Source: Candidatus Zixiibacteriota bacterium (GTDB taxonomy: Bacteria; Zixibacteria; MSB-5A5; GN15; FEB-12). Taken from it: DNA of 64,000 nt. The notes under the pieces were generated by a model. It was not told where the DNA came from, did not search any database, and saw only the letters and a program-made list of their open reading frames with translations. Shown here one piece after another: positions 1 to 64,000 of the stretch. The first letter of the stretch is position 1; every line of letters begins with the position of its first letter. A program made the position numbers and the translations under genes. The stretch lies in assembly GCA_040753875.1 (NCBI GenBank), contig JBFMDV010000030.1, positions 1-64,000 on the forward strand. The letters run 5' to 3'.

Positions 1-114
1 TTTTCGTGGCTCCAGTGGCAGCGACGTATCCTCGTGCGTTGGGAATACTACACCGCTAATTTCCTGGGCTTTGTACAACTCGCCTGTACCCTCATCCTGC
101 TAAAGCAATTTTGA
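1..114 (+). CDS. C-terminal end of a transposase (partial)
   Basis: Frame 1 is open from the window edge to a TGA at 112-114 and encodes the last 37 residues of a protein. The tail carries RRILVRWEYYTANFLGFVQL followed by a small hydrophobic stretch. The pattern R-W-E, aromatic, F-L-x-F-x-x-L-A-C-x-L-I resembles the C-terminus of DDE transposases of the IS4/IS5 group. The catalytic part would lie left of the window, so this cannot be confirmed here. The next gene runs in the opposite direction, so this element abuts the downstream end of the polysaccharide operon. Confidence 0.5.
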   Translation, partial: FSWLQWQRRILVRWEYYTANFLGFVQLACTLILLKQF

Positions 115-160
115 GATAGGTTCTAGGAGATTCTGCATTATTACGAAGATTCTGCTGTTA

Positions 161-191
161 CCCACGGATGCTCAAGCCTCCGTGGGTTTTT
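161..191 (+). terminator. Rho-independent terminator
   Basis: CCCACGGA (161-168) pairs with TCCGTGGG (179-186) and is followed directly by TTTTTG. It lies 46 bases after the transposase stop codon on the same strand, so it probably ends that transcript. The run of T is only on the plus strand side. Confidence 0.7.
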
Positions 192-254
192 GTATCGTTC
201 ATGTGAATCATAGCGTCAATTCACCTATCCGGTAAGGACTGTCTTTAACCGGAA

Positions 255-1412
255 TCACCGTCCATTTCGCTTCACAATCGCAGTCAAGGCCTCACATACG
301 CGATCGACGTCGGCAAACGACATGAGGGGGAACAAAGGAAGGGTGAGCAATCTCGCGGACTCCCGTCTGGTGACAGGCAGGTCGGAAGGTCTCAGGCCGA
401 TCTTACGGTAATAGTCGAACTGGTACACAGGGGTATAGTGCAGACCGCATTCAATCCCCGATCCGGCCATCAGCCGGATAATGTCGTCTCGGGTGACACG
501 CAGCCGTTGGAGATTGACCCGGACAATGAACAGATGCCAGCCGTGACGGCAGCCTTTCGCCTCGGTGGGAAGCTGAATGAGATCCGACCACGCGGACAGG
601 TTAGCTTCATACCGCGCCACCAACTGTCGCCGACGTCTCTGTTCACGGTCCAGCACGTGCAGCTGACCGAGCCCGATGGCAGCGTGAATGTCCGACATGT
701 TCGCCTTGTATCCGAGTTCCAGGGCATCGTACATCCAGCCGCCGGTCTGCTTTCGTATGAACGCGTTGGAGGTGAGGCCGTGTCGAGAAAGGGTGCGAAC
801 CGAATCGATATATCCACGCTTCCGCGACAACACCATCCCCCCCTCGCCACAGGTGAGGTTCTTCGTCGCATAGAATGAGTAGACGGCCAGATCGACCCAG
901 CTTGGGATCGGCTTCCCGCGATACAAAGCCCCAATAGCGTGCGCGGCATCGGCGATGAGCCTTAGGTTATTCTCCAGGCACAGCTTGCGCAGTTGGAGGT
1001 AGTCGCACGGGTGCCCGGTCAGGTCGACCGAGAGAATACCGGCGGTGCGGCGCGAGATACGGGATGCTACCGATTCCGGATCAAGAGTGAGGCTCTCAGT
1101 ATCAACGTCTGCCAGCATCGGCTGCGCGCCAACATGCAAGATGGCTTCGATCGTGGCAATAAACGTGAGCGGAGTGGTGATTATTTCCTGCCCGGGCCTG
1201 ACGCCAGCGGCTTTGAGCGCAATGATAAGACCGGCGGTAGCCGAATTAACTGCTGCGGCGTATCTTACGCCGGATCGCCGGGCAATCGCATTCTCGAATC
1301 TCAGAACGGCGGGTCCGGTGCTTATCCAGCCGGAGGCGAGTGTCCGGTTCAGTTCTCGCACAGTCGCGCCGTCGAGCGCCAGGTCAAACAGTGGGATTTT
1401 TTTTCGTTTCAT
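255..1412 (-). CDS. DegT/DnrJ/EryC1/StrS-family sugar aminotransferase
   Basis: A PLP enzyme of 385 residues, the usual length for sugar aminotransferases of this family, which transfer an amino group from glutamate to a keto-sugar nucleotide. The N-terminal PLF-(D) start, the pocket segment around residues 80-90 (TTPLTFIAT), ADAAHAIGA near 154-162 and the SFYATKNLTCGEGG segment with the PLP-binding lysine at about 184 are all present. It is the last gene of the polysaccharide operon; its ATG lies 29 bases inside the end of the preceding glycosyltransferase gene, which implies translational coupling. The exact sugar cannot be told from sequence. It is only distantly similar to the second aminotransferase at 4136-5242, so they probably act on different intermediates. 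Confidence 0.88.
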   Translation of the reverse strand: MKRKKIPLFDLALDGATVRELNRTLASGWISTGPAVLRFENAIARRSGVRYAAAVNSATAGLIIALKAAGVRPGQEIITTPLTFIATIEAILHVGAQPMLADVDTESLTLDPESVASRISRRTAGILSVDLTGHPCDYLQLRKLCLENNLRLIADAAHAIGALYRGKPIPSWVDLAVYSFYATKNLTCGEGGMVLSRKRGYIDSVRTLSRHGLTSNAFIRKQTGGWMYDALELGYKANMSDIHAAIGLGQLHVLDREQRRRRQLVARYEANLSAWSDLIQLPTEAKGCRHGWHLFIVRVNLQRLRVTRDDIIRLMAGSGIECGLHYTPVYQFDYYRKIGLRPSDLPVTRRESARLLTLPLFPLMSFADVDRVCEALTAIVKRNGR

Positions 1413-2466
1413 CGATCAATCGTTCGTAAAGTCCGGCCATGGCGTCAAGTGATTTTTCCCAGTCGTACTGTTGTTTGACGTGCTCGTACGCCGTTCGCCC
1501 AAATCGGTCCATGAGTCCGTGATCGCAAGCAAGCCTGGTAATCGCTTCCGCCAGTTGGGTCACATTGCCGGGTGAAACCAACAGACCGGTGTAACCATCT
1601 CGCACAACTTCCGGTACTCCCCCTATCCGTGATGCGATCACCGCTCGGCCGCATGCCCCGGCCTCAAGAGCAGCCACACCAAACGACTCCGATTCTGAGA
1701 CTGAAGGCATGACCATGAAGTGATGTCGCGTGATGAATTCGTAGACTTTCTCAGGCGGGATGAAACCCGTGAACCGAATGTGCTCGCCGAGGCCGCAGGT
1801 CTGGGCCAACTTCTTTAGGTCATCAGTCATTTCTCCCTGACCGGCGAGCGACAGGGAGACATTGGGGACCGACCTTGCCGAGATTGCCAGCGCCCGGATA
1901 AGAAGATCGGGTCCGTATTTGGCCCGGTGCGCTTTGAGAAAGCAGATGCCTATGGTATCGCCTGCGGGGAGCGGACTACAGATCGGCGGGATAGCAACGC
2001 CAAACGGGATTACTGAGAGTTTGTTTTTCGTGACCGGAGCGAGGGTCGAACAAATGTCGGCCAGGAAATGACTGGTGGCGGTGACCCAGATGGCGTGCGA
2101 AAGTACTCTCCGGACGAGGCCACGCATGATGGGAGGAGCGGCGGATTCCATGATGTCAGCCCCCCAGACCGAGACCAATGTCGGATGAAACCGGGTGACC
2201 AGCCCCCAAAGACCAAAGCCACCGGCATAGTGGACATGAACCAGATCCGGCTTGAAAGCTGTGGCGGCCCTTGCTGCCTGTAAGGCGTGAAGCGGATAGC
2301 GCCACTTGCCGCCATAGGGGAAGTTTTTGTTGTCGATACCAGCGAGCGGCTTTCCACCGAGCGACACAAGTTTGATCTCGAAGCCGCGTTGTTTCAAGCC
2401 TTGCACCCATCGTTGCACATGCACCGACTGGGCCCAGCCAAAAATGACCACTCGCCTGCCCGCCAT
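1384..2466 (-). CDS. GT4-type glycosyltransferase
   Basis: About 360 residues with a two-lobed GT-B plan. The N-terminal half has an acceptor-side Rossmann fold (VVIFGWAQSVHVQRW). The C-terminal half has the GT4 nucleotide-sugar site with the E-x7-E type segment SESESFGVAALEAGACG and RIGGVPEVVRDG. It should transfer a hexose from a nucleotide sugar onto a lipid-linked glycan at the inner membrane face. The reading frame stays open upstream to 2634, but that part would overlap the flippase gene by more than 160 bases, so I chose the ATG at 2466, four bases after the flippase stop. A GTG at 2478 is an alternative. Donor and acceptor are unknown. Confidence 0.85.
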   Translation of the reverse strand: MAGRRVVIFGWAQSVHVQRWVQGLKQRGFEIKLVSLGGKPLAGIDNKNFPYGGKWRYPLHALQAARAATAFKPDLVHVHYAGGFGLWGLVTRFHPTLVSVWGADIMESAAPPIMRGLVRRVLSHAIWVTATSHFLADICSTLAPVTKNKLSVIPFGVAIPPICSPLPAGDTIGICFLKAHRAKYGPDLLIRALAISARSVPNVSLSLAGQGEMTDDLKKLAQTCGLGEHIRFTGFIPPEKVYEFITRHHFMVMPSVSESESFGVAALEAGACGRAVIASRIGGVPEVVRDGYTGLLVSPGNVTQLAEAITRLACDHGLMDRFGRTAYEHVKQQYDWEKSLDAMAGLYERLIDETKKNPTV

Positions 2467-2470
2467 CTGC

Positions 2471-4042
2471 CTAAGCACCGTTGGATACTGGTTTGTCTGG
2501 ACTTGATGCGCCTGCCGCAAAGAACTTCCGCAGCTCGCCGTCAAAGCCCGAAAACCATGCCAGTAGACTAAAGATAACCCCCAGGCACGCCGCTGAAACG
2601 ACAACGCGTGACAACGCCTGGCTCCAGGCGACACTGTTGATAATCCGTCCGATTGCGGGGTTGAGGAAATACATGGTTACTGTGCAGATAAGGCCGATCA
2701 CCACGAGTCGCGCGATGGACGAGACCAGTCTCAGGGATGCGCTCGTCCGGGCGAGGCGCATCACCAGCCACAACAACGCTGCTGACAGAGTGACTTGAGA
2801 GACCGAGGTCGCCATCGAAATACCGGGGTAACCAAACCAGTCGGACAGGAATGATGTGGTTATGAATTTCAGAACCAGAGCGCCGAGTGTCAATCCGAGT
2901 ACCTGTTTCACCCATCCTTGCGCGTAACACGCTCGTATGGACGTTGAAATGGCAAACAACGCCACGATGGCAGGAACGTACGGTCGCAGGACTGCCGCGG
3001 TCATTTCGGTCGAACGGGTGTCGAACTGGCCCCGGCGAAAAATGAGCTGAATGATGTCTGAAGCATTGGTAAAGAAAAGCACCGCCAGTGGAACAGCTAC
3101 CAGCAGCCCGCCGATAATAGCTTTGTGAAACAGGTATGAGAATTTCTGTTCATCGTTATCGGCTGAATGTTCCGCGAACAGTGGGAACAGTACCGACGCG
3201 ATACTGAAGCCGACGATGGCATCCGGGAGCTGCACCAGTACCTGACTGTAGTTCAAAGCTGCGATAATGCCATCGCCAAATCGCGGCGCGAAGTAGCGGT
3301 CGATGAGGAAATAGGACCTGTTCAACAGCTCGGTCAGTATCAACAGCCCGGCTACCGCGCCCAGAGGCCGAATGTCGTTGCCGGAAAATGACGTCGTGAA
3401 TTGCGGCACCAATCCGGACGGCAGCGCACGCACAACCAGCATCAGGTTTTGCGCGAGGAGACCGGCGATAAGTCCGAGGGCGATAGCGCCGACGCCGTAT
3501 CTTTCGCTGAAGAGCAAAACTGTTCCGACAGCGATTACGTTGAATAGCACGAGCCCGGCAGCGGGGTAGGTCACGACATCGCGGGCGTTCAGAGCGGCGC
3601 GGAGGAATGCTTCGGTGGTGGTGAGCAGGATGATCCCTGCGGTCATGCGACTGTAGAAAATGACTTGAGCGAACCGGGCTTCATCGTATCCGCCGCCCCA
3701 AAAGCGCATGAGCCATGGCGCCGCAAAGATCGTGAGAATCGTTACTAGTATAGCGACAAGGACGGTGACATTGAATGAAGACCAGACGCGGGTACGAGCT
3801 GCGCCTGTTTCGAGAGTCTGAGTAAACAGCCGCGTCAGGTACGGCACCGTGAGAAAATAGGAAGCGAATGCGAGGACGCCGGCCAGTAGCGCGGGGAGCA
3901 TGACGCCGATCAGGTACACGTCATACTCGGCCGAGGTGCCGAACTGCCGGGCGATCACCATTTCACGGAGCAGCCCGAGGAGCTTGGAGACGAACACAAC
4001 GCCCGCCACTCCGATCACTGCCCGCAGGATGCGCGATCTCAT
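2471..4042 (-). CDS. MurJ/MviN-family lipid-linked glycan flippase
   Basis: A very hydrophobic protein of about 523 residues with some 14 predicted membrane segments, matching the MOP/MVF superfamily. The N-terminal signature GLLREMVIARQFGTSAEYD keeps the family's early Arg and Asp, but the charged loop usual in true MurJ (R-x-L-F-A-E-G) is replaced by a hydrophobic run. Together with its place in an exopolysaccharide operon this suggests it flips an undecaprenol-linked repeat unit rather than lipid II; that is inference. The frame extends to a GTG at 4078, but the family N-terminus begins at MRSRILR, so the ATG at 4042 is preferred. No clear ribosome binding site is visible. Confidence 0.8.
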   Translation of the reverse strand: MRSRILRAVIGVAGVVFVSKLLGLLREMVIARQFGTSAEYDVYLIGVMLPALLAGVLAFASYFLTVPYLTRLFTQTLETGAARTRVWSSFNVTVLVAILVTILTIFAAPWLMRFWGGGYDEARFAQVIFYSRMTAGIILLTTTEAFLRAALNARDVVTYPAAGLVLFNVIAVGTVLLFSERYGVGAIALGLIAGLLAQNLMLVVRALPSGLVPQFTTSFSGNDIRPLGAVAGLLILTELLNRSYFLIDRYFAPRFGDGIIAALNYSQVLVQLPDAIVGFSIASVLFPLFAEHSADNDEQKFSYLFHKAIIGGLLVAVPLAVLFFTNASDIIQLIFRRGQFDTRSTEMTAAVLRPYVPAIVALFAISTSIRACYAQGWVKQVLGLTLGALVLKFITTSFLSDWFGYPGISMATSVSQVTLSAALLWLVMRLARTSASLRLVSSIARLVVIGLICTVTMYFLNPAIGRIINSVAWSQALSRVVVSAACLGVIFSLLAWFSGFDGELRKFFAAGASSPDKPVSNGA

Positions 4043-4135
4043 AACGTTTTGTGATGAATCAGTGAAATAACACCGCACCCCGAGTCCGTTTGTAGCAGGG
4101 GGTGCGTGAGTTTCCGCACGATAACGCTCGAAGTC

Positions 4136-5242
4136 TCAGGACGCGAGTCGCTTGACCGTGACGATCACTTCGGTCTGTTCTGCCTCGGTCATCTCCGGAT
4201 ATATCGGAATTGAAAACACTTCGTTACCCGCCAGTGTCGAGCGTGGGAACTGGTCCGGTTTGTACCCGAGTGAGGCAAAACATTCCTGCTGGTGAAACGG
4301 CACCGGGTAATAGATAGCGCAGCCGATCTGGGCCGCTTTCAGTCCTTTCATGATCTGATCCCGTTTCGGCGAAGCGACCGTGTACTGGTTGTAGATATGA
4401 AACGTGCTGTAGGGTTTGACCACAGGTGTCTTCAGGTTAGGTACTCCTGCAAGTTCCCGGTCGTATCGGCGGGCGTGCTCGATTCGTTTTTCCGACCACT
4501 GTCGAAGGTGCGGCAATTTCACCCGCAGGATCGCCGCCTGAATGGTGGCCAGCCGTGAATTGTATCCAATGATCCGGTGATAATACTGTGGCTTCTGGCC
4601 ATGTTCGCGGAGAATGTGACACAGCTCATAGAGCTCTTCGTTGTCGGTCACGATGATGCCGCCATCGCCGCCGGCCCCGAGATTTTTTGACGGAAAAAAC
4701 GAAAAACAACCAAGATCACCTATCGAACCGCATGGTTTCCCTTTGTACTCGGCGCCAATCGACTGCGCGCCGTCCTCGATAACGGCAATCTTATGCTTGC
4801 GCGCAATGGCCATGATCGGGTCCATGTCGGCCATTTGGCCAAACAGATGCACCGGCATGATCGCCTTGGTACGGGGGGAGATGGCGGTCTCAAGCAGATG
4901 TGGGTCGATGTTGTAGCTGTCCGGCTCGATATCGACGAAGACGGGAGTCGCGCCGAGCCGCGAGATGACCCCGGCGCTGGCGAAGAACGAAAAGTTGGAG
5001 GTGATCACCTCGTCGCCGGGTCCGACCCCGGCTGCGTGGAGGGAGATTAACAGCGCATCGGTACCCGAGGCCACGCCCACGGCGTATCGCACATGACACA
5101 GCGAAGCAATCTCCTTCTCAAACTGCGCTACTTCCGGGCCGAGGATGAATTTCCCGTGCGCGAGAACATCGAGCACCGCTTTGTCCATGGCGGGTTTCAG
5201 ATAGGCGTATTGGCGAGTGAGGTCCAGCAGCGGAACGGCCAT
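4136..5242 (-). CDS. DegT-family aminotransferase, WbpE/DesV-like
   Basis: 368 residues, full length for the family. It begins with VPLLDLTRQY, the start typical of UDP-3-keto-sugar aminotransferases, has ASGTDAL near 58-64 (cofactor phosphate site), EDGAQSIGA near 156-164 and SFFPSKNLGAGGDGG with the PLP lysine at about 186. It probably aminates a 3-keto (or 4-keto) UDP-sugar made for the polysaccharide. The gene just upstream encodes a hexapeptide acyltransferase, the classic partner that acetylates the new amino group. An AAGGAG lies 12 bases before the ATG and includes the stop codon region of that upstream gene, so the pair is probably coupled. Confidence 0.88.
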   Translation of the reverse strand: MAVPLLDLTRQYAYLKPAMDKAVLDVLAHGKFILGPEVAQFEKEIASLCHVRYAVGVASGTDALLISLHAAGVGPGDEVITSNFSFFASAGVISRLGATPVFVDIEPDSYNIDPHLLETAISPRTKAIMPVHLFGQMADMDPIMAIARKHKIAVIEDGAQSIGAEYKGKPCGSIGDLGCFSFFPSKNLGAGGDGGIIVTDNEELYELCHILREHGQKPQYYHRIIGYNSRLATIQAAILRVKLPHLRQWSEKRIEHARRYDRELAGVPNLKTPVVKPYSTFHIYNQYTVASPKRDQIMKGLKAAQIGCAIYYPVPFHQQECFASLGYKPDQFPRSTLAGNEVFSIPIYPEMTEAEQTEVIVTVKRLAS

Positions 5243-5251
5243 GATATCGAA

Positions 5252-6010
5252 TTACTCCTTCCAGCCCTGATTCTCAAGTAGTTGTTCGGGGGGAACGTCG
5301 CGGAACTCCTTGGCAGGAACACCGGCGACGATCTTGCGTGCAGGTGTATCTTTGGTCACCAGCGCGCCGGCTGCGACCAGGGAGTCCTGATCGATCGTAA
5401 GACCCGGCAGCACCGTGGCATGGACCCCGATTCGCGCCCCGCGGCGGATGGTAACCCCTTTGAAATGTTTGAATCGTTCTTCCGTGCGACCGATGTAGTT
5501 GTCATTGGATGTCGCCACGCACGGCGCCACGAACACGCGGTCTTGGATCTCCGAGTAGGCCGTGATATACACGTTCGTCTCCAGCTTGACATAACGTCCG
5601 ATCGTGCAGAAATTCTCGATTGCCACTCCGCGGCCGACGATCGTGAAATCACCAATGGATACGTTCTCTCTTACCGTTGACAGATCGGCCACCAGTACTT
5701 TCTGACCGATCCGGCAGCCGCGGTAGACCACCACGTGTGTGCCGATAATGCAATTCGGTCCGATGGTGGTTGCCGCCAGTTCGGAGTCTTTGGTGACGGC
5801 AGTGTTGGCGGCCCGCATGGGGCGCTTGCCGATCACGGCGCCGTCATCGACGCGGACATTGTCGCCAATGGTGGTGCCATCGTGGATGACCACGTGATGC
5901 CCCAGCACACAACCCTGGCCGACTGTGACGTTCTCGCCGATAACGCAGTACTCACCATGCCGCGTGCCGGCGCCGAGCCGGGCGGTGGGAGCTATGATCG
6001 AAGTAGCCAT
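5252..6010 (-). CDS. Left-handed beta-helix (hexapeptide) sugar acyltransferase
   Basis: About 252 residues dominated by [LIV]-G-x4 hexapeptide repeats, in two blocks (about 10-65 and 85-220), ending in AGVPAKEFRD, the segment that closes most sugar O/N-acetyltransferases of the LbH class. It likely transfers an acetyl group from acetyl-CoA to the amino sugar made by the neighbouring aminotransferase, as WbpD does with WbpE. It is longer than WbpD (about 190 residues), the extra part being more repeat coils. I placed the start at the ATG at 6010 because GAGG sits eight bases upstream; the frame is open to 6031. Confidence 0.82.
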   Translation of the reverse strand: MATSIIAPTARLGAGTRHGEYCVIGENVTVGQGCVLGHHVVIHDGTTIGDNVRVDDGAVIGKRPMRAANTAVTKDSELAATTIGPNCIIGTHVVVYRGCRIGQKVLVADLSTVRENVSIGDFTIVGRGVAIENFCTIGRYVKLETNVYITAYSEIQDRVFVAPCVATSNDNYIGRTEERFKHFKGVTIRRGARIGVHATVLPGLTIDQDSLVAAGALVTKDTPARKIVAGVPAKEFRDVPPEQLLENQGWKE

Positions 6011-6046
6011 ACTGTTTGCCTCGTGACGCAAGTCGAAACTATGGTT

Positions 6047-7249
6047 TCAGGGAACTCGCCGCCTGATTCCGGGGAACCAGCCCAAAAGCGAGTTTATAAC
6101 ATAAGCTGCCCGGCGATAATCATCCGGGCGCTGCTCGCGCATGCGGTCGAAATACTCGAATAGAACAGCCAGCAGAAGCGCTATCAGGAACGAACCGCCG
6201 ACGCTCCCTAATACGATCAGACTGCGTTTTGGCCGGTACCTGAGTTCCGGCACGTTTGCGCGGTCAAGCACCGTTATGGTCGGCGATTGACGTTTCTCCT
6301 CGATCTTGGCTTGTTCCAGTTGTCCCAACAGGATGTTATACAACGATTCCCCCACTCGGACTCGGCTGTACAACATTTCATACTGGCCTTTGAGGCCCGG
6401 AATGGCCGATACCGGCAAGGAGAAATAGGAGCTGTCCGATCCGCCCAATTCAAGCTGCGAAAGTTGGCGCTTTACGATATCACGTTTTTGGCGGAGCTCC
6501 ATCAGATTCGGGTTGTCGGTACCGAGCTTCTTGGAACTCATCTGCAGATCAAGATCGATCTGAGCAAGCGATACCTTAAGCCCGCTGGCCTGTTCGATAG
6601 CGAGCCGTGTCTGTTCATCGAAGTCAACTGTCTTGTATGTCTGCTGAAAGCGCTCCAGCGCCGTCCGCGCGGAATCCAGTTCCATCCGCACCTGGGAAAG
6701 ACGCTCTTCAAGAAACGACCGGCTTTCTCTGGCGCGCGAAGAGGTGATCTCCTGGCTCAGCTTGTTGATCTCATCCACGAACGCATTGGCCATATCGGCG
6801 GCGGTCTGCGGGTCTTTATCCTCCACCGTGATACTCAGCAGCCCCTCCTCGGTGACCCGAAAACGGGCGTGATCCATCAACGCTTCATAGGTCTCGAAGT
6901 GAGTCTGGGTTTGGTACCGATGCTGCAGGTCGAATGCCGAGATAATTCTGTCCGAGATGGAGCGGCTTCGAAGCATTCGGGCGTAGACATCAGAAGGGGT
7001 CACCATGACGGGCAGATTGAGCCCGCCGGTCACCGACACCACTTCCGAAAGCCGCGACAATTGATCGACTGCCGGTCCGATGTCCTTAGGAGGCAGCAAG
7101 AGCGCCTCAGCACGGTACCACTTGGGAAGCACGAGCGCTATTCCGATCGAAACCAGCGTGACCGCCAGGACGAAACCAATCACAAAGCGCCGCCGACGCG
7201 CGAGGACTTCGAGCATGAGCCAGAGGTTGCTGGTCGTTGGCTCTATCAC
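6047..7249 (-). CDS. Wzz-type polysaccharide chain-length/co-polymerase protein
   Basis: 400 residues with the Wzz plan: a basic cytoplasmic N-terminus, a first membrane helix at about 22-42, a long periplasmic part rich in coiled coil (roughly 170-270), and a second membrane helix at about 345-370 preceded by the proline-containing RYRPKRS segment. No kinase domain follows, so it is a PCP without an attached BY-kinase. It should control chain length and connect the inner-membrane synthesis machinery with the outer-membrane exporter encoded just upstream. The start codon is GTG, overlapping the stop of the exporter gene as GTGA, with GGAG eight bases before it. Confidence 0.85.
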   Translation of the reverse strand: MIEPTTSNLWLMLEVLARRRRFVIGFVLAVTLVSIGIALVLPKWYRAEALLLPPKDIGPAVDQLSRLSEVVSVTGGLNLPVMVTPSDVYARMLRSRSISDRIISAFDLQHRYQTQTHFETYEALMDHARFRVTEEGLLSITVEDKDPQTAADMANAFVDEINKLSQEITSSRARESRSFLEERLSQVRMELDSARTALERFQQTYKTVDFDEQTRLAIEQASGLKVSLAQIDLDLQMSSKKLGTDNPNLMELRQKRDIVKRQLSQLELGGSDSSYFSLPVSAIPGLKGQYEMLYSRVRVGESLYNILLGQLEQAKIEEKRQSPTITVLDRANVPELRYRPKRSLIVLGSVGGSFLIALLLAVLFEYFDRMREQRPDDYRRAAYVINSLLGWFPGIRRRVP

Positions 7250-8595
7250 GGGGCGATCTCCATGGCCGAGACAGTTACCTCGTCGCCATCGCTGATGCGG
7301 GTTGTCGGTTCAATCTCATTGCTCGTTCGCGACGCACGATCGAACAGCGTAAACGTCTTCTCAATGTTTCGAGACGTCTCGCCGCCGGCGAGGCCGACGT
7401 AATAGGCTGCGCTTTTGTCAGCGGCATACGGGTAGAGCCCGGGGCGTCTGACCGACCCCGCCACCCTGACGTACCCTACTCTGGCCGGTACAAGAATGGA
7501 ATCTCCGGGCATCAACGGCATGGCGCTCTGTTCCGGTGAAGACTCAAGAACTCTGATCGGATACCTCTCCCGCGGAGCATTGCCCCAGGCATCGGACTCC
7601 GCCTTCCGAAAGACCGTCACCCGCTCGGTATTGGCCCGTGCGGTCAGTCCGCCTGCACCGGCGATCAGTCGACCAAGCGTACTCTGGTCAGCAAATGGAT
7701 ATCGTCCCGGAGTGCTGACCTCCCCGACGATGAGGAACATTAAATCCTCTGGTCCGGATGCCCGGCGCGGTACCAAAATAACGTCGCCTGACCTGATTCC
7801 TCCTGGTATTTCCAGATGACGTGTTGGGTCACCGATGACACGAATGGAATCGATATTGGCATCGTCCTGAACTCCACCGGCTAAAGCCAGCAGGGTCTGC
7901 AGACTATCGGTCGGTTGTAGTTCAATCTCACGGGCGTGTTGAACGGCGCCGATCACCTGGACCCGAGCCTCCGAGCGCAATGGAACATCAATATGGTACC
8001 CGGCATAGAGATATGGATTGGCGGCGAAATCGGAAAGCACCAATGCCCGATCAAGGTCGACCGTGAAGATCTTGTTTCCTCCGCTGAATGTGATCCGCCG
8101 GAGCGATGCGTTCTCTGCCAAACCGCCGGCAGCATCTATCAGGTCGGAGACTCTCTGCGCCGTGTACGCCCGGTAGAAACCCGGTTTGGCTACTGCACCT
8201 GAAATGGAGATGGTGACCCGATAGGGCGCGCCGACTGATATTTCGATATCCGGCGCATTGTAAACCTTAGCAATGGGACCAAGCAGAAGCGCTCGCGCCT
8301 GCGCCAGAGTCTTGCCGGAAAGGTCGAACAGCCCGATCGCCGAATGAGCTATCTTGCCTTCCTGACTGACCGTCAATGTGAGAGATGATAGTTGGCTTCT
8401 TACAAAGGTGACCGAGATCTGTTCACCCGGTCGGATAAGATAGATGTCGGGATCGATCGGGCGATCATAGGACAGGTATACAGGCTCTGTTGATTCCACC
8501 TCGGTTCTGTCCGAAATGGCTCCGGCCCCACCCGCAGCAGAGGCGATTATGACTCCGACGAACAGAATGGGATTGATGGTTTTGGACAGAATCAC
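7246..8595 (-). CDS. Polysaccharide export protein with SLBB repeats (Wza-like)
   Basis: 449 residues. A signal peptide (about 1-26, cleavage near GGAGA) is followed by a poly-export domain (IRPGEQISVTFVRS, near 55) and several SLBB domains, seen as repeated V-x-G-x-V-x-x-P-G-x-Y motifs (ISGAVAKPGFYRAYTAQRV, IVGEVSTPGRYPFADQSTL, VAGSVRRPGLYPYAADKSA). No lipobox cysteine is visible, so it is probably not a Wza lipoprotein but a soluble or barrel-associated relative. It is the first gene of the polysaccharide operon, starts with GTG, and overlaps the Wzz-like gene by four bases. It forms the outer-membrane or periplasmic exit channel for the polymer. Confidence 0.86.
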   Translation of the reverse strand: MILSKTINPILFVGVIIASAAGGAGAISDRTEVESTEPVYLSYDRPIDPDIYLIRPGEQISVTFVRSQLSSLTLTVSQEGKIAHSAIGLFDLSGKTLAQARALLLGPIAKVYNAPDIEISVGAPYRVTISISGAVAKPGFYRAYTAQRVSDLIDAAGGLAENASLRRITFSGGNKIFTVDLDRALVLSDFAANPYLYAGYHIDVPLRSEARVQVIGAVQHAREIELQPTDSLQTLLALAGGVQDDANIDSIRVIGDPTRHLEIPGGIRSGDVILVPRRASGPEDLMFLIVGEVSTPGRYPFADQSTLGRLIAGAGGLTARANTERVTVFRKAESDAWGNAPRERYPIRVLESSPEQSAMPLMPGDSILVPARVGYVRVAGSVRRPGLYPYAADKSAAYYVGLAGGETSRNIEKTFTLFDRASRTSNEIEPTTRISDGDEVTVSAMEIAP

Positions 8596-8631
8596 AGTAT
8601 CAGCAGTTTCAACCCGTTACGTTAACGGCCA

Positions 8632-8660
8632 AGAATAGGGAACCGCGGCTGCAAAGTCAA
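8632..8660 (-). promoter_or_regulatory. Sigma70-type promoter of the polysaccharide operon
   Basis: On the minus strand TTGACT (8660-8655) is followed after 17 bases by TATTCT (8637-8632). Transcription would begin near 8625, about 30 bases before the GTG of the export gene. It is the only good promoter in the 116-base gap after pyrG. No clear ribosome binding site lies in the leader. Confidence 0.6.
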
Positions 8661-8711
8661 CGGCTAACCTCTCCGCCTGACTTGGGTCGTCCAAGAGGCT
8701 CGGGAACGACA

Positions 8712-11145
<2,434 letters not shown>

Positions 11146-11146
<1 letters not shown>

Positions 11147-11433
11147 CACCCGATCACCTTCGGAACCACGAAGAACCCGTTCTCCTTTTTCGGGGCGTTT
11201 GCCAGCGCCATTTCCTGAGGCAATGACGGCCTGACGACGTCTTCCCTGAAGACGTTCTCCGTCTGGACGAACTGATTCTGTGGTTCGACTCCGTTCGTGT
11301 CCACGCCACGGAGCTGGTCGACATAATCAAGGATGACCGTGAGCTCGTGGGAGAACCGCTCTATTTCGTCGGCAGTGAGATTCAGCCTGGCAAGCCGGGC
11401 AATCTGCTCAACCTGATCTTTTGATAGCGGCAT
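11146..11433 (-). CDS. gatC: Asp/Glu-tRNA amidotransferase subunit C
   Basis: 95 residues, the normal size. GatC stabilises the GatCAB complex that converts Glu-tRNA(Gln) or Asp-tRNA(Asn) to the amidated form. The family pattern is clear: an N-terminal helix with VEQIARLARLNLTADEIERF, then ILDYVDQLRGVDTNGVEP and a C-terminal VRPSLP region ending in FFVVPKVIG. gatA and gatB are not in the window. It heads the gatC-kdsB-pyrG operon. No ribosome binding site is seen before the ATG, and a promoter ends seven bases upstream. Confidence 0.93.
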
Positions 11434-11440
11434 GGGTCAA

Positions 11441-11468
11441 GTTATGAGCCGACCCCACCCGCCGTCAA
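11441..11468 (-). promoter_or_regulatory. Promoter of gatC-kdsB-pyrG, leaderless layout
   Basis: On the minus strand TTGACG (11468-11463) and CATAAC (11446-11441) are 16 bases apart. The -10 box ends seven bases before the gatC ATG, so transcription would start at or next to the start codon. No Shine-Dalgarno sequence is present. Confidence 0.5.
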
Positions 11469-11597
11469 GACAAAAACCAGCCGGAGCAGGTGTTCATTGA
11501 GCTAAAACTCGGCTTTGGCACTAAAGTTCCTCCCCTAACCGCCGACACTCAAACAAGTGTGCCAGAATGAAACAACCGCTAACCGGACAACGAGATA

Positions 11598-12992
11598 GTG
11601 GCAGGGACACAGTTTCAGATTGAATCGCCGCATGTGACCAGCGGCAGCCGATTTCGGCTCGACCGGAGCAGTTCGCTCACAGCGTCACATCTTTCCAAAC
11701 AAACCGGACTTCAGGCGCTTATGCTCGCAGTCAATCTGCGTGGGCGGCTGTGTGACCGGGAACGGCAGTTGATTGACGACCTTAGCCCCGACCAACACCT
11801 TGCATTTCTGACTATGGGTGATGAGTATCTTCATCCGGAGAGCTTCCCACTTTTTCCGAAAGATGTTACCAGTGACTTTGCGGTTTTGGAGAGCACGGCT
11901 TTCAGTTACCGACGTCTCCGAGCTGGCCTGGGACGAAATAACGGAACATTCGGCGTCTACACTGCACAGATCGGTCAATTCCGGGGGGCGCCGCTGGTGT
12001 TCGGGACAGCCGGACCGGATGTGGCCTCCGGGGAGGTGGATCGGAATCACTCGTTCGCACGCATTGTGAACGACCTTCGCCGGGCCAGTTCTCAGGTAGG
12101 GGATCTGGCGGAGCGACTGCGCACGGCTCTCAGCAGCGAATCGCCGGTGATCCTAGTGCTTCGGTCGTCAGGACGGGTCCTGGCTACCAATGCCGCCGTG
12201 CAGAGTCTTCTGCCGCCTGACCTTGGGGACATAGTTGATAAGGAATGGGGTGAAGTCAAACGTGATTTGGTGAGCGCCCTGGTCACACATTCTCTCAAAC
12301 TGGAATCGGTCGGCAATGGCGATTTGAGCGTGGCGGTTGTCACGCTTTCCGCTAAAGTCGAACTGAGACCAATCGAATATGAATCGTTTCTCGACCTGGT
12401 TCAGCATAAGGCGGCGGCGCTGGCAGCCAGCGCCCGACATCTTCGCAGCCTGGCCTGCTGTGTGCCGGGCGAAACCAACAGCGAACTGGTGCAGATCATT
12501 CTGGAGGAAGCAGAGGACCTTCGGACCTGTCTCGAGCGGTTACGAATGATTGACTCCTTTGAGGGGATCGCGCCCAGCCAGTTCGATCTGGTAGAGGAAC
12601 TTCGTCTGGCCACCCTACAGGTGCTGAAAGGGAACCACCAAGCCAGTATAGTCATATCGAATGACGGTCAAGCGCCGGTGAGATTGGAGGCCCCTCGGAT
12701 CGCGGCCCGATCGCTTCTGGAAACGCTCCTGAGACTCCACGTCCGTGGCTCCAGCGGCGACGGCAAAACGGAGTTGGTGGTCAGTTCCTCTTCAAGTGCG
12801 TCGCCGACCACGCTTGAGTTCCTCAGTAGCGACAATGCGCTTCACGGGAAAGGGCGTCAATCGGCCGGCGCGTGGCTGGCATATGCCGAACGGCTTGCGA
12901 CTCTCCTTGGCTGGAAGATCAGTCATAGTGCCGGGGTCGATTTCCGCGCCAAGTCCGTCCTCTCGATACCTGCAACAGGAGACCGGCGATGA
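11598..12992 (+). CDS. Degenerate histidine-kinase-like protein coupled to an NtrC regulator
   Basis: 464 residues, no membrane segment. A PAS-like region (about 180-210) is followed by a helical stretch shaped like a HisKA dimerisation domain. FLDLVQHKAAALAASARHL places a His (about 270) where the phospho-acceptor would be, but the usual H-E-L-R-x-P-L is not there. The final 120 residues look like a remnant ATPase domain: the N-box Asn is absent (SLLETLLRLHV), no D-x-G-x-G is seen, and GAWLAYAERLATLLGWKI resembles the G2/helix part of kinases without its glycines. Its stop overlaps the ATG of the response regulator by four bases. I infer a non-catalytic sensor or partner of that regulator. 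The GTG start has no good ribosome binding site. Confidence 0.6.
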   Translation: MAGTQFQIESPHVTSGSRFRLDRSSSLTASHLSKQTGLQALMLAVNLRGRLCDRERQLIDDLSPDQHLAFLTMGDEYLHPESFPLFPKDVTSDFAVLESTAFSYRRLRAGLGRNNGTFGVYTAQIGQFRGAPLVFGTAGPDVASGEVDRNHSFARIVNDLRRASSQVGDLAERLRTALSSESPVILVLRSSGRVLATNAAVQSLLPPDLGDIVDKEWGEVKRDLVSALVTHSLKLESVGNGDLSVAVVTLSAKVELRPIEYESFLDLVQHKAAALAASARHLRSLACCVPGETNSELVQIILEEAEDLRTCLERLRMIDSFEGIAPSQFDLVEELRLATLQVLKGNHQASIVISNDGQAPVRLEAPRIAARSLLETLLRLHVRGSSGDGKTELVVSSSSSASPTTLEFLSSDNALHGKGRQSAGAWLAYAERLATLLGWKISHSAGVDFRAKSVLSIPATGDRR

Positions 12993-14398
12993 GCGGCGAC
13001 CTGAATGCCAATAAGATAAGTGTGTTGATTGTTGACGACGAGGAAGCTACGCGCCGACTCTTGCGAGGGACCCTGAGCGGCGCCGGCTACACTGTCTTTG
13101 AGGCCGAGACCTTGTCAAGCACCCTGGCGTCACTCCGGGAACGTCCGATCGACCTGGTCCTGACCGACCTTAGGCTTGGCGAAGAGTCCGGCATGGACAT
13201 TATCAAGGCCGTACGGCAGAGTTTTCCTGATATCGAATCAATACTTGTCACTGGCTTTGCCTCGATCGAGAGCGCGGTCGAAGCGATGCGGGCAGGGGCA
13301 TTCGATTATGTCACCAAACCGTTCTCTCCGGATGAACTGGTGGTCAAAGTACAGAAGGCGGTCGAGCGCAAGCAGATGCGCCAGGAGCTCACGGCGCTTC
13401 GGCAACACGTGGCCATGAACTATGGCTTTGACAATATCGTGGGAATATCCAAACCGATGATGCGCCTCAAGGAGGCAGCCAAGCGGATCGCTCCTACGGA
13501 TATTACCGTTATGATCACCGGTCCCTCCGGCACCGGCAAAGAGCTGTTTGCCCGAGCCATTCACTATCATTCGAATCGTCGCACCGGACGTTTTGTGGCT
13601 ATCGATTGCAGTGCGCTTCCCGAAGGGCTTCTGGAATCCGAGCTTTTTGGCCACATGAAAGGCTCTTTTACGTCGGCCATCCAGAACAAGAAGGGGCTAT
13701 TCGAAGAAGCGGATGGCGGTACGGTTTTCCTCGACGAGCTGAGCAACATGCCGATGTCGACGCAAGCAAAGCTGCTCCGTTTTCTACAGGATTCCGAAGT
13801 GCGACCGGTTGGCGCGGTGGCCTCGCGGAAGGTGAATCTCCGGGTCATTGCGGCCAGCAACAAGGACCTCAGGACCATGGTGGCGGAGGGGACCTTGCGT
13901 GAGGACCTGTACTATCGTCTGAACGTCATTCCGTTGACCCTTCCGCCGCTCGTGGAGCGTGCCGAAGATATCGAGATCCTGACCGACTATTTCCTCCGCA
14001 AGATGGCGAGCGAATCGGGCCATCCTCTGTTTTCCATCAGCCGACCCGCCATCGACAAACTCCTGAGTCATACCTGGCCCGGTAATGTCCGCGAGCTGGA
14101 GAATACACTCAAACGCGGGGCTGCCCTGTGTTCGGGTGAAAAAATTGAAGCCGAAGATATTCTATTCATTTCCGGTGAGCGACCGGTTGAGACGGTCGAG
14201 CGGCAGCCGGGCAGCAGTACCCTTACCTTGAAAGGGGGCCTGCTGGACAGCGGTCAGCGGTCACTCATCATCAAAGCGCTCAAAGACAGCGAGTGGAATT
14301 TCACCAAGGCAGCGGCAGAACTGGGAATAGGGCGCACAACCCTCTGGCGGAAGCTGAAAAAATATAACCTTACCCGCGAAACAGTCGCCGATTCCTGA
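12989..14398 (+). CDS. NtrC-family sigma54-dependent response regulator
   Basis: 469 residues in the order receiver, AAA+ domain, Fis-type HTH. The receiver has DD near 16-17, phospho-acceptor D60 (LVLTDLRL) and K110. The ATPase has Walker A GPSGTGKE (178-185), Walker B VFLDE (246-250) and an arginine-finger region (EDLYYRLNVIPLTLPPL). The sigma54-contact loop, normally GAFTGA, reads GSFTSA (225-230): the essential F and T are kept. The C-terminus FTKAAAELGIGRTTLWRKLK is a clear HTH. It should bind DNA and open sigma54 promoters when phosphorylated. It is translationally coupled to the kinase-like gene before it; target genes are unknown. Confidence 0.93.
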   Translation: MSGDLNANKISVLIVDDEEATRRLLRGTLSGAGYTVFEAETLSSTLASLRERPIDLVLTDLRLGEESGMDIIKAVRQSFPDIESILVTGFASIESAVEAMRAGAFDYVTKPFSPDELVVKVQKAVERKQMRQELTALRQHVAMNYGFDNIVGISKPMMRLKEAAKRIAPTDITVMITGPSGTGKELFARAIHYHSNRRTGRFVAIDCSALPEGLLESELFGHMKGSFTSAIQNKKGLFEEADGGTVFLDELSNMPMSTQAKLLRFLQDSEVRPVGAVASRKVNLRVIAASNKDLRTMVAEGTLREDLYYRLNVIPLTLPPLVERAEDIEILTDYFLRKMASESGHPLFSISRPAIDKLLSHTWPGNVRELENTLKRGAALCSGEKIEAEDILFISGERPVETVERQPGSSTLTLKGGLLDSGQRSLIIKALKDSEWNFTKAAAELGIGRTTLWRKLKKYNLTRETVADS

Positions 14399-14409
14399 AC
14401 CGCCGGTCG

Positions 14410-15537
14410 TCAGCGACGTCGCGCCGCCATCTTGACTCGTTTCCGCATCGTGTTGTGCTCGTCGTTCGTATACGAGAAGTGGTGTCCTCCCTGCCCATCA
14501 GCCACGAAATACAGAAAGCCTGTGCTGTCAGGTGCCATCGATGCCCGGATGGCCGGCAGGCCCGGCGAGTTAATCGGGGTCGGCGGAAGACCCGCCACCC
14601 GATACGTATTGTAGGGTGTCAGGCTGTCGAGATCTTCTCGGGCAAGGGCCCGATCCAAGCCACCAAGTCCGTATATGACAGTCGGGTCCGCGTCAAGTAG
14701 CATCCCTCGTCGGAGCCGGTTCTGGTACACCGACGCTACCTTGCCCGCCTCTTGGGGCAGCTTTGTCTCTGCTTGAACGATAGAGGCAAGGATAACGATT
14801 TGGTCCCGCGTCAGGCCGTCTGATCGCAATTGTGACCATAGTGAATCGGTTTGATGGTTGAACATTGCCACCATTTCCCTTGCAGCAGAGCGTGCATCCA
14901 TTCCCTGGGGAAGGACATACGTTTCGGGGAACAGGTATCCCTCGAGACACGGCACTTCCAGGGAATCGAGGAATGGTCGATCGGAATTGAGCGCGATCAA
15001 TTCCGCAGAGTCCAGTTGAAGTGCCTGAGCCAGGACCGAGGCTACCTTCCAAATCGCGGCTCCTTCGTAGATTGTCACTTTTGCCTGCACTCCTTCGGCC
15101 AGACGGATCTTTTCCAGAACTGATCGGCAGGAGTTGCGACCGGCGAATCGGTAGGCACCCGGCTGGAGACGCTTGTCAACATCGGTCCAGCGTGCCGCGT
15201 ACTCCAGCAGCCAGCGTGAGGTGACCACTCCTTCGATTTGAAGTCTTGCCGCCAGGTGAGCGAACCGGTCGCCGGTTTTCACGACGATAGTAACTTCTCG
15301 CTCACCAAGGTCAACTTCTCTTACATAGGCGTAATACAGGTACCCAGCCACCAGGCCGACCAGCGCCAGACCGAGAACGATGTAGGTTCGTCCGGTTCGG
15401 CCACTGTGGGCGGTGCGCCTGATGACGGCGTTGAGAATACCCAGTACCAGGAGAAACAGTCCGACCAGGAGCAGAAACGTGGTAACGAAGAAATAGGCCA
15501 CGTACTCCCAGGCTCTGATGTCCATGCTATCTTTCAT
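14410..15537 (-). CDS. mltG: Endolytic murein transglycosylase MltG (YceG)
   Basis: 375 residues. MltG cuts nascent glycan strands within the chain at the inner membrane. The C-terminal catalytic region is clear: ASIVQAETKLPQEAGKVASV, NRLRRGMLLDADPTVIYG and PTPINSPGLPAIRA. The conserved I-V-E-K-E-T reads IVQAET, so the first Glu is lost while the second (about 257) remains; the second is the more likely catalytic acid. The N-terminus has two hydrophobic helices (about 12-36 and 50-70) instead of the single anchor in E. coli. The ATG at 15537 overlaps ruvX by 11 bases; an ATG at 15525 sits just after the ruvX stop and is also possible. Confidence 0.9.
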   Translation of the reverse strand: MKDSMDIRAWEYVAYFFVTTFLLLVGLFLLVLGILNAVIRRTAHSGRTGRTYIVLGLALVGLVAGYLYYAYVREVDLGEREVTIVVKTGDRFAHLAARLQIEGVVTSRWLLEYAARWTDVDKRLQPGAYRFAGRNSCRSVLEKIRLAEGVQAKVTIYEGAAIWKVASVLAQALQLDSAELIALNSDRPFLDSLEVPCLEGYLFPETYVLPQGMDARSAAREMVAMFNHQTDSLWSQLRSDGLTRDQIVILASIVQAETKLPQEAGKVASVYQNRLRRGMLLDADPTVIYGLGGLDRALAREDLDSLTPYNTYRVAGLPPTPINSPGLPAIRASMAPDSTGFLYFVADGQGGHHFSYTNDEHNTMRKRVKMAARRR

Positions 15538-15961
15538 ACAACCCGTCGAGGTATCGCTGGAGAATTACTACTGCAGCCAGTCGATCGATCCGTTTCTTGT
15601 CCTTGCCGATTCGCTTGCCGTGCGCGTGGACAATCGCTGCAGCTTCGAGCGAAGAATCGTATTCATCCACTTTATACACCGGTCCCGTGAACAACCTTTG
15701 GATGCGACCAATGAACCGGTCGACCGCATCGCACTTGGCGCTCCTGTCCCCTGAGGCGAGCAACGGATATCCGACCACTACAGCGTTTGGGTGATACGTA
15801 AGAAGCAAGTATTCTATCCTCTTGATCGCTTCGCCGCTCGATTTGGTCTCGATTGTCTCAAGGGCCGATGCAATCAGACCGGTGGGGTCCGATTTGGCCA
15901 CTCCGATTCGTCGTTCACCGTAATCGAACGCAAGCACGGTCTTATCATGCGTATTGGTCAT
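15527..15961 (-). CDS. ruvX: RuvX/YqgF-family RNase H-fold nuclease
   Basis: 144 residues, normal length. It begins with the RNase H-like strand VLAFDYGERRIGVAKSD carrying the first catalytic Asp, has VVVGYPLLASGDRSAKCDAV near 78-97 and DEYDSSLEAAA near 118. In bacteria the protein is linked to 16S rRNA 5' processing or Holliday junction resolution. It is followed by mltG in an overlapping arrangement, a frequent ruvX-mltG pairing. No Shine-Dalgarno sequence is present; a promoter ends six bases before the ATG. Confidence 0.92.
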   Translation of the reverse strand: MTNTHDKTVLAFDYGERRIGVAKSDPTGLIASALETIETKSSGEAIKRIEYLLLTYHPNAVVVGYPLLASGDRSAKCDAVDRFIGRIQRLFTGPVYKVDEYDSSLEAAAIVHAHGKRIGKDKKRIDRLAAVVILQRYLDGLYER

Positions 15962-15967
15962 CGGCCA

Positions 15968-15996
15968 AATTTACTTTCGCGGCGAAAGTGAGTCAA
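15968..15996 (-). promoter_or_regulatory. Promoter of ruvX-mltG, leaderless layout
   Basis: Minus strand TTGACT (15996-15991), 17-base spacer, TAAATT (15973-15968), then six bases to the ruvX ATG. The -35 box matches five of six consensus positions. The leader would be essentially absent. Confidence 0.6.
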
Positions 15997-16019
15997 AACA
16001 AAAGACGCGCAACGAAAGC

Positions 16020-17282
16020 TCAGGTCTTCCGTTCCTTCTTCTTGGCAGCCGGGAAGAGGATGTTGTTCAGAATAAGGCGGTATCCGGGAGAGTTCTTGTG
16101 AAGGGAGAGTTCGGTGGGGGGGTCGTTCACCATGTGCTGGTAGTCTTCCGGATCGTGGCCGGACAGGAAGGTGAAAGTCCCCCGGCCGATATTGCCGTGG
16201 ATATAACGTACCTCATCAAAATTGTCAGGTTGACCAAGCACAATCACTGATTTCTTCAGAAGCGATTTCCGAAATCCGGTCACCTGCCCCATGAATCCGT
16301 TGACGGTATTCACATGGTCCTGGACCAACATCGTGGGGACCGGGTCTAGTTTGGCAGAAAATTCGAATAGATAAAAGAAGTCGTTATCGGGCGAGGGGAA
16401 TCGAACCAGGCGGTCGGGATAGGTGTCGATATTGGAGCGCCGGTAGACCATGGGGTCGAGCGAAACCTGGAAATTCTCGAATGCGAAGTCCTTGCCAAAA
16501 TCCAACCGTGCCTGGGCATCCGGGTCGGGCGGGTCACCGTCGAATTCGCGCGGCACGATATCAACCCCCTCGGCGGCCAGAGCGATGTCGATGGTTTCCG
16601 GTGCCGAACACATAGAGAAGAAAAAACCGCCTCGGCGGACGTAGTCGTAGACCGCTTTGGCGACATCGCGCTTCATTAGGGAAACTTTCGTGTACCCCAG
16701 TTTGTGGGCCAGCTCCTCGTTTTCGCGGACATCTGCCTGGTACCAGAGCTCGTTTCGGAACGCACCGTAAAATTTACCGTATTGGCCGGTGAAATCTTCG
16801 TGGTGGCAATGGAGCCAGTCATAGTCGTCGAGCGCGCCGGCCAGCACTTCGGCATCCCAAATTACTGTGTACGGAATCTCGGCATAGGTGAGCGCCAGGG
16901 TGACGGCATCATCCCAAGGCTCTTTACGAGGTGGCGAATATACGGCAATCCGCGGGGCCTTCTCAAGCTCTACCCGCTCCATGTTCTCGACTTCGATGAC
17001 GCGATATATGTCCGCTACCTCCCCCTGCGTGGCTTCCTCAAAGCGAACCCCCATGACGAGGCAGAGATTCGCGAGCTCCGCTGACTGGTCCAAGAGAAAT
17101 GACCCGCCCCGATAATTCAGCAGCCAGTCCGCTTTCTGTCCATTCTCCAGCGCTTTGTACACGACACCATAGGCTTTCAGGTGATCCGACTGGGTGGAAT
17201 CCATGGGAATGAGAATAGAAGCGGAGGTCGGGATGGTCGGTACGAGCAACACAAACAGAAGCAGTATTCTACGCATGGGCAT
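16020..17282 (-). CDS. Secreted amidotransferase-fold protein, often misnamed asparagine synthetase B
   Basis: 420 residues with an N-terminal signal peptide (about 1-21, ending TSAS), so it acts in the periplasm or outside. The segment ILIPMDSTQSDHLKAYG followed by WLLNYRGGSFLLD is the hallmark of a family common in Bacteroidetes and relatives that databases often label asparagine synthetase B. I see neither the N-terminal nucleophile Cys nor the ATP-binding domain of a real AsnB. SMCSAPETIDIALAA (about 220-235) places a Cys where class I amidotransferase-fold proteins have their nucleophile elbow. Function unknown. The start may be the ATG at 17282 or 17276. A weak promoter lies directly upstream. 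Confidence 0.65.
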   Translation of the reverse strand: MPMRRILLLFVLLVPTIPTSASILIPMDSTQSDHLKAYGVVYKALENGQKADWLLNYRGGSFLLDQSAELANLCLVMGVRFEEATQGEVADIYRVIEVENMERVELEKAPRIAVYSPPRKEPWDDAVTLALTYAEIPYTVIWDAEVLAGALDDYDWLHCHHEDFTGQYGKFYGAFRNELWYQADVRENEELAHKLGYTKVSLMKRDVAKAVYDYVRRGGFFFSMCSAPETIDIALAAEGVDIVPREFDGDPPDPDAQARLDFGKDFAFENFQVSLDPMVYRRSNIDTYPDRLVRFPSPDNDFFYLFEFSAKLDPVPTMLVQDHVNTVNGFMGQVTGFRKSLLKKSVIVLGQPDNFDEVRYIHGNIGRGTFTFLSGHDPEDYQHMVNDPPTELSLHKNSPGYRLILNNILFPAAKKKERKT

Positions 17283-17286
17283 GATG

Positions 17287-17316
17287 ATTAAACACGCACG
17301 TTGGTGGCTGGTTCAA
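17287..17316 (-). promoter_or_regulatory. Promoter candidate of the amidotransferase-like gene
   Basis: Minus strand TTGAAC (17316-17311), 18-base spacer, TTTAAT (17292-17287). The -10 box ends four bases before the ATG at 17282 and ten before the ATG at 17276. No ribosome binding site is seen. Confidence 0.4.
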
Positions 17317-17330
17317 GAGATAGCCGAATT

Positions 17331-18689
17331 TCATTTGTCCGGCCGTTTTTCAGGCTTCTTCATCAGTTCCCGTCGGCGCTCTTTGTACTTCGCAAGATAC
17401 TCCGCCATCTTCGCCTCTCGTCCGACGGGTCTCGGATGATAATACTCAGTCCCGGCTAATTGGTCGGGGAAATACTCCTGGTCGGTGATGGCATCCTCGA
17501 ATTCATGCGCGTACTTGTACCCCTTGCCGTAATCGAGCGCCTTCATCAAGGTAGTAGGAGCGTTGCGAATCCAGAGCGGCACCGGCAGCGAACCGTGTTC
17601 GTGAGCGTCCGACTTGGCCATCTCAAACGCCGTGTAGACCGAATTCGATTTGGGTGCGCAGGCCATGTAGATGGTCGCCTCTGCAATGGCCAGTTCCCCT
17701 TCGGGTGTGCCAAGAAAATGATATGTGTCGCGGGCATTCAAGCAAAGAGTAAGGGCGTACGGGTCCGCCAGTCCGATATCTTCGGCGGCAAAACGAATCA
17801 GTCGTCTGACTACGTAAAGCGGGTCTTCGCCTGATTCCAACATTCTGGCCAGCCAGTACAGGGCCCCATCGGGATCGCCACCCCGAATGGTTTTGTGAAG
17901 AGCGGATATCAGGTTGTAGTGCTCTTCACCAGCTTTATCATAGACGAGTACAGTTCTCTGGTTCACTTGTTCCAGTATAGGGACGGTGATTTCACCCCCT
18001 TCGCCGACAAACTCCGCGGCCAGTTCCAGGAGGGTCAGCCCGCGGCGGGCATCGCCATCGGCGGCGGTGGCCATAAACTCGGTGGCGCCATCGGCTAAAT
18101 GCAGCCGCATCTTGCCAAGCCCTCGCTCGCTGTCGCCAAGTGACCGTTCGAGCAGGACACTGACCTCCTTCTCAGTAAGGCGATTGAGCACATAGACTCG
18201 CATCCGTGACAGCAAGGCGGAATTGACTTCAAATGACGGATTCTCTGTTGTTGCCCCGATCAGGACAATGTCCCCCTTTTCAACATAGGGCAGGAAAGCA
18301 TCCTGCTGTGCCTTGTTGAAGCGATGGATTTCATCGATGAAGATGTAAGTTCTCCGGCCGGACAACTGATAGTAGTTGCCTGCCTTGGAGATGACCTCCT
18401 TTATCTCTTTGATACCGGAGGACACGGCGGAATACGGGACAAACTGGCCCCTGGTAGAACGGGCGATCAGCTCGGCAAGGGTAGTTTTGCCGGAGCCTGG
18501 TGGACCCCAGAAGATGATTGAGCCGACCTTGTCCTGTTCGATGGCCTTGCGGAGCGCTGTTCCCTTACCGACAATCTTCTCCTGACTGACAAACTCATCA
18601 AATGTCTGCGGACGCATCCGGTCAGCCAATGGGCGGACGGAGCCGCGCTCGACCTCCTTCTTGGGCCTTTCTGGTTGGAAGAAATCCAT
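17331..18689 (-). CDS. rarA: Replication-associated recombination protein A (AAA+ ATPase)
   Basis: 452 residues, full length. It acts at stalled replication forks and contacts SSB. Order: N-terminal [20 protein letters not shown], Walker A GPPGSGKT (about 62-69), Walker [19 protein letters not shown], sensor 1 [20 protein letters not shown] with the arginine finger, then the tetramerisation domain with [21 protein letters not shown] and the C-terminal [20 protein letters not shown]. Single gene, transcribed away from the dockerin-protein gene. The ATG has no Shine-Dalgarno; TATATT ends six bases upstream. Confidence 0.95.
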
Positions 18690-18695
18690 TTTGTA

Positions 18696-18724
18696 AATAT
18701 ACCGTTCCTACCTGACCGTAACAA
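18696..18724 (-). promoter_or_regulatory. Promoter of rarA, leaderless layout
   Basis: Minus strand TTGTTA (18724-18719), 17-base spacer, TATATT (18701-18696), then six bases to the rarA ATG. It lies back to back with the promoter of the dockerin-protein gene at 18757-18785. Confidence 0.6.
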
Positions 18725-18756
18725 CCGTATTCCGTCCTGCGAATTTCACAAATTCC

Positions 18757-18785
18757 TTGACAGCATTCGAGTTATGCTCTATGAT
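18757..18785 (+). promoter_or_regulatory. Strong sigma70-type promoter of the dockerin-protein gene
   Basis: TTGACA (18757-18762), 17-base spacer, TATGAT (18780-18785): a full-match -35 and five of six in the -10. Transcription should begin near 18792, leaving a leader of about 75 bases before the chosen start. This shows that the longer open frame from 18757 cannot be the coding start. Confidence 0.75.
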
Positions 18786-18867
18786 GAACTCAGTCGAGTT
18801 AGCCTCCACCAACGGAGGCCTTTCATCAGGGCATATCGGTAACAACATTAGAGCGGAGCATATGACT

Positions 18868-20169
18868 ATGAGACATTTCAAAGTCGCTCTGGTTGGGCCG
18901 CTGCTGTTTTTGTCGGTCGAAGTGGCGGTGGCATTTCCCGGTTATTTCCCAATCGTTGCAGGACAAACCGGAACTGAGCCATTCAAAATCATTGCTGCCG
19001 ATTTGAATGGCGACAACATACCTGATTTGGCAACCGCAAACTACTGGTCGGGTGATGTTACCGTCATCATGAGCGTCGGCAACTGCCAGTTCGCTAATCC
19101 GGTGAACTATGCAGTTGGCGAGCAGCCCTGGAGTCTGGTATCGGCCGATCTCGATAACGATAACGATATCGATCTGGCGGTAGCCAACCGCCAGTCCGAC
19201 GACATTTCGGTTCTTCTGAATACTGGTGGCGGTTCGTTTGAACCGGCGATGCACTACGTTGCCGGCGGTGAGCCGAATGCGCTCTGCGTGGCCGATTTTG
19301 ATAGCGACGGCTTCCAGGATATGGCCTTGGCGGATGCCGGTGCTACCTCCATTGGCGCAGTGATGGTCTATTTCAACAACGGGGACGGGACGTTCCGTTC
19401 GCCGATCTATTATTTCACTGTGCGCGGGAACAGGAGCATCGTGGCCGCGGATTTCGACGGCGACACTGATCAGGACCTGGCCGTCAGCAATGGCGGTACC
19501 GGCACGGTTGATGTCTGGGTCAACGACGGGACCGGGGCTTTTGTCAAGACGAACTCCCTGGCGGAGCCGACAGCCTACGACATTTGGGCTGCGGACTTTG
19601 ACGCTGATGGCGATGCTGATATTGCCAACATCACGGTCGGAGCGCTGTTCGTGAATGACGGTGCCGCCAATTTTGTGACTAACGCGTCGTTTTTCAGCAT
19701 GAGCGGCTTTTACCCCTGGACCGCCGATTTGGACAACGACGGAGATAACGACGTCGCGCGTCCGGGCGGCATGTATGTCTCCGTTGCACTGAGAGAGCCG
19801 TACAACGGTTATGAATTTTTGCCTCCGAGGAGCTACCTCGGCTGTGCCCAGGGAGTGGGGGATGCCGCGCCGGCTGATTTCGATGGTGACGGCGACCTGG
19901 ATTTGGCAGTGGCTAACACTTCTCAGAACTCCGCGTCGATTCTGCTGGGCACTGTTACCGGACGGTTCGTATGCGGTGATATCGACGGCACCGCTGCCAT
20001 TGACATCGGTGACCTGACCTCGGCGGTCGTGTTTATCTTCTTGAACGGGCCTGTTCCGCCGTTCTGGCCGGCGGCCGATTTTGACCGCTCTGGAATGGTC
20101 GACATCGGGGACATATCGATGATCGTGGACTACCTGTTCTTGAATGGTCCACCGCTGACTTGTCCGTAG
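18868..20169 (+). CDS. Secreted FG-GAP/VCBS-repeat protein with C-terminal dockerin
   Basis: About 433 residues. A signal peptide (MRHFKVALVGPLLF onward, cleavage near AVA) leads to six or seven calcium-binding FG-GAP/VCBS repeats, seen as recurring ADxDxDGxxDLAVAN motifs (for example ADLDNDNDIDLAVAN, ADFDGDGDLDLAVAN), which should form a beta-propeller. The last 65 residues are a type I dockerin-like pair of EF-hand loops (GDIDGTAAIDIGDLTSAV and ADFDRSGMVDIGDISMIV). GGAG lies nine bases before the ATG at 18868; an ATG at 18862 is closer. The role is probably extracellular or cell-surface attachment. No cohesin is visible in the window, and the target is unknown. Confidence 0.85.
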   Translation: MRHFKVALVGPLLFLSVEVAVAFPGYFPIVAGQTGTEPFKIIAADLNGDNIPDLATANYWSGDVTVIMSVGNCQFANPVNYAVGEQPWSLVSADLDNDNDIDLAVANRQSDDISVLLNTGGGSFEPAMHYVAGGEPNALCVADFDSDGFQDMALADAGATSIGAVMVYFNNGDGTFRSPIYYFTVRGNRSIVAADFDGDTDQDLAVSNGGTGTVDVWVNDGTGAFVKTNSLAEPTAYDIWAADFDADGDADIANITVGALFVNDGAANFVTNASFFSMSGFYPWTADLDNDGDNDVARPGGMYVSVALREPYNGYEFLPPRSYLGCAQGVGDAAPADFDGDGDLDLAVANTSQNSASILLGTVTGRFVCGDIDGTAAIDIGDLTSAVVFIFLNGPVPPFWPAADFDRSGMVDIGDISMIVDYLFLNGPPLTCP

Positions 20170-20233
20170 ATTTCCAACGAGCCGTCCGAGATGACCTTTT
20201 TGAGAGAGCTGCGTTCGCTCTCTGATTCCCCTA

Positions 20234-20262
20234 TTGCCTCGGTGCCGCCGGGAAGCTATTAA
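20234..20262 (+). promoter_or_regulatory. Promoter of the DRG-type GTPase gene, leaderless layout
   Basis: TTGCCT (20234-20239), 17-base spacer, TATTAA (20257-20262), then six bases to the ATG at 20269. No Shine-Dalgarno sequence is present. Confidence 0.5.
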
Positions 20263-20268
20263 TTCGAC

Positions 20269-21261
20269 ATGCCTGCTAATCTGCCACCACAATACTATGA
20301 GTTGGAGCGGGAGTTCCGCGCCGAGAAAGATACGAGGGAGAAACTCCGTATGGCCGAGGAGCTCCTTCGGATCATGCCCAAGCACAAGGGGACCGACAAG
20401 CTCCAGGCGGAAATGAAGGCCAAGATCTCCCTGCTCAAGAAGCAGCTTGAGGCGGGTGACAAAAAACACGGCCAGAGCCATGCGGTCAGCCATGACCATA
20501 TCGAACGAGAAGGCGCAGGACAGGTAATCCTGATTGGGGCGCCGAATTCGGGAAAGTCGTCGCTTCTGGAGGCGTTGACCCATGCCCGGCCCTTGGTAGC
20601 CGACTATCCGTATACCACACGCGAACCGATGGCCGGTATGATGACATTCGAGACTATTCAAGTACAGTTGATTGACACGCCCCCAATCGGCGAGGAACTG
20701 TTCGAGCCATACTTGCCGAATCTCGTTCGGAACGCCGACCTGGTGATGTTGGTCTGCGACGTAACCGATTCGAATATGTCCACGGGCGCGCAGCACGTGA
20801 CTGAGCGCTTGCGCGAAAAACATGTTCTGCTGAGACCGACAAGGGAAGTCTCCGAAGATGCCAGATTTTATATTAAGAAGACGGTCATTTGCGCCCACAA
20901 AGCCAACGAGGACGACAATACTTCCTGGCAGGGTGTACTTTCGGGGCGGTTTCCGGGTTTCCCAGTCGTAGCGACTTCGCTCATCGATGACGCAAGTCTG
21001 GTTTCGTTCAAGCGCGTTGTATTTGACGGACTGGAGATCATCCGTGTGTACACCAAACAGATTGGCAAGGAGGTCGCGCTCGTGGACCCGGTGATTCTGC
21101 CGGTGGGTGCCACTGTCATCGATGCGGCTACGTCGATCCATAAGGACTTTGCGGCGAAGCTGAAGGTTGCACGAATCTGGGGGAGCGGGAAATTCGAGGG
21201 GCAGCGGGTGCAGCACGATCACCAGTTGAGTGACGGCGACGTGGTGGAGTTTCATATTTGA
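20269..21261 (+). CDS. DRG/Obg-like GTPase with TGS domain
   Basis: 330 residues. A charged helical N-terminus (about 1-80) precedes a G domain with G1 GAPNSGKSS (about 90), G3 DTPPI (Asp-Thr-Pro kept, Gly replaced), and a G4 that reads CAHKANE rather than N-K-x-D. The last 75 residues form a TGS domain ending in GQRVQHDHQLSDGDVVEFHI, as in DRG and threonyl-tRNA synthetase proteins. DRG proteins with this layout are typical of archaea and eukaryotes and patchy in bacteria; a ribosome-associated role is likely. The altered G4 may change nucleotide choice. Single gene. Confidence 0.83.
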   Translation: MPANLPPQYYELEREFRAEKDTREKLRMAEELLRIMPKHKGTDKLQAEMKAKISLLKKQLEAGDKKHGQSHAVSHDHIEREGAGQVILIGAPNSGKSSLLEALTHARPLVADYPYTTREPMAGMMTFETIQVQLIDTPPIGEELFEPYLPNLVRNADLVMLVCDVTDSNMSTGAQHVTERLREKHVLLRPTREVSEDARFYIKKTVICAHKANEDDNTSWQGVLSGRFPGFPVVATSLIDDASLVSFKRVVFDGLEIIRVYTKQIGKEVALVDPVILPVGATVIDAATSIHKDFAAKLKVARIWGSGKFEGQRVQHDHQLSDGDVVEFHI

Positions 21262-21338
21262 CAGGGCTGTTCGTAGATTTGCAACAAACGAACTTGCTTA
21301 CGCGAGGCGCGTGATGACTTCACTGTGCGTCGTTCGTT

Positions 21339-21425
21339 CCGGCAGTTCTTGCTCGCCCGAGACAATCGGGTCAGATACATCGAGATAAGAAAAATCGCCC
21401 GTCGAGGGCGAGTGTGAACTGCCGG
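21339..21425. repeat. Two-tier palindromic element, unit 1 (inverted orientation)
   Basis: CCGGCAGTTC (21339-21348) pairs perfectly with GAACTGCCGG (21416-21425). Inside, after a three-base unpaired step, CTCGCCC pairs with GGGCGAG. Read on the minus strand the unpaired steps are ACA on the 5' side and CAA on the 3' side, the same as in the other units in this region, although the stem bases differ. It begins the 658-base non-coding gap after the GTPase gene. Confidence 0.7.
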
Positions 21426-21448
21426 TTCCAGACAAATCAGTCAGAGCC

Positions 21449-21557
21449 GGTCAGGTCACACGGGCCGAAGCGCCACGCTGAAGTCTGTTTCCACACTGTA
21501 CAAAACTGACAGATGCAAGTGCTGGTATCGCACAACGTCGGCCCGCAAGACCTGACC
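21449..21557. repeat. Two-tier palindromic element, unit 2
   Basis: GGTCAGGTC (21449-21457) pairs with GACCTGACC (21549-21557). After the unpaired ACA/CAA step, CGGGCCG pairs with CGGCCCG. The loop is about 70 bases. The arms recur almost exactly at 24009-24118, while the loop sequences differ. Confidence 0.8.
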
Positions 21558-21658
21558 GAACAACAAAATTGCTTTCCCTGGGGAGGGGATGTCGCGAAAT
21601 GACAGGCGAGGGGTCCGTGCCACTGACTGCTGCCACACAGCATTCCGGAACTGTAAAA

Positions 21659-21706
21659 GGCACACGTCCTCGTGTGCCGACAGTCGGCAGACCGGGAGGT
21701 CTGCCG
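21659..21706. repeat. Double hairpin cassette, copy 1
   Basis: First hairpin: GGCACACG (21659-21666), TCCT loop, CGTGTGCC. Second hairpin: CGGCAGACC (21685-21693), GGGA loop, GGTCTGCCG (21698-21706). A second copy lies at 24258-24304. The two copies differ at the loop-closing pair of the second hairpin (C-G here, G-C there), which preserves pairing. Confidence 0.8.
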
Positions 21707-21780
21707 TTTATATATTCAGCCGTCGGGGCGGGATTGCTTCGGCGAAGCGCCTCGCAACGACTCTCCTTGGACATATAAAC
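21706..21780. repeat. AT-ended inverted repeat with inner GC hairpin
   Basis: GTTTATAT (21706-21713) pairs with ATATAAAC (21773-21780). Inside are a GTCG/CGAC pairing, TTGC/GCAA and a tight central hairpin GCTTC-GGC-GAAGC. The short terminal inverted repeats give it the look of a small MITE-like insertion, but no target duplication can be shown. Confidence 0.5.
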
Positions 21781-21919
21781 AAGTTGTAGGTGGCAGGGGA
21801 CGACGGTGCCGGGTTTCTGCACTCGCCCTTAAGAAGAACCGACCAAGCTCGCTTCGGAACCCAAACCACAACCATGTTCACTCTTGACTTGCCGGTGATG
21901 AAAGGTCAGATTATCGGAG

Positions 21920-23050
21920 ATGGAACATCCCTTACACTATAACTTCAAAGATGTCATGGCGGCGCCGGCCCGCGCGCTGGCGGCGAAACAGATCGGCGTC
22001 ATGACGCTGTTTCTGTGCGGCGCGCTGATCAAGTTCGATTTCTTCTTCTACCTGGCCTACTGGATTCAGGGGGAAGATTTGGCCACCGCGTTTTCGGTCT
22101 GGGGACTGCTGCCGTTCACCGGCAATATATTCGGTAACATCGTATCGCAAATAGTGTACTACGGTGGAATCGTGGCGGCGCTGTTGGTAGTGATGTTCGG
22201 GTTTTTTGCCGTAGCCGCGATCAACATTGAGGCGGTGCGTGGCAACCATTTTTTCGGCATGTGGGGGGCGATCAAGTTTGCGTTAAGCCGGTGGAAACAG
22301 TTGCTCTTGTCCGAACTGTCGATTGCCCTGTTCGTGGCGTTTATCGTGCTTCTGTTTTTCCTGTTGGGGCTGGCAAGCCGCATTCCGATCGTGGGGGAGT
22401 GGATTTTCACTGTCTTATTCGTCATTCCGAATTTTGTCATCGCGCTTTTTAGCGTGTTTATTCTCTTCGTCTTTATTCTGACCGTGTTGCTGCTTCCGGC
22501 GGTGGCGGCGGCGGAGCGGAACGGCGAGACGTTCAATGTGATTCTCGAGACCTTTTCAACCATCATCCGCCAGCCGTTTCGGTGGGCGGGGTTTACTCTC
22601 TATGCGGTAGTTGCAGCCAAGGTCTGTAGTTTCATCTACGCCTATTTCGCTTATCGAGCGGTGCAGTTTTTAGTCTGGACCAGTTCGCTTGGTGGAGGGG
22701 ACAATTTAGAGAAGTTAGTACGCTCGGGCCTGTCGCATTTGCCGGTGCGGTCACAGATTGTTAACGAGACTTTGCGGCTGTTCCCGGGTTTGAAGTTTGG
22801 CGTGACGTTACCCTCGAGCGGTTATTTTGTGAGCCAGTCGGCGGCGGGGCATGTGATGGCGTTTATGTTGTTTCTGATCTTTGCCTCGATTCTCGGTTAT
22901 CTTCTTGCGGTCGTGGCGGCCGGTCAGGCGCGGGGGTATGTGGTGATTCGGTGTTTGAAAGACGGCCACAAGATTTCTGAGGAGCAGCCGCTGTTTTTCA
23001 AGGATGAGCATGTGAATCCGAAGGTGGAGGGGGAGGACGCGTGCGCGTAG
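21920..23050 (+). CDS. Integral membrane protein of unknown function
   Basis: 376 residues with about six or seven hydrophobic helices (near 25-45, 75-100, 130-155, 160-195, 220-245, 305-335) and long loops. A hydrophilic tail (DGHKISEEQPLFFKDEHVNP) ends the protein and should be cytoplasmic. Charged residues such as the KFDFFF and RGNHFF segments lie at helix edges. I recognise no family; it resembles DUF-type membrane proteins with a glycerophosphodiesterase-like membrane module, but this is not secure. It is flanked on the left by the repeat cluster and followed by panC after 95 bases. Confidence 0.6.
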   Translation: MEHPLHYNFKDVMAAPARALAAKQIGVMTLFLCGALIKFDFFFYLAYWIQGEDLATAFSVWGLLPFTGNIFGNIVSQIVYYGGIVAALLVVMFGFFAVAAINIEAVRGNHFFGMWGAIKFALSRWKQLLLSELSIALFVAFIVLLFFLLGLASRIPIVGEWIFTVLFVIPNFVIALFSVFILFVFILTVLLLPAVAAAERNGETFNVILETFSTIIRQPFRWAGFTLYAVVAAKVCSFIYAYFAYRAVQFLVWTSSLGGGDNLEKLVRSGLSHLPVRSQIVNETLRLFPGLKFGVTLPSSGYFVSQSAAGHVMAFMLFLIFASILGYLLAVVAAGQARGYVVIRCLKDGHKISEEQPLFFKDEHVNPKVEGEDACA

Positions 23051-23145
23051 CTGTATCACCAACATGCATTTTGACTCTGCTAAGTGAGGTGCACTTAACA
23101 GCCCTTCCTCAGGGACGATAGTTTAGCTCTGGCAGACTCATTCTC

Positions 23146-23991
23146 ATGCAAACCATCCGTGAAATCAAGCGCATACACTCTTTCTCTCGCCGCCTCGCGG
23201 CGCAGGGGATAACCATTGGGCTGGTGCCGACAATGGGGTTTCTGCATGAGGGGCATCTGTCACTCATTCGGAGAGCCAGGAAAGAGGCGGATATTGTCAT
23301 CACGACGATTTTCGTCAATCCGGCTCAGTTTGCGCCGAACGAAGACCTCGCTAAATACCCGCGCGATGAGAAAGGGGATATCCGCAAGATCAAAAGCGCC
23401 GGCGGTGATATCGTGTTCATCCCAAAAGCCGAAGAAATTTACCCGCCGGATTTTCAGACTTGGGTAACGGTCGAAGGTCTGACCAATGTACTTGAGGGGA
23501 AAGCGCGGCCGGGGCATTTCCGGGGCGTGACGACCATTGTAGCTAAACTGTTCAATATCACGCGTCCGGATGTCGCCGTGTTCGGCCAGAAGGATCTCCA
23601 GCAGGCGATCGTGCTTCGCCAGATGACACGCGATCTGGGATACTCGATCAAATATATAATCGCGCCGACTGTGAGAGAGCCCGATGGACTGGCAATGTCA
23701 TCGCGGAATAAGTACTTCGATGCAAACGGCAGGCAGGAGGCAGTCTGTTTATACCGCGCCCTTGTCACCGCAAAGCGGATGATGAGAGCGGGCGTGGTCG
23801 CAACCGCGAGGATTGAGAAGGAGATGCGGGCGGTGATTCTGGCGACCTGTACGAGTGCAAAGATCGAGTATATTGCGTTCAATGATTTCAACACTCTTGA
23901 AATGCGCAAACGGGTAGACCACGAGGTGGTCTGTTCGCTGGCAGTCCGGGTGCACGGCGTGAGGTTGATTGATAATATGAGGTTGGGGTGA
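23146..23991 (+). CDS. panC: Pantothenate synthetase
   Basis: 281 residues, normal length. It joins pantoate and beta-alanine using ATP. Present are the HIGH-type motif VPTMGFLHEGHLSLIRRA (about 27-44), TIFVNPAQFAPNEDLAKYPR, GHFRGVTTIVAKLFNI, FGQKDLQQ and the KMSKS-like MSSRNKYF. The beta-alanine-making enzyme panD is 1 kb downstream, but the two are separated by the second repeat cluster and a Nudix gene. A possible promoter is TTGACT (23071-23076) with TTAACA (23095-23100). No obvious ribosome binding site precedes the ATG. Confidence 0.96.
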   Translation: MQTIREIKRIHSFSRRLAAQGITIGLVPTMGFLHEGHLSLIRRARKEADIVITTIFVNPAQFAPNEDLAKYPRDEKGDIRKIKSAGGDIVFIPKAEEIYPPDFQTWVTVEGLTNVLEGKARPGHFRGVTTIVAKLFNITRPDVAVFGQKDLQQAIVLRQMTRDLGYSIKYIIAPTVREPDGLAMSSRNKYFDANGRQEAVCLYRALVTAKRMMRAGVVATARIEKEMRAVILATCTSAKIEYIAFNDFNTLEMRKRVDHEVVCSLAVRVHGVRLIDNMRLG

Positions 23992-24008
23992 GCGCCTGTG
24001 ATTCGAGC

Positions 24009-24118
24009 GGTCAGGTCACACGGGCCGAAGTGTTGAATAGGAGTGCGAACCTGCATGACAAGGACTTGATAGTCACACGTGTCGACAAGTTACGTTGTGG
24101 CCCGCAAGACCTGACCGA
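24009..24118. repeat. Two-tier palindromic element, unit 3
   Basis: GGTCAGGTC (24009-24017), unpaired ACA, CGGGCC, a loop of about 75 bases, GGCCCG, unpaired CAA, GACCTGACC (to 24118). The arms match unit 2 at 21449-21557 nearly base for base; the loops are not alike. Confidence 0.8.
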
Positions 24119-24144
24119 ACGGCCATGAGAGCACTTAGTGTGTA

Positions 24145-24188
24145 TCAGGTCACACCGTCCGCCTGTCGGCAGACGGCAGGACCTGACC
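24145..24188. repeat. Two-tier palindromic element, unit 4 (short)
   Basis: TCAGGTC (24145-24151), ACA, then CCGTC pairing with GACGG, then CAG and GACCTGA (24180-24186). The long loop of units 2 and 3 is reduced to about 13 bases. Confidence 0.65.
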
Positions 24189-24200
24189 GAACGGAAAGAA

Positions 24201-24245
24201 CGGTCAGGTCACAACGCCGCGAAGCGCGTCGTCAAGACCTGACCG
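24201..24245. repeat. Two-tier palindromic element, unit 5 (short)
   Basis: CGGTCAGGTC (24201-24210) pairs with GACCTGACCG (24236-24245). The unpaired ACA/CAA step is followed by an inner stem built from ACG/CGT with CGCG and a GAAG tip. This is the most compact complete unit. Confidence 0.75.
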
Positions 24246-24257
24246 ATCAGAAAGAAG

Positions 24258-24304
24258 GGCACACGTCCTCGTGTGGCACGGGCGGCAGACGGGGACGTCT
24301 GCCG
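24258..24304. repeat. Double hairpin cassette, copy 2
   Basis: CACACG-TCCT-CGTGTG (24260-24275) followed by CGGCAGACG (24283-24291), GGGA, CGTCTGCCG (24296-24304). It is the counterpart of 21659-21706, with a compensated base pair next to the GGGA loop. Confidence 0.8.
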
Positions 24305-24340
24305 TGTACTTGCTGAGCACTGGTCCGAGGAAAACAAAGT

Positions 24341-24820
24341 ATGATTAGCGGTCCAGGCATCCCCATCGAATCCCCCGGCGTCAATGTCGCTGTGGTGAAG
24401 AAAGACCTGGAAGGATGGAAATTCCTGTTACTGAAGCGCGCCTATCATGAGAGCTACGCCGGTTCGTGGGGGCTTCTCACCGGCACAAAACATGGCGATG
24501 AGACAGTCACGCAATTGGCTCTCCGCGAAATCAAAGAAGAGACTGGTCTCACCCCCAAGGCATTATGGGCAACCGAGCATATAATTCAATTTTACGAGCC
24601 TGAAGAAGATGCCATCTGGATTCTGCCGCTTGTAGTGGCAGTTGTTTCGCAGCGGTCTGAAGTAGTCCTTTCACCCGAAAACGAAGAGTTTGTCTGGCTG
24701 GAAGCCTCGACGGCCCGCAAGCAGGTGTTTTGGAAGAATCTGGTTCGCGCCATCGATCAGATATGTGAAGAGCTTCAATCGTACCCGGCTCCGACCTGGC
24801 TCCCGCTGCAACTGCAATAG
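24341..24820 (+). CDS. Nudix hydrolase
   Basis: 159 residues. The Nudix box is complete: GTKHGDETVTQLALREIKEE then TGL (about 48-70), fitting G-x5-E-x7-R-E-U-x-E-E-x-G-U. It should cleave a nucleoside diphosphate linked to some group, with Mg2+ held by the Glu residues. Overall length and the FYEPEEDAIWILPLVVAVV segment resemble dihydroneopterin triphosphate/dATP pyrophosphohydrolases (NudB-like), but the substrate cannot be fixed from sequence. GAGG lies about ten bases before the ATG. Confidence 0.88.
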   Translation: MISGPGIPIESPGVNVAVVKKDLEGWKFLLLKRAYHESYAGSWGLLTGTKHGDETVTQLALREIKEETGLTPKALWATEHIIQFYEPEEDAIWILPLVVAVVSQRSEVVLSPENEEFVWLEASTARKQVFWKNLVRAIDQICEELQSYPAPTWLPLQLQ

Positions 24821-24890
24821 TTGGAACCTTTTGTCCCCGATATCGTTACACTCTCGGACGCGGGACCTATCTGGCACTTCACCGGGCCAC

Positions 24891-24919
24891 TTGCGGCGGT
24901 TTCAAATTGCCGTATATTG
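24891..24919 (+). promoter_or_regulatory. Promoter of panD
   Basis: TTGCGG (24891-24896), 17-base spacer, TATATT (24914-24919). Transcription would begin near 24926, leaving a leader of about 32 bases with AGGA before panD. The same pair of boxes (TTGCGG-17-TATATT) drives the pyrophosphatase gene at 60580-60608. Confidence 0.6.
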
Positions 24920-24957
24920 ACCACCGAGAACGGGGATGAAGACAGGAAAAGAGCAGT

Positions 24958-25308
24958 ATGTTGATAACGATGCTTAAATCGAAAATCCATCGGGCGACAA
25001 TCACCGATGCCAATCTCAACTATGTGGGATCGATCACGATCGATGCGGATTTGATGCGTCTGGCCGATCTGGTACCGTACGAAAAAGTTGAGATTGCCAA
25101 TATCAATAACGGCGAACGGTTTGATACGTATGTGATCGAGGGGAAACCCGGCAGCGGCGTGATCGCGCTCAATGGCGCGGCCGCTCGTAAAGGGGAAACA
25201 GGGGACCTGATTATCATTCTGTCTTATTGTCAGCTCGACAAAGCCTCGGCAGCCACTCACAAGCCGCTGACCGTGCACGTGGACGTACATAACCGGCCAT
25301 CGAAGTAA
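24958..25308 (+). CDS. panD: Aspartate 1-decarboxylase
   Basis: 116 residues, normal length. It makes beta-alanine for pantothenate from aspartate. The proenzyme cuts itself between Gly24 and Ser25 in [10 protein letters not shown], creating the pyruvoyl group. The N-terminus [20 protein letters not shown], the [15 protein letters not shown] segment and [20 protein letters not shown] are all typical. Followed after 28 bases by the GlmU-like gene, so probably co-transcribed. Confidence 0.97.
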
Positions 25309-25336
25309 GACGACGTAAGTTCGGATAGATAATTCC

Positions 25337-26095
25337 ATGAGTTCACAGCTCTCTCCGCGACCCAAAGCTGCCATTGTTCTTGCGGCCGGCAAGGGGAAGC
25401 GGATGAAGTCGGACCTTCCGAAAGTACTGCACGAGATTAACGGCCGTCCGATGGTGGCTATTCTGCTGGACACACTTATGTCCATCGGGTTCGAAAAAAT
25501 CGTTGTGGTAATAGGCCATAAGGGGGGATTGGTTCAACAGGCACTGGCCGATTACCCAGTGAAGTTTGCCTGGCAGCGCGAGCAGCTTGGAACAGGTCAT
25601 GCTGTGATGATGACTAGAGACCAATTGGCCGGATTCGATGGAACCACGCTGGTTGTGGCGGGCGACGTGCCTTTCTTGTCAAGTCGCTCCATCCAAAACC
25701 TGTTGAACCTGCATGTCCAAACGCGATCTGTGGCTACATGCCTGTCGGCCATTTTTGATGACCCGACCGGTTACGGAAGGATAATCCGAACTGGTCACGG
25801 GAACGGTCTGGAGGCGATTGTCGAGCACAAGGATGCCTCGCCCCAACAGCTCTCCATTCACGAAGTGAATTCCGGCACGTTCTGCTTCGATAACCGTCGA
25901 CTGTTCAGAGTCATCGACCAGATCGGCAACCAGAATGCACAGGGGGAGTACTACCTGACGGATGCGGTCAAGATACTGCACGACAACGGCTTGCCCGTCT
26001 CGGTTGTCACTGCCGACAATCCGGATGAAGTTCTCGGCGTGAACTCGGTGGATCAGTTGCAGGAGCTTGCGGAGAGGTTCTCGAGCCGGCGTTAA
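25337..26095 (+). CDS. Single-domain GlmU-type sugar-1-phosphate uridylyltransferase
   Basis: 252 residues covering only the Rossmann-like pyrophosphorylase domain of GlmU (normally about 450 residues). Visible are VLAAGKGKRMKSDLPKVLHE (nucleotide loop), WQREQLGTGHAVMMT, VVAGDVPFL (metal Asp), EVNSGTFCFD and NAQGEYYLTDAVKIL. The left-handed helix acetyltransferase domain is missing: the gene ends in a stop right after the linker helix (LQELAERFSSRR), with no remnant behind it. It likely makes UDP-GlcNAc or a related UDP-sugar, with acetylation done elsewhere. Confidence 0.85.
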   Translation: MSSQLSPRPKAAIVLAAGKGKRMKSDLPKVLHEINGRPMVAILLDTLMSIGFEKIVVVIGHKGGLVQQALADYPVKFAWQREQLGTGHAVMMTRDQLAGFDGTTLVVAGDVPFLSSRSIQNLLNLHVQTRSVATCLSAIFDDPTGYGRIIRTGHGNGLEAIVEHKDASPQQLSIHEVNSGTFCFDNRRLFRVIDQIGNQNAQGEYYLTDAVKILHDNGLPVSVVTADNPDEVLGVNSVDQLQELAERFSSRR

Positions 26096-26188
26096 TTCGG
26101 TACAACATATTTGGGGCATCGCGTGCGTCTTAAGTGTTATAAGGAGATAGGACGGATGCCGATAATTGGTAAAGGCCGGTTTTTTTGG

Positions 26189-26217
26189 TTGACGCCTTCC
26201 GGCGCTGAAGGTAAATT
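26189..26217 (+). promoter_or_regulatory. Promoter of the small secreted protein gene
   Basis: TTGACG (26189-26194), 17-base spacer, TAAATT (26212-26217). Transcription should begin near 26224, about 18 bases before the ATG at 26242, with AAGG close to the start codon. Confidence 0.5.
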
Positions 26218-26241
26218 TAAGAGGGATTGTGAGATAAGGCT

Positions 26242-26706
26242 ATGAAGAGAATTCTGCTCCTAATCATATCAGGTCTCTTGATTGTTTCGACGGGCTGGTC
26301 ACAGACAACTGACTTGGCGAGCCTTCAGAGCGCCGGTCAAAGCAGTGCGCTGGGCGCGCGACCGGTTTCGAGTCCGTTCTCGCTTTTGGATATGTCACGC
26401 GTTCGCTGGTCGAACAGCTACTCCATGTCGTTTTTCTCAGGTGGGGGATTGTCCGGCTCGGTAGGGCTTCTGAACTCGACCATGTTCTACGACTTTTCGC
26501 CGAAGCTGTCTTTGGCATTGAACATAGGGATCCTGCATAACACGGGCGCGCTCTGGGGTCAAGGGTCGAGTGATGCATCGATCTTGCCCGGATTTCGCCT
26601 GGACTATCATCCCTCATCGAAATTCAGCATGGCGCTGGAGGTACAGCAGTACAGCGGTCTGGTCAACGGTTTCGGACGACCCGGCTGGTGGCGGTACCCC
26701 TGGTAA
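26242..26706 (+). CDS. Small secreted, outer-membrane-like protein of unknown function
   Basis: 154 residues. A signal peptide (MKRILLLIISGLLIVSTGWS, cleavage near WSQ) precedes a mature part rich in Ser, Gly and aromatic residues with alternating polarity (SNSYSMSFFSGGGLSGSVGL, YDFSPKLSLALNIGI, KFSMALEVQQYSG), which looks like short beta strands of an outer-membrane barrel or a fragment of one. It ends in FGRPGWWRYPW. No family recognised. It may belong with the following LytR_C gene. Confidence 0.65.
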   Translation: MKRILLLIISGLLIVSTGWSQTTDLASLQSAGQSSALGARPVSSPFSLLDMSRVRWSNSYSMSFFSGGGLSGSVGLLNSTMFYDFSPKLSLALNIGILHNTGALWGQGSSDASILPGFRLDYHPSSKFSMALEVQQYSGLVNGFGRPGWWRYPW

Positions 26707-26788
26707 AACACGAAATGACATTCGCACCGACAAAGAAAGCGAGGTAGCAGGACTGCACCGGTAACTTCTCCTCCCTGACTGTTTTTGC

Positions 26789-27319
26789 ATGCTCCATTCC
26801 AAATCATCTGAACATCACGAATCGTCAACGTCTCATTCGGGAGGCGGCGTTGTCCGTCGGTCGCGACTCGTCCGATGGTTGGAATATTTGGCCGGTGCCG
26901 CAGTTGTCATTGTTCTGGCTTATATCGTGTTCTTCTCTGTCCGGATCGCGCGGGGTGTTGCTCGTACCGGCAGCGATGCCGAGCTTCTGGTGCGGCTCCA
27001 GGTGCTCAACGCCAGCGGGAGAAGCGGGATGGTGTCGTGGATAGCGGACCGCTTGAATGGGTACTCGGACCGTGAATTGGAGATCAAAGTAGTCGACAGC
27101 GGTAACTTCGACCTCACGGAAGTCCCGCAATCGTTCGTGATCTCCCGCGAGCAGGATAGCCGGTCCGCAAAAGCATTGGCGACCAAGCTTGGTCTGGACC
27201 CGGCGGCAGTGATCATTAAGCCGTTGGCGAGCAATCACCGCTTGGTGACCGCGACCCTGGTCGTTGGCAGGGACTATGCGAGAATTACGCTGAACGCACA
27301 GAACTCAAAGGAGAAATAA
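26789..27319 (+). CDS. Membrane-anchored LytR C-terminal-domain protein
   Basis: 176 residues. A polar, Ser/His-rich N-terminus and one membrane helix (about 33-53) are followed by a LytR_C domain beginning LLVRLQVLNASGRSGMV, the usual V-x-V-L-N-x-[ST]-G-x-x-G signature. This domain occurs alone or after LCP ligase domains in cell envelope proteins, and its ligand is unknown. No LCP domain is attached. The start codon has no clear ribosome binding site, so the true start could be slightly downstream. rsfS follows after nine bases. Confidence 0.75.
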   Translation: MLHSKSSEHHESSTSHSGGGVVRRSRLVRWLEYLAGAAVVIVLAYIVFFSVRIARGVARTGSDAELLVRLQVLNASGRSGMVSWIADRLNGYSDRELEIKVVDSGNFDLTEVPQSFVISREQDSRSAKALATKLGLDPAAVIIKPLASNHRLVTATLVVGRDYARITLNAQNSKEK

Positions 27320-27328
27320 CCCGGACTC

Positions 27329-27733
27329 TTGAAGAAACTGACACCGTTATCATTAGCGCGGCTGGCCGGTCGGCTGGCGCTGTCCAAACGCGGCTTCGAT
27401 GTCAAGATCCTCAAACTGAAGTCGCTGTCCAGTGTCTGTGACTACTTTGTCATCGTTTCGGGCGAGGCCGACGTGCAGGTGCGGGCGATCGCCAACGCGG
27501 TGGACGATGGGCTGATGGAGGCAGGATTGAAGCCATATCATGCCGAGGGGCTGTCCGACGGGAACTGGGTGCTGCTTGACTATATCGACGTTGTCGTGCA
27601 CGTGTTCTACGAACCGACCCGTCGATTCTACGCGCTTGAAAAACTATGGGGCGACGCGCCGGTAGAAGAGATTGTGGATGGTCCGGAGCCCAAACACGCG
27701 ACCGCCAAACGGGCGGTACGAAAACGACAATAG
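27329..27733 (+). CDS. rsfS: Ribosome silencing factor
   Basis: 134 residues. RsfS binds L14 of the large subunit and blocks joining of the subunits in stationary phase. Family signatures are clear: VCDYFVIVSGEADVQVRAIA, EGLSDGNWVLLDYIDVVVHV and FYALEKLWGDAP. The start is TTG; GGAG lies about 15 bases upstream, farther than usual, so the exact start is uncertain. It follows the LytR_C gene as is common in Gram-negative and FCB genomes and precedes rho by 27 bases. Confidence 0.93.
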   Translation: MKKLTPLSLARLAGRLALSKRGFDVKILKLKSLSSVCDYFVIVSGEADVQVRAIANAVDDGLMEAGLKPYHAEGLSDGNWVLLDYIDVVVHVFYEPTRRFYALEKLWGDAPVEEIVDGPEPKHATAKRAVRKRQ

Positions 27734-27760
27734 AAACGCATTGCATAGGATGACAGGGAA

Positions 27761-29014
27761 ATGGAACTCGTAGAGTTAAAGGCCAAGACCATCGCCGAGC
27801 TGCTCAAGATCGCCGAGGATCTGGATATCCCGGGCGTCTCCGGCCTGCGCAAGTCGGAGTTGATTTACAAGGTGATGGAAGCGACCACCTCCTCGACCAC
27901 CAACGGGATGATCTTCGCCGAAGGGGTTCTGGAGGTGATGGAAGAGGGGTACGGTTTTCTACGTTCGTCGGACTACAACTATCTGCCGGGGCCGGACGAC
28001 ATCTATGTGTCGCCATCGCAGATCAAGCGGTTTGACCTCCGGACCGGCGATACGGTGTCGGGCCAGGTGCGCCCGCCCAAGGAGAACGAGCGGTATTTCG
28101 CCCTGCTCAAGATCGAGGCGGTGAATTTCGAGGACCCGGAAGTCGCGAAACACAAGACGTTGTTCGATAATCTGACGCCGCTGTATCCGAATGAGGCGTT
28201 TCACCTGGAACTGCACACCGAAGAACTGACCACGCGCATTATCGATCTCATGTGCCCGATCGGCAAAGGGCAGCGTTCGCTGATCACGTCGCCGCCGAAG
28301 GCGGGCAAGACGATGATCCTCCAGAAGATCGCGCAGTCGGTTGTGGCCAATCACCCAAAAGTTCGCCTGATCGTGTTGTTGATCGACGAGCGTCCCGAGG
28401 AAGTAACGGAAATGCGCCGTTCGGTGCGTGGTGAAGTGATATCGTCAACTTTCGATGAGCCGGCGGAGAGACATGTCCAGGTTGCCAACATGGTGTTGGA
28501 GAAGGCCAAACGACTTGTGGAGCACAAGCACGATGTGGTAATCCTGCTGGACTCGATTACACGGCTGGCCCGTGCCCACAACGCGGTGGTGCCGCATTCC
28601 GGCAAGATCCTCTCGGGCGGCGTGGACTCCAACGCTCTGCATAAGCCGAAACGGTTTTTCGGTGCGGCACGAAATATCGAGGAGGGTGGATCGCTGACAA
28701 TTGTCGGTACCGCGCTGATCGAGACCGGCTCGCGAATGGACGAAGTCATCTTCGAAGAGTTCAAAGGGACCGGTAACATGGAAATGGTACTGGATCGTCG
28801 CCTCTCCGACCGCCGTATTTTCCCGGCCATGGACCTGAATCGGTCGTCTACCCGTAAGGAAGAGCTTCTCATGACTGATGAGGTGCTTAACAAAATCTGG
28901 ATACTCCGCAAATTCCTGGCGGAAATGAACCCGATCGAGGCCATGGAGTTCCTCACCGACCGTATGAAGAAGACCAAGACCAACGAGCGGTTCCTGGCAT
29001 CAATGAAGGATTGA
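27761..29014 (+). CDS. rho: Transcription termination factor Rho
   Basis: 417 residues, standard size. The N-terminal helical domain ([20 protein letters not shown]) is followed by the cold-shock RNA-binding domain ([16 protein letters not shown], about 48-115) and the RecA-like ATPase with P-loop [10 protein letters not shown], Walker [16 protein letters not shown], and the Q/R-loops (GALESN-like [14 protein letters not shown]). The gene ends with a strong intrinsic terminator hairpin at 29057-29103. AGGA lies about ten bases before the ATG. Confidence 0.98.
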
Positions 29015-29056
29015 GCGAGCCGGAGCAGCGACGACGGCGCGTGAATGTACGAATGC

Positions 29057-29103
29057 CGGCAGGTTCCCTTGCGCCGCAAACGCAAGGCGACCTGCCGTTT
29101 CGT
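29057..29103 (+). terminator. Two-tier terminator hairpin after rho
   Basis: CGGCAGGT (29057-29064) pairs with ACCTGCCG (29090-29097), and inside it CCTTGCG (29067-29073) pairs with CGCAAGG (29081-29087), with two-base bulges on both sides. TTTCGTTTG follows. It lies between rho and the convergent propeller gene, so it may serve both, but the T-run is only on the plus side. The two-tier plan recalls the palindromic units around panC. Confidence 0.75.
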
Positions 29104-29119
29104 TTGTTGGGAAGAGTGT

Positions 29120-30076
29120 CTACTTTACGGTACCGCGTATGATGCCGCCGTCCGAACCGACAGCGTAGAGTTTGTTTCCGATCAGGCAGAGATCGAGTAT
29201 GTCAATGGGTTGGGGGATTTTCTCTGCCTTCCACGTCTTGCCGCCGTCGATCGTCTTCTGGAGCATGCCGGTACTGCCGGCAACGTAGCCGATATCGGCG
29301 CTTAGAAGCGCCACCGATGTATACTGCACGCTTTCGTCCAGCGAGATAGACGTCCAGGAGTTGCCGCCATCGTGAGTGTACGCCCCCATGCCTTGATTCC
29401 CTACGATAACACCGAATGTCCCATAGAAAGCGATGGCGCGCCCCGGCTTACCGTCGATTGTCTTGCGGTCCTGCCAGGTGGCTCCCAAGTCGCGGGAATA
29501 ATGCAACCGTCCCCAACTCTGGAAGCAGACGGGCGATCCCGCCCGGTAGAAGAGCTCGCCGTAACCTCGTCCCAGGTCGGGCAGTTGATCCCATGATCTG
29601 CCAAAGTCGGTGCTGCGAAGCAACAAACCCTTCGAACGATCTTTCGCGTCACGGGCCCACCCGACCACGAGAGCGGTCTTTGAATCCAACATGATCGTGC
29701 TCAGAAGCCAGGGTAGTGTATCTCTGAGGGAGCGATCACTCCAGGTAGCGCCGCCATCGAAGGTAAGCAGGATCGCACCGTGCCGTCCGCAAACGATACC
29801 GGTATCGCCGTTGATGAAGCTGACATCTTCAAGCGGCATGTTTCCTGGGAACCTGAGCAGAGTCCAGATCCGTCCGCCGTTATCGGTGCGAAGAACCTTG
29901 CCGCTGCTGGTCACCACAAAGCCGGTATCGGGATTCACGAACCAGACGCCGCTGATGTTGTCGTCGACGGGAGTCTTTATAAGTTCCCAGTTGTCAGCCC
30001 GCGTGCTGCCGGCGAACAGGAACATTGCGAGCACTGTTATCGCTGATAACCAGAGACAGTTTTTTGATTGTCGCAT
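29120..30076 (-). CDS. Secreted YCF48/BNR-type beta-propeller protein
   Basis: 318 residues. A signal peptide (about 1-27, cleavage near STRA-D) is followed by five to six repeats with the BNR/YCF48 pattern, for example RTDNGGRIWTLL, TFDGGATWSDRS, RSTDFGRSWDQL, YSRDLGATWQDR, THDGGNSWTSIS and TIDGGKTWKAEK. In plants and cyanobacteria such proteins help assemble photosystem II; in non-photosynthetic bacteria they are secreted proteins of unknown role. It is a single gene, facing rho across the terminator. Confidence 0.85.
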   Translation of the reverse strand: MRQSKNCLWLSAITVLAMFLFAGSTRADNWELIKTPVDDNISGVWFVNPDTGFVVTSSGKVLRTDNGGRIWTLLRFPGNMPLEDVSFINGDTGIVCGRHGAILLTFDGGATWSDRSLRDTLPWLLSTIMLDSKTALVVGWARDAKDRSKGLLLRSTDFGRSWDQLPDLGRGYGELFYRAGSPVCFQSWGRLHYSRDLGATWQDRKTIDGKPGRAIAFYGTFGVIVGNQGMGAYTHDGGNSWTSISLDESVQYTSVALLSADIGYVAGSTGMLQKTIDGGKTWKAEKIPQPIDILDLCLIGNKLYAVGSDGGIIRGTVK

Positions 30077-30190
30077 CTGCTGCCCTTTTGTACACTCCAG
30101 ACTACGCTACGATTCAACCTTTGATGCGTGCGCAGTGTATGCATGATAGCAGTTTCTGTCAATTGAAACCGACAAGGATAAGTATCTCGC

Positions 30191-30856
30191 ATGGCTCAGT
30201 GGCCGCTCATCGATATTCGGCATCTCAAAGTGAAGAATGAGCGGGGGGATCTCGTCTTCACCGACTTGAGCATCGAACTCCAGCCCGGCCAATCCATGAT
30301 AATCACGGGGCCGGCCGGATCCGGGAAGACAACGATCGCGGAGCTTCTTGTTGGTTTGAAGTCCCCTTACGAAGGGAGCTTGGAGTTATTCGGCGAAGCC
30401 GTCAAGCCGGGGCGAACTCGACAGATGCGGAAGTTCCGGCGCAAGATCGGAGGGGTTGGCGGACCTTGGGGGCTGATCCCATCGATGACGGTGACTGAGA
30501 ATATCCTCTTGCCGCTCATAATCGCCGGCGAACGCCCCAGGACTCAGAGGGAACGCCTTCGCAAGATGCTCAATGAATTCGGGCTGTCCAAAGTCGCGGG
30601 ACATCACCCGGCACATTTGACACGAGTTGAAAGTACGCTCTGTCAGATAGCCCGCGCCTCGATCGCCAACCAGCCGCTCGTGGTTCTTGATGAACCCTCC
30701 GCCGGTCTTGATATCCCCACTTATCAACACGTCTGCGAGTACATGGTGAAGGCATCGGTCTCGGGCCGTTCCATGCTGGTCTTGTCGTCGGAGTTGCCGC
30801 CGCAGGAGATCCCGGGAAGTATTCATTACCGTATCGTCAACGGGCGGCTGGAATGA
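30191..30856 (+). CDS. ftsE: FtsE-like ABC ATPase with eroded catalytic motifs
   Basis: 221 residues, FtsE size, followed by ftsX with a four-base overlap. Walker A GPAGSGKT (40-47), Walker B VVLDEP with catalytic-position Glu (about 168) and the D-loop SAGLD are intact. However, the Q-loop Gln is a Gly (about 91), the signature LSGGE/Q reads LTRVE (143-147), and the H-loop His is Ser (about 200). ATP binding is plausible but hydrolysis and dimer closure should be weak or absent. Assignment as FtsE rests on gene order (ftsE-ftsX-envC) and overall similarity. AAGGA lies 12 bases before the ATG. Confidence 0.8.
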   Translation: MAQWPLIDIRHLKVKNERGDLVFTDLSIELQPGQSMIITGPAGSGKTTIAELLVGLKSPYEGSLELFGEAVKPGRTRQMRKFRRKIGGVGGPWGLIPSMTVTENILLPLIIAGERPRTQRERLRKMLNEFGLSKVAGHHPAHLTRVESTLCQIARASIANQPLVVLDEPSAGLDIPTYQHVCEYMVKASVSGRSMLVLSSELPPQEIPGSIHYRIVNGRLE

Positions 30857-31710
30857 CCCGGTTCAGTTTTGTCTGGCGAGAATTGGGGCGAATGCTCTAC
30901 CGGTATCCAGGGACCGCCCTCGGCTCGTTCCTGTCGTTGAGTCTTCTGTTTCTGCTGTTCGACGTGTTCTGGGTGGCCACCGGGACGACCAATCAATTCT
31001 ACGCGACGTTATTATCCGACCTTCGCATGGAGGCGTTTGTCTCGGAAGAACTGCCGGATTCGGCGCTGACACGGCTTTCGTCCGACATTGCCGACATGGC
31101 GGGCATTCGCTCGGTCGAGTACGTCTCCCGGGAACAGGCGCGTCAGGACCTGGCCAATCTGGTCGGGACCGACCTGTTGGTGGGGTATGATTCGCTGAAC
31201 CCACTCCCGCGATCTTTCGTTCTCATACTCGATGGCGCGTATCACGGGCTTTCCGCAATGGGGGGCCTGGAGCAGCGATTGGTGGCTCTTACGGGCGTAG
31301 CCGAAGTGCATTACAGTAAGAAGTGGCTGGAGCAAATGGAGCAGACAAGACTCCTGTTCCGGACTGTGGGACTGGCGCTGGGCGCCATCATTTTGCTGGC
31401 GGCCATCATCACGACCAGCAACAGTATTCGCCTGATGACCAGAGCACGCGCTCTGGGCCTGCACCAGATGCGGCTCCTGGGGGCTGGCCGGTTGTTTACG
31501 GCTTCGCCGTTTCTGCTCGAAGGCTTCTTGCTTACCGGCATGTCTGCGGTGGGGTCCTGGGGGCTCTTGCTGATCGGCGTCCGGAAGATCTCATTCAGCC
31601 AGTTCGCCGTGGTAGTGCCGGCCTATGCTGACATGGCGTTATTCTGCCTGGCGGCAGCCTTGCTCGGGGCAGTCAGCGGCCTTCTGGGCATCAGGAAGGC
31701 ACTGCGATGA
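30853..31710 (+). CDS. ftsX: Cell division protein FtsX
   Basis: 285 residues with the FtsX topology: a cytoplasmic N-terminus, membrane helix about 23-43, a periplasmic domain (about 45-160) with EAFVSEELPDSALTRLSSDI and SVEYVSREQARQDL, then three helices (about 172-195, 217-240, 255-280). FtsX relays ATPase state to periplasmic hydrolase activators. The ATG overlaps the ftsE stop, and the stop overlaps the envC-like ATG, both by four bases, so the three proteins are made together. Confidence 0.92.
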   Translation: MTRFSFVWRELGRMLYRYPGTALGSFLSLSLLFLLFDVFWVATGTTNQFYATLLSDLRMEAFVSEELPDSALTRLSSDIADMAGIRSVEYVSREQARQDLANLVGTDLLVGYDSLNPLPRSFVLILDGAYHGLSAMGGLEQRLVALTGVAEVHYSKKWLEQMEQTRLLFRTVGLALGAIILLAAIITTSNSIRLMTRARALGLHQMRLLGAGRLFTASPFLLEGFLLTGMSAVGSWGLLLIGVRKISFSQFAVVVPAYADMALFCLAAALLGAVSGLLGIRKALR

Positions 31711-32891
31711 CAAAGACGATCCGGTGTTTGGCGTGCATCAGTCTCGTAGTAACCTTCATTTCCGCGGGGTTGGTGCGTGCTGCCGATCCCAAAAAGGGGA
31801 AAGTGACAGACCAGCGCCAGGAACTTGAGAAACTCAAGCGTGATGTGCAGAAGAGCCAGTCGCGGCTCGATTCGCTCAAGCGAGAGGAAGCGCGCGTTCA
31901 GAAAGACCTCTCCGAGTACGACCAGCGGATCACATCGCAAAGACAGGTCCTGGACCGTTTGAAACGAGAGCGAACGCAGCTTTCGAGGGCGATCGGCGAA
32001 GCGGAGAATCAGCAGAAATCGAGTCAGCAGAATCTCGAACAGACGCAGCGGCGTTTTCTGGCCAACGTACGCCAATTGTATGTTTCTGCCCGGCAGACCG
32101 ACTATTCATTCCTCGCGCGTCCCGATGAAGAACGCGAGATGCACCGGCGGCTCATTTACCTTACGCAACTGGCCAATTTTGAGTCGGGCAGCGTCACTTC
32201 AGCCTCGCAATCCCTCTCCCAGTCTCTGGCCGAGTTGAAGCAACTCATCGGTGAAGGGAGCCAGATGTCCGGTCTGGTCAAGCAAAAAGAGGCCTCGTAT
32301 GCGCTCGAAAAGAGCCGTAAGCAACGCCGGGAGAAGGCGCTCGACCGGATCCGTCGCCTGAGCAAAGATGAAGCTGAGCGGGTCATTTCGCTCAGCAAAG
32401 TTGCCGAAGAGATGGAATCGATCATCGCCCGTCTGGAGAAGCAGCAACGAGAGGCACAGGCGCGACGCCAGACGCAGCCGCGCAGCAGTTCCTCGTTCGC
32501 CGGATTGAAAGGGAATCTGGCGACGCCGTTCAAGGGAACGGTGCTGACTTCGTTCGGGCACTCGGTCGACCCGGTCACTCGCCTCAAGTCATTCTCTCCC
32601 GGCATTGTTATTAAGGGAGCGCCCAAAGGAGCTATGCACTCCGTGGCCGCCGGCACGGTCGTGTACACGGGCAATTTGCGGGGATACGGGAATTTTGTTA
32701 TTGTCGATCATGACGGCGAGTACTACACGACCTACGCGGGACTTGGCGGGATTACCGTCGAATCGAACCAGGAGGTTCGCGCCGGGCAACAACTTGGGCA
32801 GGCGGGGGGTGACGGCATTGTCCGGTTCGAATTGCGTAAAGGGCGCGAGCCGCTTGATCCGGTGGAGTGGTTGACAATTGAATCGTTCTAA
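31707..32891 (+). CDS. envC: EnvC-like periplasmic activator: coiled coil plus LytM domain
   Basis: 394 residues. A signal peptide (about 1-24) precedes a long coiled coil (about 30-250, KRDVQKSQSRLDSLKREEAR and similar), then a C-terminal LytM (M23) domain (about 275-390). Metal ligands of active M23 peptidases are missing: the H-x-G-x-D site reads FSPGIVIKG, the H-x-x-H segment reads YTTYAGLG and the H-x-H reads VRFELR. EnvC of E. coli is likewise a dead LytM that activates amidases, so an activator role under FtsEX control is the best call. Third gene of the overlapping ftsE-ftsX-envC operon. Confidence 0.88.
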   Translation: MTKTIRCLACISLVVTFISAGLVRAADPKKGKVTDQRQELEKLKRDVQKSQSRLDSLKREEARVQKDLSEYDQRITSQRQVLDRLKRERTQLSRAIGEAENQQKSSQQNLEQTQRRFLANVRQLYVSARQTDYSFLARPDEEREMHRRLIYLTQLANFESGSVTSASQSLSQSLAELKQLIGEGSQMSGLVKQKEASYALEKSRKQRREKALDRIRRLSKDEAERVISLSKVAEEMESIIARLEKQQREAQARRQTQPRSSSSFAGLKGNLATPFKGTVLTSFGHSVDPVTRLKSFSPGIVIKGAPKGAMHSVAAGTVVYTGNLRGYGNFVIVDHDGEYYTTYAGLGGITVESNQEVRAGQQLGQAGGDGIVRFELRKGREPLDPVEWLTIESF

Positions 32892-32898
32892 CATCACC

Positions 32899-34011
32899 AT
32901 GGCACAGGCGAAGGCCTGGAGTTTGTTGTCGCGCAGTTACCGATCGGGTCGAGTGGCCTCGACATATCTCTTCTGCGGGCGGGAAGGGGTTGGCCACTGG
33001 CCGTTGGCGGTCCAGTTTGCCGCCCTCCTGAATTGCCGGGAGACCGTCCCATCCGCGGAGAATCCCGAGGTTTTCGTACCGTGCGGCGTCTGCGTCCAGT
33101 GCCGGAACATCTTTGCACTCAATTTCCCGGGATTGCACTTGATCGTCCCGATCCCCTCGCACAAGAACCTGGGGGAAGCGATCGACCTCACCAACGCGTT
33201 CCTTGACGAGAAGAGGGCAGAACCGTATAAGCTGCTTAGTTCGGAGACCGCGGTGTCGATTCCCATTCTGCTGGCGCGCGAGGTCAAGCAGGCGCTATCA
33301 AGGAAGGGAACCGAAGGAACCACGCGGGTCGTGTTGTTTTACCAGATGGAGAAAATGCTGCCGTCATCGGCCGATGCGCTCCTGAAGCTCATCGAGGAAC
33401 CGTCACCTGACACAGTGATCATATTGACGGCCGAGCGGCCGGAGTCGCTGCTGCCCACTATTCAGTCACGGGCGCAGAAAATAAAACTTGGTCGGGTACC
33501 TGAACAGGTGACAGCCTCGTATCTGCGCGAGCATTACAAAGTAAGCGACACGCGAGCCAGGCTCCTGGCGCGCCTGTCGGAAGGGGTGCTTGGGCAGGCA
33601 ATCGAATTGGCTTCGGTCGAAGAAGATGAAGAGTTGTCGCGTCGGGCGGTCGGTTTTCTGTTGTTCAAATCTCTGTTTGTCGACCGGAATCCGGAAACGA
33701 TCGGCCATTTGGTGGAATTGCTGGAACGAAGCGGCCGGAGTGAAGCCGAGGAACTCCTGCGGCTCTGGCAGTCGCTGGTTCGTGATTGTGTATATTATGC
33801 CGTCACCGGCAGCGATGCGGAGTTTGTCAATGTGGATTTTGGCTCGGACCTGGTCAAGTTCGCACGGTCGTTTGACGATCCGAAGGTGGCGGTAGCGATG
33901 ACCGACCGAATCAAGAATACCCTTGCCGATCTTCGCCGCAACGTGCATATTCAGTCCGCCTTAGTGTCGCTCTCACTTAGACTTAAGGCTGATCTGCAGG
34001 TGTCCGGGTAA
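32899..34011 (+). CDS. holB: DNA polymerase III delta-prime-like clamp loader subunit
   Basis: About 370 residues. It has the clamp-loader fold: YLFCGREGVGHWPLAVQFA where a P-loop would be (GxxGxGK-T reads GREGVGHW, so no nucleotide binding, as for delta-prime), a zinc-finger set of Cys (CRET near 55 and CGVCVQC near 75), VVLFYQMEKMLPSSADALLK with LKLIEEPSPDTVIILTA, and LLPTIQSRAQKIKL, the S-R-C-like sensor. The ORF is open to a TTG at 32878 inside envC; the ATG at 32899 gives the normal N-terminus. It starts a run shared with Bacillus: holB, ricT, metG, tatD, rsmA. Confidence 0.85.
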   Translation: MAQAKAWSLLSRSYRSGRVASTYLFCGREGVGHWPLAVQFAALLNCRETVPSAENPEVFVPCGVCVQCRNIFALNFPGLHLIVPIPSHKNLGEAIDLTNAFLDEKRAEPYKLLSSETAVSIPILLAREVKQALSRKGTEGTTRVVLFYQMEKMLPSSADALLKLIEEPSPDTVIILTAERPESLLPTIQSRAQKIKLGRVPEQVTASYLREHYKVSDTRARLLARLSEGVLGQAIELASVEEDEELSRRAVGFLLFKSLFVDRNPETIGHLVELLERSGRSEAEELLRLWQSLVRDCVYYAVTGSDAEFVNVDFGSDLVKFARSFDDPKVAVAMTDRIKNTLADLRRNVHIQSALVSLSLRLKADLQVSG

Positions 34012-34032
34012 GACGCTCACGCAAGGACAGTC

Positions 34033-34959
34033 ATGGCTGAATTGTATCTGGTTGAATTCAAGGGCTCCCGAAAAGAGTACTTCTATAACTCGTACCACCA
34101 TGCGCTAAAGGCGCAGGAACACGTCATCGTGCAAGCCGATCAGGGGGAGGACATCGGCGTGCTCATGAAGCGGATCGATGCGCACATCGATTTCGCGGAT
34201 GCTGCCCGCCCCCGGTCGATCCTTCGGCCGGCGGGCCGTGAGGATCGGCTGCACCTGGATGACCTGCGCAAAAAGGAAGCGCAGTACAAGAAGGAAATCC
34301 TCGTTCTTATTCGTAAGCACGGTCTGGTCATGAAAGTCGTGGATTGTGAATGTCAGTTCGACGGCAACAAGATCACGTTTTTCTTTACCGCCGAACACCG
34401 GGTGGACTTCCGGGCGCTCGTGCGCGACCTTGCCTCGCGATACCGCACGCGAATTGAACTCCGTCAAATCGGTGTCCGCGATGAAGCGCGCCGGCTTGAT
34501 GGATATGGCATATGCGGGCGGCGTCAGTGCTGTAATACGTTCATCCGGGATTTTGCGCCGATCTCGACCGCGCATGCGCGCGAACAGGATCTGTCGCTCA
34601 ATCCATCAAAGATCTCCGGCAACTGCGGGCGACTACTCTGCTGCCTGCGATATGAGGTCGACATGTATTCTTCGGCGAAACGCGCCTTTCCGGCGGTCGG
34701 AATGATGGTGGTGACCAAACAAGGGCCCGGGATCCTCCAGCGAGTCGATATCTTTCAACAGGAGGCGATCCTCATGGCTGAAGACGGCAGCGTATTCCGC
34801 GCCAAGGCGGCCGATATTCTGAGCGCGTTCAAGCCGCAGGCAGGTGAGACAGCTGCGGTCAAACCTGCCCCCAGCGCGATCACCGAAGATGAGACCGCAG
34901 CGGGAACCACCCAGGACGAGTTGAGCAAGCTGGACGAACCTGAGAGCCTTCAACCGTGA
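34033..34959 (+). CDS. ricT: PSP1/RicT-family protein
   Basis: 308 residues. It carries the PSP1 domain (about 15-250) with the Cys-rich patches GICGRRQCCNTFIRDF and SGNCGRLLCCLRYE that hold iron-sulfur clusters in the B. subtilis RicT (YaaT) complex, which works with RNase Y. Position between holB and metG is the same as in Firmicutes. No RicA or RicF partners are present in the window. A low-complexity acidic tail (about 265-308) follows the domain. Confidence 0.9.
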   Translation: MAELYLVEFKGSRKEYFYNSYHHALKAQEHVIVQADQGEDIGVLMKRIDAHIDFADAARPRSILRPAGREDRLHLDDLRKKEAQYKKEILVLIRKHGLVMKVVDCECQFDGNKITFFFTAEHRVDFRALVRDLASRYRTRIELRQIGVRDEARRLDGYGICGRRQCCNTFIRDFAPISTAHAREQDLSLNPSKISGNCGRLLCCLRYEVDMYSSAKRAFPAVGMMVVTKQGPGILQRVDIFQQEAILMAEDGSVFRAKAADILSAFKPQAGETAAVKPAPSAITEDETAAGTTQDELSKLDEPESLQP

Positions 34960-34980
34960 CCTTTCGTAAGGAGCCATGAC

Positions 34981-36915
34981 ATGCCCCGTCCTTTCTACAT
35001 AACGACACCTATCTATTACGTCAACGACAAGCCGCATATCGGCCACGCCTATACGACGATCGCCGCCGATATGATCGCACGGTTTCACCGGATGGCCGGG
35101 CGGGAGGCGTTCTTTCTGACCGGCACCGATGAGCATGGCACGAAGGTGGCCGAGGCTGCACGCGAGGTCGGGCTTTCGGAGCAGGAGTTCTGCGACCGGA
35201 CGGTCGAGACGTTCAAGTCTGCCTGGAAGAACCTGGGTATCAAGTACGATTATTTCATCCGTACGACCTCCGAGCGCCACAAGGTGGCGGTAAGCAAGTT
35301 TCTGGATGCAATGCGGGGGGCGAAGACCGAGGACGGTCGGGCGGTGGTCTATTCCGGATATTACGAGGGGCTGTACTGCACCGGGTGTGAGAAGTTCCTG
35401 ACCGAAAAGGAGCTAGTGGACGGACTTTGCCCGTATCATCGGCGCCCGCCTGAGAAACTGCGCGAGAAGAATTATTTCTTTCGCCTGACAGCCTTTGCGG
35501 AGAGGATCAAAGCGAAGGTCGAATCGGGCGACCTTAACATTCTTCCCGAGGAGCGTCGGCGTGAAGTGCTTGGGTTGATCGGCCAGGACCTGCCGGACTT
35601 CTCGTTGTCGCGTGAACGGGTGAAGTGGGGGATCCCGCTTTCCTTCGACAAAAGCCAGGTGGCCTACGTGTGGGTCGATGCTCTGTCCAACTATATCTCG
35701 GCGATCGGTTATGGTGACGATGAGGCGACGTTCGACAAATGGTGGAACGAGGCAGAAGTGGTTCACCTGATGGCCAAGGATATCCTCAAGTTCCATTGCT
35801 TGTACTGGCCCGCCATGTTGATGGCCGCCGGTGTGAAGCTCCCCGACGCCATATTCCTGCACGGTTTTTTCACCGTGGACGGCGAGAAGATGTCCAAATC
35901 ACTGGGGAACATGATCGATCCGAACGACATGGTGGCGCAGTTCGGACCGGACGGCACGCGGTATTTGCTCCTGACGCAGTATCCGTTCGGGATCGACGGT
36001 GACGTGCAAGCAAAGCGATTCGTGTCACAATACAATTCGGATCTGGCGAACGATCTCGGGAATCTGGCGTCGCGAGTGGGCAAGATGATCATGACCAATT
36101 TCGGCGGCAAACTGCCGGCTCCCTCGCGGGATATCGACGGGCTCGATCAGCTTATGCTGCTGGCCGACCAGGCCCCTACCAGCGCGTATGGTCATATCAA
36201 ACATTTTCGCCTGACGAATGCGATTGCCGATGCCATGAACCTGGTCAAAGCTGCCAACAAGTTCTTCAACGACACCGCCCCGTGGACACTGTCGAAAAAC
36301 GGACAGAGTGAGCGGCAAGGAGGCATTCTATATGCCTGTGCCGAAGTGATTCGGATCGTGTCGATCATGCTCTACCCCGTCATGCCGAAGAAAATGCGGG
36401 AGCTGCGTACGGCGTATGGCCTCACTGATGCCACCCTCTCGCTTGACAATGCCCGCCAGTTCTTCGTGCTGGAGCCGGGGACACCAGTGCAGGTCGAGCA
36501 GGCGGTCTTTCCTCGCTTGAATGCGCCCGACGCCTCGGTGCCGCAGCCAAAACAGGCGGCGGCCGCTTCCGTACCCGCGGCAAGTGAGCCCGGTTTATTA
36601 GATATCACGGATTTCGCCAAAGCGGATCTGCGAGTTGCAACTGTCCTGGCTGCCGAACGCGTGACCGGCGCCAACAAGCTGCTGCGACTCCAGATCGACT
36701 TGGGTTCGGAGAAACGCCAGATCGTGGCGGGAGTGGCGGAGTACTACGCTCCGGAGAAGATGGTCGGGCGGAAGATCGTCGTCGTGACCAATCTCAAGCC
36801 GGCGGTGATTCGCGGCGTGGAATCCCGTGGTATGCTGCTGGCAGCCAAAGCAGGAGCTAATCTGTTTCTGCTCACGCCCGATGGCGACCTGCCTCCCGGC
36901 GCCAAAGTCAGTTAA
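34981..36915 (+). CDS. metG: Methionyl-tRNA synthetase with C-terminal tRNA-binding domain
   Basis: 644 residues. The HIGH motif is PHIGHAY (about 18-24), followed by TGTDEHG, a zinc knuckle with CTGCEKFL and LCPYH (three Cys and a His), and KMSKSLGN (about 303). The C-terminal 100 residues are an EMAP/Trbp111-like OB domain (ITDFAKADLRVATVLAAERV, GSEKRQIVAGVAEYY), which allows dimerisation and tRNA binding. AAGGAG lies seven bases before the ATG. The stop TAA shares its last A with the ATG of tatD. Confidence 0.97.
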   Translation: MPRPFYITTPIYYVNDKPHIGHAYTTIAADMIARFHRMAGREAFFLTGTDEHGTKVAEAAREVGLSEQEFCDRTVETFKSAWKNLGIKYDYFIRTTSERHKVAVSKFLDAMRGAKTEDGRAVVYSGYYEGLYCTGCEKFLTEKELVDGLCPYHRRPPEKLREKNYFFRLTAFAERIKAKVESGDLNILPEERRREVLGLIGQDLPDFSLSRERVKWGIPLSFDKSQVAYVWVDALSNYISAIGYGDDEATFDKWWNEAEVVHLMAKDILKFHCLYWPAMLMAAGVKLPDAIFLHGFFTVDGEKMSKSLGNMIDPNDMVAQFGPDGTRYLLLTQYPFGIDGDVQAKRFVSQYNSDLANDLGNLASRVGKMIMTNFGGKLPAPSRDIDGLDQLMLLADQAPTSAYGHIKHFRLTNAIADAMNLVKAANKFFNDTAPWTLSKNGQSERQGGILYACAEVIRIVSIMLYPVMPKKMRELRTAYGLTDATLSLDNARQFFVLEPGTPVQVEQAVFPRLNAPDASVPQPKQAAAASVPAASEPGLLDITDFAKADLRVATVLAAERVTGANKLLRLQIDLGSEKRQIVAGVAEYYAPEKMVGRKIVVVTNLKPAVIRGVESRGMLLAAKAGANLFLLTPDGDLPPGAKVS

Positions 36916-37691
36916 TGATCGATTCGCATTGCCATCTGGACAGCAGCAAATTCGGCGGGCGCGACGACGAATTGGTTCGTGAGGCGAACCAGGTCGGAGT
37001 GCACACGATAGTAAATATCGGTGCCGATCTGCCGTCGTCGCGCACATCGGTCGAGTTGGCCGACAGGTTTCCTTCGGTCTATGCCGCAGTCGGTATCCAC
37101 CCGCATGATGCGACAACCTGCTCTGACTCGGCTATCAGTGAGTTGGAGCAACTGGCTGCCACCAGGAAAGTGGTTGCAGTGGGAGAGATCGGCCTGGACT
37201 ATTACCGGGACTTGTCACCGCGACCGGTTCAGAAGCGGGCGTTCCAGATGCAACTGGAACTGGCGGTCGCGCTGCACAAGCCGGTTGTCGTTCATACCCG
37301 CGAAGCGTTTGCCGAGACCGTAGAGATAATCGGGCATTATGCTGCCAGGCTTCCGGGTGCCGTCTTTCATTGTTTCCCCGGTGACATCCAGGACGCGCAA
37401 CGGGTTTTCGACCTAGGGTTTGTAATCTCGGTCGGAGGCGTCATTACATACAAGAATTCGCGGATGGCAAAGGTGGCCGCCGAAGTCCCGCTCGACAAAA
37501 TAATGCTTGAGACCGATGCTCCGTATCTCACGCCGGAACCGTACCGGGGTGAGATCAATAAGCCGGCCTATGTGCGACTCGTCTGTGAAAAGCTGGCTCA
37601 GCTGCGCGGTAGCAGCATCGCCGAGGTCGAAAAGATTACTGATCGAACCAGCCAGAAACTGTATCGCCTGGTCGATCTGTTCGGAGAGTGA
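36915..37691 (+). CDS. tatD: TatD-family metal-dependent DNase
   Basis: 258 residues, normal length. Metal ligands are visible in MIDSHCHLD (His-x-His), AVGEIGLDYYRD (Glu), VVHTREAF (His), FHCFPGD (His) and LETDAPYLTPEP (Asp). TatD proteins are 3'-5' exonucleases linked to DNA repair and oxidative stress. One-base overlap (TAATG) with metG and three bases before rsmA mark a tight operon. Confidence 0.95.
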   Translation: MIDSHCHLDSSKFGGRDDELVREANQVGVHTIVNIGADLPSSRTSVELADRFPSVYAAVGIHPHDATTCSDSAISELEQLAATRKVVAVGEIGLDYYRDLSPRPVQKRAFQMQLELAVALHKPVVVHTREAFAETVEIIGHYAARLPGAVFHCFPGDIQDAQRVFDLGFVISVGGVITYKNSRMAKVAAEVPLDKIMLETDAPYLTPEPYRGEINKPAYVRLVCEKLAQLRGSSIAEVEKITDRTSQKLYRLVDLFGE

Positions 37692-37694
37692 CCG

Positions 37695-38501
37695 ATGTCA
37701 CCATATCGGGCCAAAAAGCGCTTCGGGCAGCATTTCCTGAAATCCGACAAGGTCGTAGCGAGTATTCTGGAAACGCTTACTCCCAAGCCGGGTGACACGG
37801 TGGTTGAGATTGGGCCGGGAAGGGGAACTCTGACTGTTCCGCTTGCAAAGCTGGGTGCCAATGTCATAGCGGTCGAGTTCGACCGGGAGCTGGTTCCGTA
37901 TTTGAAGAAACTGGTGATGGGAGCGGACAATATAGAGATTATCCATTCCGATTTCCTCAAATTCGACCCGCTGCAACGAGGACTGACAAAGTTCCATTTA
38001 CTTGGGAACATCCCCTACAATATCACGTCTTCGGTGATCGACTGGTGTATCAGGTATCGGAAGCACATAATGCAGGCCGTGCTGATGGTTCAAAAAGAGA
38101 TGGCACTTCGCATTGGGGGGTCGCCCGGTTCGAAAAACTGGTCACCGATCGCTATTATGACGCAGTTAGCATTTGACGTGCGGCACTGTTTTGATGTTTC
38201 CCCTCGCCATTTCAACCCGCCGCCGAAAGTGATTTCATCGGTCATACGTCTGTCACCAAAGGAGCGGGGATTGTCCGTACCCTATGAACAGTTCGATCGC
38301 GTACTGCGCACTGCCTTCAAGCAACGGCGAAAACTTCTTGCCAATAACATGGTGCCTGAGCTGGTCGCCACCAATGGGGAGGCGCAGTCGATTTTGGAGC
38401 GATTGAATCTGCCGCCTAACGTTCGGGCCGAGCAGATGAGTGTCGACCAGTTTGAGCACCTGACGCAATATCTGAACCTTAAAGACAAAACGATGGTGTA
38501 G
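37695..38501 (+). CDS. rsmA: 16S rRNA adenine dimethyltransferase
   Basis: 268 residues. KsgA/RsmA dimethylates the two adenines at the end of 16S rRNA helix 45. Visible are RAKKRFGQHFLKSDKV, motif I VVEIGPGRGTLTVPLA, the acidic FDREL, the catalytic NIPYNIT (about 106-112) and PPPKVISSVIRLSP. The run metG-tatD-rsmA is widely conserved and links RNA maturation genes. Confidence 0.96.
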   Translation: MSPYRAKKRFGQHFLKSDKVVASILETLTPKPGDTVVEIGPGRGTLTVPLAKLGANVIAVEFDRELVPYLKKLVMGADNIEIIHSDFLKFDPLQRGLTKFHLLGNIPYNITSSVIDWCIRYRKHIMQAVLMVQKEMALRIGGSPGSKNWSPIAIMTQLAFDVRHCFDVSPRHFNPPPKVISSVIRLSPKERGLSVPYEQFDRVLRTAFKQRRKLLANNMVPELVATNGEAQSILERLNLPPNVRAEQMSVDQFEHLTQYLNLKDKTMV

Positions 38502-38508
38502 CGACAGG

Positions 38509-39495
38509 ATGACCGAACAAGTGACTCGGCATATCGAATTGATGGTGCCGGTAGATGCGCGATGGGAACGACTGGACAAATACCTGGCCGTCGTTGCCGA
38601 ACTCGGACTGTCCCGCACGAGGGCCCAGATGTTGATTGGCAATGGGCAGGTGAAGGTCGACGGAGAGGTCGTGCGGTCGAATCATCGGGTCAAGCCGGGG
38701 CAGAAAATCGAGGCCGTTATTCCACCGCTACCGGAACTCGACTGGAGCCCGGAGGATATTCCGTTTGATGTAGTTTATGAGGACCCGTACCTAGCGGTGG
38801 TCAACAAGCCGGCCGGGCTGGTGACCCATCCGGCCAAAGGGAATTACAGCCATACGCTGGTAAACGGGCTGGTACATCGGTTTGGAAGGCTCCCATCGCT
38901 GGCGGAGGGGGGGCGGCCTGGAGTGATTCACCGTCTCGACAAACAGACCTCCGGTTTGTTGCTTGTTGCCAAAGAGGAGAAAGTCATGTACCAGCTTCAG
39001 CGGATGTTGGAGCAGAGGCAGATCAAGCGAAGCTATGTCGCGTTGGTGTGCGGCCATTTGGTAGAGGATTCGGGCACGATAGAACTCCCCATTGGCCGCT
39101 CGGCCACTGAACGAACGAAGATGGCAGTGACGCATGAGAACAGCCGCCCGGCGATTACGCATTACACCCAGCGCGAGCGTTTCCGTTCGTACGATCTGCT
39201 CGATGTCAGTCTTGAGACCGGTCGGACACACCAGATCCGAGTACATTTCTCTCATCTTGGGCATCCGGTGTTCGGGGATCCCGAATATGGCGGAAGAGAG
39301 ACGTGGGTTCAGGGGATGTTCGCGCCTGAACGACCGTTGGCGAAGCGGATGCTTGCGCTCATTGGACGACAGGCACTGCACGCCCGACGGCTTGAGCTGG
39401 TACATCCGGTCACAAACACGCCGCTCGTGTGCGAGGTTGACCCGCCCGACGACTTCAAGGCGGTGCTGGCGCTCCTTGAGAACGAAGGGCGTTAG
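38509..39495 (+). CDS. rluD: RluD-family 23S rRNA pseudouridine synthase
   Basis: 328 residues. An S4 RNA-binding domain (about 18-80, GLSRTRAQMLIGNGQVKVDG) precedes the catalytic domain with VVNKPAGLVTHPA, the catalytic Asp in HRLDKQTSGLLLVAK (about 142), and GRTHQIRVHFSHLGHPVFGD. It is the last gene of the long plus-strand run. Its TAG overlaps the TAA of the convergent membrane enzyme gene by three bases, so there is no room for a terminator. Confidence 0.93.
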   Translation: MTEQVTRHIELMVPVDARWERLDKYLAVVAELGLSRTRAQMLIGNGQVKVDGEVVRSNHRVKPGQKIEAVIPPLPELDWSPEDIPFDVVYEDPYLAVVNKPAGLVTHPAKGNYSHTLVNGLVHRFGRLPSLAEGGRPGVIHRLDKQTSGLLLVAKEEKVMYQLQRMLEQRQIKRSYVALVCGHLVEDSGTIELPIGRSATERTKMAVTHENSRPAITHYTQRERFRSYDLLDVSLETGRTHQIRVHFSHLGHPVFGDPEYGGRETWVQGMFAPERPLAKRMLALIGRQALHARRLELVHPVTNTPLVCEVDPPDDFKAVLALLENEGR

Positions 39496-41438
39496 TGTTC
39501 GATCACGTTTGATGGCACAATCCGGTTGGAATACAGTAGGTCGGTAGCGAGCTGGTAGTAAGCCTGAGTTTTGATTCTGATGGAATCCGCAAAGGCCTGA
39601 TAGGTACGCGATAGGTCAGTACGGAAATTCCTCGAGCGATAGTTGTATATGATCGGCGGACGGCTATCCGGCCCCATAACTGCGATGTAGTCCCTCTCGA
39701 TCCATCCAAGATTCTCACCCGATATCCAGAACGCGAATCCATCGCTGCTATCCAGCGACAACAGATTTCGCCCCATGTCCGCGCGGTAGGGGAGACGTAG
39801 CATGGCGGCAAGGGTGGCCGGGATGTCGGTCTGTGACCCGATTACTGTCTTTACTCCCGCAGGGATGTTTTTGGGCGCATATAGAAGCATTGGTATCTGC
39901 TGATTCTCGAAGATATTCAGATTGGTGTGGTGCGTGTGATCGCCGGTAATCACGAAGATCGTGCTGTCGAACCAGGGCTCCTTACTGGCTCTGTCGAAGA
40001 ATTGTCCCAGCGCCCGATCGGAGTAGTGATAGGCGTTTAGATATCGTGCTTCAGGATGTTGGCTGCGGCTGAGCACCGCAAAACTGTCGGCCGACATTTC
40101 TCCGGGCGGATGGGTTGAGACTGAAAGGAGATAGCCGAGAAATGGTTTGCCATCGGCCCCATTGAATTCCTGAATGGCTCTATCGAAGATGAACTCGTCA
40201 TCGTATCCCCAAGCTTTGTCTTGGCCACCGCAGCTGTGCATCTGGCCGTTGCCGATTATGACATCAAACATCTCATGTTCCAGCATATTGCCAAGATTCT
40301 CGAAATCCAAAATCCCGCCGTGGACAAATATGTTGGTGTACCCCTGCTGTTTCAGTCGGACGCTGAGCGACGCGAAATTGTCCTGAAGTTCCTGTAGTCT
40401 GACGATTGGCAGTCCGACTTGGTCCGGATATCCGGTCAGTGTGCAGAACGATCCCGACGTCGTACGATATCCAGCGGAAAAGAAACGGTTGAAGAACAGA
40501 CCATCCTTCGCAAGTCGGTTGAAATTCGGAGTGATACCCAGCGTGTCCCCAAGCGGTCCAGTAAACTTTCCGCTCCAGCTTTCCATCAGGATTATCACGA
40601 CATTCAGTTTTCTGATGGCGCTGTCGGCATGTTGAGTCCGACGGTACAATGGGTAATCGGGGTCGAGTTGCTGTGATGGATCGATGCCCAGAAGGCCGAG
40701 CGCGATCTTCTTCGATTCTTCGGCATCCATCAACCGTATCGGCTTGCTTCGATAGATTGACCGCAGCGCCGTGTAGGGGCCGTTGATTGTCAGGGTGTTG
40801 ACGGCGTTGTAGTGGCTGATGAAAGCATCAGCCTCACGAAGCGGCACTCGCTGAATCCCGCCACGCGCAATAACGATAAGCACAGGAAGCATGATCAAAT
40901 AGACAACGAGTCTCGTGCGGGTCGGTATGGGTGAATACTCAAGCAAGCGTTGGTTGCGAATCAGGTGTATCGAGACAAACGCAAAGCAAACCAGTCCGAC
41001 AAAGCCAAGAATAAAGATTGTCGAGTGAGCCAGAAATGCGGTTTTGATAATCGGCAGAAGACTCGCGTTCAGGTACACGAAAGCTTCGTATCCAAGTCGT
41101 TTACGGGAGAACTGGAAATAGAGCAGGTCGGCAAAGGCCAGCAGGAAATACACGAGGAAGATGGCGTGAGCCGCGAGTATCCAGAGCCAGCGAAACGACC
41201 TCAGTCGATTTATGAGCGGGAGGTGCGAAAGGATTAGGATGCCGGTGAAGCCAACCGCGGTCAGGGCAGCGTCGAAACGGAGGCCGTACAGAAAGCCGTT
41301 GTAGATTTCAAGAGCGGGCGTGGCGGTGAATTCGGTGCGGTAGAAGATAAGGAAAAGCAGCCGGAACAGGCTGAACATGAAGAGCGCAGCGAACAAACTT
41401 CGCAGGAAGAAGCGGAGTTCGTTTGTCAGCAGGTGCAT
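39492..41438 (-). CDS. LTA-synthase-family (alkaline-phosphatase fold) membrane enzyme
   Basis: 648 residues. Five N-terminal membrane helices (about 10-33, 50-75, 85-108, 138-160, 178-192) anchor an extracytoplasmic sulfatase-type domain. Its metal/nucleophile residues are seen in VVIILMESWSGKF (Glu near 286), AGYRTTSGSF (Thr nucleophile near 326) and FVITGDHTHHTN (Asp-His). The family moves phosphoglycerol or phosphoethanolamine from a phospholipid to a glycan. In a diderm, teichoic acid is unlikely; modification of periplasmic glucan or lipid-linked glycan is more plausible. A weak promoter (TTGCCG-18-TATTCC) ends eight bases before the ATG. Confidence 0.88.
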   Translation of the reverse strand: MHLLTNELRFFLRSLFAALFMFSLFRLLFLIFYRTEFTATPALEIYNGFLYGLRFDAALTAVGFTGILILSHLPLINRLRSFRWLWILAAHAIFLVYFLLAFADLLYFQFSRKRLGYEAFVYLNASLLPIIKTAFLAHSTIFILGFVGLVCFAFVSIHLIRNQRLLEYSPIPTRTRLVVYLIMLPVLIVIARGGIQRVPLREADAFISHYNAVNTLTINGPYTALRSIYRSKPIRLMDAEESKKIALGLLGIDPSQQLDPDYPLYRRTQHADSAIRKLNVVIILMESWSGKFTGPLGDTLGITPNFNRLAKDGLFFNRFFSAGYRTTSGSFCTLTGYPDQVGLPIVRLQELQDNFASLSVRLKQQGYTNIFVHGGILDFENLGNMLEHEMFDVIIGNGQMHSCGGQDKAWGYDDEFIFDRAIQEFNGADGKPFLGYLLSVSTHPPGEMSADSFAVLSRSQHPEARYLNAYHYSDRALGQFFDRASKEPWFDSTIFVITGDHTHHTNLNIFENQQIPMLLYAPKNIPAGVKTVIGSQTDIPATLAAMLRLPYRADMGRNLLSLDSSDGFAFWISGENLGWIERDYIAVMGPDSRPPIIYNYRSRNFRTDLSRTYQAFADSIRIKTQAYYQLATDLLYSNRIVPSNVIEH

Positions 41439-41491
41439 AGTATTGAGGAATACCGATCAACTGTTGGGGGCGGCAAGTTCGTCGGCCGGGA

Positions 41492-42628
41492 CTACAGAGC
41501 CTTGTTGGCGTCAATGGGAAGGCCGGCGGCTTTTAGCTCCTTCATGAGTTCCATCTGCCATCGATCCTGATCGTCAAAGGCAATGTACAGAACGCCGCCC
41601 ACATCGGACGGACGGTCGAATGTGTCGTCGTCAACGACTAGGCAGGCGACTCTACTTCTGCCTAGCTTTCCCATCAGGTACCCATGTTCGAGCACAACAT
41701 TCTGACGAGCGCGAGGTCGCCACGTTGAATCACTTCTCAGTCGACCTTCATCTTCCGGCACCATTATGATGATCCCATATGTAACATCCGTGTGTGATTC
41801 CAACTTTTCGATGACCGTATTCCCGGAGCTAGCTTGCTCCTTCAAGACAACCGCCCTCAGTCCGAGCTTCTCAACAAACCTTGCGACTGAATTCAAGCGA
41901 CCGTTGTCACGGCCATGTGCAATAAAGACAGATTTGGTTGAATCACAATTCAATTTCGGCCCCCCCTTTGCATGTTTCTTGGGTTGTGTAGTTTGACCAG
42001 CATTATGTCGCTCGTATTCAGGTAGCTGCGTCATCATCTCCAGCTTAGCTCCAACCTGAAAGTCGAGCTGTTGCGTGAGATTGTTATACCAATTGACCTT
42101 GTCGGAACTAAACCTTAAATCGGGATTAAAGCAGAGCCACTTGTGCTTGTCGAGATACTGCAGCTGCACGAACATCTCTTGAGGATCAGCTTTTAGAAAA
42201 GAAAGCAACTCAAGAACAGTAAAGGGTCGCTCGTGCCTCACTTCAAAGCGTGACATGACATATCTTAGCAGGTGCTGACGCACTGTTACAATGTCAGCTT
42301 CACCTAATGACAGAATCTGCCGGTCGTTTGCTGAAGTGACTACTGCGTCGTGCGACAGACCTCCAAGTATCCCAAAGAGCGATCGGGTTACTAAGAGGAA
42401 TCTGTGAGGTTCATCGTACTTAGGTAGGACAGAATTCGCTATCGACACTCTGAAGGGCAAATTCCCACCATATGGCAGGGGACGAACATGGAACTCATAT
42501 TCGTCACCATCTCTACCGCTTGGGTGCGGCCTCGGGCCAGTCAATATGACAACCTCATATGCAATACCCCCCTGAAATAGCACATATGGCTTCTTCACAA
42601 CTCCAGTGGGAATACCGTCATTTGTCAT
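41492..42628 (-). CDS. TIR-like (PF10137-type) NADase-family immune effector candidate
   Basis: About 378 residues. The C-terminal 145 residues match the nucleotide-binding/TIR family of CAP12-Pycsar effectors: KSVFIAHGRDNGRLNSVARF, EKLGLRAVVLKEQASSGNT, IIIMVPEDEGRL, RARQNVVLEHGYLMGKLGRS (with a conserved Glu at about 314) and DVGGVLYIAFDD. The N-terminal 220 residues are unknown, with a winged-helix-like stretch (about 120-190). It should cleave NAD+ or bind a nucleotide in antiphage defence. Visibly more A/T-rich than its neighbours, which suggests transfer. The ATG at 42628 follows GGGGAG, which overlaps the secA stop. No partner gene is adjacent. Confidence 0.82.
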   Translation of the reverse strand: MTNDGIPTGVVKKPYVLFQGGIAYEVVILTGPRPHPSGRDGDEYEFHVRPLPYGGNLPFRVSIANSVLPKYDEPHRFLLVTRSLFGILGGLSHDAVVTSANDRQILSLGEADIVTVRQHLLRYVMSRFEVRHERPFTVLELLSFLKADPQEMFVQLQYLDKHKWLCFNPDLRFSSDKVNWYNNLTQQLDFQVGAKLEMMTQLPEYERHNAGQTTQPKKHAKGGPKLNCDSTKSVFIAHGRDNGRLNSVARFVEKLGLRAVVLKEQASSGNTVIEKLESHTDVTYGIIIMVPEDEGRLRSDSTWRPRARQNVVLEHGYLMGKLGRSRVACLVVDDDTFDRPSDVGGVLYIAFDDQDRWQMELMKELKAAGLPIDANKAL

Positions 42629-42636
42629 TGGTGTAT

Positions 42637-45615
42637 CTACTCCCCTTGGCCGTGGCACTTTTTGTATTTCTTGCCGCTGCCGCAGGGACAGGGGTCGTTG
42701 CGGCCCACTTTCGGCATGGTTCGTTTGATTGTCTGCACGGTCTGTGTTCCGGCCTGTGAGGCGGCGGCCATCGGGTTTGATTCCTGTGATCCGGTCGGGT
42801 CGCTCACGCCCGATGCCAACCCCATGCCGGTGCTGTCTTGCTTGGTTGCGACCATCGCGGGCTGGCGGCGTAACTCCGGGCGGGTCGGCTGCTGGATATT
42901 CACCTGTAATTTGAATACGAGATTGACGATCTCCTTGTCAATGGTGGTGACCATCTGCTCGAAGATAGTGAACGCCTCGCGCTTGTAGATATCAATCGGT
43001 TTGCCGATCCCGCCGTGATAAGCGCGAAGGTGAATGCCGGTGCGAAGCTCGTCCATTTCGGCCAGGTGGTCGCGCCAGTGGCGGTCAATTGTGGAGAGCA
43101 CGGCATATCGCTCCAACTGACGCATAATATGGTCGCCGTACGCAGTCTCTTTTTGCGTGTAGATCGCTATGACCGCCTTGAGGACGTTTTCCCGGAGTGA
43201 TTCGCGGGTGAGTTTGGGAATATCCTCTGTCTTAAACTGCAGGTTCAGCAGGTAGACTTTGCGGAGTTCATCGGTGAATCCGGTCAGGTTCCAATTCTCG
43301 GGATACTGCTTCTCCGGACAGTACTCCTCGATGAACCCATCGAGCACCTCTTCGATCAGTTCAACTACCTCATCCTTGATCGATTCGCGCTCCAGTGCCG
43401 CCAGGCGGCGTTCGTAAATCCATTTGCGCTGGACATTCATAACGTCATCGTATTCCAGCGTGTGCTTTCGGATGGCGAAGTTCTGTGCTTCGACCTTTTT
43501 CTGCGCGCGCTCAATCGCCTTGGTGACCATCCGGTGCGTGATGACCTCCCCTTCCTTCACACCAAGCCGGTCCATAATCGAGCCGAGCCTTTCGCCGCCG
43601 AACAAGCGCATCAGATCATCCTCGAGTGACAGGAAGAAGATAGAGGAACCCGGGTCCCCCTGACGGCCGGACCGTCCACGCAGCTGTCGGTCGATCCGTC
43701 GGGACTCGTGTCGTTCGGTACCAACGATGTGTAGTCCGCCAAGGTCCACCACTCCCTGCCCCAGCTTGATATCGGTGCCTCGGCCCGCCATGTTGGTGGC
43801 GATGGTCACCGCGCCACGCTGTCCGGCATTGGCCACGATTTCGGCCTCGCGCTGGTGCTGCTTGGCATTCAGCACGTTGTGGTCAATCCCCTGTCGTTTT
43901 AGCATGCGTGAGAGAGTCTCGGAAACTTCCACCGATACCGTCCCCACCAGCACCGGCTGACCCGCTTTGTGCTTTTCCGTGATCTCTTCAATGATAGAAT
44001 TATATTTCTCGCGGCGAGTGCGGAATATCTGGTCCTCGTAATCGTTGCGAATACACTGAACGTTGGTCGGAATTACCATCACGTCGAGCTTGTAGATCTC
44101 GAAGAACTCAGCCGCTTCAGTTTCTGCCGTACCGGTCATGCCGGCCAGTTTCTCATACATACGGAAATAGTTCTGCAGGGTGATCGTCGCCAGTGTCTGC
44201 GTTTCGGCTTCAATCCGCACCCCTTCTTTCGCCTCTATCGCCTGGTGCAGGCCGTCGGAATAGCGCCGACCAGGAAGGATGCGCCCCGTGAACTCATCGA
44301 CAATCATCACCTTGCCGTCCTGCAGGACATACTCGACATCTTTTTCATACAGCGAATAGGCCCGCAGAAGCTGGTTGATGGCGTGCACTTTCTCCGAGCG
44401 TTCGGCGTGGACGCGATAATACTCATCGGCTCGCTTCTGACGTTCTTCCGGTGTCAGGCTGGAATCGCCATCGAGCTCGGAGAGCAGGGTGGAGAGATCC
44501 GGGATTTCGAACAGTTTCTGTTCTTCTTTCGAGAACTGCTGGTTCCCAAGGTCGGTTAAGGCGATAGTGTGTTCTCGTTCATCGATGTAGTAATAAAGGC
44601 GGTCATCGATCTCGTGTAGCTTCTTGTCCCGCATGTAGGCGGACTCAACATCGGTAACCAGTTTCTTGACCGAGCCTTCTTTCGTAAGCTTCAGCAGTCG
44701 TTTGTTCTTCGGGGCGCCGCGTTGGGCCGCCAGAAGCAACGTGCCGAGCTCGAATTCATCGTCCGATTTTCCCCCCTCAAGCAGCTTCTCCGCTTTGGCC
44801 ACCATGTCGTTGACCAGGCTGGTCTGTTTGCGAACCAGTAGTTCTACCACCGATCGCATTTCCCGGTATCGGTCGTGGACAGTGGAGTGCTCCACCTGGC
44901 CGGATATAATCAAAGGAGTTCGCGCTTCATCTATCAGGATCGAATCGACTTCATCGATGATAGCATAGTGGTAGTTGCGGTGGACGCGGTCCTCGGCCCG
45001 TTGTGCCATGTTGTCGCGCAGGTAATCAAAGCCGAATTCGTTGGCGGTGCCGAAGGTGACGTCACAGAGGTACTGCTGCCGCCGTTCTTCATTGTTCATA
45101 TGGTTCTGAATAACGCCAACGGTCAGACCGAGGTACTTGTATATCTGCCCCATCCACTCGGAGTCGCGGCGGGCGAGGTAGTCGTTGACCGTGACAATAT
45201 GCACGCCCTTTTCGGTCAGGGCATTCAGGTACGTCGGCAATGTCGCCACCAGCGTTTTGCCTTCACCGGTGGCCATTTCGGCGATCTTCCCTTCATGAAG
45301 GGCGATACCCCCCATGAGCTGGACATCGAAATGCACCATGTTCCACTGGGTAGGGATATCAACCACATTCCAGGTCTGGCCGACCTGGCGGCGGCAGGCC
45401 TCTTTGACGACGGCGAACGCTTCGGTCATGAGGTCAGCAACCGTTTCTCCGTCGGCCAGCCGTTTCTTGAACTCATCCGTTTTGGCTCGGAACTGTTCCT
45501 CGGTGAGATCGTGGAGGGTCTCGTAGGACTCATTGATCGCGGCAACTGCGGGGAGCTGCTTTTTGACGTCCCGCTCGTGCTTGGTGCCGAATATTTTCGT
45601 AATAAAGTTTTTCAT
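42637..45615 (-). CDS. secA: Preprotein translocase ATPase
   Basis: 992 residues. SecA drives proteins through SecYEG. Visible are Walker [12 protein letters not shown] (about 100-110), RDYLA-like [28 protein letters not shown] (DEAD-box), GRGTDIKLG and [15 protein letters not shown] (motif VI). The C-terminus has the zinc-binding [17 protein letters not shown] for SecB/lipid contact. It is slightly longer than E. coli SecA, with the extra in the variable region and linker. The head of this transcript is the promoter at 45647-45676. Confidence 0.98.
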
Positions 45616-45646
45616 TTCAACTACTCTTCATGTGTCAGGCCATGCG

Positions 45647-45676
45647 AAGATACGTCATTATCTGCATCCCAATCAA
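45647..45676 (-). promoter_or_regulatory. Promoter candidate of secA
   Basis: Minus strand TTGATT (45676-45671), 18-base spacer, TATCTT (45652-45647). The leader would be about 25 bases with GAAGAG ahead of the ATG at 45615. It lies back to back with the rsgA promoter. Confidence 0.35.
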
Positions 45677-45736
45677 GGTCTTAAACGGTCGAACGGTGGG
45701 TCTGTTTCAGAGCCGTCCACTTTTCTCAGCGCCCTA

Positions 45737-45765
45737 TTGATACAAGCTGCGGGAAACGGTACATT
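45737..45765 (+). promoter_or_regulatory. Promoter of rsgA, leaderless layout
   Basis: TTGATA (45737-45742), 17-base spacer, TACATT (45760-45765), then seven bases to the ATG at 45773. No Shine-Dalgarno is found. This also settles the start: the longer open frame from 45533 would begin upstream of the promoter and inside the secA region. Confidence 0.5.
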
Positions 45766-45772
45766 TGATCCG

Positions 45773-46696
45773 ATGGGTCACCTGGAACAAGGGATTGTCG
45801 TGGCGACCCGGGGACGGTTCTTCGAAGTTCTGGCTCCGGATCATGCCCGGCTTCGATGTGAGCTTCGCCAGAAGATCAAGTTTGGCAGCAAAGGGGTCAC
45901 GCTGGTGACAGTGGGAGATGACGTCCAGTTCAGCCGGATTGACAACCAAAGCGGATCTATCGAACAAGTACTGCCACGCCGTACGACCTTTTCGCGGCCG
46001 TCCAAGGGGATGGAAAAGAAACAGCAGGTAATTGCGGCCAATCTCGACCGTATGGCAGCTATCAGTTCGGTCGTTTCGCCGCCCCTGAAAACAGGCCTAA
46101 TTGATCGTTTGCTTATCGCAGCACAAATGGGGCATCTGGAGCCGCTCATCGTTATCAACAAGATTGACCTTGGGAGGCCCGGCCAACTCGATGAGATAGT
46201 CGCTGCCTATCGGACAATGGGTTGCTTAGTGGTTGAAGTATCAGCGCATACGGGTGTAGGACTTGAGGCCCTGGGAGAGTCATTGGCCGGTCATCGTACC
46301 CTGTTTGTCGGGCATTCTGGAGCAGGGAAATCCACTCTTTTGAACAAACTGGCGCCGGGTCTGGAGATTGCCACTCGGGAGGTCTCGCAGTACTCCAACC
46401 GGGGCAAGCACACGACAACCACAATGGAACTGTTCGCACTGCCGAACGGTGGACTGGTGGTCGATTCGCCGGGGCTCAAGGTAATGGGACTCTGGGAGTT
46501 GAGCGAGGCGGACCTTCCCCACTACTATCCGGAGTTTGAGCCATTCGGTCCGGAATGCCGGTTTCAGCCGTGCAGCCATATCCATGAGCCGGGATGTGCG
46601 GTGAAAGCGGCCGTGGAGCGGGGTGAAATCTGTCGTTTTCGCCATGAAAACTACTGCGCCATTGCCGCCACCCTCGGAGCCGAGGAGTTATGGTAA
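45773..46696 (+). CDS. rsgA: Ribosome small-subunit-dependent GTPase A
   Basis: About 307 residues. A circularly permuted GTPase that checks maturation of the 30S subunit. Order: N-terminal OB domain, G4 [12 protein letters not shown]5 VSAHTG, G1 [14 protein letters not shown]3 [10 protein letters not shown], then a zinc-binding tail with [14 protein letters not shown]. The frame extends 80 codons upstream, but this part has no similarity to the family and lies before the promoter, so the ATG at 45773 is chosen. mlaD follows after 44 bases. Confidence 0.93.
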
Positions 46697-46740
46697 GCTC
46701 AAAAAATACAGTGAGTTACCGATAATCGGAATAATCGATT

Positions 46741-47646
46741 ATGGCCTCAAAAAGCAATGTAGAATTTCGGGTTGGCGTGATCATCCTCATCGGATTGATC
46801 ATCCTGCTGACATCTCTGTACTGGCTTCAGGGGTACAAACTGGAGCGAAATGCCCAGCATATCGACGTCCGGTTTGCCGATGTCGGCAGCCTGGCGGTCG
46901 GGGACAATGTTACGGTTTCGGGTGTTCTCAAGGGAAAGGTGAACCGTCTGACGCTGGAACCCTCCGGCGTGCTGGTCGAGTTGCTGGTTTATCAGGACGT
47001 ACACTTGAAACGAGACGCGCAGATTACCATCAAGAACCTTGGTCTTATGGGTGAGCGATTTGTGGCGATCACGCCCGGCGCCGACAGCCTGCCGTATGAC
47101 ACGACGACGGTTGCCCAGGGATTCTACGACACCGGGATTCCCGAAGTACTCGGACTAATGGGGGACATGATCACTGAGTTGCATTCGCTGGTGCTTTCGT
47201 TCAAACGGACAATCGCCTCCGACTCATCCCTGCAAAAGTTCAACAACACGGTCGCCAATTTGGAGTCCGTATCGAAATCGCTGTCGTCGTATATGTCCCG
47301 AAACGAGGCGAGGTTGGATGAGACCGCTCAGAACTTCTTAGATGCGTCACGAAGCGTCAATCAGATGCTGACGCGCAACTCGCAGTTGGTCGACTCCACG
47401 ACCAATCGGGTAAACCGCATGACTATCGAGCTCGAGACCTTCGTGAGACGATTGGACACGCTCTCGCAGTCGGCTCGACGGTTTGCCGATGCGCTCGATA
47501 ACGAGGACGGTACCGCCCGGTTGCTGCTCGAGGATCGTGCCCTGTATGACGATCTTCGCAAAGCGGCAGCCAATCTGGATGATCTCATCAACGACATCCG
47601 CACGAATCCGCGTAAATACGTCAGTCTCCAGGTGAAAGTTTTCTGA
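46741..47646 (+). CDS. mlaD: MCE/MlaD-family lipid-binding protein
   Basis: 301 residues. One membrane anchor (about 9-29) and the MCE domain (about 40-115; VRFADVGSLAVGDNVTVSG, VKGKV-like VLKGKVNRLTLE, GLMGERFVAITPG) are followed by a long helical part (about 150-290) as in proteins that form hexameric phospholipid shuttles. The usual permease and ATPase (mlaE, mlaF) are not adjacent. Upstream lies CCGATAATCGG (46719-46729) and the palindrome TAATCGATTA (46732-46741) that includes the start codon; AATAAT ends five bases before the ATG, a further possible leaderless start. Confidence 0.9.
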   Translation: MASKSNVEFRVGVIILIGLIILLTSLYWLQGYKLERNAQHIDVRFADVGSLAVGDNVTVSGVLKGKVNRLTLEPSGVLVELLVYQDVHLKRDAQITIKNLGLMGERFVAITPGADSLPYDTTTVAQGFYDTGIPEVLGLMGDMITELHSLVLSFKRTIASDSSLQKFNNTVANLESVSKSLSSYMSRNEARLDETAQNFLDASRSVNQMLTRNSQLVDSTTNRVNRMTIELETFVRRLDTLSQSARRFADALDNEDGTARLLLEDRALYDDLRKAAANLDDLINDIRTNPRKYVSLQVKVF

Positions 47647-47648
47647 CC

Positions 47649-49823
47649 ATGTCCCGCTTCACACTCGCGTTCGGCATTCACAATCATCAGCCGGTCGGGA
47701 ATTTCGACCACGTTTTCGAAGAGGCGCATCGGCACGCATACCTTCCGTTTGTCAAGCTACTCGAGCGTTTCCCCGGTATTCGGCTGTCGCTGCATCAATC
47801 CGGCATTCTCTGGGATTGGCAGCAGCAGAAGCACCACGCCTATTTCGACCAGATAAGTCGCCTGCTTGGCCGCAATCAGATTGAACTGATGACCGGCGGG
47901 TTTTATGAACCGATCCTCCCGGCTATTCCCGAGCGTGATGTTCTGGGGCAGATTGCGATGCTCAACGCCTATCTGGAGTCACATTTTGGTGTGAATCCGA
48001 AAGGGCTCTGGCTGACTGAACGGGTCTGGGAGCCGCATCTGCCGAAACTGCTGGCCAAAGCTGGTGTCACCCATTTGCCGGTCGATGATACTCATTTCAT
48101 CTTTGCAGGGCTTGAGCATGAGCAGCTCTGCGGTCCTTTCGTTACGGAGAGTGAAGGGTATGCGGTCACCGCGCTGCCCATCGAGAAGAAACTTCGCTAC
48201 CTCATTCCGTTCGGCCGGGTCGAGGAAGTGATCGACGAACTCAAGCGGCAGGCTGAGCGGAGTCCGGATGGCATGGCGGTGTACGCCGACGATGGCGAGA
48301 AATTCGGCGTGTGGCCCAAGACATATCAGCACTGCTATGAAGATCGCTGGCTCGAGCAGTTTTTCGAGGCATTAGAACGTAATGGCGACTGGCTCGAAAT
48401 GATCACGTTGAGCGAAGCGGCCGAGCGGCCAGCCGTGGGACGTGTCTATTTGCCCACCGCCTCATATGAGGAAATGCTGCATTGGGCGCTTCCGGCCAAA
48501 GCGTTTGTTGAATATGAGCAGTTCGAGGAATGGCTCAAGGATCAGGGGAAACTGGCTCAATATGCGCGCTTCGTGCGGGGAGGTCATTGGAGGAGTTTCT
48601 TGGCCAAGTACGAAGAGGCGAACCTGATGCACAAGCGGATGGTTCGAGTTTCGAATATGCTCGCGGAGTTTGAGCGAGAATGCCCCAGCGGCCAGGCCGG
48701 CCTTTCCGAAGTGCGTGATCGGCTGTATGCCTCCCAATGCAACTGTCCCTACTGGCACGGCGTATTCGGCGGCCTATACCTGCCGCACATTCGGCAGGCG
48801 GTTTATGAGGCGATGATTGCTGCCGAAGATCAGCTTGGCCGTATGACCAGCAGGCTACGAACTGGTATAACCGTGAGCGATTATGACGCCGATGGCGCCG
48901 AAGAGGTCCTCTGTACGACCGCCCGATTCTCGGCGGTTATCAAACCGAGCCGGGGCGGCATATTGGCTGATCTGGCGCTCTTGAAACAGCATTTCGACCT
49001 GACCGACACACTGAGCCGACGTCGTGAAGGGTACCACCGTAAACTGGCCAGGGCAGTCACTGCCGAAACATCCCAGCACACCTCATCGATTCACGATCTG
49101 GTGTTGGCCAAGGAATCGGGGCTCGACCAGCTTCTGATCGAGGACCGCTACCTTCGCCGCTGCTTTATCGATCATTTCTTTGCCGCCGACGTCACCGCAG
49201 ATCAGTTCTATCGCATGACATTCCAGGAGGTCGGGGATTTTGTCACTGGTCGCTACGACTATCTTCCTGCTGACGGCAAGCTGGTCGTCGACCTTATTCG
49301 CAACGGTACCGTTCGACACAATGGAACCGCGACTCAAATCAGAGTGTCGAAAAGGTTCGGGTTTGATTATGACAGCGGTCAGATAGTCGTGGGTTACGAG
49401 TTGTCGGCACCGAACTCCGGACCTATCGAGGTGCTCTTCGCGATTGAAAACAACTTCTCCTTTCAGGCCGGACACGCCCATGACAGGTATATCATCGTCG
49501 ATGGCGCCCGACCATCAGACTCATTTCTCGATACGTTCCAAACATGTCCTCAGGGACAGGGTCTGGCTATGGCCGATGAATATCGCAATCTGGCGGTGGC
49601 GATTCTGTCCGACAGGCAGGCCGAACTCTGGCACATGCCGATCTTTACAGTGTCGCTCTCTGAAGCGGGATTCGAGAAAGTATACCAGGGTACCACGCTC
49701 GTTCACCTGTACCGTCTTCACCTGACCACTCAGCCGGTCAAGCTCACCCTTCGCTTGCTCGCCGGACCGCTCCAATCGGTTCTCGCACAGGCGTTTCCGC
49801 GTTCGGCGGTCAGCGCTATCTGA
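47649..49823 (+). CDS. GH57 alpha-amylase/4-alpha-glucanotransferase
   Basis: 724 residues, cytoplasmic (no signal peptide). GH57 motifs are clear: FGIHNHQPVGNF (about 8-19), LWLTERVWEP with the nucleophile Glu at about 124, and VYADDGEKFGVWP with the acid Asp at 214-215. After the barrel come domains like those in the Thermococcus litoralis 4-alpha-glucanotransferase (DUF1925/1926-type). It likely reshapes glycogen-like maltodextrins. The gene starts two bases after the mlaD stop, an odd pairing for an amylase-type enzyme, suggesting co-transcription with rsgA and mlaD. Chemistry (hydrolysis or transfer) cannot be decided by sequence. Confidence 0.9.
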   Translation: MSRFTLAFGIHNHQPVGNFDHVFEEAHRHAYLPFVKLLERFPGIRLSLHQSGILWDWQQQKHHAYFDQISRLLGRNQIELMTGGFYEPILPAIPERDVLGQIAMLNAYLESHFGVNPKGLWLTERVWEPHLPKLLAKAGVTHLPVDDTHFIFAGLEHEQLCGPFVTESEGYAVTALPIEKKLRYLIPFGRVEEVIDELKRQAERSPDGMAVYADDGEKFGVWPKTYQHCYEDRWLEQFFEALERNGDWLEMITLSEAAERPAVGRVYLPTASYEEMLHWALPAKAFVEYEQFEEWLKDQGKLAQYARFVRGGHWRSFLAKYEEANLMHKRMVRVSNMLAEFERECPSGQAGLSEVRDRLYASQCNCPYWHGVFGGLYLPHIRQAVYEAMIAAEDQLGRMTSRLRTGITVSDYDADGAEEVLCTTARFSAVIKPSRGGILADLALLKQHFDLTDTLSRRREGYHRKLARAVTAETSQHTSSIHDLVLAKESGLDQLLIEDRYLRRCFIDHFFAADVTADQFYRMTFQEVGDFVTGRYDYLPADGKLVVDLIRNGTVRHNGTATQIRVSKRFGFDYDSGQIVVGYELSAPNSGPIEVLFAIENNFSFQAGHAHDRYIIVDGARPSDSFLDTFQTCPQGQGLAMADEYRNLAVAILSDRQAELWHMPIFTVSLSEAGFEKVYQGTTLVHLYRLHLTTQPVKLTLRLLAGPLQSVLAQAFPRSAVSAI

Positions 49824-49845
49824 GCATCCCCAACCAATTATTGGA

Positions 49846-49874
49846 TTGGCTTTTGCTTTCGCCGAGGCTATCTT
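49846..49874 (+). promoter_or_regulatory. Promoter of the sirtuin gene, leaderless layout
   Basis: TTGGCT (49846-49851), 17-base spacer, TATCTT (49869-49874), then six bases to the GTG at 49881. No Shine-Dalgarno sequence. The promoter lies in the 57-base gap after the GH57 gene. Confidence 0.45.
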
Positions 49875-49880
49875 GGTGTT

Positions 49881-50624
49881 GTGCTGAAGAAAATCGCCCG
49901 AGTGATCAGGCAATCTCGTCGCTGCGTTGTTCTTACTGGGGCAGGCATATCGGCCGAATCGGGGGTGCCAACCTTCCGAGGCAAGGAAGGGCTATGGGGC
50001 AAGTTCCGTCCAGAAGAACTGGCCACCATGGGGGCGTTTTTGGCCAATCCCAAGATCGTCTGGGAATGGTACAACTGGCGACGCCAATTGATCGCTAAGG
50101 TGGAGCCGAACGCAGGTCATTATGCTCTCGCGGAGATGTCGCGATGGTTCCGGAGTTTCACATTGGTGACTCAAAACGTCGACAACCTTCATCGGCTGGC
50201 CGGCTCGACCGAAGTGCTGGAGTTGCACGGCAATATCTATCGAAACAAGTGTGCCAAGTGCGGCCGCCTGTTCGAGGAAACTGAAGAGATCGAACCTTCC
50301 CGTATCCCGGCTTGTCGGTACTGTGGCGGCGCGATTCGGCCGGACGTCGTCTGGTTCGGGGAGATGCTTCCGGAAGACGTGATCGACCTGGCTTTTCGCC
50401 GATCGGAAGAGGCGGATCTGTTCTTGTCGGTTGGTACCTCGGCCCTGGTGCATCCCGCTGCCACACTTCCCGTGGTGGCTAAGCGGCATGGCGCCGTACT
50501 TGTCGAGATCAACCCTGAGCCGACACCGCTCAGCGAGCTGGCCGATTATGCGATTCAGCAGCCGGCGGGCCAGGCATTGCCGGCCCTGATGAATCTGCTC
50601 CGGGAAGCGAAGCCGGTGGCGTGA
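49881..50624 (+). CDS. cobB: Sir2-family NAD-dependent protein deacylase
   Basis: 247 residues. Motifs: TGAGISAESGVPTFRGKEG (NAD pocket), TQNVDNLHRLAG, catalytic ELHGNIY (His), a zinc site with CAKCGRLF and CRYCGG, VWFGEMLPED and FLSVGTSALVHPAA. WEWYNWRR (about 55-62) has the Tyr and Arg pair typical of class III sirtuins, so desuccinylase/demalonylase activity is likely alongside deacetylation. GTG start. Confidence 0.94.
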   Translation: MLKKIARVIRQSRRCVVLTGAGISAESGVPTFRGKEGLWGKFRPEELATMGAFLANPKIVWEWYNWRRQLIAKVEPNAGHYALAEMSRWFRSFTLVTQNVDNLHRLAGSTEVLELHGNIYRNKCAKCGRLFEETEEIEPSRIPACRYCGGAIRPDVVWFGEMLPEDVIDLAFRRSEEADLFLSVGTSALVHPAATLPVVAKRHGAVLVEINPEPTPLSELADYAIQQPAGQALPALMNLLREAKPVA

Positions 50625-50680
50625 ACCGAGTCAACTTCCATTTCACTATGGCTGTATAAGAGCAAAGGCTGACCCACCAG

Positions 50681-52831
50681 GTGAAGTTGTTTCGCAAACA
50701 ATCACTACTGTCAATCCTGATTCCGATATTCGCCGCTTGGGTGATCGGCGGTTGTGTCTATTACAACACATTCTACAACGCGCACAGCGCGTTCAACAAC
50801 GCCGAGAAGCAACGCAAGAAATCCGGGCAGGTGAACCAGGCGGACTACAAGAAGGCAATCGATAAGTCACTGAAAGTGGTCGAGTACCACGCCAATTCCA
50901 AATGGTATGATGATGCTCTCTACGTGTTGGGGGTTTCATATTACTGGACTAAGCAGTACACCCGGGCGGAACGGCGCTTTCGTGAACTCCTGGCCAATTA
51001 CCCAAACTCCAAGTTCATCAAGGAATCAAACCTGTACCTGGCCAAGTCGAAACTTGAACTGGAGGAGATGGGGGAGGCGATGACGCTCTTCGATGAGTTG
51101 TTCCGGTCCGATTACAGCCGGGAGATCAAGGCCGAGGCGGCGATGGCTTTGGGAGTGTACCATTACGAGGACAAGGACTACGAGACGGCCCAGGGGTATT
51201 TTCAGGCGGTCCGCGACTCACTGGGGAATCAGGAGCAAAAGAAAATTGCACAGAAGTACATTGCCGACGGCCAGTATATTCAGTTTCGGTTTCAGGATGC
51301 GGTCGGTGCGTATTTGCAGCTGCTTGGCATGGATCCGACCAAAGCCGAGAAATACCATGCCTTACACCGTGCGGCGCTTTGTTCCTATCGCCTGCAGCGG
51401 ATCAAGACCGGACTTGATTATCTCAACCAACTGATCAAAGATCCGCTCTATTTCGATTCGCTGGGGGTGCTTCAGCTGGATGTCGCGGAGGGATACGAGG
51501 CCGATGGTGATCTGGCATTAGCTGAAGGGACCTATTCCACCGTTGCCACCACGGCGACGAACAATCAGTGGGCATCGAAAGCCTACTATCGCCTGGGGCT
51601 GTTGTATCAGTACGATTACGATGACCTGGAGTCGGCCAAGCGATTCTATGACAAAGCGGTCGGGGCCAATGCTGCAACCGAAGAAGGGCGCGAGGCGCTG
51701 CAGCGCTCCTCGGATATCAGCAAACTTGACACCTTCCTGGTCAGGATCACACCCGATTCCAATGTCTCTCAGGAACAGATCGATTCGCGTGCCCGTACGC
51801 AGTATCTCCTTGCGGAGCTCTACTGGTTTCAGCTCAACAAACCGGATTCGGCGATCTCTGAGTTGGAGCAGCTTCTGTCCACGTACCCGCACGCCTACAT
51901 TGCCCCCAAGGCCATGATCGCGCTGTCACAAATGTATCGCGACTATGCCGAGGACACGATCCGGGCCGACTCACTTGTCCGCGCGGTTATCCAGCATTAC
52001 CCGCGGTCCGATTACATTCCTGTGGCGTTGGAATTTCTCGGCTTGCAGGGAAGCGCCGCCGACACCGGGTACGCCGAATGGTATCTTCGCCGGGCTGAGG
52101 ATTTCCTGATCGATCATGACAACTATGATTCCGCCCGGGCCAACTACCAGATGGTGGTAGACAGCTTCCCGGAGTCCAAATATCATTTGCAGGCACGGTT
52201 CAGTCTTGTCTGGATCAAGGAGAACTATCGAGCGCCTGGCGATTCATCGCTGCTTGTGGCGTATCGCGAGATAGCGGACTCGTTTGCAGCGACCTCGTGG
52301 GGGGCGGAGGCCTCGAAGCGGTTGCCTCGGGAGAAAGCGGGTCAGAAGCGTCAGGACTTGGTGCGTCAGCAAGATACCTTACTCGACACGCTTCAGCCCG
52401 GCCCCGACACCGGTTTTGCCGCGGCGCCACCGGATACCGGCAGCGGGTACATCGACCCGCTCCAGGCTGTCTATCGCGGTCCAAACGGCGAGCCACTGAT
52501 CATCATTGACGTGAAGCCGAGAGAGACGCTGGTCGAATTCGAGTATCCGCCATCCGCGTACAATCTGTCGCAGAATGAGTTCTATCTCTATTTCCAGATC
52601 AAGCTTGATTTTTCGGGCAAGGTTGTTGATTATGTGCTCAAGGTACCGTCCGGCAGCGATGAGTTGGACAATCGGGCCGGTGAAACGATCAGTTCGATGA
52701 TCTTCAACCTGGACGATGTCCAACGCCAGGTGTCCCAGAAGACAGTTGACGAGGACATCTCCAAGCGAGACCCGACTGGAAGCTGGTATGTGTACAAGTA
52801 CCTGGTCAAAAAGCCGGATTATGCACGATGA
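50681..52831 (+). CDS. Large TPR-repeat lipoprotein
   Basis: 716 residues. A signal peptide with lipobox-like VIGGC (Cys about 25) is followed by many TPR-type helices (about 55-550), for example KAIDKSLKVVEYHANSKWYD, ALYVLGVSYYWTKQYTRAE and FRELLANYPNSKFIKES, like YbgF/BamD-type repeats. After a Pro/Asp-rich linker, the C-terminal 120 residues (TLVEFEYPPSAYN, FQIKLDFSGKVVDYVLKVPSG) resemble a TonB C-terminal-type fold; this is weak. Probably on the outer membrane's inner face in a scaffold. The stop overlaps pyrK's ATG by four bases. GTG start, no clear ribosome binding site. Confidence 0.75.
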   Translation: MKLFRKQSLLSILIPIFAAWVIGGCVYYNTFYNAHSAFNNAEKQRKKSGQVNQADYKKAIDKSLKVVEYHANSKWYDDALYVLGVSYYWTKQYTRAERRFRELLANYPNSKFIKESNLYLAKSKLELEEMGEAMTLFDELFRSDYSREIKAEAAMALGVYHYEDKDYETAQGYFQAVRDSLGNQEQKKIAQKYIADGQYIQFRFQDAVGAYLQLLGMDPTKAEKYHALHRAALCSYRLQRIKTGLDYLNQLIKDPLYFDSLGVLQLDVAEGYEADGDLALAEGTYSTVATTATNNQWASKAYYRLGLLYQYDYDDLESAKRFYDKAVGANAATEEGREALQRSSDISKLDTFLVRITPDSNVSQEQIDSRARTQYLLAELYWFQLNKPDSAISELEQLLSTYPHAYIAPKAMIALSQMYRDYAEDTIRADSLVRAVIQHYPRSDYIPVALEFLGLQGSAADTGYAEWYLRRAEDFLIDHDNYDSARANYQMVVDSFPESKYHLQARFSLVWIKENYRAPGDSSLLVAYREIADSFAATSWGAEASKRLPREKAGQKRQDLVRQQDTLLDTLQPGPDTGFAAAPPDTGSGYIDPLQAVYRGPNGEPLIIIDVKPRETLVEFEYPPSAYNLSQNEFYLYFQIKLDFSGKVVDYVLKVPSGSDELDNRAGETISSMIFNLDDVQRQVSQKTVDEDISKRDPTGSWYVYKYLVKKPDYAR

Positions 52832-53622
52832 TTCGACCAACCTGTGAGCGCACGCTCGTACGAAAAGTCCGCGATCTCAAGAACAACTATTATTCGATGA
52901 CTTTCGGTCCGTATTCGAGGGCCGGAGAGTGCCGCCCCGGCAGTTTCCTGCACGTGCGGATGCCGGGATCGGAGATCTACTTCCGTCGCGCCATGTCGGT
53001 GGCTGGCATCGACACTCGCAAAGGCGAAATTGAAATCATTTTCAAGATTTTCGGCCGCGGGACGACGATTCTGTCCAAGTACACTCGCGGCGACACAGTC
53101 GATATCCTGGGTCCTCTGGGAGTGCCGTTCAGCGCGCCGAAGAAGAACGAACGTGTTCTGATCGTGGCGGGAGGAGTGGGGTTTCCGCCGCTCTTGTATC
53201 TTGCAGCCGATCTCATCCGCAAGGGACTCGATGCCCGGCGGATAGAGTTCTTTTACGGAGGGAGGTCCTCGACCGACCTGGTGGAGCGAGCACGCATCAA
53301 GAAGCTCGGCGTCAACTTCCATCCATTTACGGATGATGGTTCGTATGGTGGAGATGGAATGGTGACGGCGCCGGTTGAGCGATTTGTTCACGAGCACCAG
53401 GGCGAGAAGCTTCGAATATACGCTTGCGGACCCGAGCCTATGCTGAAGGCTGCCGACCAGATCGGTTTGCGGTCCGACATACCGGGCCAACTTTCCCTTG
53501 AGGCTCCAATGCCGTGCGGGATAGGCGTCTGTTTGGGATGTGTCGTCCCGCTGACGGTCGGCGGCTACGCCAGGGTTTGCTGCGACGGCCCGGTGTTCAA
53601 TATCGGAGAGGTGAAACTGTGA
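52828..53622 (+). CDS. pyrK: Dihydroorotate dehydrogenase electron transfer subunit
   Basis: 264 residues. The FAD domain (about 1-100; FRRAMSVAGID) and NAD-binding domain (VLIVAGGVGFPPLLYL) are followed by a Cys-rich 2Fe-2S site (PCGIGVCLGCVVPL and VCCDGPVF). It passes electrons from dihydroorotate to NAD+ in type 1B enzymes. It overlaps the lipoprotein gene by four bases and pyrD by four bases (GTGA). Confidence 0.95.
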   Translation: MIRPTCERTLVRKVRDLKNNYYSMTFGPYSRAGECRPGSFLHVRMPGSEIYFRRAMSVAGIDTRKGEIEIIFKIFGRGTTILSKYTRGDTVDILGPLGVPFSAPKKNERVLIVAGGVGFPPLLYLAADLIRKGLDARRIEFFYGGRSSTDLVERARIKKLGVNFHPFTDDGSYGGDGMVTAPVERFVHEHQGEKLRIYACGPEPMLKAADQIGLRSDIPGQLSLEAPMPCGIGVCLGCVVPLTVGGYARVCCDGPVFNIGEVKL

Positions 53623-54536
53623 CGCCGGACCTTCGTGTTACCATTGCGGGTGTCGAATTCACCAATCCGATCATGACGGCGTCGGGCTGCTGCGGATACG
53701 GGGAAGAGCTGGCTGCGTGTTATCCGTTGTCGAAGCTGGGGGCACTCGTCACCAAATCCATCACGCTCAAACCGCGCCTGGGACATCCGCCGCCGCGCAC
53801 GGCCGAGACCGCCTCCGGCATGCTGAACGCTATCGGATTGGCCAATGTGGGGATCGATGCGTTCGTGCGGGACAAGATCCCGTTCCTGGAAAAGCAGAAC
53901 ACGAAGATCATCGTCAACGTCGCCGGCTCGACACTCCAGGAATATGTCGAAGTTTCGGCCCGCCTGGCCGACTGCCCGCGTGTGGACATGATCGAGCTTA
54001 ATATCAGTTGTCCGAATGTCGACAAGGGAGGGATTGAGTTTGGCGCTGATCCGGTCATGACAGAGAGATCGGTGGCCGAGGTTAAGAAAGTGTTCCCGCG
54101 ACCGGTGATTGCGAAGCTTGGCCCCAATGTGACGGACATCGTCGCCATTGCGAAAGCCGCGGAACAAGGGGGAGCCGATGCGTTCGCGATCATGAACTCG
54201 GCGTTTGGCACCTCGATCGATGTAGAGACTTGGCGTCCACGGTTGACCAACAACCGGGGAGGCCTCACCGGTCCGGCGATCAAGCCGATCGCGCTGGTGA
54301 TGGTTGACCTGGTGCACAGCAATTGCCGGCTGCCCATTATCGGGATCGGAGGCATTTCGAATGCCGACGATGTGGTCGAGTTCATGCTGGTCGGCGCTAT
54401 GGCCGTACAGATCGGGACGGCTCTGTTCGTGGAGCCGGACGCCCCGCTTAAGATCATTACCGGTCTCAAGGAATATATGAAACGTAAACATCTGCCGACC
54501 GTCGCGGACCTGGTGGGCAAGGTGAGGAAATACTGA
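53619..54536 (+). CDS. pyrD: Dihydroorotate dehydrogenase catalytic subunit (type 1B)
   Basis: 305 residues. Barrel enzyme with FMN, converts dihydroorotate to orotate. Visible: NPIMTASGCCGYGEEL, ELNISCPNVDKGG with the catalytic Cys of class 1B, NRGGLTGPAIKPIALVM, and IGIGGISNADDVVEFMLVGA (phosphate site). The GTG at 53619 overlaps the pyrK stop; a longer frame from 53514 lies inside pyrK and is not used. Stop overlaps pyrF ATG by one base. Confidence 0.96.
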   Translation: MTPDLRVTIAGVEFTNPIMTASGCCGYGEELAACYPLSKLGALVTKSITLKPRLGHPPPRTAETASGMLNAIGLANVGIDAFVRDKIPFLEKQNTKIIVNVAGSTLQEYVEVSARLADCPRVDMIELNISCPNVDKGGIEFGADPVMTERSVAEVKKVFPRPVIAKLGPNVTDIVAIAKAAEQGGADAFAIMNSAFGTSIDVETWRPRLTNNRGGLTGPAIKPIALVMVDLVHSNCRLPIIGIGGISNADDVVEFMLVGAMAVQIGTALFVEPDAPLKIITGLKEYMKRKHLPTVADLVGKVRKY

Positions 54537-55432
54537 TGTCTATAGTCAAGGATCTCCAGAAAATACAACAGAAGAACCGCAGCATGATCTGTCTGGGACT
54601 GGACCTGGATCCCAAGAAAATGCCCCAGGAGTACGCGAACACCATGAAAGGGATGTTCGACTTTGCGCATCGAATAATCGATGCGACGTCGGATCAGGTC
54701 TGCGCCTACAAGCCCAATCTGGCGTTTTATGAGGCGCTTGGCCCGGAGGGATTGTCGCTTCTGAAACTGATTCGTGAGCGGATCCCCGATGATATCCCGG
54801 TCATCATGGATGGCAAGCGCGGTGATATCGGCAATACCGCCGGTTATTATGCCGAGGCGATGTATGGGAAATTTCGAGCCGATTGGGTGACACTGAGCCC
54901 GTACATGGGATATGACTCAATCAGACCGTTTCTGGAACATAAGGACAAAGGGGTATTCATCCTTTGCCTTACGTCCAACACCGGGTCAAAAGACTTTCAG
55001 CTCATCGAAATCGACGGCAAACCGCTGTACAAGATCGTGGCCGAGAAGGTTCACTACTGGAACAAAGAGCAGAATTGCGGTCTGGTGGTGGGGGCAACAC
55101 ATCCGGATCAACTCAAAGAGATACGTGTCGTTGCGGCTGACATGCCGCTGTTGATCCCCGGAGTGGGGGCACAGGGAGGGTCGCTTGAGGAAGCTGCCAC
55201 GCTCGGCACGGAGCAGTTCCGTAAACCCGCGGTCATCAATGTCTCGCGCTCGGTGTTGTACGCCTCGACCGACAAGGATTTCGCCATGCGGGCGCGCCAG
55301 GAGCTTGAGAAGCTCAATGCTCAGGTGAGTGCTTTGCGCAGCCATTCCGTCAAAGGGGACACGCCATCAGTGGAAACATCTGCGAGCGCCGGGCCGCCGC
55401 CGGCAACTCCGCCGCTGCCACCGGCCGGATAA
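54536..55432 (+). CDS. pyrF: Orotidine-5'-phosphate decarboxylase (type 2)
   Basis: 298 residues, the longer OMPDC form. LGLDLDPKKMP, AYKPNLAFYEALG and the catalytic VIMDGKRGDIGNTA (Lys/Asp tetrad) are present, with VVGATHPDQLKEIR and LLIPGVGAQGGSLEE (phosphate). The last 40 residues (Pro, Ala and Ser rich) are a dispensable tail. It completes UMP synthesis after pyrK and pyrD. The convergent MFS gene lies 22 bases downstream with no terminator seen. Confidence 0.95.
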   Translation: MSIVKDLQKIQQKNRSMICLGLDLDPKKMPQEYANTMKGMFDFAHRIIDATSDQVCAYKPNLAFYEALGPEGLSLLKLIRERIPDDIPVIMDGKRGDIGNTAGYYAEAMYGKFRADWVTLSPYMGYDSIRPFLEHKDKGVFILCLTSNTGSKDFQLIEIDGKPLYKIVAEKVHYWNKEQNCGLVVGATHPDQLKEIRVVAADMPLLIPGVGAQGGSLEEAATLGTEQFRKPAVINVSRSVLYASTDKDFAMRARQELEKLNAQVSALRSHSVKGDTPSVETSASAGPPPATPPLPPAG

Positions 55433-55454
55433 TTGCCTTGCCGTCGAGAATGGC

Positions 55455-56765
55455 CTACGAACCGTTGGTCGGCAATTCTGAGATTATCCCCTTTTTCAGA
55501 TAAACCGGACGAATGTATTTCCGCAGGGCAGGCAATTGCCGTGCGAACAGCGCCGCGCCGATGATGCAGAACGCGCCACCGATCCCGACCGTATAGGGAG
55601 CCCCCATCGAACTGGCCATCGTGCCGGCCATCAGACTGCCAAATGGCAGGATGCCCCGAAACGCAACGGTGTAGAAGCTCATTACTCGCCCTCGCTTGTC
55701 ATCGTCGGATATCGTCTGGAGCATCGTATTGCTGGCGGCCATCTGCACGATCATGCCAAAGCCGGTGAAGAACAAGATGACGAGTGAGAGCCAGAACATC
55801 CGTGAGAGCGAGAAGAGGATCAGTCCACTTCCGAAGATGGCGGCGCTGAGCGGTATGATGCGTCCCAGTCCGCGGACGTTCTTGCGCGCCGCCAGGAAAA
55901 TGGCGCCTGTCAGGGCGCCGATCCCAGGCGCAGACATCAGGAAGCCCAGTGTGTGCGGACCACCACCAAGAATATCTTTGGCAAAGATCGGCATGAGCAC
56001 GGTATAGGGGAGACCGACGAGACTCACCAGCGACAGCAACAGCAGAATGGACCGGATCGGCGGAAAGCCGTAGACATATCGCGCCCCCTCACGTAGTCCG
56101 TCCCAGACGGTTTCCCGCTCGCGTTTTGGCGTCATGGTTACCGGCAGACGCATGGCAAGCAGCGCCGCAAGCACTGCGATATAACTAAGCCCGTTGGCCA
56201 GAAAACAGATCCCCTCGCCAAAGGCGGCAATTAGGATCCCGGCCAGCGACGGTCCGATTAACCGGGAGCTGTTCACCATCGACGAATTGAGTGCAATAGC
56301 GTTGCTCAGGTCATCCTTATCGTTCAGCATGTCGGACATGAATGCTTGTCTGACGGGGATGTCGAACGCGTTAGCCAGACCGAGCAAAGAGCTGAGCATC
56401 ATCACGTGCCATACAGCCACAGTACCGGTCAGGACCAGCGCCGCCAGTGTCAGCGCCTGGAGCATGGCGGTAACCTGAATGGCGTACATCAGGCGGTAGC
56501 GGTTCCATCGGTCCGCCAGCACCCCTGCAAACGGCGCGATGACAAGAGAAGGGAAGAAGCCCAGGAAGCTGACCGCGCCAAGCAGAAAAGCCGAATCAGT
56601 GAGTCGATACACCAGCCAGCTCATCGCCACCTGCTGCATCCAGGTGCCGATCAGCGAGATCGTTTGCCCAATAAAGAAGAGGCGGAAATTGCGGTGCCTG
56701 AGCGAGCGGAAGGTGCGGCGCAGGCCAGCCAGTAATCTGCCGGTACCTGCGGAGGTATCACTCAT
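55455..56765 (-). CDS. Major facilitator exporter (EntS/MFS_3-like)
   Basis: 436 residues with 12 membrane helices. Short cytoplasmic loop 2-3 has GVLADRWNRYRLM (D-R-W-N-R), the MFS motif A variant, and the plan matches the MFS_3 family that exports siderophores or drugs. Gene order macA-macB-MFS with an eight-base overlap (ATGAGTGA) suggests all three form one export operon; the substrate is unknown. Confidence 0.85.
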   Translation of the reverse strand: MSDTSAGTGRLLAGLRRTFRSLRHRNFRLFFIGQTISLIGTWMQQVAMSWLVYRLTDSAFLLGAVSFLGFFPSLVIAPFAGVLADRWNRYRLMYAIQVTAMLQALTLAALVLTGTVAVWHVMMLSSLLGLANAFDIPVRQAFMSDMLNDKDDLSNAIALNSSMVNSSRLIGPSLAGILIAAFGEGICFLANGLSYIAVLAALLAMRLPVTMTPKRERETVWDGLREGARYVYGFPPIRSILLLLSLVSLVGLPYTVLMPIFAKDILGGGPHTLGFLMSAPGIGALTGAIFLAARKNVRGLGRIIPLSAAIFGSGLILFSLSRMFWLSLVILFFTGFGMIVQMAASNTMLQTISDDDKRGRVMSFYTVAFRGILPFGSLMAGTMASSMGAPYTVGIGGAFCIIGAALFARQLPALRKYIRPVYLKKGIISELPTNGS

Positions 56766-57975
56766 AGCGGAGTGCTTCGATGGGGTCCAAAGACGAGGCC
56801 TTGCGGGCCGGATAGAAGCCGAAAAACATTCCCACCGCTGCTGAGAAAGCGAACGCCATGGCGACTGTTTCAGGCGATACTTTTGTAGGCCAGCCGGCGA
56901 ACTTGGCGATCAAACTGGTGACTCCTACACCAAGCCCTATGCCGATAACACCGCCCACAATACTCAGGAGAATTGCCTCTACAAGGAATTGCTGGAGAAT
57001 ATCTCTGCGTCGTGCACCGAGTGATTTGCGTACCCCGATCTCGCGTGTACGCTCGGTCGCAGAGACCAACATGATGTTCATGATCCCAATGCCCCCAACC
57101 AGCAAAGAAACGGAGGCGATGGCGCCGAGAAGTGTGGTCATGGTTTTCGAAGTAGATGTTGCCATGCTGGCGATATCGGACTGCGAACGGATGGTGAAGT
57201 CATCTTCCTGCCAGTCCTGCAGCCGATGGCGCTGACGGAGAATCTGCTTGATCTGCTTCTGTGCGTCGTCGATCTGAGCTTTGCTCACCGCCGATACCAC
57301 CGCCATGCTGACGTGCTCGATCCCCATGACCTTGCGTTGAACGGTGGAAAACGGAGCGATAATCAGATCATCCTGATCCTGGCCCATCGCGGTCTGTCCC
57401 TTTGGCGTCAATGTCCCGATGACCAAGAACGGAAGCTTGCCGATCCGGATCGTCTGGCCCACCGGACTCTGTCCCGGAAAGAGATTATCGATGACCGTCT
57501 GGCCAAGCAAACATACTTTTGTGCCGCCACGGTCATCCTGCTCCGTGAAAGCGTCTCCCGAGGCTACCTTCCAGTCGCGAATCTTGAGAAAATCTGCGTT
57601 CCCGCCTTGAATTGAAGTGAACCAGTTGAGATTGCCAGCAACTACCTGACGATTCGTGCGACAGGATGGACTCACCATGGCAATTGCCGGTGCCTCATCT
57701 CGAAGCGCCTGCAGGTCCGCGAGATCAAGATTGACTCCCGCGCCGGCCCCAGTGCTCACGCCACCGGGCATCATGGAAGATGGAAATATCATCAGGACGT
57801 TTGTGCCCAGACTGGCGATCTGTGATTCCACGGCGCTCGAGGCCCCCTTGCCAATTGCCACCATTGCGATAACAGCCCCGACGCCGATGATGATGCCGAG
57901 CATCGTCAGCAGCGCCCTGGTCTTGTGCCGGAGAAGTGAGTCGAGCGCGATATTGAAAGTCTGCTCGAATCGCAT
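56758..57975 (-). CDS. macB: MacB-like ABC transporter permease
   Basis: About 405 residues. It is only the FtsX-type permease half: N-terminal helix (about 22-43, ALLTMLGIIIGVGAVIAMVA), a large periplasmic domain (about 60-275) and three C-terminal helices (GAIASVSLLVGGIGIMNIML and others). No nucleotide-binding domain is attached, unlike E. coli MacB, so the ATPase must be encoded elsewhere. The ATG at 57975 has GGAG nine bases upstream; the frame runs further into macA but that is not family sequence. Exports peptides, lipopolysaccharides or drugs with MacA. Confidence 0.88.
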   Translation of the reverse strand: MRFEQTFNIALDSLLRHKTRALLTMLGIIIGVGAVIAMVAIGKGASSAVESQIASLGTNVLMIFPSSMMPGGVSTGAGAGVNLDLADLQALRDEAPAIAMVSPSCRTNRQVVAGNLNWFTSIQGGNADFLKIRDWKVASGDAFTEQDDRGGTKVCLLGQTVIDNLFPGQSPVGQTIRIGKLPFLVIGTLTPKGQTAMGQDQDDLIIAPFSTVQRKVMGIEHVSMAVVSAVSKAQIDDAQKQIKQILRQRHRLQDWQEDDFTIRSQSDIASMATSTSKTMTTLLGAIASVSLLVGGIGIMNIMLVSATERTREIGVRKSLGARRRDILQQFLVEAILLSIVGGVIGIGLGVGVTSLIAKFAGWPTKVSPETVAMAFAFSAAVGMFFGFYPARKASSLDPIEALRYE

Positions 57976-57976
57976 G

Positions 57977-59275
57977 CTATCGTCTCCCTCCGCCGGGGAA
58001 TCGAGGCATGAACGGGTTCTGCGTTTGAGTGGTCGTGGCCTGCCCTGAGGTTGTCGATGCACCCACGATCACGGAATCCCCTTCCTGGAGTCGGGATTGC
58101 TCGATAACGACATACCTACTGTTTTGTATTCCCTTGGCAATGCGAACCGGTCTGGGCAAGCCATTTTCCATTGTCCAGACTCTCGTTCCGGCTTGCGTGG
58201 AATCGCCGGCTTGTCCCCAGCCACCCCGGCCACCCCGGTGCGGTTGCGAGCGCATAGAGGTGCTGTCTTGAACATCGCTGGTGCTGGCAACGGCGCCGGG
58301 CTGTTGCGGCGGGCGATCCAGCGCTACCTTACGAGCTTCCGCGATCATGGCGAGTACGTCGGACGACGGACTGAACTTGAGTGCCTGCACCGGCAGCCGC
58401 AGGGCATTCTCCGCTTTGGCAACTTCGATGGTGACCGTCGCTGTCATGCCCGGCATCAGTTTGAGCTCCGGATTGGCCACGTCAATGATGACGTTGTATG
58501 TAACAACGTTCTGGCTTATGATCGGAGCGAGACGAACTTGGCTGACTGTCCCATCGAAAACCTGATCGGGATAGGCGTCCACACGGAAAGTAACACGTTG
58601 CCCGTCTTTGACACTGCCGATGTCTGCCTCGTCAACGCTCGCCTCGACCTGCATTTGCCGTAAGTCGTTAGCTATGGTGAAGATAGTGGGGGCCGAGAGA
58701 CTCGCTGCGACAGTCTGTCCGACATCGACGTCTCTGGAGATCACGACTCCACTGATCGGCGCTTTAATCGTCGCATAGCGGAGATTCACCTGTGCGCGAT
58801 CGAGCGTAGCTTCCGCCTGTTTCATACCTGCCTTGGCCGATTCGAGCGATGTTGTCGCGGCATCGATGTCCGCCTGGGAGATCATCCCCTTATCAAACAG
58901 CGAGTTCATCCGCTTGATATTCCGTTCTGCCTCGTTGAATGATGCCTGTGCTCGCTCGACATTGGCCTTCTGCTCGTTGACTGTTGCCTGAAGGTTAGTC
59001 GGGTCCAATTGCGCCAGAAGGTCCCCTTCCTTCACCTGCGAGTTAAAATCCGCATACAATTTGGCGATTGTTCCGGAAACCTGGGTGCCAACTTGCACGG
59101 TGGTAACCGCGTTGAGCGTTCCCGTCGCGCTGATGGTGATCGCCACTTCGCCACGGTCAACTTTGCCGAAACTGTAACTGGTCCTGGCCTGGGTGCTTCG
59201 GCCGAACAAGTACCAGCCGCCAACTCCGGCTACCACCACTGCCCCAGCTATCAAAAGTAGTTTTCGTGATCTCAT
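57977..59275 (-). CDS. macA: MacA-like periplasmic adaptor (HlyD family)
   Basis: About 432 residues. Membrane anchor (about 5-24), then biotinyl-lipoyl halves split by a coiled-coil hairpin (about 70-145, DPTNLQATVNEQKANVERAQ), and PISGVVISRDVDVGQTV. A Gly/Gln-rich linker with GGRGGWGQAGDSTQ precedes the last domain. Links MacB to an outer-membrane channel; no TolC-like gene is in the window. The ATG at 59275 is chosen over 59311 as MRSRKLLLIAG is the natural anchor start. Confidence 0.88.
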   Translation of the reverse strand: MRSRKLLLIAGAVVVAGVGGWYLFGRSTQARTSYSFGKVDRGEVAITISATGTLNAVTTVQVGTQVSGTIAKLYADFNSQVKEGDLLAQLDPTNLQATVNEQKANVERAQASFNEAERNIKRMNSLFDKGMISQADIDAATTSLESAKAGMKQAEATLDRAQVNLRYATIKAPISGVVISRDVDVGQTVAASLSAPTIFTIANDLRQMQVEASVDEADIGSVKDGQRVTFRVDAYPDQVFDGTVSQVRLAPIISQNVVTYNVIIDVANPELKLMPGMTATVTIEVAKAENALRLPVQALKFSPSSDVLAMIAEARKVALDRPPQQPGAVASTSDVQDSTSMRSQPHRGGRGGWGQAGDSTQAGTRVWTMENGLPRPVRIAKGIQNSRYVVIEQSRLQEGDSVIVGASTTSGQATTTQTQNPFMPRFPGGGRR

Positions 59276-59434
59276 ATCATCTTTCCCAAACAGCTCGCCA
59301 CGGGCCGTCATCCATTTGTAAACCCTGATCCCGACAAGTGTTCCCGGCCCGGGGCACTCGTTCCATTACTCTTGAGATTAGACAGGCGGGGAATGCCGAA
59401 AGATTAACAGGCCGATCCCACCAGCGGAGGCACT

Positions 59435-59998
59435 TCATCCATCGAACTCGAACAAAAGCAGCGAATACAGGTAGCCGTCGTGGAACTCGTTGTTGATGAA
59501 GTAGTGATGCCGAAGGGTTCCGTCTCGTCTGAAGCCCGCGGCCTCCAGAAGCTTGCAGGCAGCGATATTCGGCTGTGAAGTCTGAGCATACACCTTGTTC
59601 AAACCGCGATATCGAAACAGATAGCGACTGAGGATACGGATCGCCTCACGGCCAAACCCCTTGCGCCGTTCCTCCGGGTCGACCAGCAGCCCCAGCTCCG
59701 CCGAGCGGTTCAGCGGGTTCAGGTCGAAATACGAAACCCTCCCAACCGGCACGTTGTCCGCCGTGCGAATCACCATGAACTGCTGGCGAAACGGCGTGCG
59801 CTCATCCTTCTTGAAATTTTCAGATGCTTCAGCTGCCGAATAGACGACGACCGGACGGCACGTCTGCGTTTGCGGTTCGCTCAGAAGGAACCAATGGTGC
59901 GTGTTGGCAATATCATCAGCCGTGGCTGCCCGAAGGTAGATCTTCTCTCCGACCAGCGATGGCGCCGTTGGGGGCGTCGCCTTTTTCTCAGCCATCAT
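59435..59998 (-). CDS. GNAT acetyltransferase (RimJ/SpeG-like)
   Basis: 187 residues. GNAT fold with IYLRAATADDIANTHHW, SAELGLLVDPEERRKGFGRE (acetyl-CoA pyrophosphate loop R-x-x-G-x-G) and KVYAQTSQPNIAACKLLEAA. The plan fits acetyltransferases of ribosomal N-termini or amines. It overlaps the pyrophosphatase gene by four bases and follows it. Confidence 0.88.
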   Translation of the reverse strand: MMAEKKATPPTAPSLVGEKIYLRAATADDIANTHHWFLLSEPQTQTCRPVVVYSAAEASENFKKDERTPFRQQFMVIRTADNVPVGRVSYFDLNPLNRSAELGLLVDPEERRKGFGREAIRILSRYLFRYRGLNKVYAQTSQPNIAACKLLEAAGFRRDGTLRHHYFINNEFHDGYLYSLLLFEFDG

Positions 59999-60555
59999 GC
60001 ATACTTCCTTTTGATCTCATCCTCGTGATCCCGATACATCTTCATGGCGTCCCGGATCGCGTTGTTGGCATCGATCCGCCCCCGTAGGGTGTCGACAATC
60101 ACTTCCTTGTGCTCGAGCGTCTTGTAGTCCTCAAAGAACCGCCGAAGCTCCTTGACCGTGTGCCGTGGAATAGCCGAGATATCTTCGTATGTGTTCCAGG
60201 CGGGGTCATTGGCGTGGACAGCAATGATCTTGTCGTCCTGCCCTTTTTCGTCGCGCATCGACATCATACCGATCGCTTTGCACTCGACCAGGCAGAGCGG
60301 GTGCAGTTCTTCCTGGCAAAGCACCAGGATATCGAGAGGATCGCCGTCGTCGCAGAATGTCCGCGGGATGAAACCGTAATTGGCCGGATAATGGACTGAA
60401 CTATAGAGGACGCGATCGGCCATCAGCAAGCCGCTTTTCTTGTCCAGTTCGTACTTGTTCTTGCTGCCTTTGGGGATCTCTATGATACCAAGAAATGACT
60501 CCACTATGTTATCGCCGGGGTGAATATCGTGCCAGGGATGAGCCAGATGTGCCAT
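59995..60555 (-). CDS. ppa: Inorganic pyrophosphatase (family I)
   Basis: About 186 residues. Metal sites are visible in the DGDPLDILVL (Asp) and DEKGQDDKIIAV segments, and in the start PWHDIHPG and IPKGSKNKYELDK. It hydrolyses PPi and pulls biosynthesis forward. The ATG at 60555 has GGAG five bases upstream; the frame is open to a TTG at 60573. Promoter at 60580-60608. Confidence 0.96.
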   Translation of the reverse strand: MAHLAHPWHDIHPGDNIVESFLGIIEIPKGSKNKYELDKKSGLLMADRVLYSSVHYPANYGFIPRTFCDDGDPLDILVLCQEELHPLCLVECKAIGMMSMRDEKGQDDKIIAVHANDPAWNTYEDISAIPRHTVKELRRFFEDYKTLEHKEVIVDTLRGRIDANNAIRDAMKMYRDHEDEIKRKYA

Positions 60556-60579
60556 TGTTTCTCCACTATTCAAACTTCA

Positions 60580-60608
60580 AATATACCAAATGCCTGACCG
60601 CGCCGCAA
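60580..60608 (-). promoter_or_regulatory. Promoter of the pyrophosphatase-GNAT pair
   Basis: Minus strand TTGCGG (60608-60603), 17-base spacer, TATATT (60585-60580). The leader of about 20 bases contains GGAG. The boxes are identical to those of panD. Confidence 0.65.
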
Positions 60609-60660
60609 CCGTCAATCCCGCCTTGCGGCATGTGCTTTTCCGGAGGTCAGCCGATGCACC

Positions 60661-60689
60661 TTGACACCGTTGATTGTCGCCACTACCGT
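60661..60689 (+). promoter_or_regulatory. Promoter candidate of the small membrane protein gene
   Basis: TTGACA (60661-60666), 17-base spacer, TACCGT (60684-60689), then five bases to the ATG at 60695. The -10 box is weak, but the layout equals the other leaderless cases. Confidence 0.35.
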
Positions 60690-60694
60690 GAGGC

Positions 60695-61033
60695 ATGCGC
60701 AAGCAAGTCTATTTGCTCGCGGCAGTCATACTGCTCTATCTCATACCGGCCTGGGTTATGGACTCGGTTTACGGTCCGTCATACGGTTTCCTGGCAGGCG
60801 AGGACTGCTGGCGGCCCGACGGTAACGGCGGCTGGGTTCAGCACGGTCGTCCTTCCGGACCTATGCCGGCAGAGCCAAGTGTTGACGTACCGCTCTGGGC
60901 GCGCTATCTCCCCATTTTTCTTCCGGGGCTGGCGCTGGTGCTGTTTCTCTTTACGCCTTTGAGGAAAGTGATGGAGCCATCTCTAGGTCGTGAATTGCCC
61001 GCGGATGCTGATGACAACACCCCTGACGAGTGA
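60695..61033 (+). CDS. Small two-helix membrane protein
   Basis: 112 residues. Helix 1 (about 5-23) and helix 2 (about 70-87) enclose a loop of about 45 residues with a single Cys (GEDCWRPD) and many Gly and Pro. A charged tail (PSLGRELPADADDNTPDE) follows. No family recognised. The loop probably faces the periplasm. It is convergent with tpx, 20 bases away. Confidence 0.6.
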   Translation: MRKQVYLLAAVILLYLIPAWVMDSVYGPSYGFLAGEDCWRPDGNGGWVQHGRPSGPMPAEPSVDVPLWARYLPIFLPGLALVLFLFTPLRKVMEPSLGRELPADADDNTPDE

Positions 61034-61053
61034 TTACGACCGGCCCTGGATCG

Positions 61054-61569
61054 TCAGCCGGCCACTTTCTTGAGAGCCTCGAGCGCGGTATCGTAGTTCG
61101 GTTCAGTGCCGACTTCGGGGACGATCTGGAAATAACGGATGGTATCATTCTTGTCGATGATCAGAACCGCTCGCGCCAGAAGCCGCACCTCCTTCATGAG
61201 GAGACCATACGCGGTGCCAAACGATACATCGCGGTGGTCCGAAAGTGTCTGGAGCTTATCGACCGCTTTGGCTGCGCAGTAGCGGCTTTGCGCAAAGGGG
61301 AGGTCGACCGAAATCGTGTAGATCCGCACATCGCCTGGAAGCTCTGCTGCCCGTCTGTTGAATGTCACCGTCTGAATATCACAGACCTTGGTATCGAGTG
61401 ACGGCACCACGGAGAGAAGCCGAACGTGCCCCTTGGAGTCTGACAGTCTGACCGTCCCGAGCGAGTTGTCCAGCAACGTAAACTCCGGCGCCCTGTCGCC
61501 GATTTTCAACTCGGGCCCCACCAGCGTTATCGGGTTTCCTTTCATAGTGACAATATTTTTCCGTTCCAT
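61054..61569 (-). CDS. tpx: Thiol peroxidase (atypical 2-Cys peroxiredoxin)
   Basis: 171 residues. The peroxidatic Cys (about 63) is in PSLDTKVCDIQTVTF and the resolving Cys (about 98) in FAQSRYCAAKAV, the Tpx spacing. MKGNPITLVGPELKIGDRAP is the family start. It reduces peroxides using thioredoxin. The ATG at 61569 has AAAGGA seven bases upstream; the longer frame to 61659 is not supported. Confidence 0.94.
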   Translation of the reverse strand: MERKNIVTMKGNPITLVGPELKIGDRAPEFTLLDNSLGTVRLSDSKGHVRLLSVVPSLDTKVCDIQTVTFNRRAAELPGDVRIYTISVDLPFAQSRYCAAKAVDKLQTLSDHRDVSFGTAYGLLMKEVRLLARAVLIIDKNDTIRYFQIVPEVGTEPNYDTALEALKKVAG

Positions 61570-61665
61570 ACTATCGTCCTTTCTCTGTCTCCAAGACTCG
61601 TTCATGACCTGATGATGCCAGTGTAAACAGGCGATCAGTTCGAAAGGTTCACGAAACAAAACAGA

Positions 61666-61694
61666 TTGGTGTTGAGTCGTCGGGTCTCTATATT
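61666..61694 (+). promoter_or_regulatory. Promoter of tadA, leaderless layout
   Basis: TTGGTG (61666-61671), 17-base spacer, TATATT (61689-61694), then six bases to the ATG at 61701. No ribosome binding site is present. Confidence 0.5.
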
Positions 61695-61700
61695 TGCAGA

Positions 61701-62177
61701 ATGAGCCCTGAACAATATCCCCAATACATGGAACTTGCGCTCCGCGAGGCGGAGCTGGCGTTTGAGGAGTCGGAAGTACCGGTGGGGGCGATTGTCGTGC
61801 ACGAGAATCGGGTGATCGGGCGCGGCCATAACCGTACTATCGCGCTGCACGACGCCACCGCCCACGCCGAGATCATCGCGCTGTCGGCTGCTTACGAGCA
61901 TTTTGGCGATTGGCGGCTCGAGCATTGCTATCTTTTTTCGACACTGGAGCCATGCGTGATGTGTGCGGGGGCGGCGGTTTTGTCTCGTGTGAAGACCATA
62001 GTGTATGGCGCCAAAGACCCCAAGTTCGGCGGCTGCGAATCGATATTTCAAATCCCGACCGAACCCCGCCTTAATCATCGGTGCGAAATAGTGGGTGGAA
62101 TAATGGAAGCCGAGGTTTCGGACCTGATGCGGCAGTTTTTCCAGCAGGTACGTCAGAACAAGAGGGAGGTCAATTGA
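61701..62177 (+). CDS. tadA: tRNA-specific adenosine deaminase
   Basis: 158 residues. Cytidine-deaminase fold with zinc ligands in TAHAEIIALSAA (His, catalytic Glu) and LEPCVMCAGAAV (two Cys), and the C-terminal RQFFQQVRQNKREV. EVPVGAIVVHENRVIGRGHN and PRLNHRCEIVGGIM are typical TadA. It makes inosine at tRNA-Arg wobble position 34. No Shine-Dalgarno; TATATT ends six bases before the ATG. Confidence 0.92.
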   Translation: MSPEQYPQYMELALREAELAFEESEVPVGAIVVHENRVIGRGHNRTIALHDATAHAEIIALSAAYEHFGDWRLEHCYLFSTLEPCVMCAGAAVLSRVKTIVYGAKDPKFGGCESIFQIPTEPRLNHRCEIVGGIMEAEVSDLMRQFFQQVRQNKREVN

Positions 62178-62213
62178 CCGATTCAATAATCTTGTACAAA
62201 AACTGGAGGCGCC

Positions 62214-62726
62214 ATGAACTTCGATGCAGATACCGAATACGATTTGAATCACATCATCGCCAAGCCGCTGTTCTTTGGCATGACCGTGAACATTGTAGTC
62301 CCGATGGCTCTGTTGTTTGTCTGCTATTACCTGACCACTCACGGGACTGTTCCGGACAAACTTGGCGAAACTAGGACGGTCGCGCTTTACCTGTTCGGCC
62401 TGTTGGCGGTTGGGGAGGCGGTTTTCGCAATATGGTGGCGAGGTCGTCTGTTTGGCACGCCCATGATCCGAAGTCGAGAGTCGTTTGAGTCGGATTTCGC
62501 CTCGGAGTATGCGCGTCGCTGCCGCCCCCTGTTCGTGGTGATTGCCTCGATCAGTCTTTACGGCTACTTGTTTTTCTTTTTGAGCGGGGAGTTCAACGAT
62601 GCCGTCTATTTCGTTGTATTCTCATTTCTGGTGTTCCAGATGGTCCGTCCACGCCATGGAATGGTTCGAAAGCTGATCGACCGGCAGTTGGGGTTGGTCA
62701 AACAGGGGCGATTTTTGACGTCATAA
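62214..62726 (+). CDS. Integral membrane protein of unknown function
   Basis: 170 residues with four hydrophobic helices (about 19-39, 55-75, 100-122, 123-142). The loop between helices 2 and 3 is basic (RGRLFGTPMIRSRESF), as is the C-terminus (RPRHGMVRKLIDRQLG). No family recognised. GGAGG lies close to the ATG. The tRNA gene follows. Confidence 0.65.
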   Translation: MNFDADTEYDLNHIIAKPLFFGMTVNIVVPMALLFVCYYLTTHGTVPDKLGETRTVALYLFGLLAVGEAVFAIWWRGRLFGTPMIRSRESFESDFASEYARRCRPLFVVIASISLYGYLFFFLSGEFNDAVYFVVFSFLVFQMVRPRHGMVRKLIDRQLGLVKQGRFLTS

Positions 62727-62731
62727 ACCGC

Positions 62732-62759
62732 TTTACAGTGTCCTGGTTTTGTGTAGATT
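62732..62759 (+). promoter_or_regulatory. Promoter of tRNA-Ser
   Basis: TTTACA (62732-62737), 16-base spacer, TAGATT (62754-62759), followed by a GC-rich discriminator (GCTGCGGCCC), a common feature of stable RNA promoters. About 33 bases precede the tRNA. Confidence 0.45.
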
Positions 62760-62798
62760 TGCTGCGGCCCGAAGCCGAGGGAGGTAACTCGTGAGATC

Positions 62799-62887
62799 GG
62801 AGAGGTGGCTGAGTGGTCGAAAGCGGCGGTCTCGAAAACCGTTATACCCTTTGGGTATCTAGGGTTCGAATCCCTACCTCTCCGCCA
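62799..62887 (+). tRNA. tRNA-Ser(CGA)
   Basis: Acceptor stem GGAGAGG pairs with CCTCTCC, followed by G and an encoded CCA. The anticodon loop is CTCGAAA in a GCGGT/ACCGT stem, giving anticodon CGA, which reads UCG. The long variable arm (TATACCC-TTT-GGGTAT) and the T loop TTCGAAT with its TAGGG/CCCTA stem fit a class II serine tRNA. Confidence 0.96.
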
Positions 62888-63308
62888 TGTAGTACATGGA
62901 ACCAGTCGCCCTGCGCATTCATTCGACGATCAGGCGTTGAGAATCATGGTTCGATATATATCCCACGTCCCCCGAAGGCATTGCCTGTTTTACCGCTTTG
63001 CGAGTAAACATGGGCTATCTGTCGAAATCAGCAAGGTAGCTCGAAATGTGTCCCATATCCCCCGCCAGTGAGTGACACCGTCACTCTTAAGCTTCACGGC
63101 TTCCAGTCGATGATTGGTGACCTGCCATTTGGGCCCGGATGGCTACCGGATCGCCTTTGGTGATTCATCGACATGCACATTCCAAATGCGCGATTGCCCC
63201 ATGATTCTGGCCACGCCGGCAGAAGGACCATGAGAATTTCCCGGCTCAGGGAGGACATCGGTTCTGCCGATATAGGTGAGACAGAGAATCAAAAACCGGA
63301 GTACCTGT
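62888..63308. other. Non-coding gap between tRNA-Ser and the response regulator
   Basis: 421 bases with no credible gene on either strand. It holds two imperfect direct repeats (62951-62974 and 63041-63064, 19 of 24 bases alike) and the perfect short hairpin at 63070-63086. No sigma70 promoter is convincing upstream of the regulator. Confidence 0.6.
63070..63086 (+). terminator. Short perfect hairpin, possible terminator
   Basis: GAGTGAC (63070-63076), ACC loop, GTCACTC (63080-63086). Only TTAAGCTT follows, without a T-run, so intrinsic termination is uncertain. It may cap the tRNA transcript. Confidence 0.3.
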
Positions 63309-64000
63309 TTGCATACCGCGGATCGCCCTGACGAGAGCATCCTGCTCGTCGAAAGTGACAAAGAGACACTCGCCCAGATGGAACCTCTCCTCTCAAGCAA
63401 TAAGAGGAAAAGTCTGGTGGCTCTCTCGTTCAAGCAGGCGGTGGCCAAACTGGAGTCTGATTCCTCGATCGATCTTGTCCTTTGCAGCGCACGTATTTCG
63501 GGCGGCTGCGCCGCCGACCTGGTTCGGTTCGTCAAACGGACCCCCCGTTTTCAGTATATCCCGGTTATTGTCTACGGCTCCAATTGCAGCCCGCAGGATA
63601 TATTGTCGATAGGCCGGCTCGGGGTCGATGCTGTCCTTTCGATCCCGGTTGACAAGGACCAGCTTGAGAAGCGGATCGCACAGATGATCGCCGACGGTAA
63701 GCGGCGTGTTCTGGTCATCGACGACGAGCCCGTCATACGCGATATACTGGCCGAAATGCTCTCGCTGGAACGATTCAAGGTCCTCACGGCCGATTCAGCC
63801 GAGACAGGTCTGGAGATACTTGACCAGCAGAGGGTACACATAGTGGTATCAGATATTCTCCTGCCGGGGAAAAGTGGACTCGAGCTTCTCACCGAGATCA
63901 AAGCCAAAGATTCCAATATGCCGGTCATACTTATCACCGGTTATGCGGGTCGGTACACGACCAGCGATGCCATTGCCGCAGGCGCCGACGGATATTTTGT
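63309..64000 (+). CDS. Tandem-receiver response regulator (partial)
   Basis: At least 230 residues; it runs off the window. The start is TTG with GGAG seven bases upstream; a GTG at 63276 right after a stop is the alternative. The first receiver (about 10-125) is degenerate: where the phospho-acceptor Asp should be, IDLVLCSARISG has Ser, and the acidic pair is reduced to ES. The second (about 130 onward) is normal: RVLVIDDEPVIRDIL, phospho-acceptor D at about 182 in VVSDILLPGKSG, and ILITGYAG. An output domain may follow beyond 64000. Confidence 0.82.
   Translation, partial: MHTADRPDESILLVESDKETLAQMEPLLSSNKRKSLVALSFKQAVAKLESDSSIDLVLCSARISGGCAADLVRFVKRTPRFQYIPVIVYGSNCSPQDILSIGRLGVDAVLSIPVDKDQLEKRIAQMIADGKRRVLVIDDEPVIRDILAEMLSLERFKVLTADSAETGLEILDQQRVHIVVSDILLPGKSGLELLTEIKAKDSNMPVILITGYAGRYTTSDAIAAGADGYF

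Follow-up and report, generated by a model that had tools for sequence, protein, structure and literature searches.

The palindromic units found between genes of this Candidatus Zixiibacteriota genome are very probably mobile DNA hairpins of the REP/RAYT type, though of a variant kind, that a cognate REP-associated tyrosine transposase (RAYT) recognises and spreads. The units form a repeat family whose hairpin structure is evident from covariation, they are dispersed between genes, they occur as inverted pairs, and they are specifically associated with a single RAYT clade. The decisive evidence for the REP reading is the presence of the cognate RAYT among the hairpins. The units themselves, when read on the other strand, consist of GTT, a stem, an internal mismatch and a hairpin, which is the anatomy of a REP. 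The initial annotation of the window, the 64,000-nucleotide stretch of DNA that was analysed, had listed a mobile palindrome and a protein-bound DNA hairpin as separate readings; both find support, merged into a single reading in which a dispersed hairpin is linked to a RAYT.

Hairpin units of the window and their shared plan

Each unit was assigned to the strand on which ACA...CAA...AAC reads, and the limits given take in its foot. Four units had been described before, with an unpaired ACA/CAA step and inner stems that change while remaining paired, and all four are found at their places with these properties. That description fell short in extent, missing a fifth unit, the near-invariant unpaired AAC and the ten pairs of the outer stem. 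The missed unit (21336–21425, minus strand) is a long-loop, GTT-footed, REP-like hairpin with a covarying arm (GGCAGTTC/GAACTGCC), an ACA/CAA internal loop and a 61-base interior, its foot, GTTCC, lying at 21336–21340. Next to it is a long-loop unit on the plus strand (21448–21561, AAC foot at 21559–21561), with arms GGTCAGGTC/GACCTGACC, the inner stem CGGGCCG/CGGCCCG and an 85-base interior. Together, the two make up an inverted, BIME-like composite at 21336–21561, with one member on each strand (GTTCC...CGAAC, 226 bp, 22-base spacer), in the gap between the TGS-domain GTPase gene and an unassigned membrane gene.

The other units (24008–24248) occupy the gap between panC and the NUDIX gene, all on the plus strand. 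Directly past the panC stop codon lies a long-loop unit with an 84-base interior and an AAC foot (24008–24120), followed by a short unit with the CAG variant of the internal loop and the inner hairpin CCGTCCGCC...GGCAGACGG, in which the base of the outer stem has decayed on the 5′ side (24142–24192), and by a second short unit with the inner hairpin ACGCCGCGAAGCGCGTCGT and a decayed foot, ATC for AAC (24201–24248). In accordance with the earlier claim, the units are more ordered than chance: the folding of each beats 200 of 200 dinucleotide shuffles (z −3.2 to −6.9), exact and one-mismatch matches to the arm number 6 in the window versus 1.2 expected, and the arm with its unpaired step gives 58 matches in the 3.29-Mb genome, one mismatch allowed, versus 11 for a reversed control.

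Other features were seen close by. A different palindrome family adjoins both unit clusters (21656–21710, GGCACACGTCCTCGTGTG; 24255–24308, GGCAGACNGGGANGTCTGCCG), and a ATTGCTTCGGCGAAGCGCCTCGCAA-type palindrome at 21733–21765 recurs beside several unit sites elsewhere in the genome (L025, L155, L161). An 809-codon open frame on the minus strand (18826–21255), antisense to the 18757–20169 frame and the TGS GTPase gene, probably arose by chance in coding DNA that is rich in GC.

The plan shared by the units was derived from 215 short copies and reads S N GTCAGGTC, ACA, an inner hairpin, CA(A/G), GACCTGAC N′ S′, AAC; arm variants that covary also exist, among them GGCAGGTC, GTCAGTTC and GTCGGGTC. 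The outer stem is ten pairs long, with free covariation at its two outermost pairs, and directly 3′ of the 3′ arm stands the unpaired AAC, GTT on the other strand, with A, A and C in 205, 202 and 198 of the 215 copies. The flanking arms pair, while ACA and CAA/CAG, each present in 205 of 215 copies, interrupt the stem as a conserved mismatch or bulge of the kind seen in group 2 REPs. The search pattern fixed the arms only, and copies were taken regardless of whether their inner parts pair; the inner stem, the two outermost pairs and the AAC could thus be tested without bias, and all three hold very strongly. Inner-stem pairs 1–6 are Watson–Crick in 76–84% of copies, where shuffling leads one to expect about one third; for the two outermost pairs the figure is 87–91%. 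An ungapped alignment of 32 copies, all from other genomes, has 95.5% of its cells paired and both-sided changes in 12 of 16 pairs. Its covariation score of 0.493 compares with 0.143 when shuffled and at most 0.151 with partners slid, and 0 of 500 shuffles reach it. All stems covary, the inner parts differ greatly in sequence and in loop length (some units have 60–85-base interiors), and drift of the inner stems out of pairing, which would have spoken against the initial annotation, is seen neither in the 215 copies nor in the alignment.

On this anatomy the terminator and CRISPR readings were rejected, in line with the initial annotation. An integron attC site was also considered and rejected: attC sites consist of RYYYAAC...GTTRRRY boxes that pair with each other, whereas in the present units AAC stands on one side only and unpaired, and the opposite flank is not conserved.

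Dispersal across the genome and the phylum

A covariance model (R1) built from other genomes only, with the window's genome excluded, finds 72 copies in the latter at E up to 0.01 among the best 150 candidates scored, so that further copies, whose absence would have spoken against the initial annotation, do exist. The model recovers three units of the window, those starting at 21336 (E = 9e-8), 24142 (E = 0.007) and 24201 (E = 2e-7); being a short model, it missed the two with 84–85-base interiors. Across 133 genomes of the phylum, a strict pattern yields 1,445 matches versus 94 for its reversed control. A search with one genome per species lists at least 100 further-flung stretches, from records that bear the names Zixibacteria, GN15, LCP-89, Calditrichota and FCB bacteria. 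The range of the repeat family spans the uncultured phylum Zixibacteria and extends to some neighbouring phyla. Copies are near-identical within one genome and different between genomes.

High copy number outside genes is a general trait of REPs, and the units share it: they avoid genes, with 93 of 114 copies in related genomes lying in intergenic DNA compared with 15% of random positions. Divergent gaps hold fewer copies than expected and most copies lie in tandem or convergent gaps; both the avoidance of genes and the rarity in divergent gaps have also been reported for REPs (PMC3733652). Location in tandem or convergent gaps would also be compatible with a structured RNA transcribed from gene ends, be it a riboregulator, an RNA–protein binding element or a terminator set, as would the strong covariation. 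We nevertheless consider a structured RNA, which the initial annotation had put forward, to be very unlikely. The units match no Rfam family, only a tRNA in the window exceeding its gathering score, and they lie in either direction with respect to the genes beside them (34 opposite, 26 same). They are not followed by a conserved T run, their inner parts are highly variable in sequence and loop length, they come as inverted pairs, and they are specifically linked to the gene of a single-strand DNA transposase.

The inverted pairs are themselves a feature of REPs, known there as BIMEs or REPINs. The geometry of the 226-bp pair of the window recurs in the same genome at five sites (L156, L157, L161–L163), and with a degenerate partner at three (L154, L155, L159). 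At most of these sites the flanks are unrelated, and homology mostly stops at GTTC...GAAC. Another genome of the phylum, G075, contains about 14 near-identical inverted pairs that are likewise dispersed. One of these, together with its outer inverted repeat, is missing from the orthologous gap of the sister species G074, a single case that could reflect loss rather than insertion. The G075 pairs (L286–L300) mostly sit inside this further inverted repeat, GGGCTTGTTGATAAAGTCC ... ATCAACAAGCCC; outer repeat and pair may move together, and the mobile unit there may be larger. Sought as within-genome empty sites, no outer repeat without a pair was found in G075 within the gap sizes searched. A search for cut sites revealed no cleavage dinucleotide beside the units, and the last base of the foot showed no clear correlation with the flanking bases.

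A cognate RAYT clade among the hairpins

The cognate RAYT gene was found by seeking RAYT homologues near the repeats. The first copy in this genome, at C26:2109–2591, has units on both sides, and its product scores 91.7 bits against the NCBIfam model for REP-associated tyrosine transposases (NF047646, cut-off 80) and matches the structure of TnpA_REP (PDB 4er8). A second copy at C25:149854–150333, with four units around it, has diverged from the first to 53% identity. A search with PF01797, whose reach the cognate gene falls below, found only four other RAYTs, and those examined have other palindromes around them. Further RAYTs of the same genome, at L031, L033 and L034 (C28, C20 and C23), stand amid other palindrome families, such as GCCGTCAGGCAGAGACGCCTGACGGCAC at L033 and CCCACCCGCAAGCGGGTGGGGCACC at L034, so that several REP-like systems coexist in this genome.

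A HUH/Y1 enzyme beside hairpins would also be encountered if the units were terminal hairpins or remnants of an IS200/IS605 insertion sequence rather than REPs, since such elements encode an enzyme of the same superfamily and end in hairpins with a 5′ guide. We regard this as extremely unlikely: the equivalog model that the protein matches is that of the REP-associated transposases, the genome has two diverged copies of the gene versus more than 70 hairpins, which is not the profile of a multicopy autonomous element, and the hairpins lie mostly away from the gene, singly or in inverted pairs.

To the C26 gene we added 25 genes from other species of the phylum that are at least 46% identical, giving a cognate clade of 26 loci (L164–L189). 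Its members carry the HUH motif and the catalytic tyrosine of a RAYT, mostly as [ST]H[VLI]H and YIHxNP. GTT-footed hairpins stand beside the gene at all 26 loci, 17 recognised by an automatic scan and nine, with variant internal loops, by eye; the scan also matches at 3 of 30 loci of another RAYT clade, and since reading by eye covered the cognate loci only, the like-for-like comparison is 17/26 versus 3/30. At several loci (L169, L183, L188), identical units stand on both sides of the gene. The arrangement of a REPtron, a cognate RAYT flanked by its repeat, is present at both copies in this genome and throughout the clade. Copy number follows the gene, with a median of 21 copies per genome where a cognate RAYT is found versus 3 elsewhere (p = 3e-6), these strict-pattern counts being lower bounds.

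Some genomes keep many copies with the cognate RAYT undetected, for example G096 (100) and G046 (62), which would fit units that are passive palindromes serving chromosome structure or binding a protein, for example one of the nucleoid, and that have a RAYT as neighbour only through chance or hitch-hiking. REPs elsewhere do bind host proteins (PMC2817692). The flanking is, however, specific to one RAYT clade (26/26 versus 3/30, with the scope of the by-eye reading given above), and the copies are near-identical within a genome while differing between genomes, which makes passive palindromes extremely improbable. As to the unit-rich genomes in which no full-length cognate RAYT was detected (G096, G045–G048, G027 and G037, with 37–100 units), the gene may have been lost or may fall in gaps of draft assemblies.

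In a tree that also includes another RAYT clade, a single branch (96/96) sets the cognate RAYTs apart. Loop type, classic or variant, does not follow clades within this tree, which indicates that it changed several times. Of the residues with which E. coli TnpA_REP contacts the GTAG foot, W94 is kept in the aligned region, while Q95, E100, H101 and R104 are mostly replaced (by M/E, R, V and variable residues). In contrast, the control clade keeps W94, H101, R104 and mostly Q95. The simplest reading of these sequence changes would be a different foot with a different set of contacts.

Probable recognition of the hairpins and relation to known systems

Read foot first, a unit presents 5′-GTT, a stem of ten pairs (S N GTCAGGTC in most), a 3+3 loop (CTG or TTG opposite TGT) and a free inner hairpin. 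What the cognate HUH-type RAYT reads on single-stranded DNA is most likely the GTT foot together with the lower stem and the internal loop. It would cut and rejoin units, either singly or as inverted pairs, thereby spreading them between genes; any influence on mRNA ends or on DNA topology would be a secondary matter. Taking E. coli TnpA_REP and IS200/IS605 as models, we infer recognition as a single strand, cleavage, and transposition by excision and insertion. For the E. coli enzyme, cleavage of single-stranded REP takes place at a CT site and strictly requires both the GTAG foot and the bulge (PMC8266576), and by this analogy the parts conserved here, foot, lower stem and internal loop, correspond to the essential ones. 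An enzyme that reads the base of the hairpin would leave the inner hairpin free to vary, as is observed.

The closest comparison is with the REP/BIME system of E. coli and its group 2 (subclass 2.2) TnpA_REP, which likewise has extragenic hairpins in many copies with a 5′ foot and an internal stem mismatch, inverted pairs, and repeats that surround a cognate HUH tyrosine transposase (PMC8266576, PMC6006769). The present units differ in their foot, GTT[CG] instead of GTAG, their 3+3 internal loop (TTG or CTG opposite TGT), their ten-pair lower stem of covarying sequence, the 60–85-base interiors of some, and the replacement of the enzyme's GTAG contacts. The foot and the replaced contacts weigh against the REP reading, as do the missing cleavage dinucleotide and the unit-rich genomes in which no cognate RAYT was detected. 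Since the GT[AG]G tetranucleotide of canonical REPs is absent, with GTT followed by a pairing G or C (215 copies), we do not file the units as canonical GTAG REPs. The initial judgement that they are not a simple REP is borne out by this absence and by the very long loops of some, but not by their architecture, dispersal, inverted doublets and cognate RAYT, which are those of REPs.

RAYTs with atypical repeats that lack GT[AG]G are already known in subclasses 2.6 and 3 (PMC6006769), and the GTT-footed units are thus a variant within the known REP/RAYT kind. RAYTs of subclass 2.6 (Bertels group 5), from Bacteroidetes, likewise have flanking structures without GT[AG]G and a guide-contact region that is not conserved, and their motif YIH[QN]NP and tail SS resemble, as far as described, the YIHxNP and WSS found here; their structures are weaker and were found by eye (PMC6006769), whereas those of the present clade are strong and conserved across the phylum. 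REPINs also spread as a unit of two inverted REPs (PMC3116915), but the two members of a pair here often come from two hairpin classes (GGCAGTTC and GTCAGGTC, or GTCAGGTC and GTCGGGTC). TIRtrons, which are RAYT-like tyrosine transposase genes flanked by long terminal inverted repeats instead of GTAG repeats, some of them repeated in the genome (PMC3733652), resemble our long-loop units in the length of their repeats. They differ in that short and long units here share one plan and one foot. A literature search with the arm sequence returned mostly oestrogen-response elements and other unrelated oligonucleotides, and no paper linking Zixibacteria to REP elements was found in a search that fell short of most subscription journals.

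Most work on REP hairpins and the domesticated transposases that go with them concerns Proteobacteria, where the foot is GTAG or GTGG. Tentatively, and with somewhat more doubt than belief, we suggest that a phylum-wide RAYT clade has re-coded REP recognition, in that a GTT foot whose next base lies in the stem and a fixed 3+3 loop may be read through different protein contacts, with the choice of cleavage site shifted (under the published guide model, GTTG would call for CA and GTTC for GA in place of CT). A phylum-wide clade whose repeats covary strongly and have another foot, and whose enzyme has changed to match in its guide-contact region, provides a natural experiment on the choice of hairpin and cut site. 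It also explains a common class of odd Zixibacteria palindromes that could be mistaken for structured RNAs.
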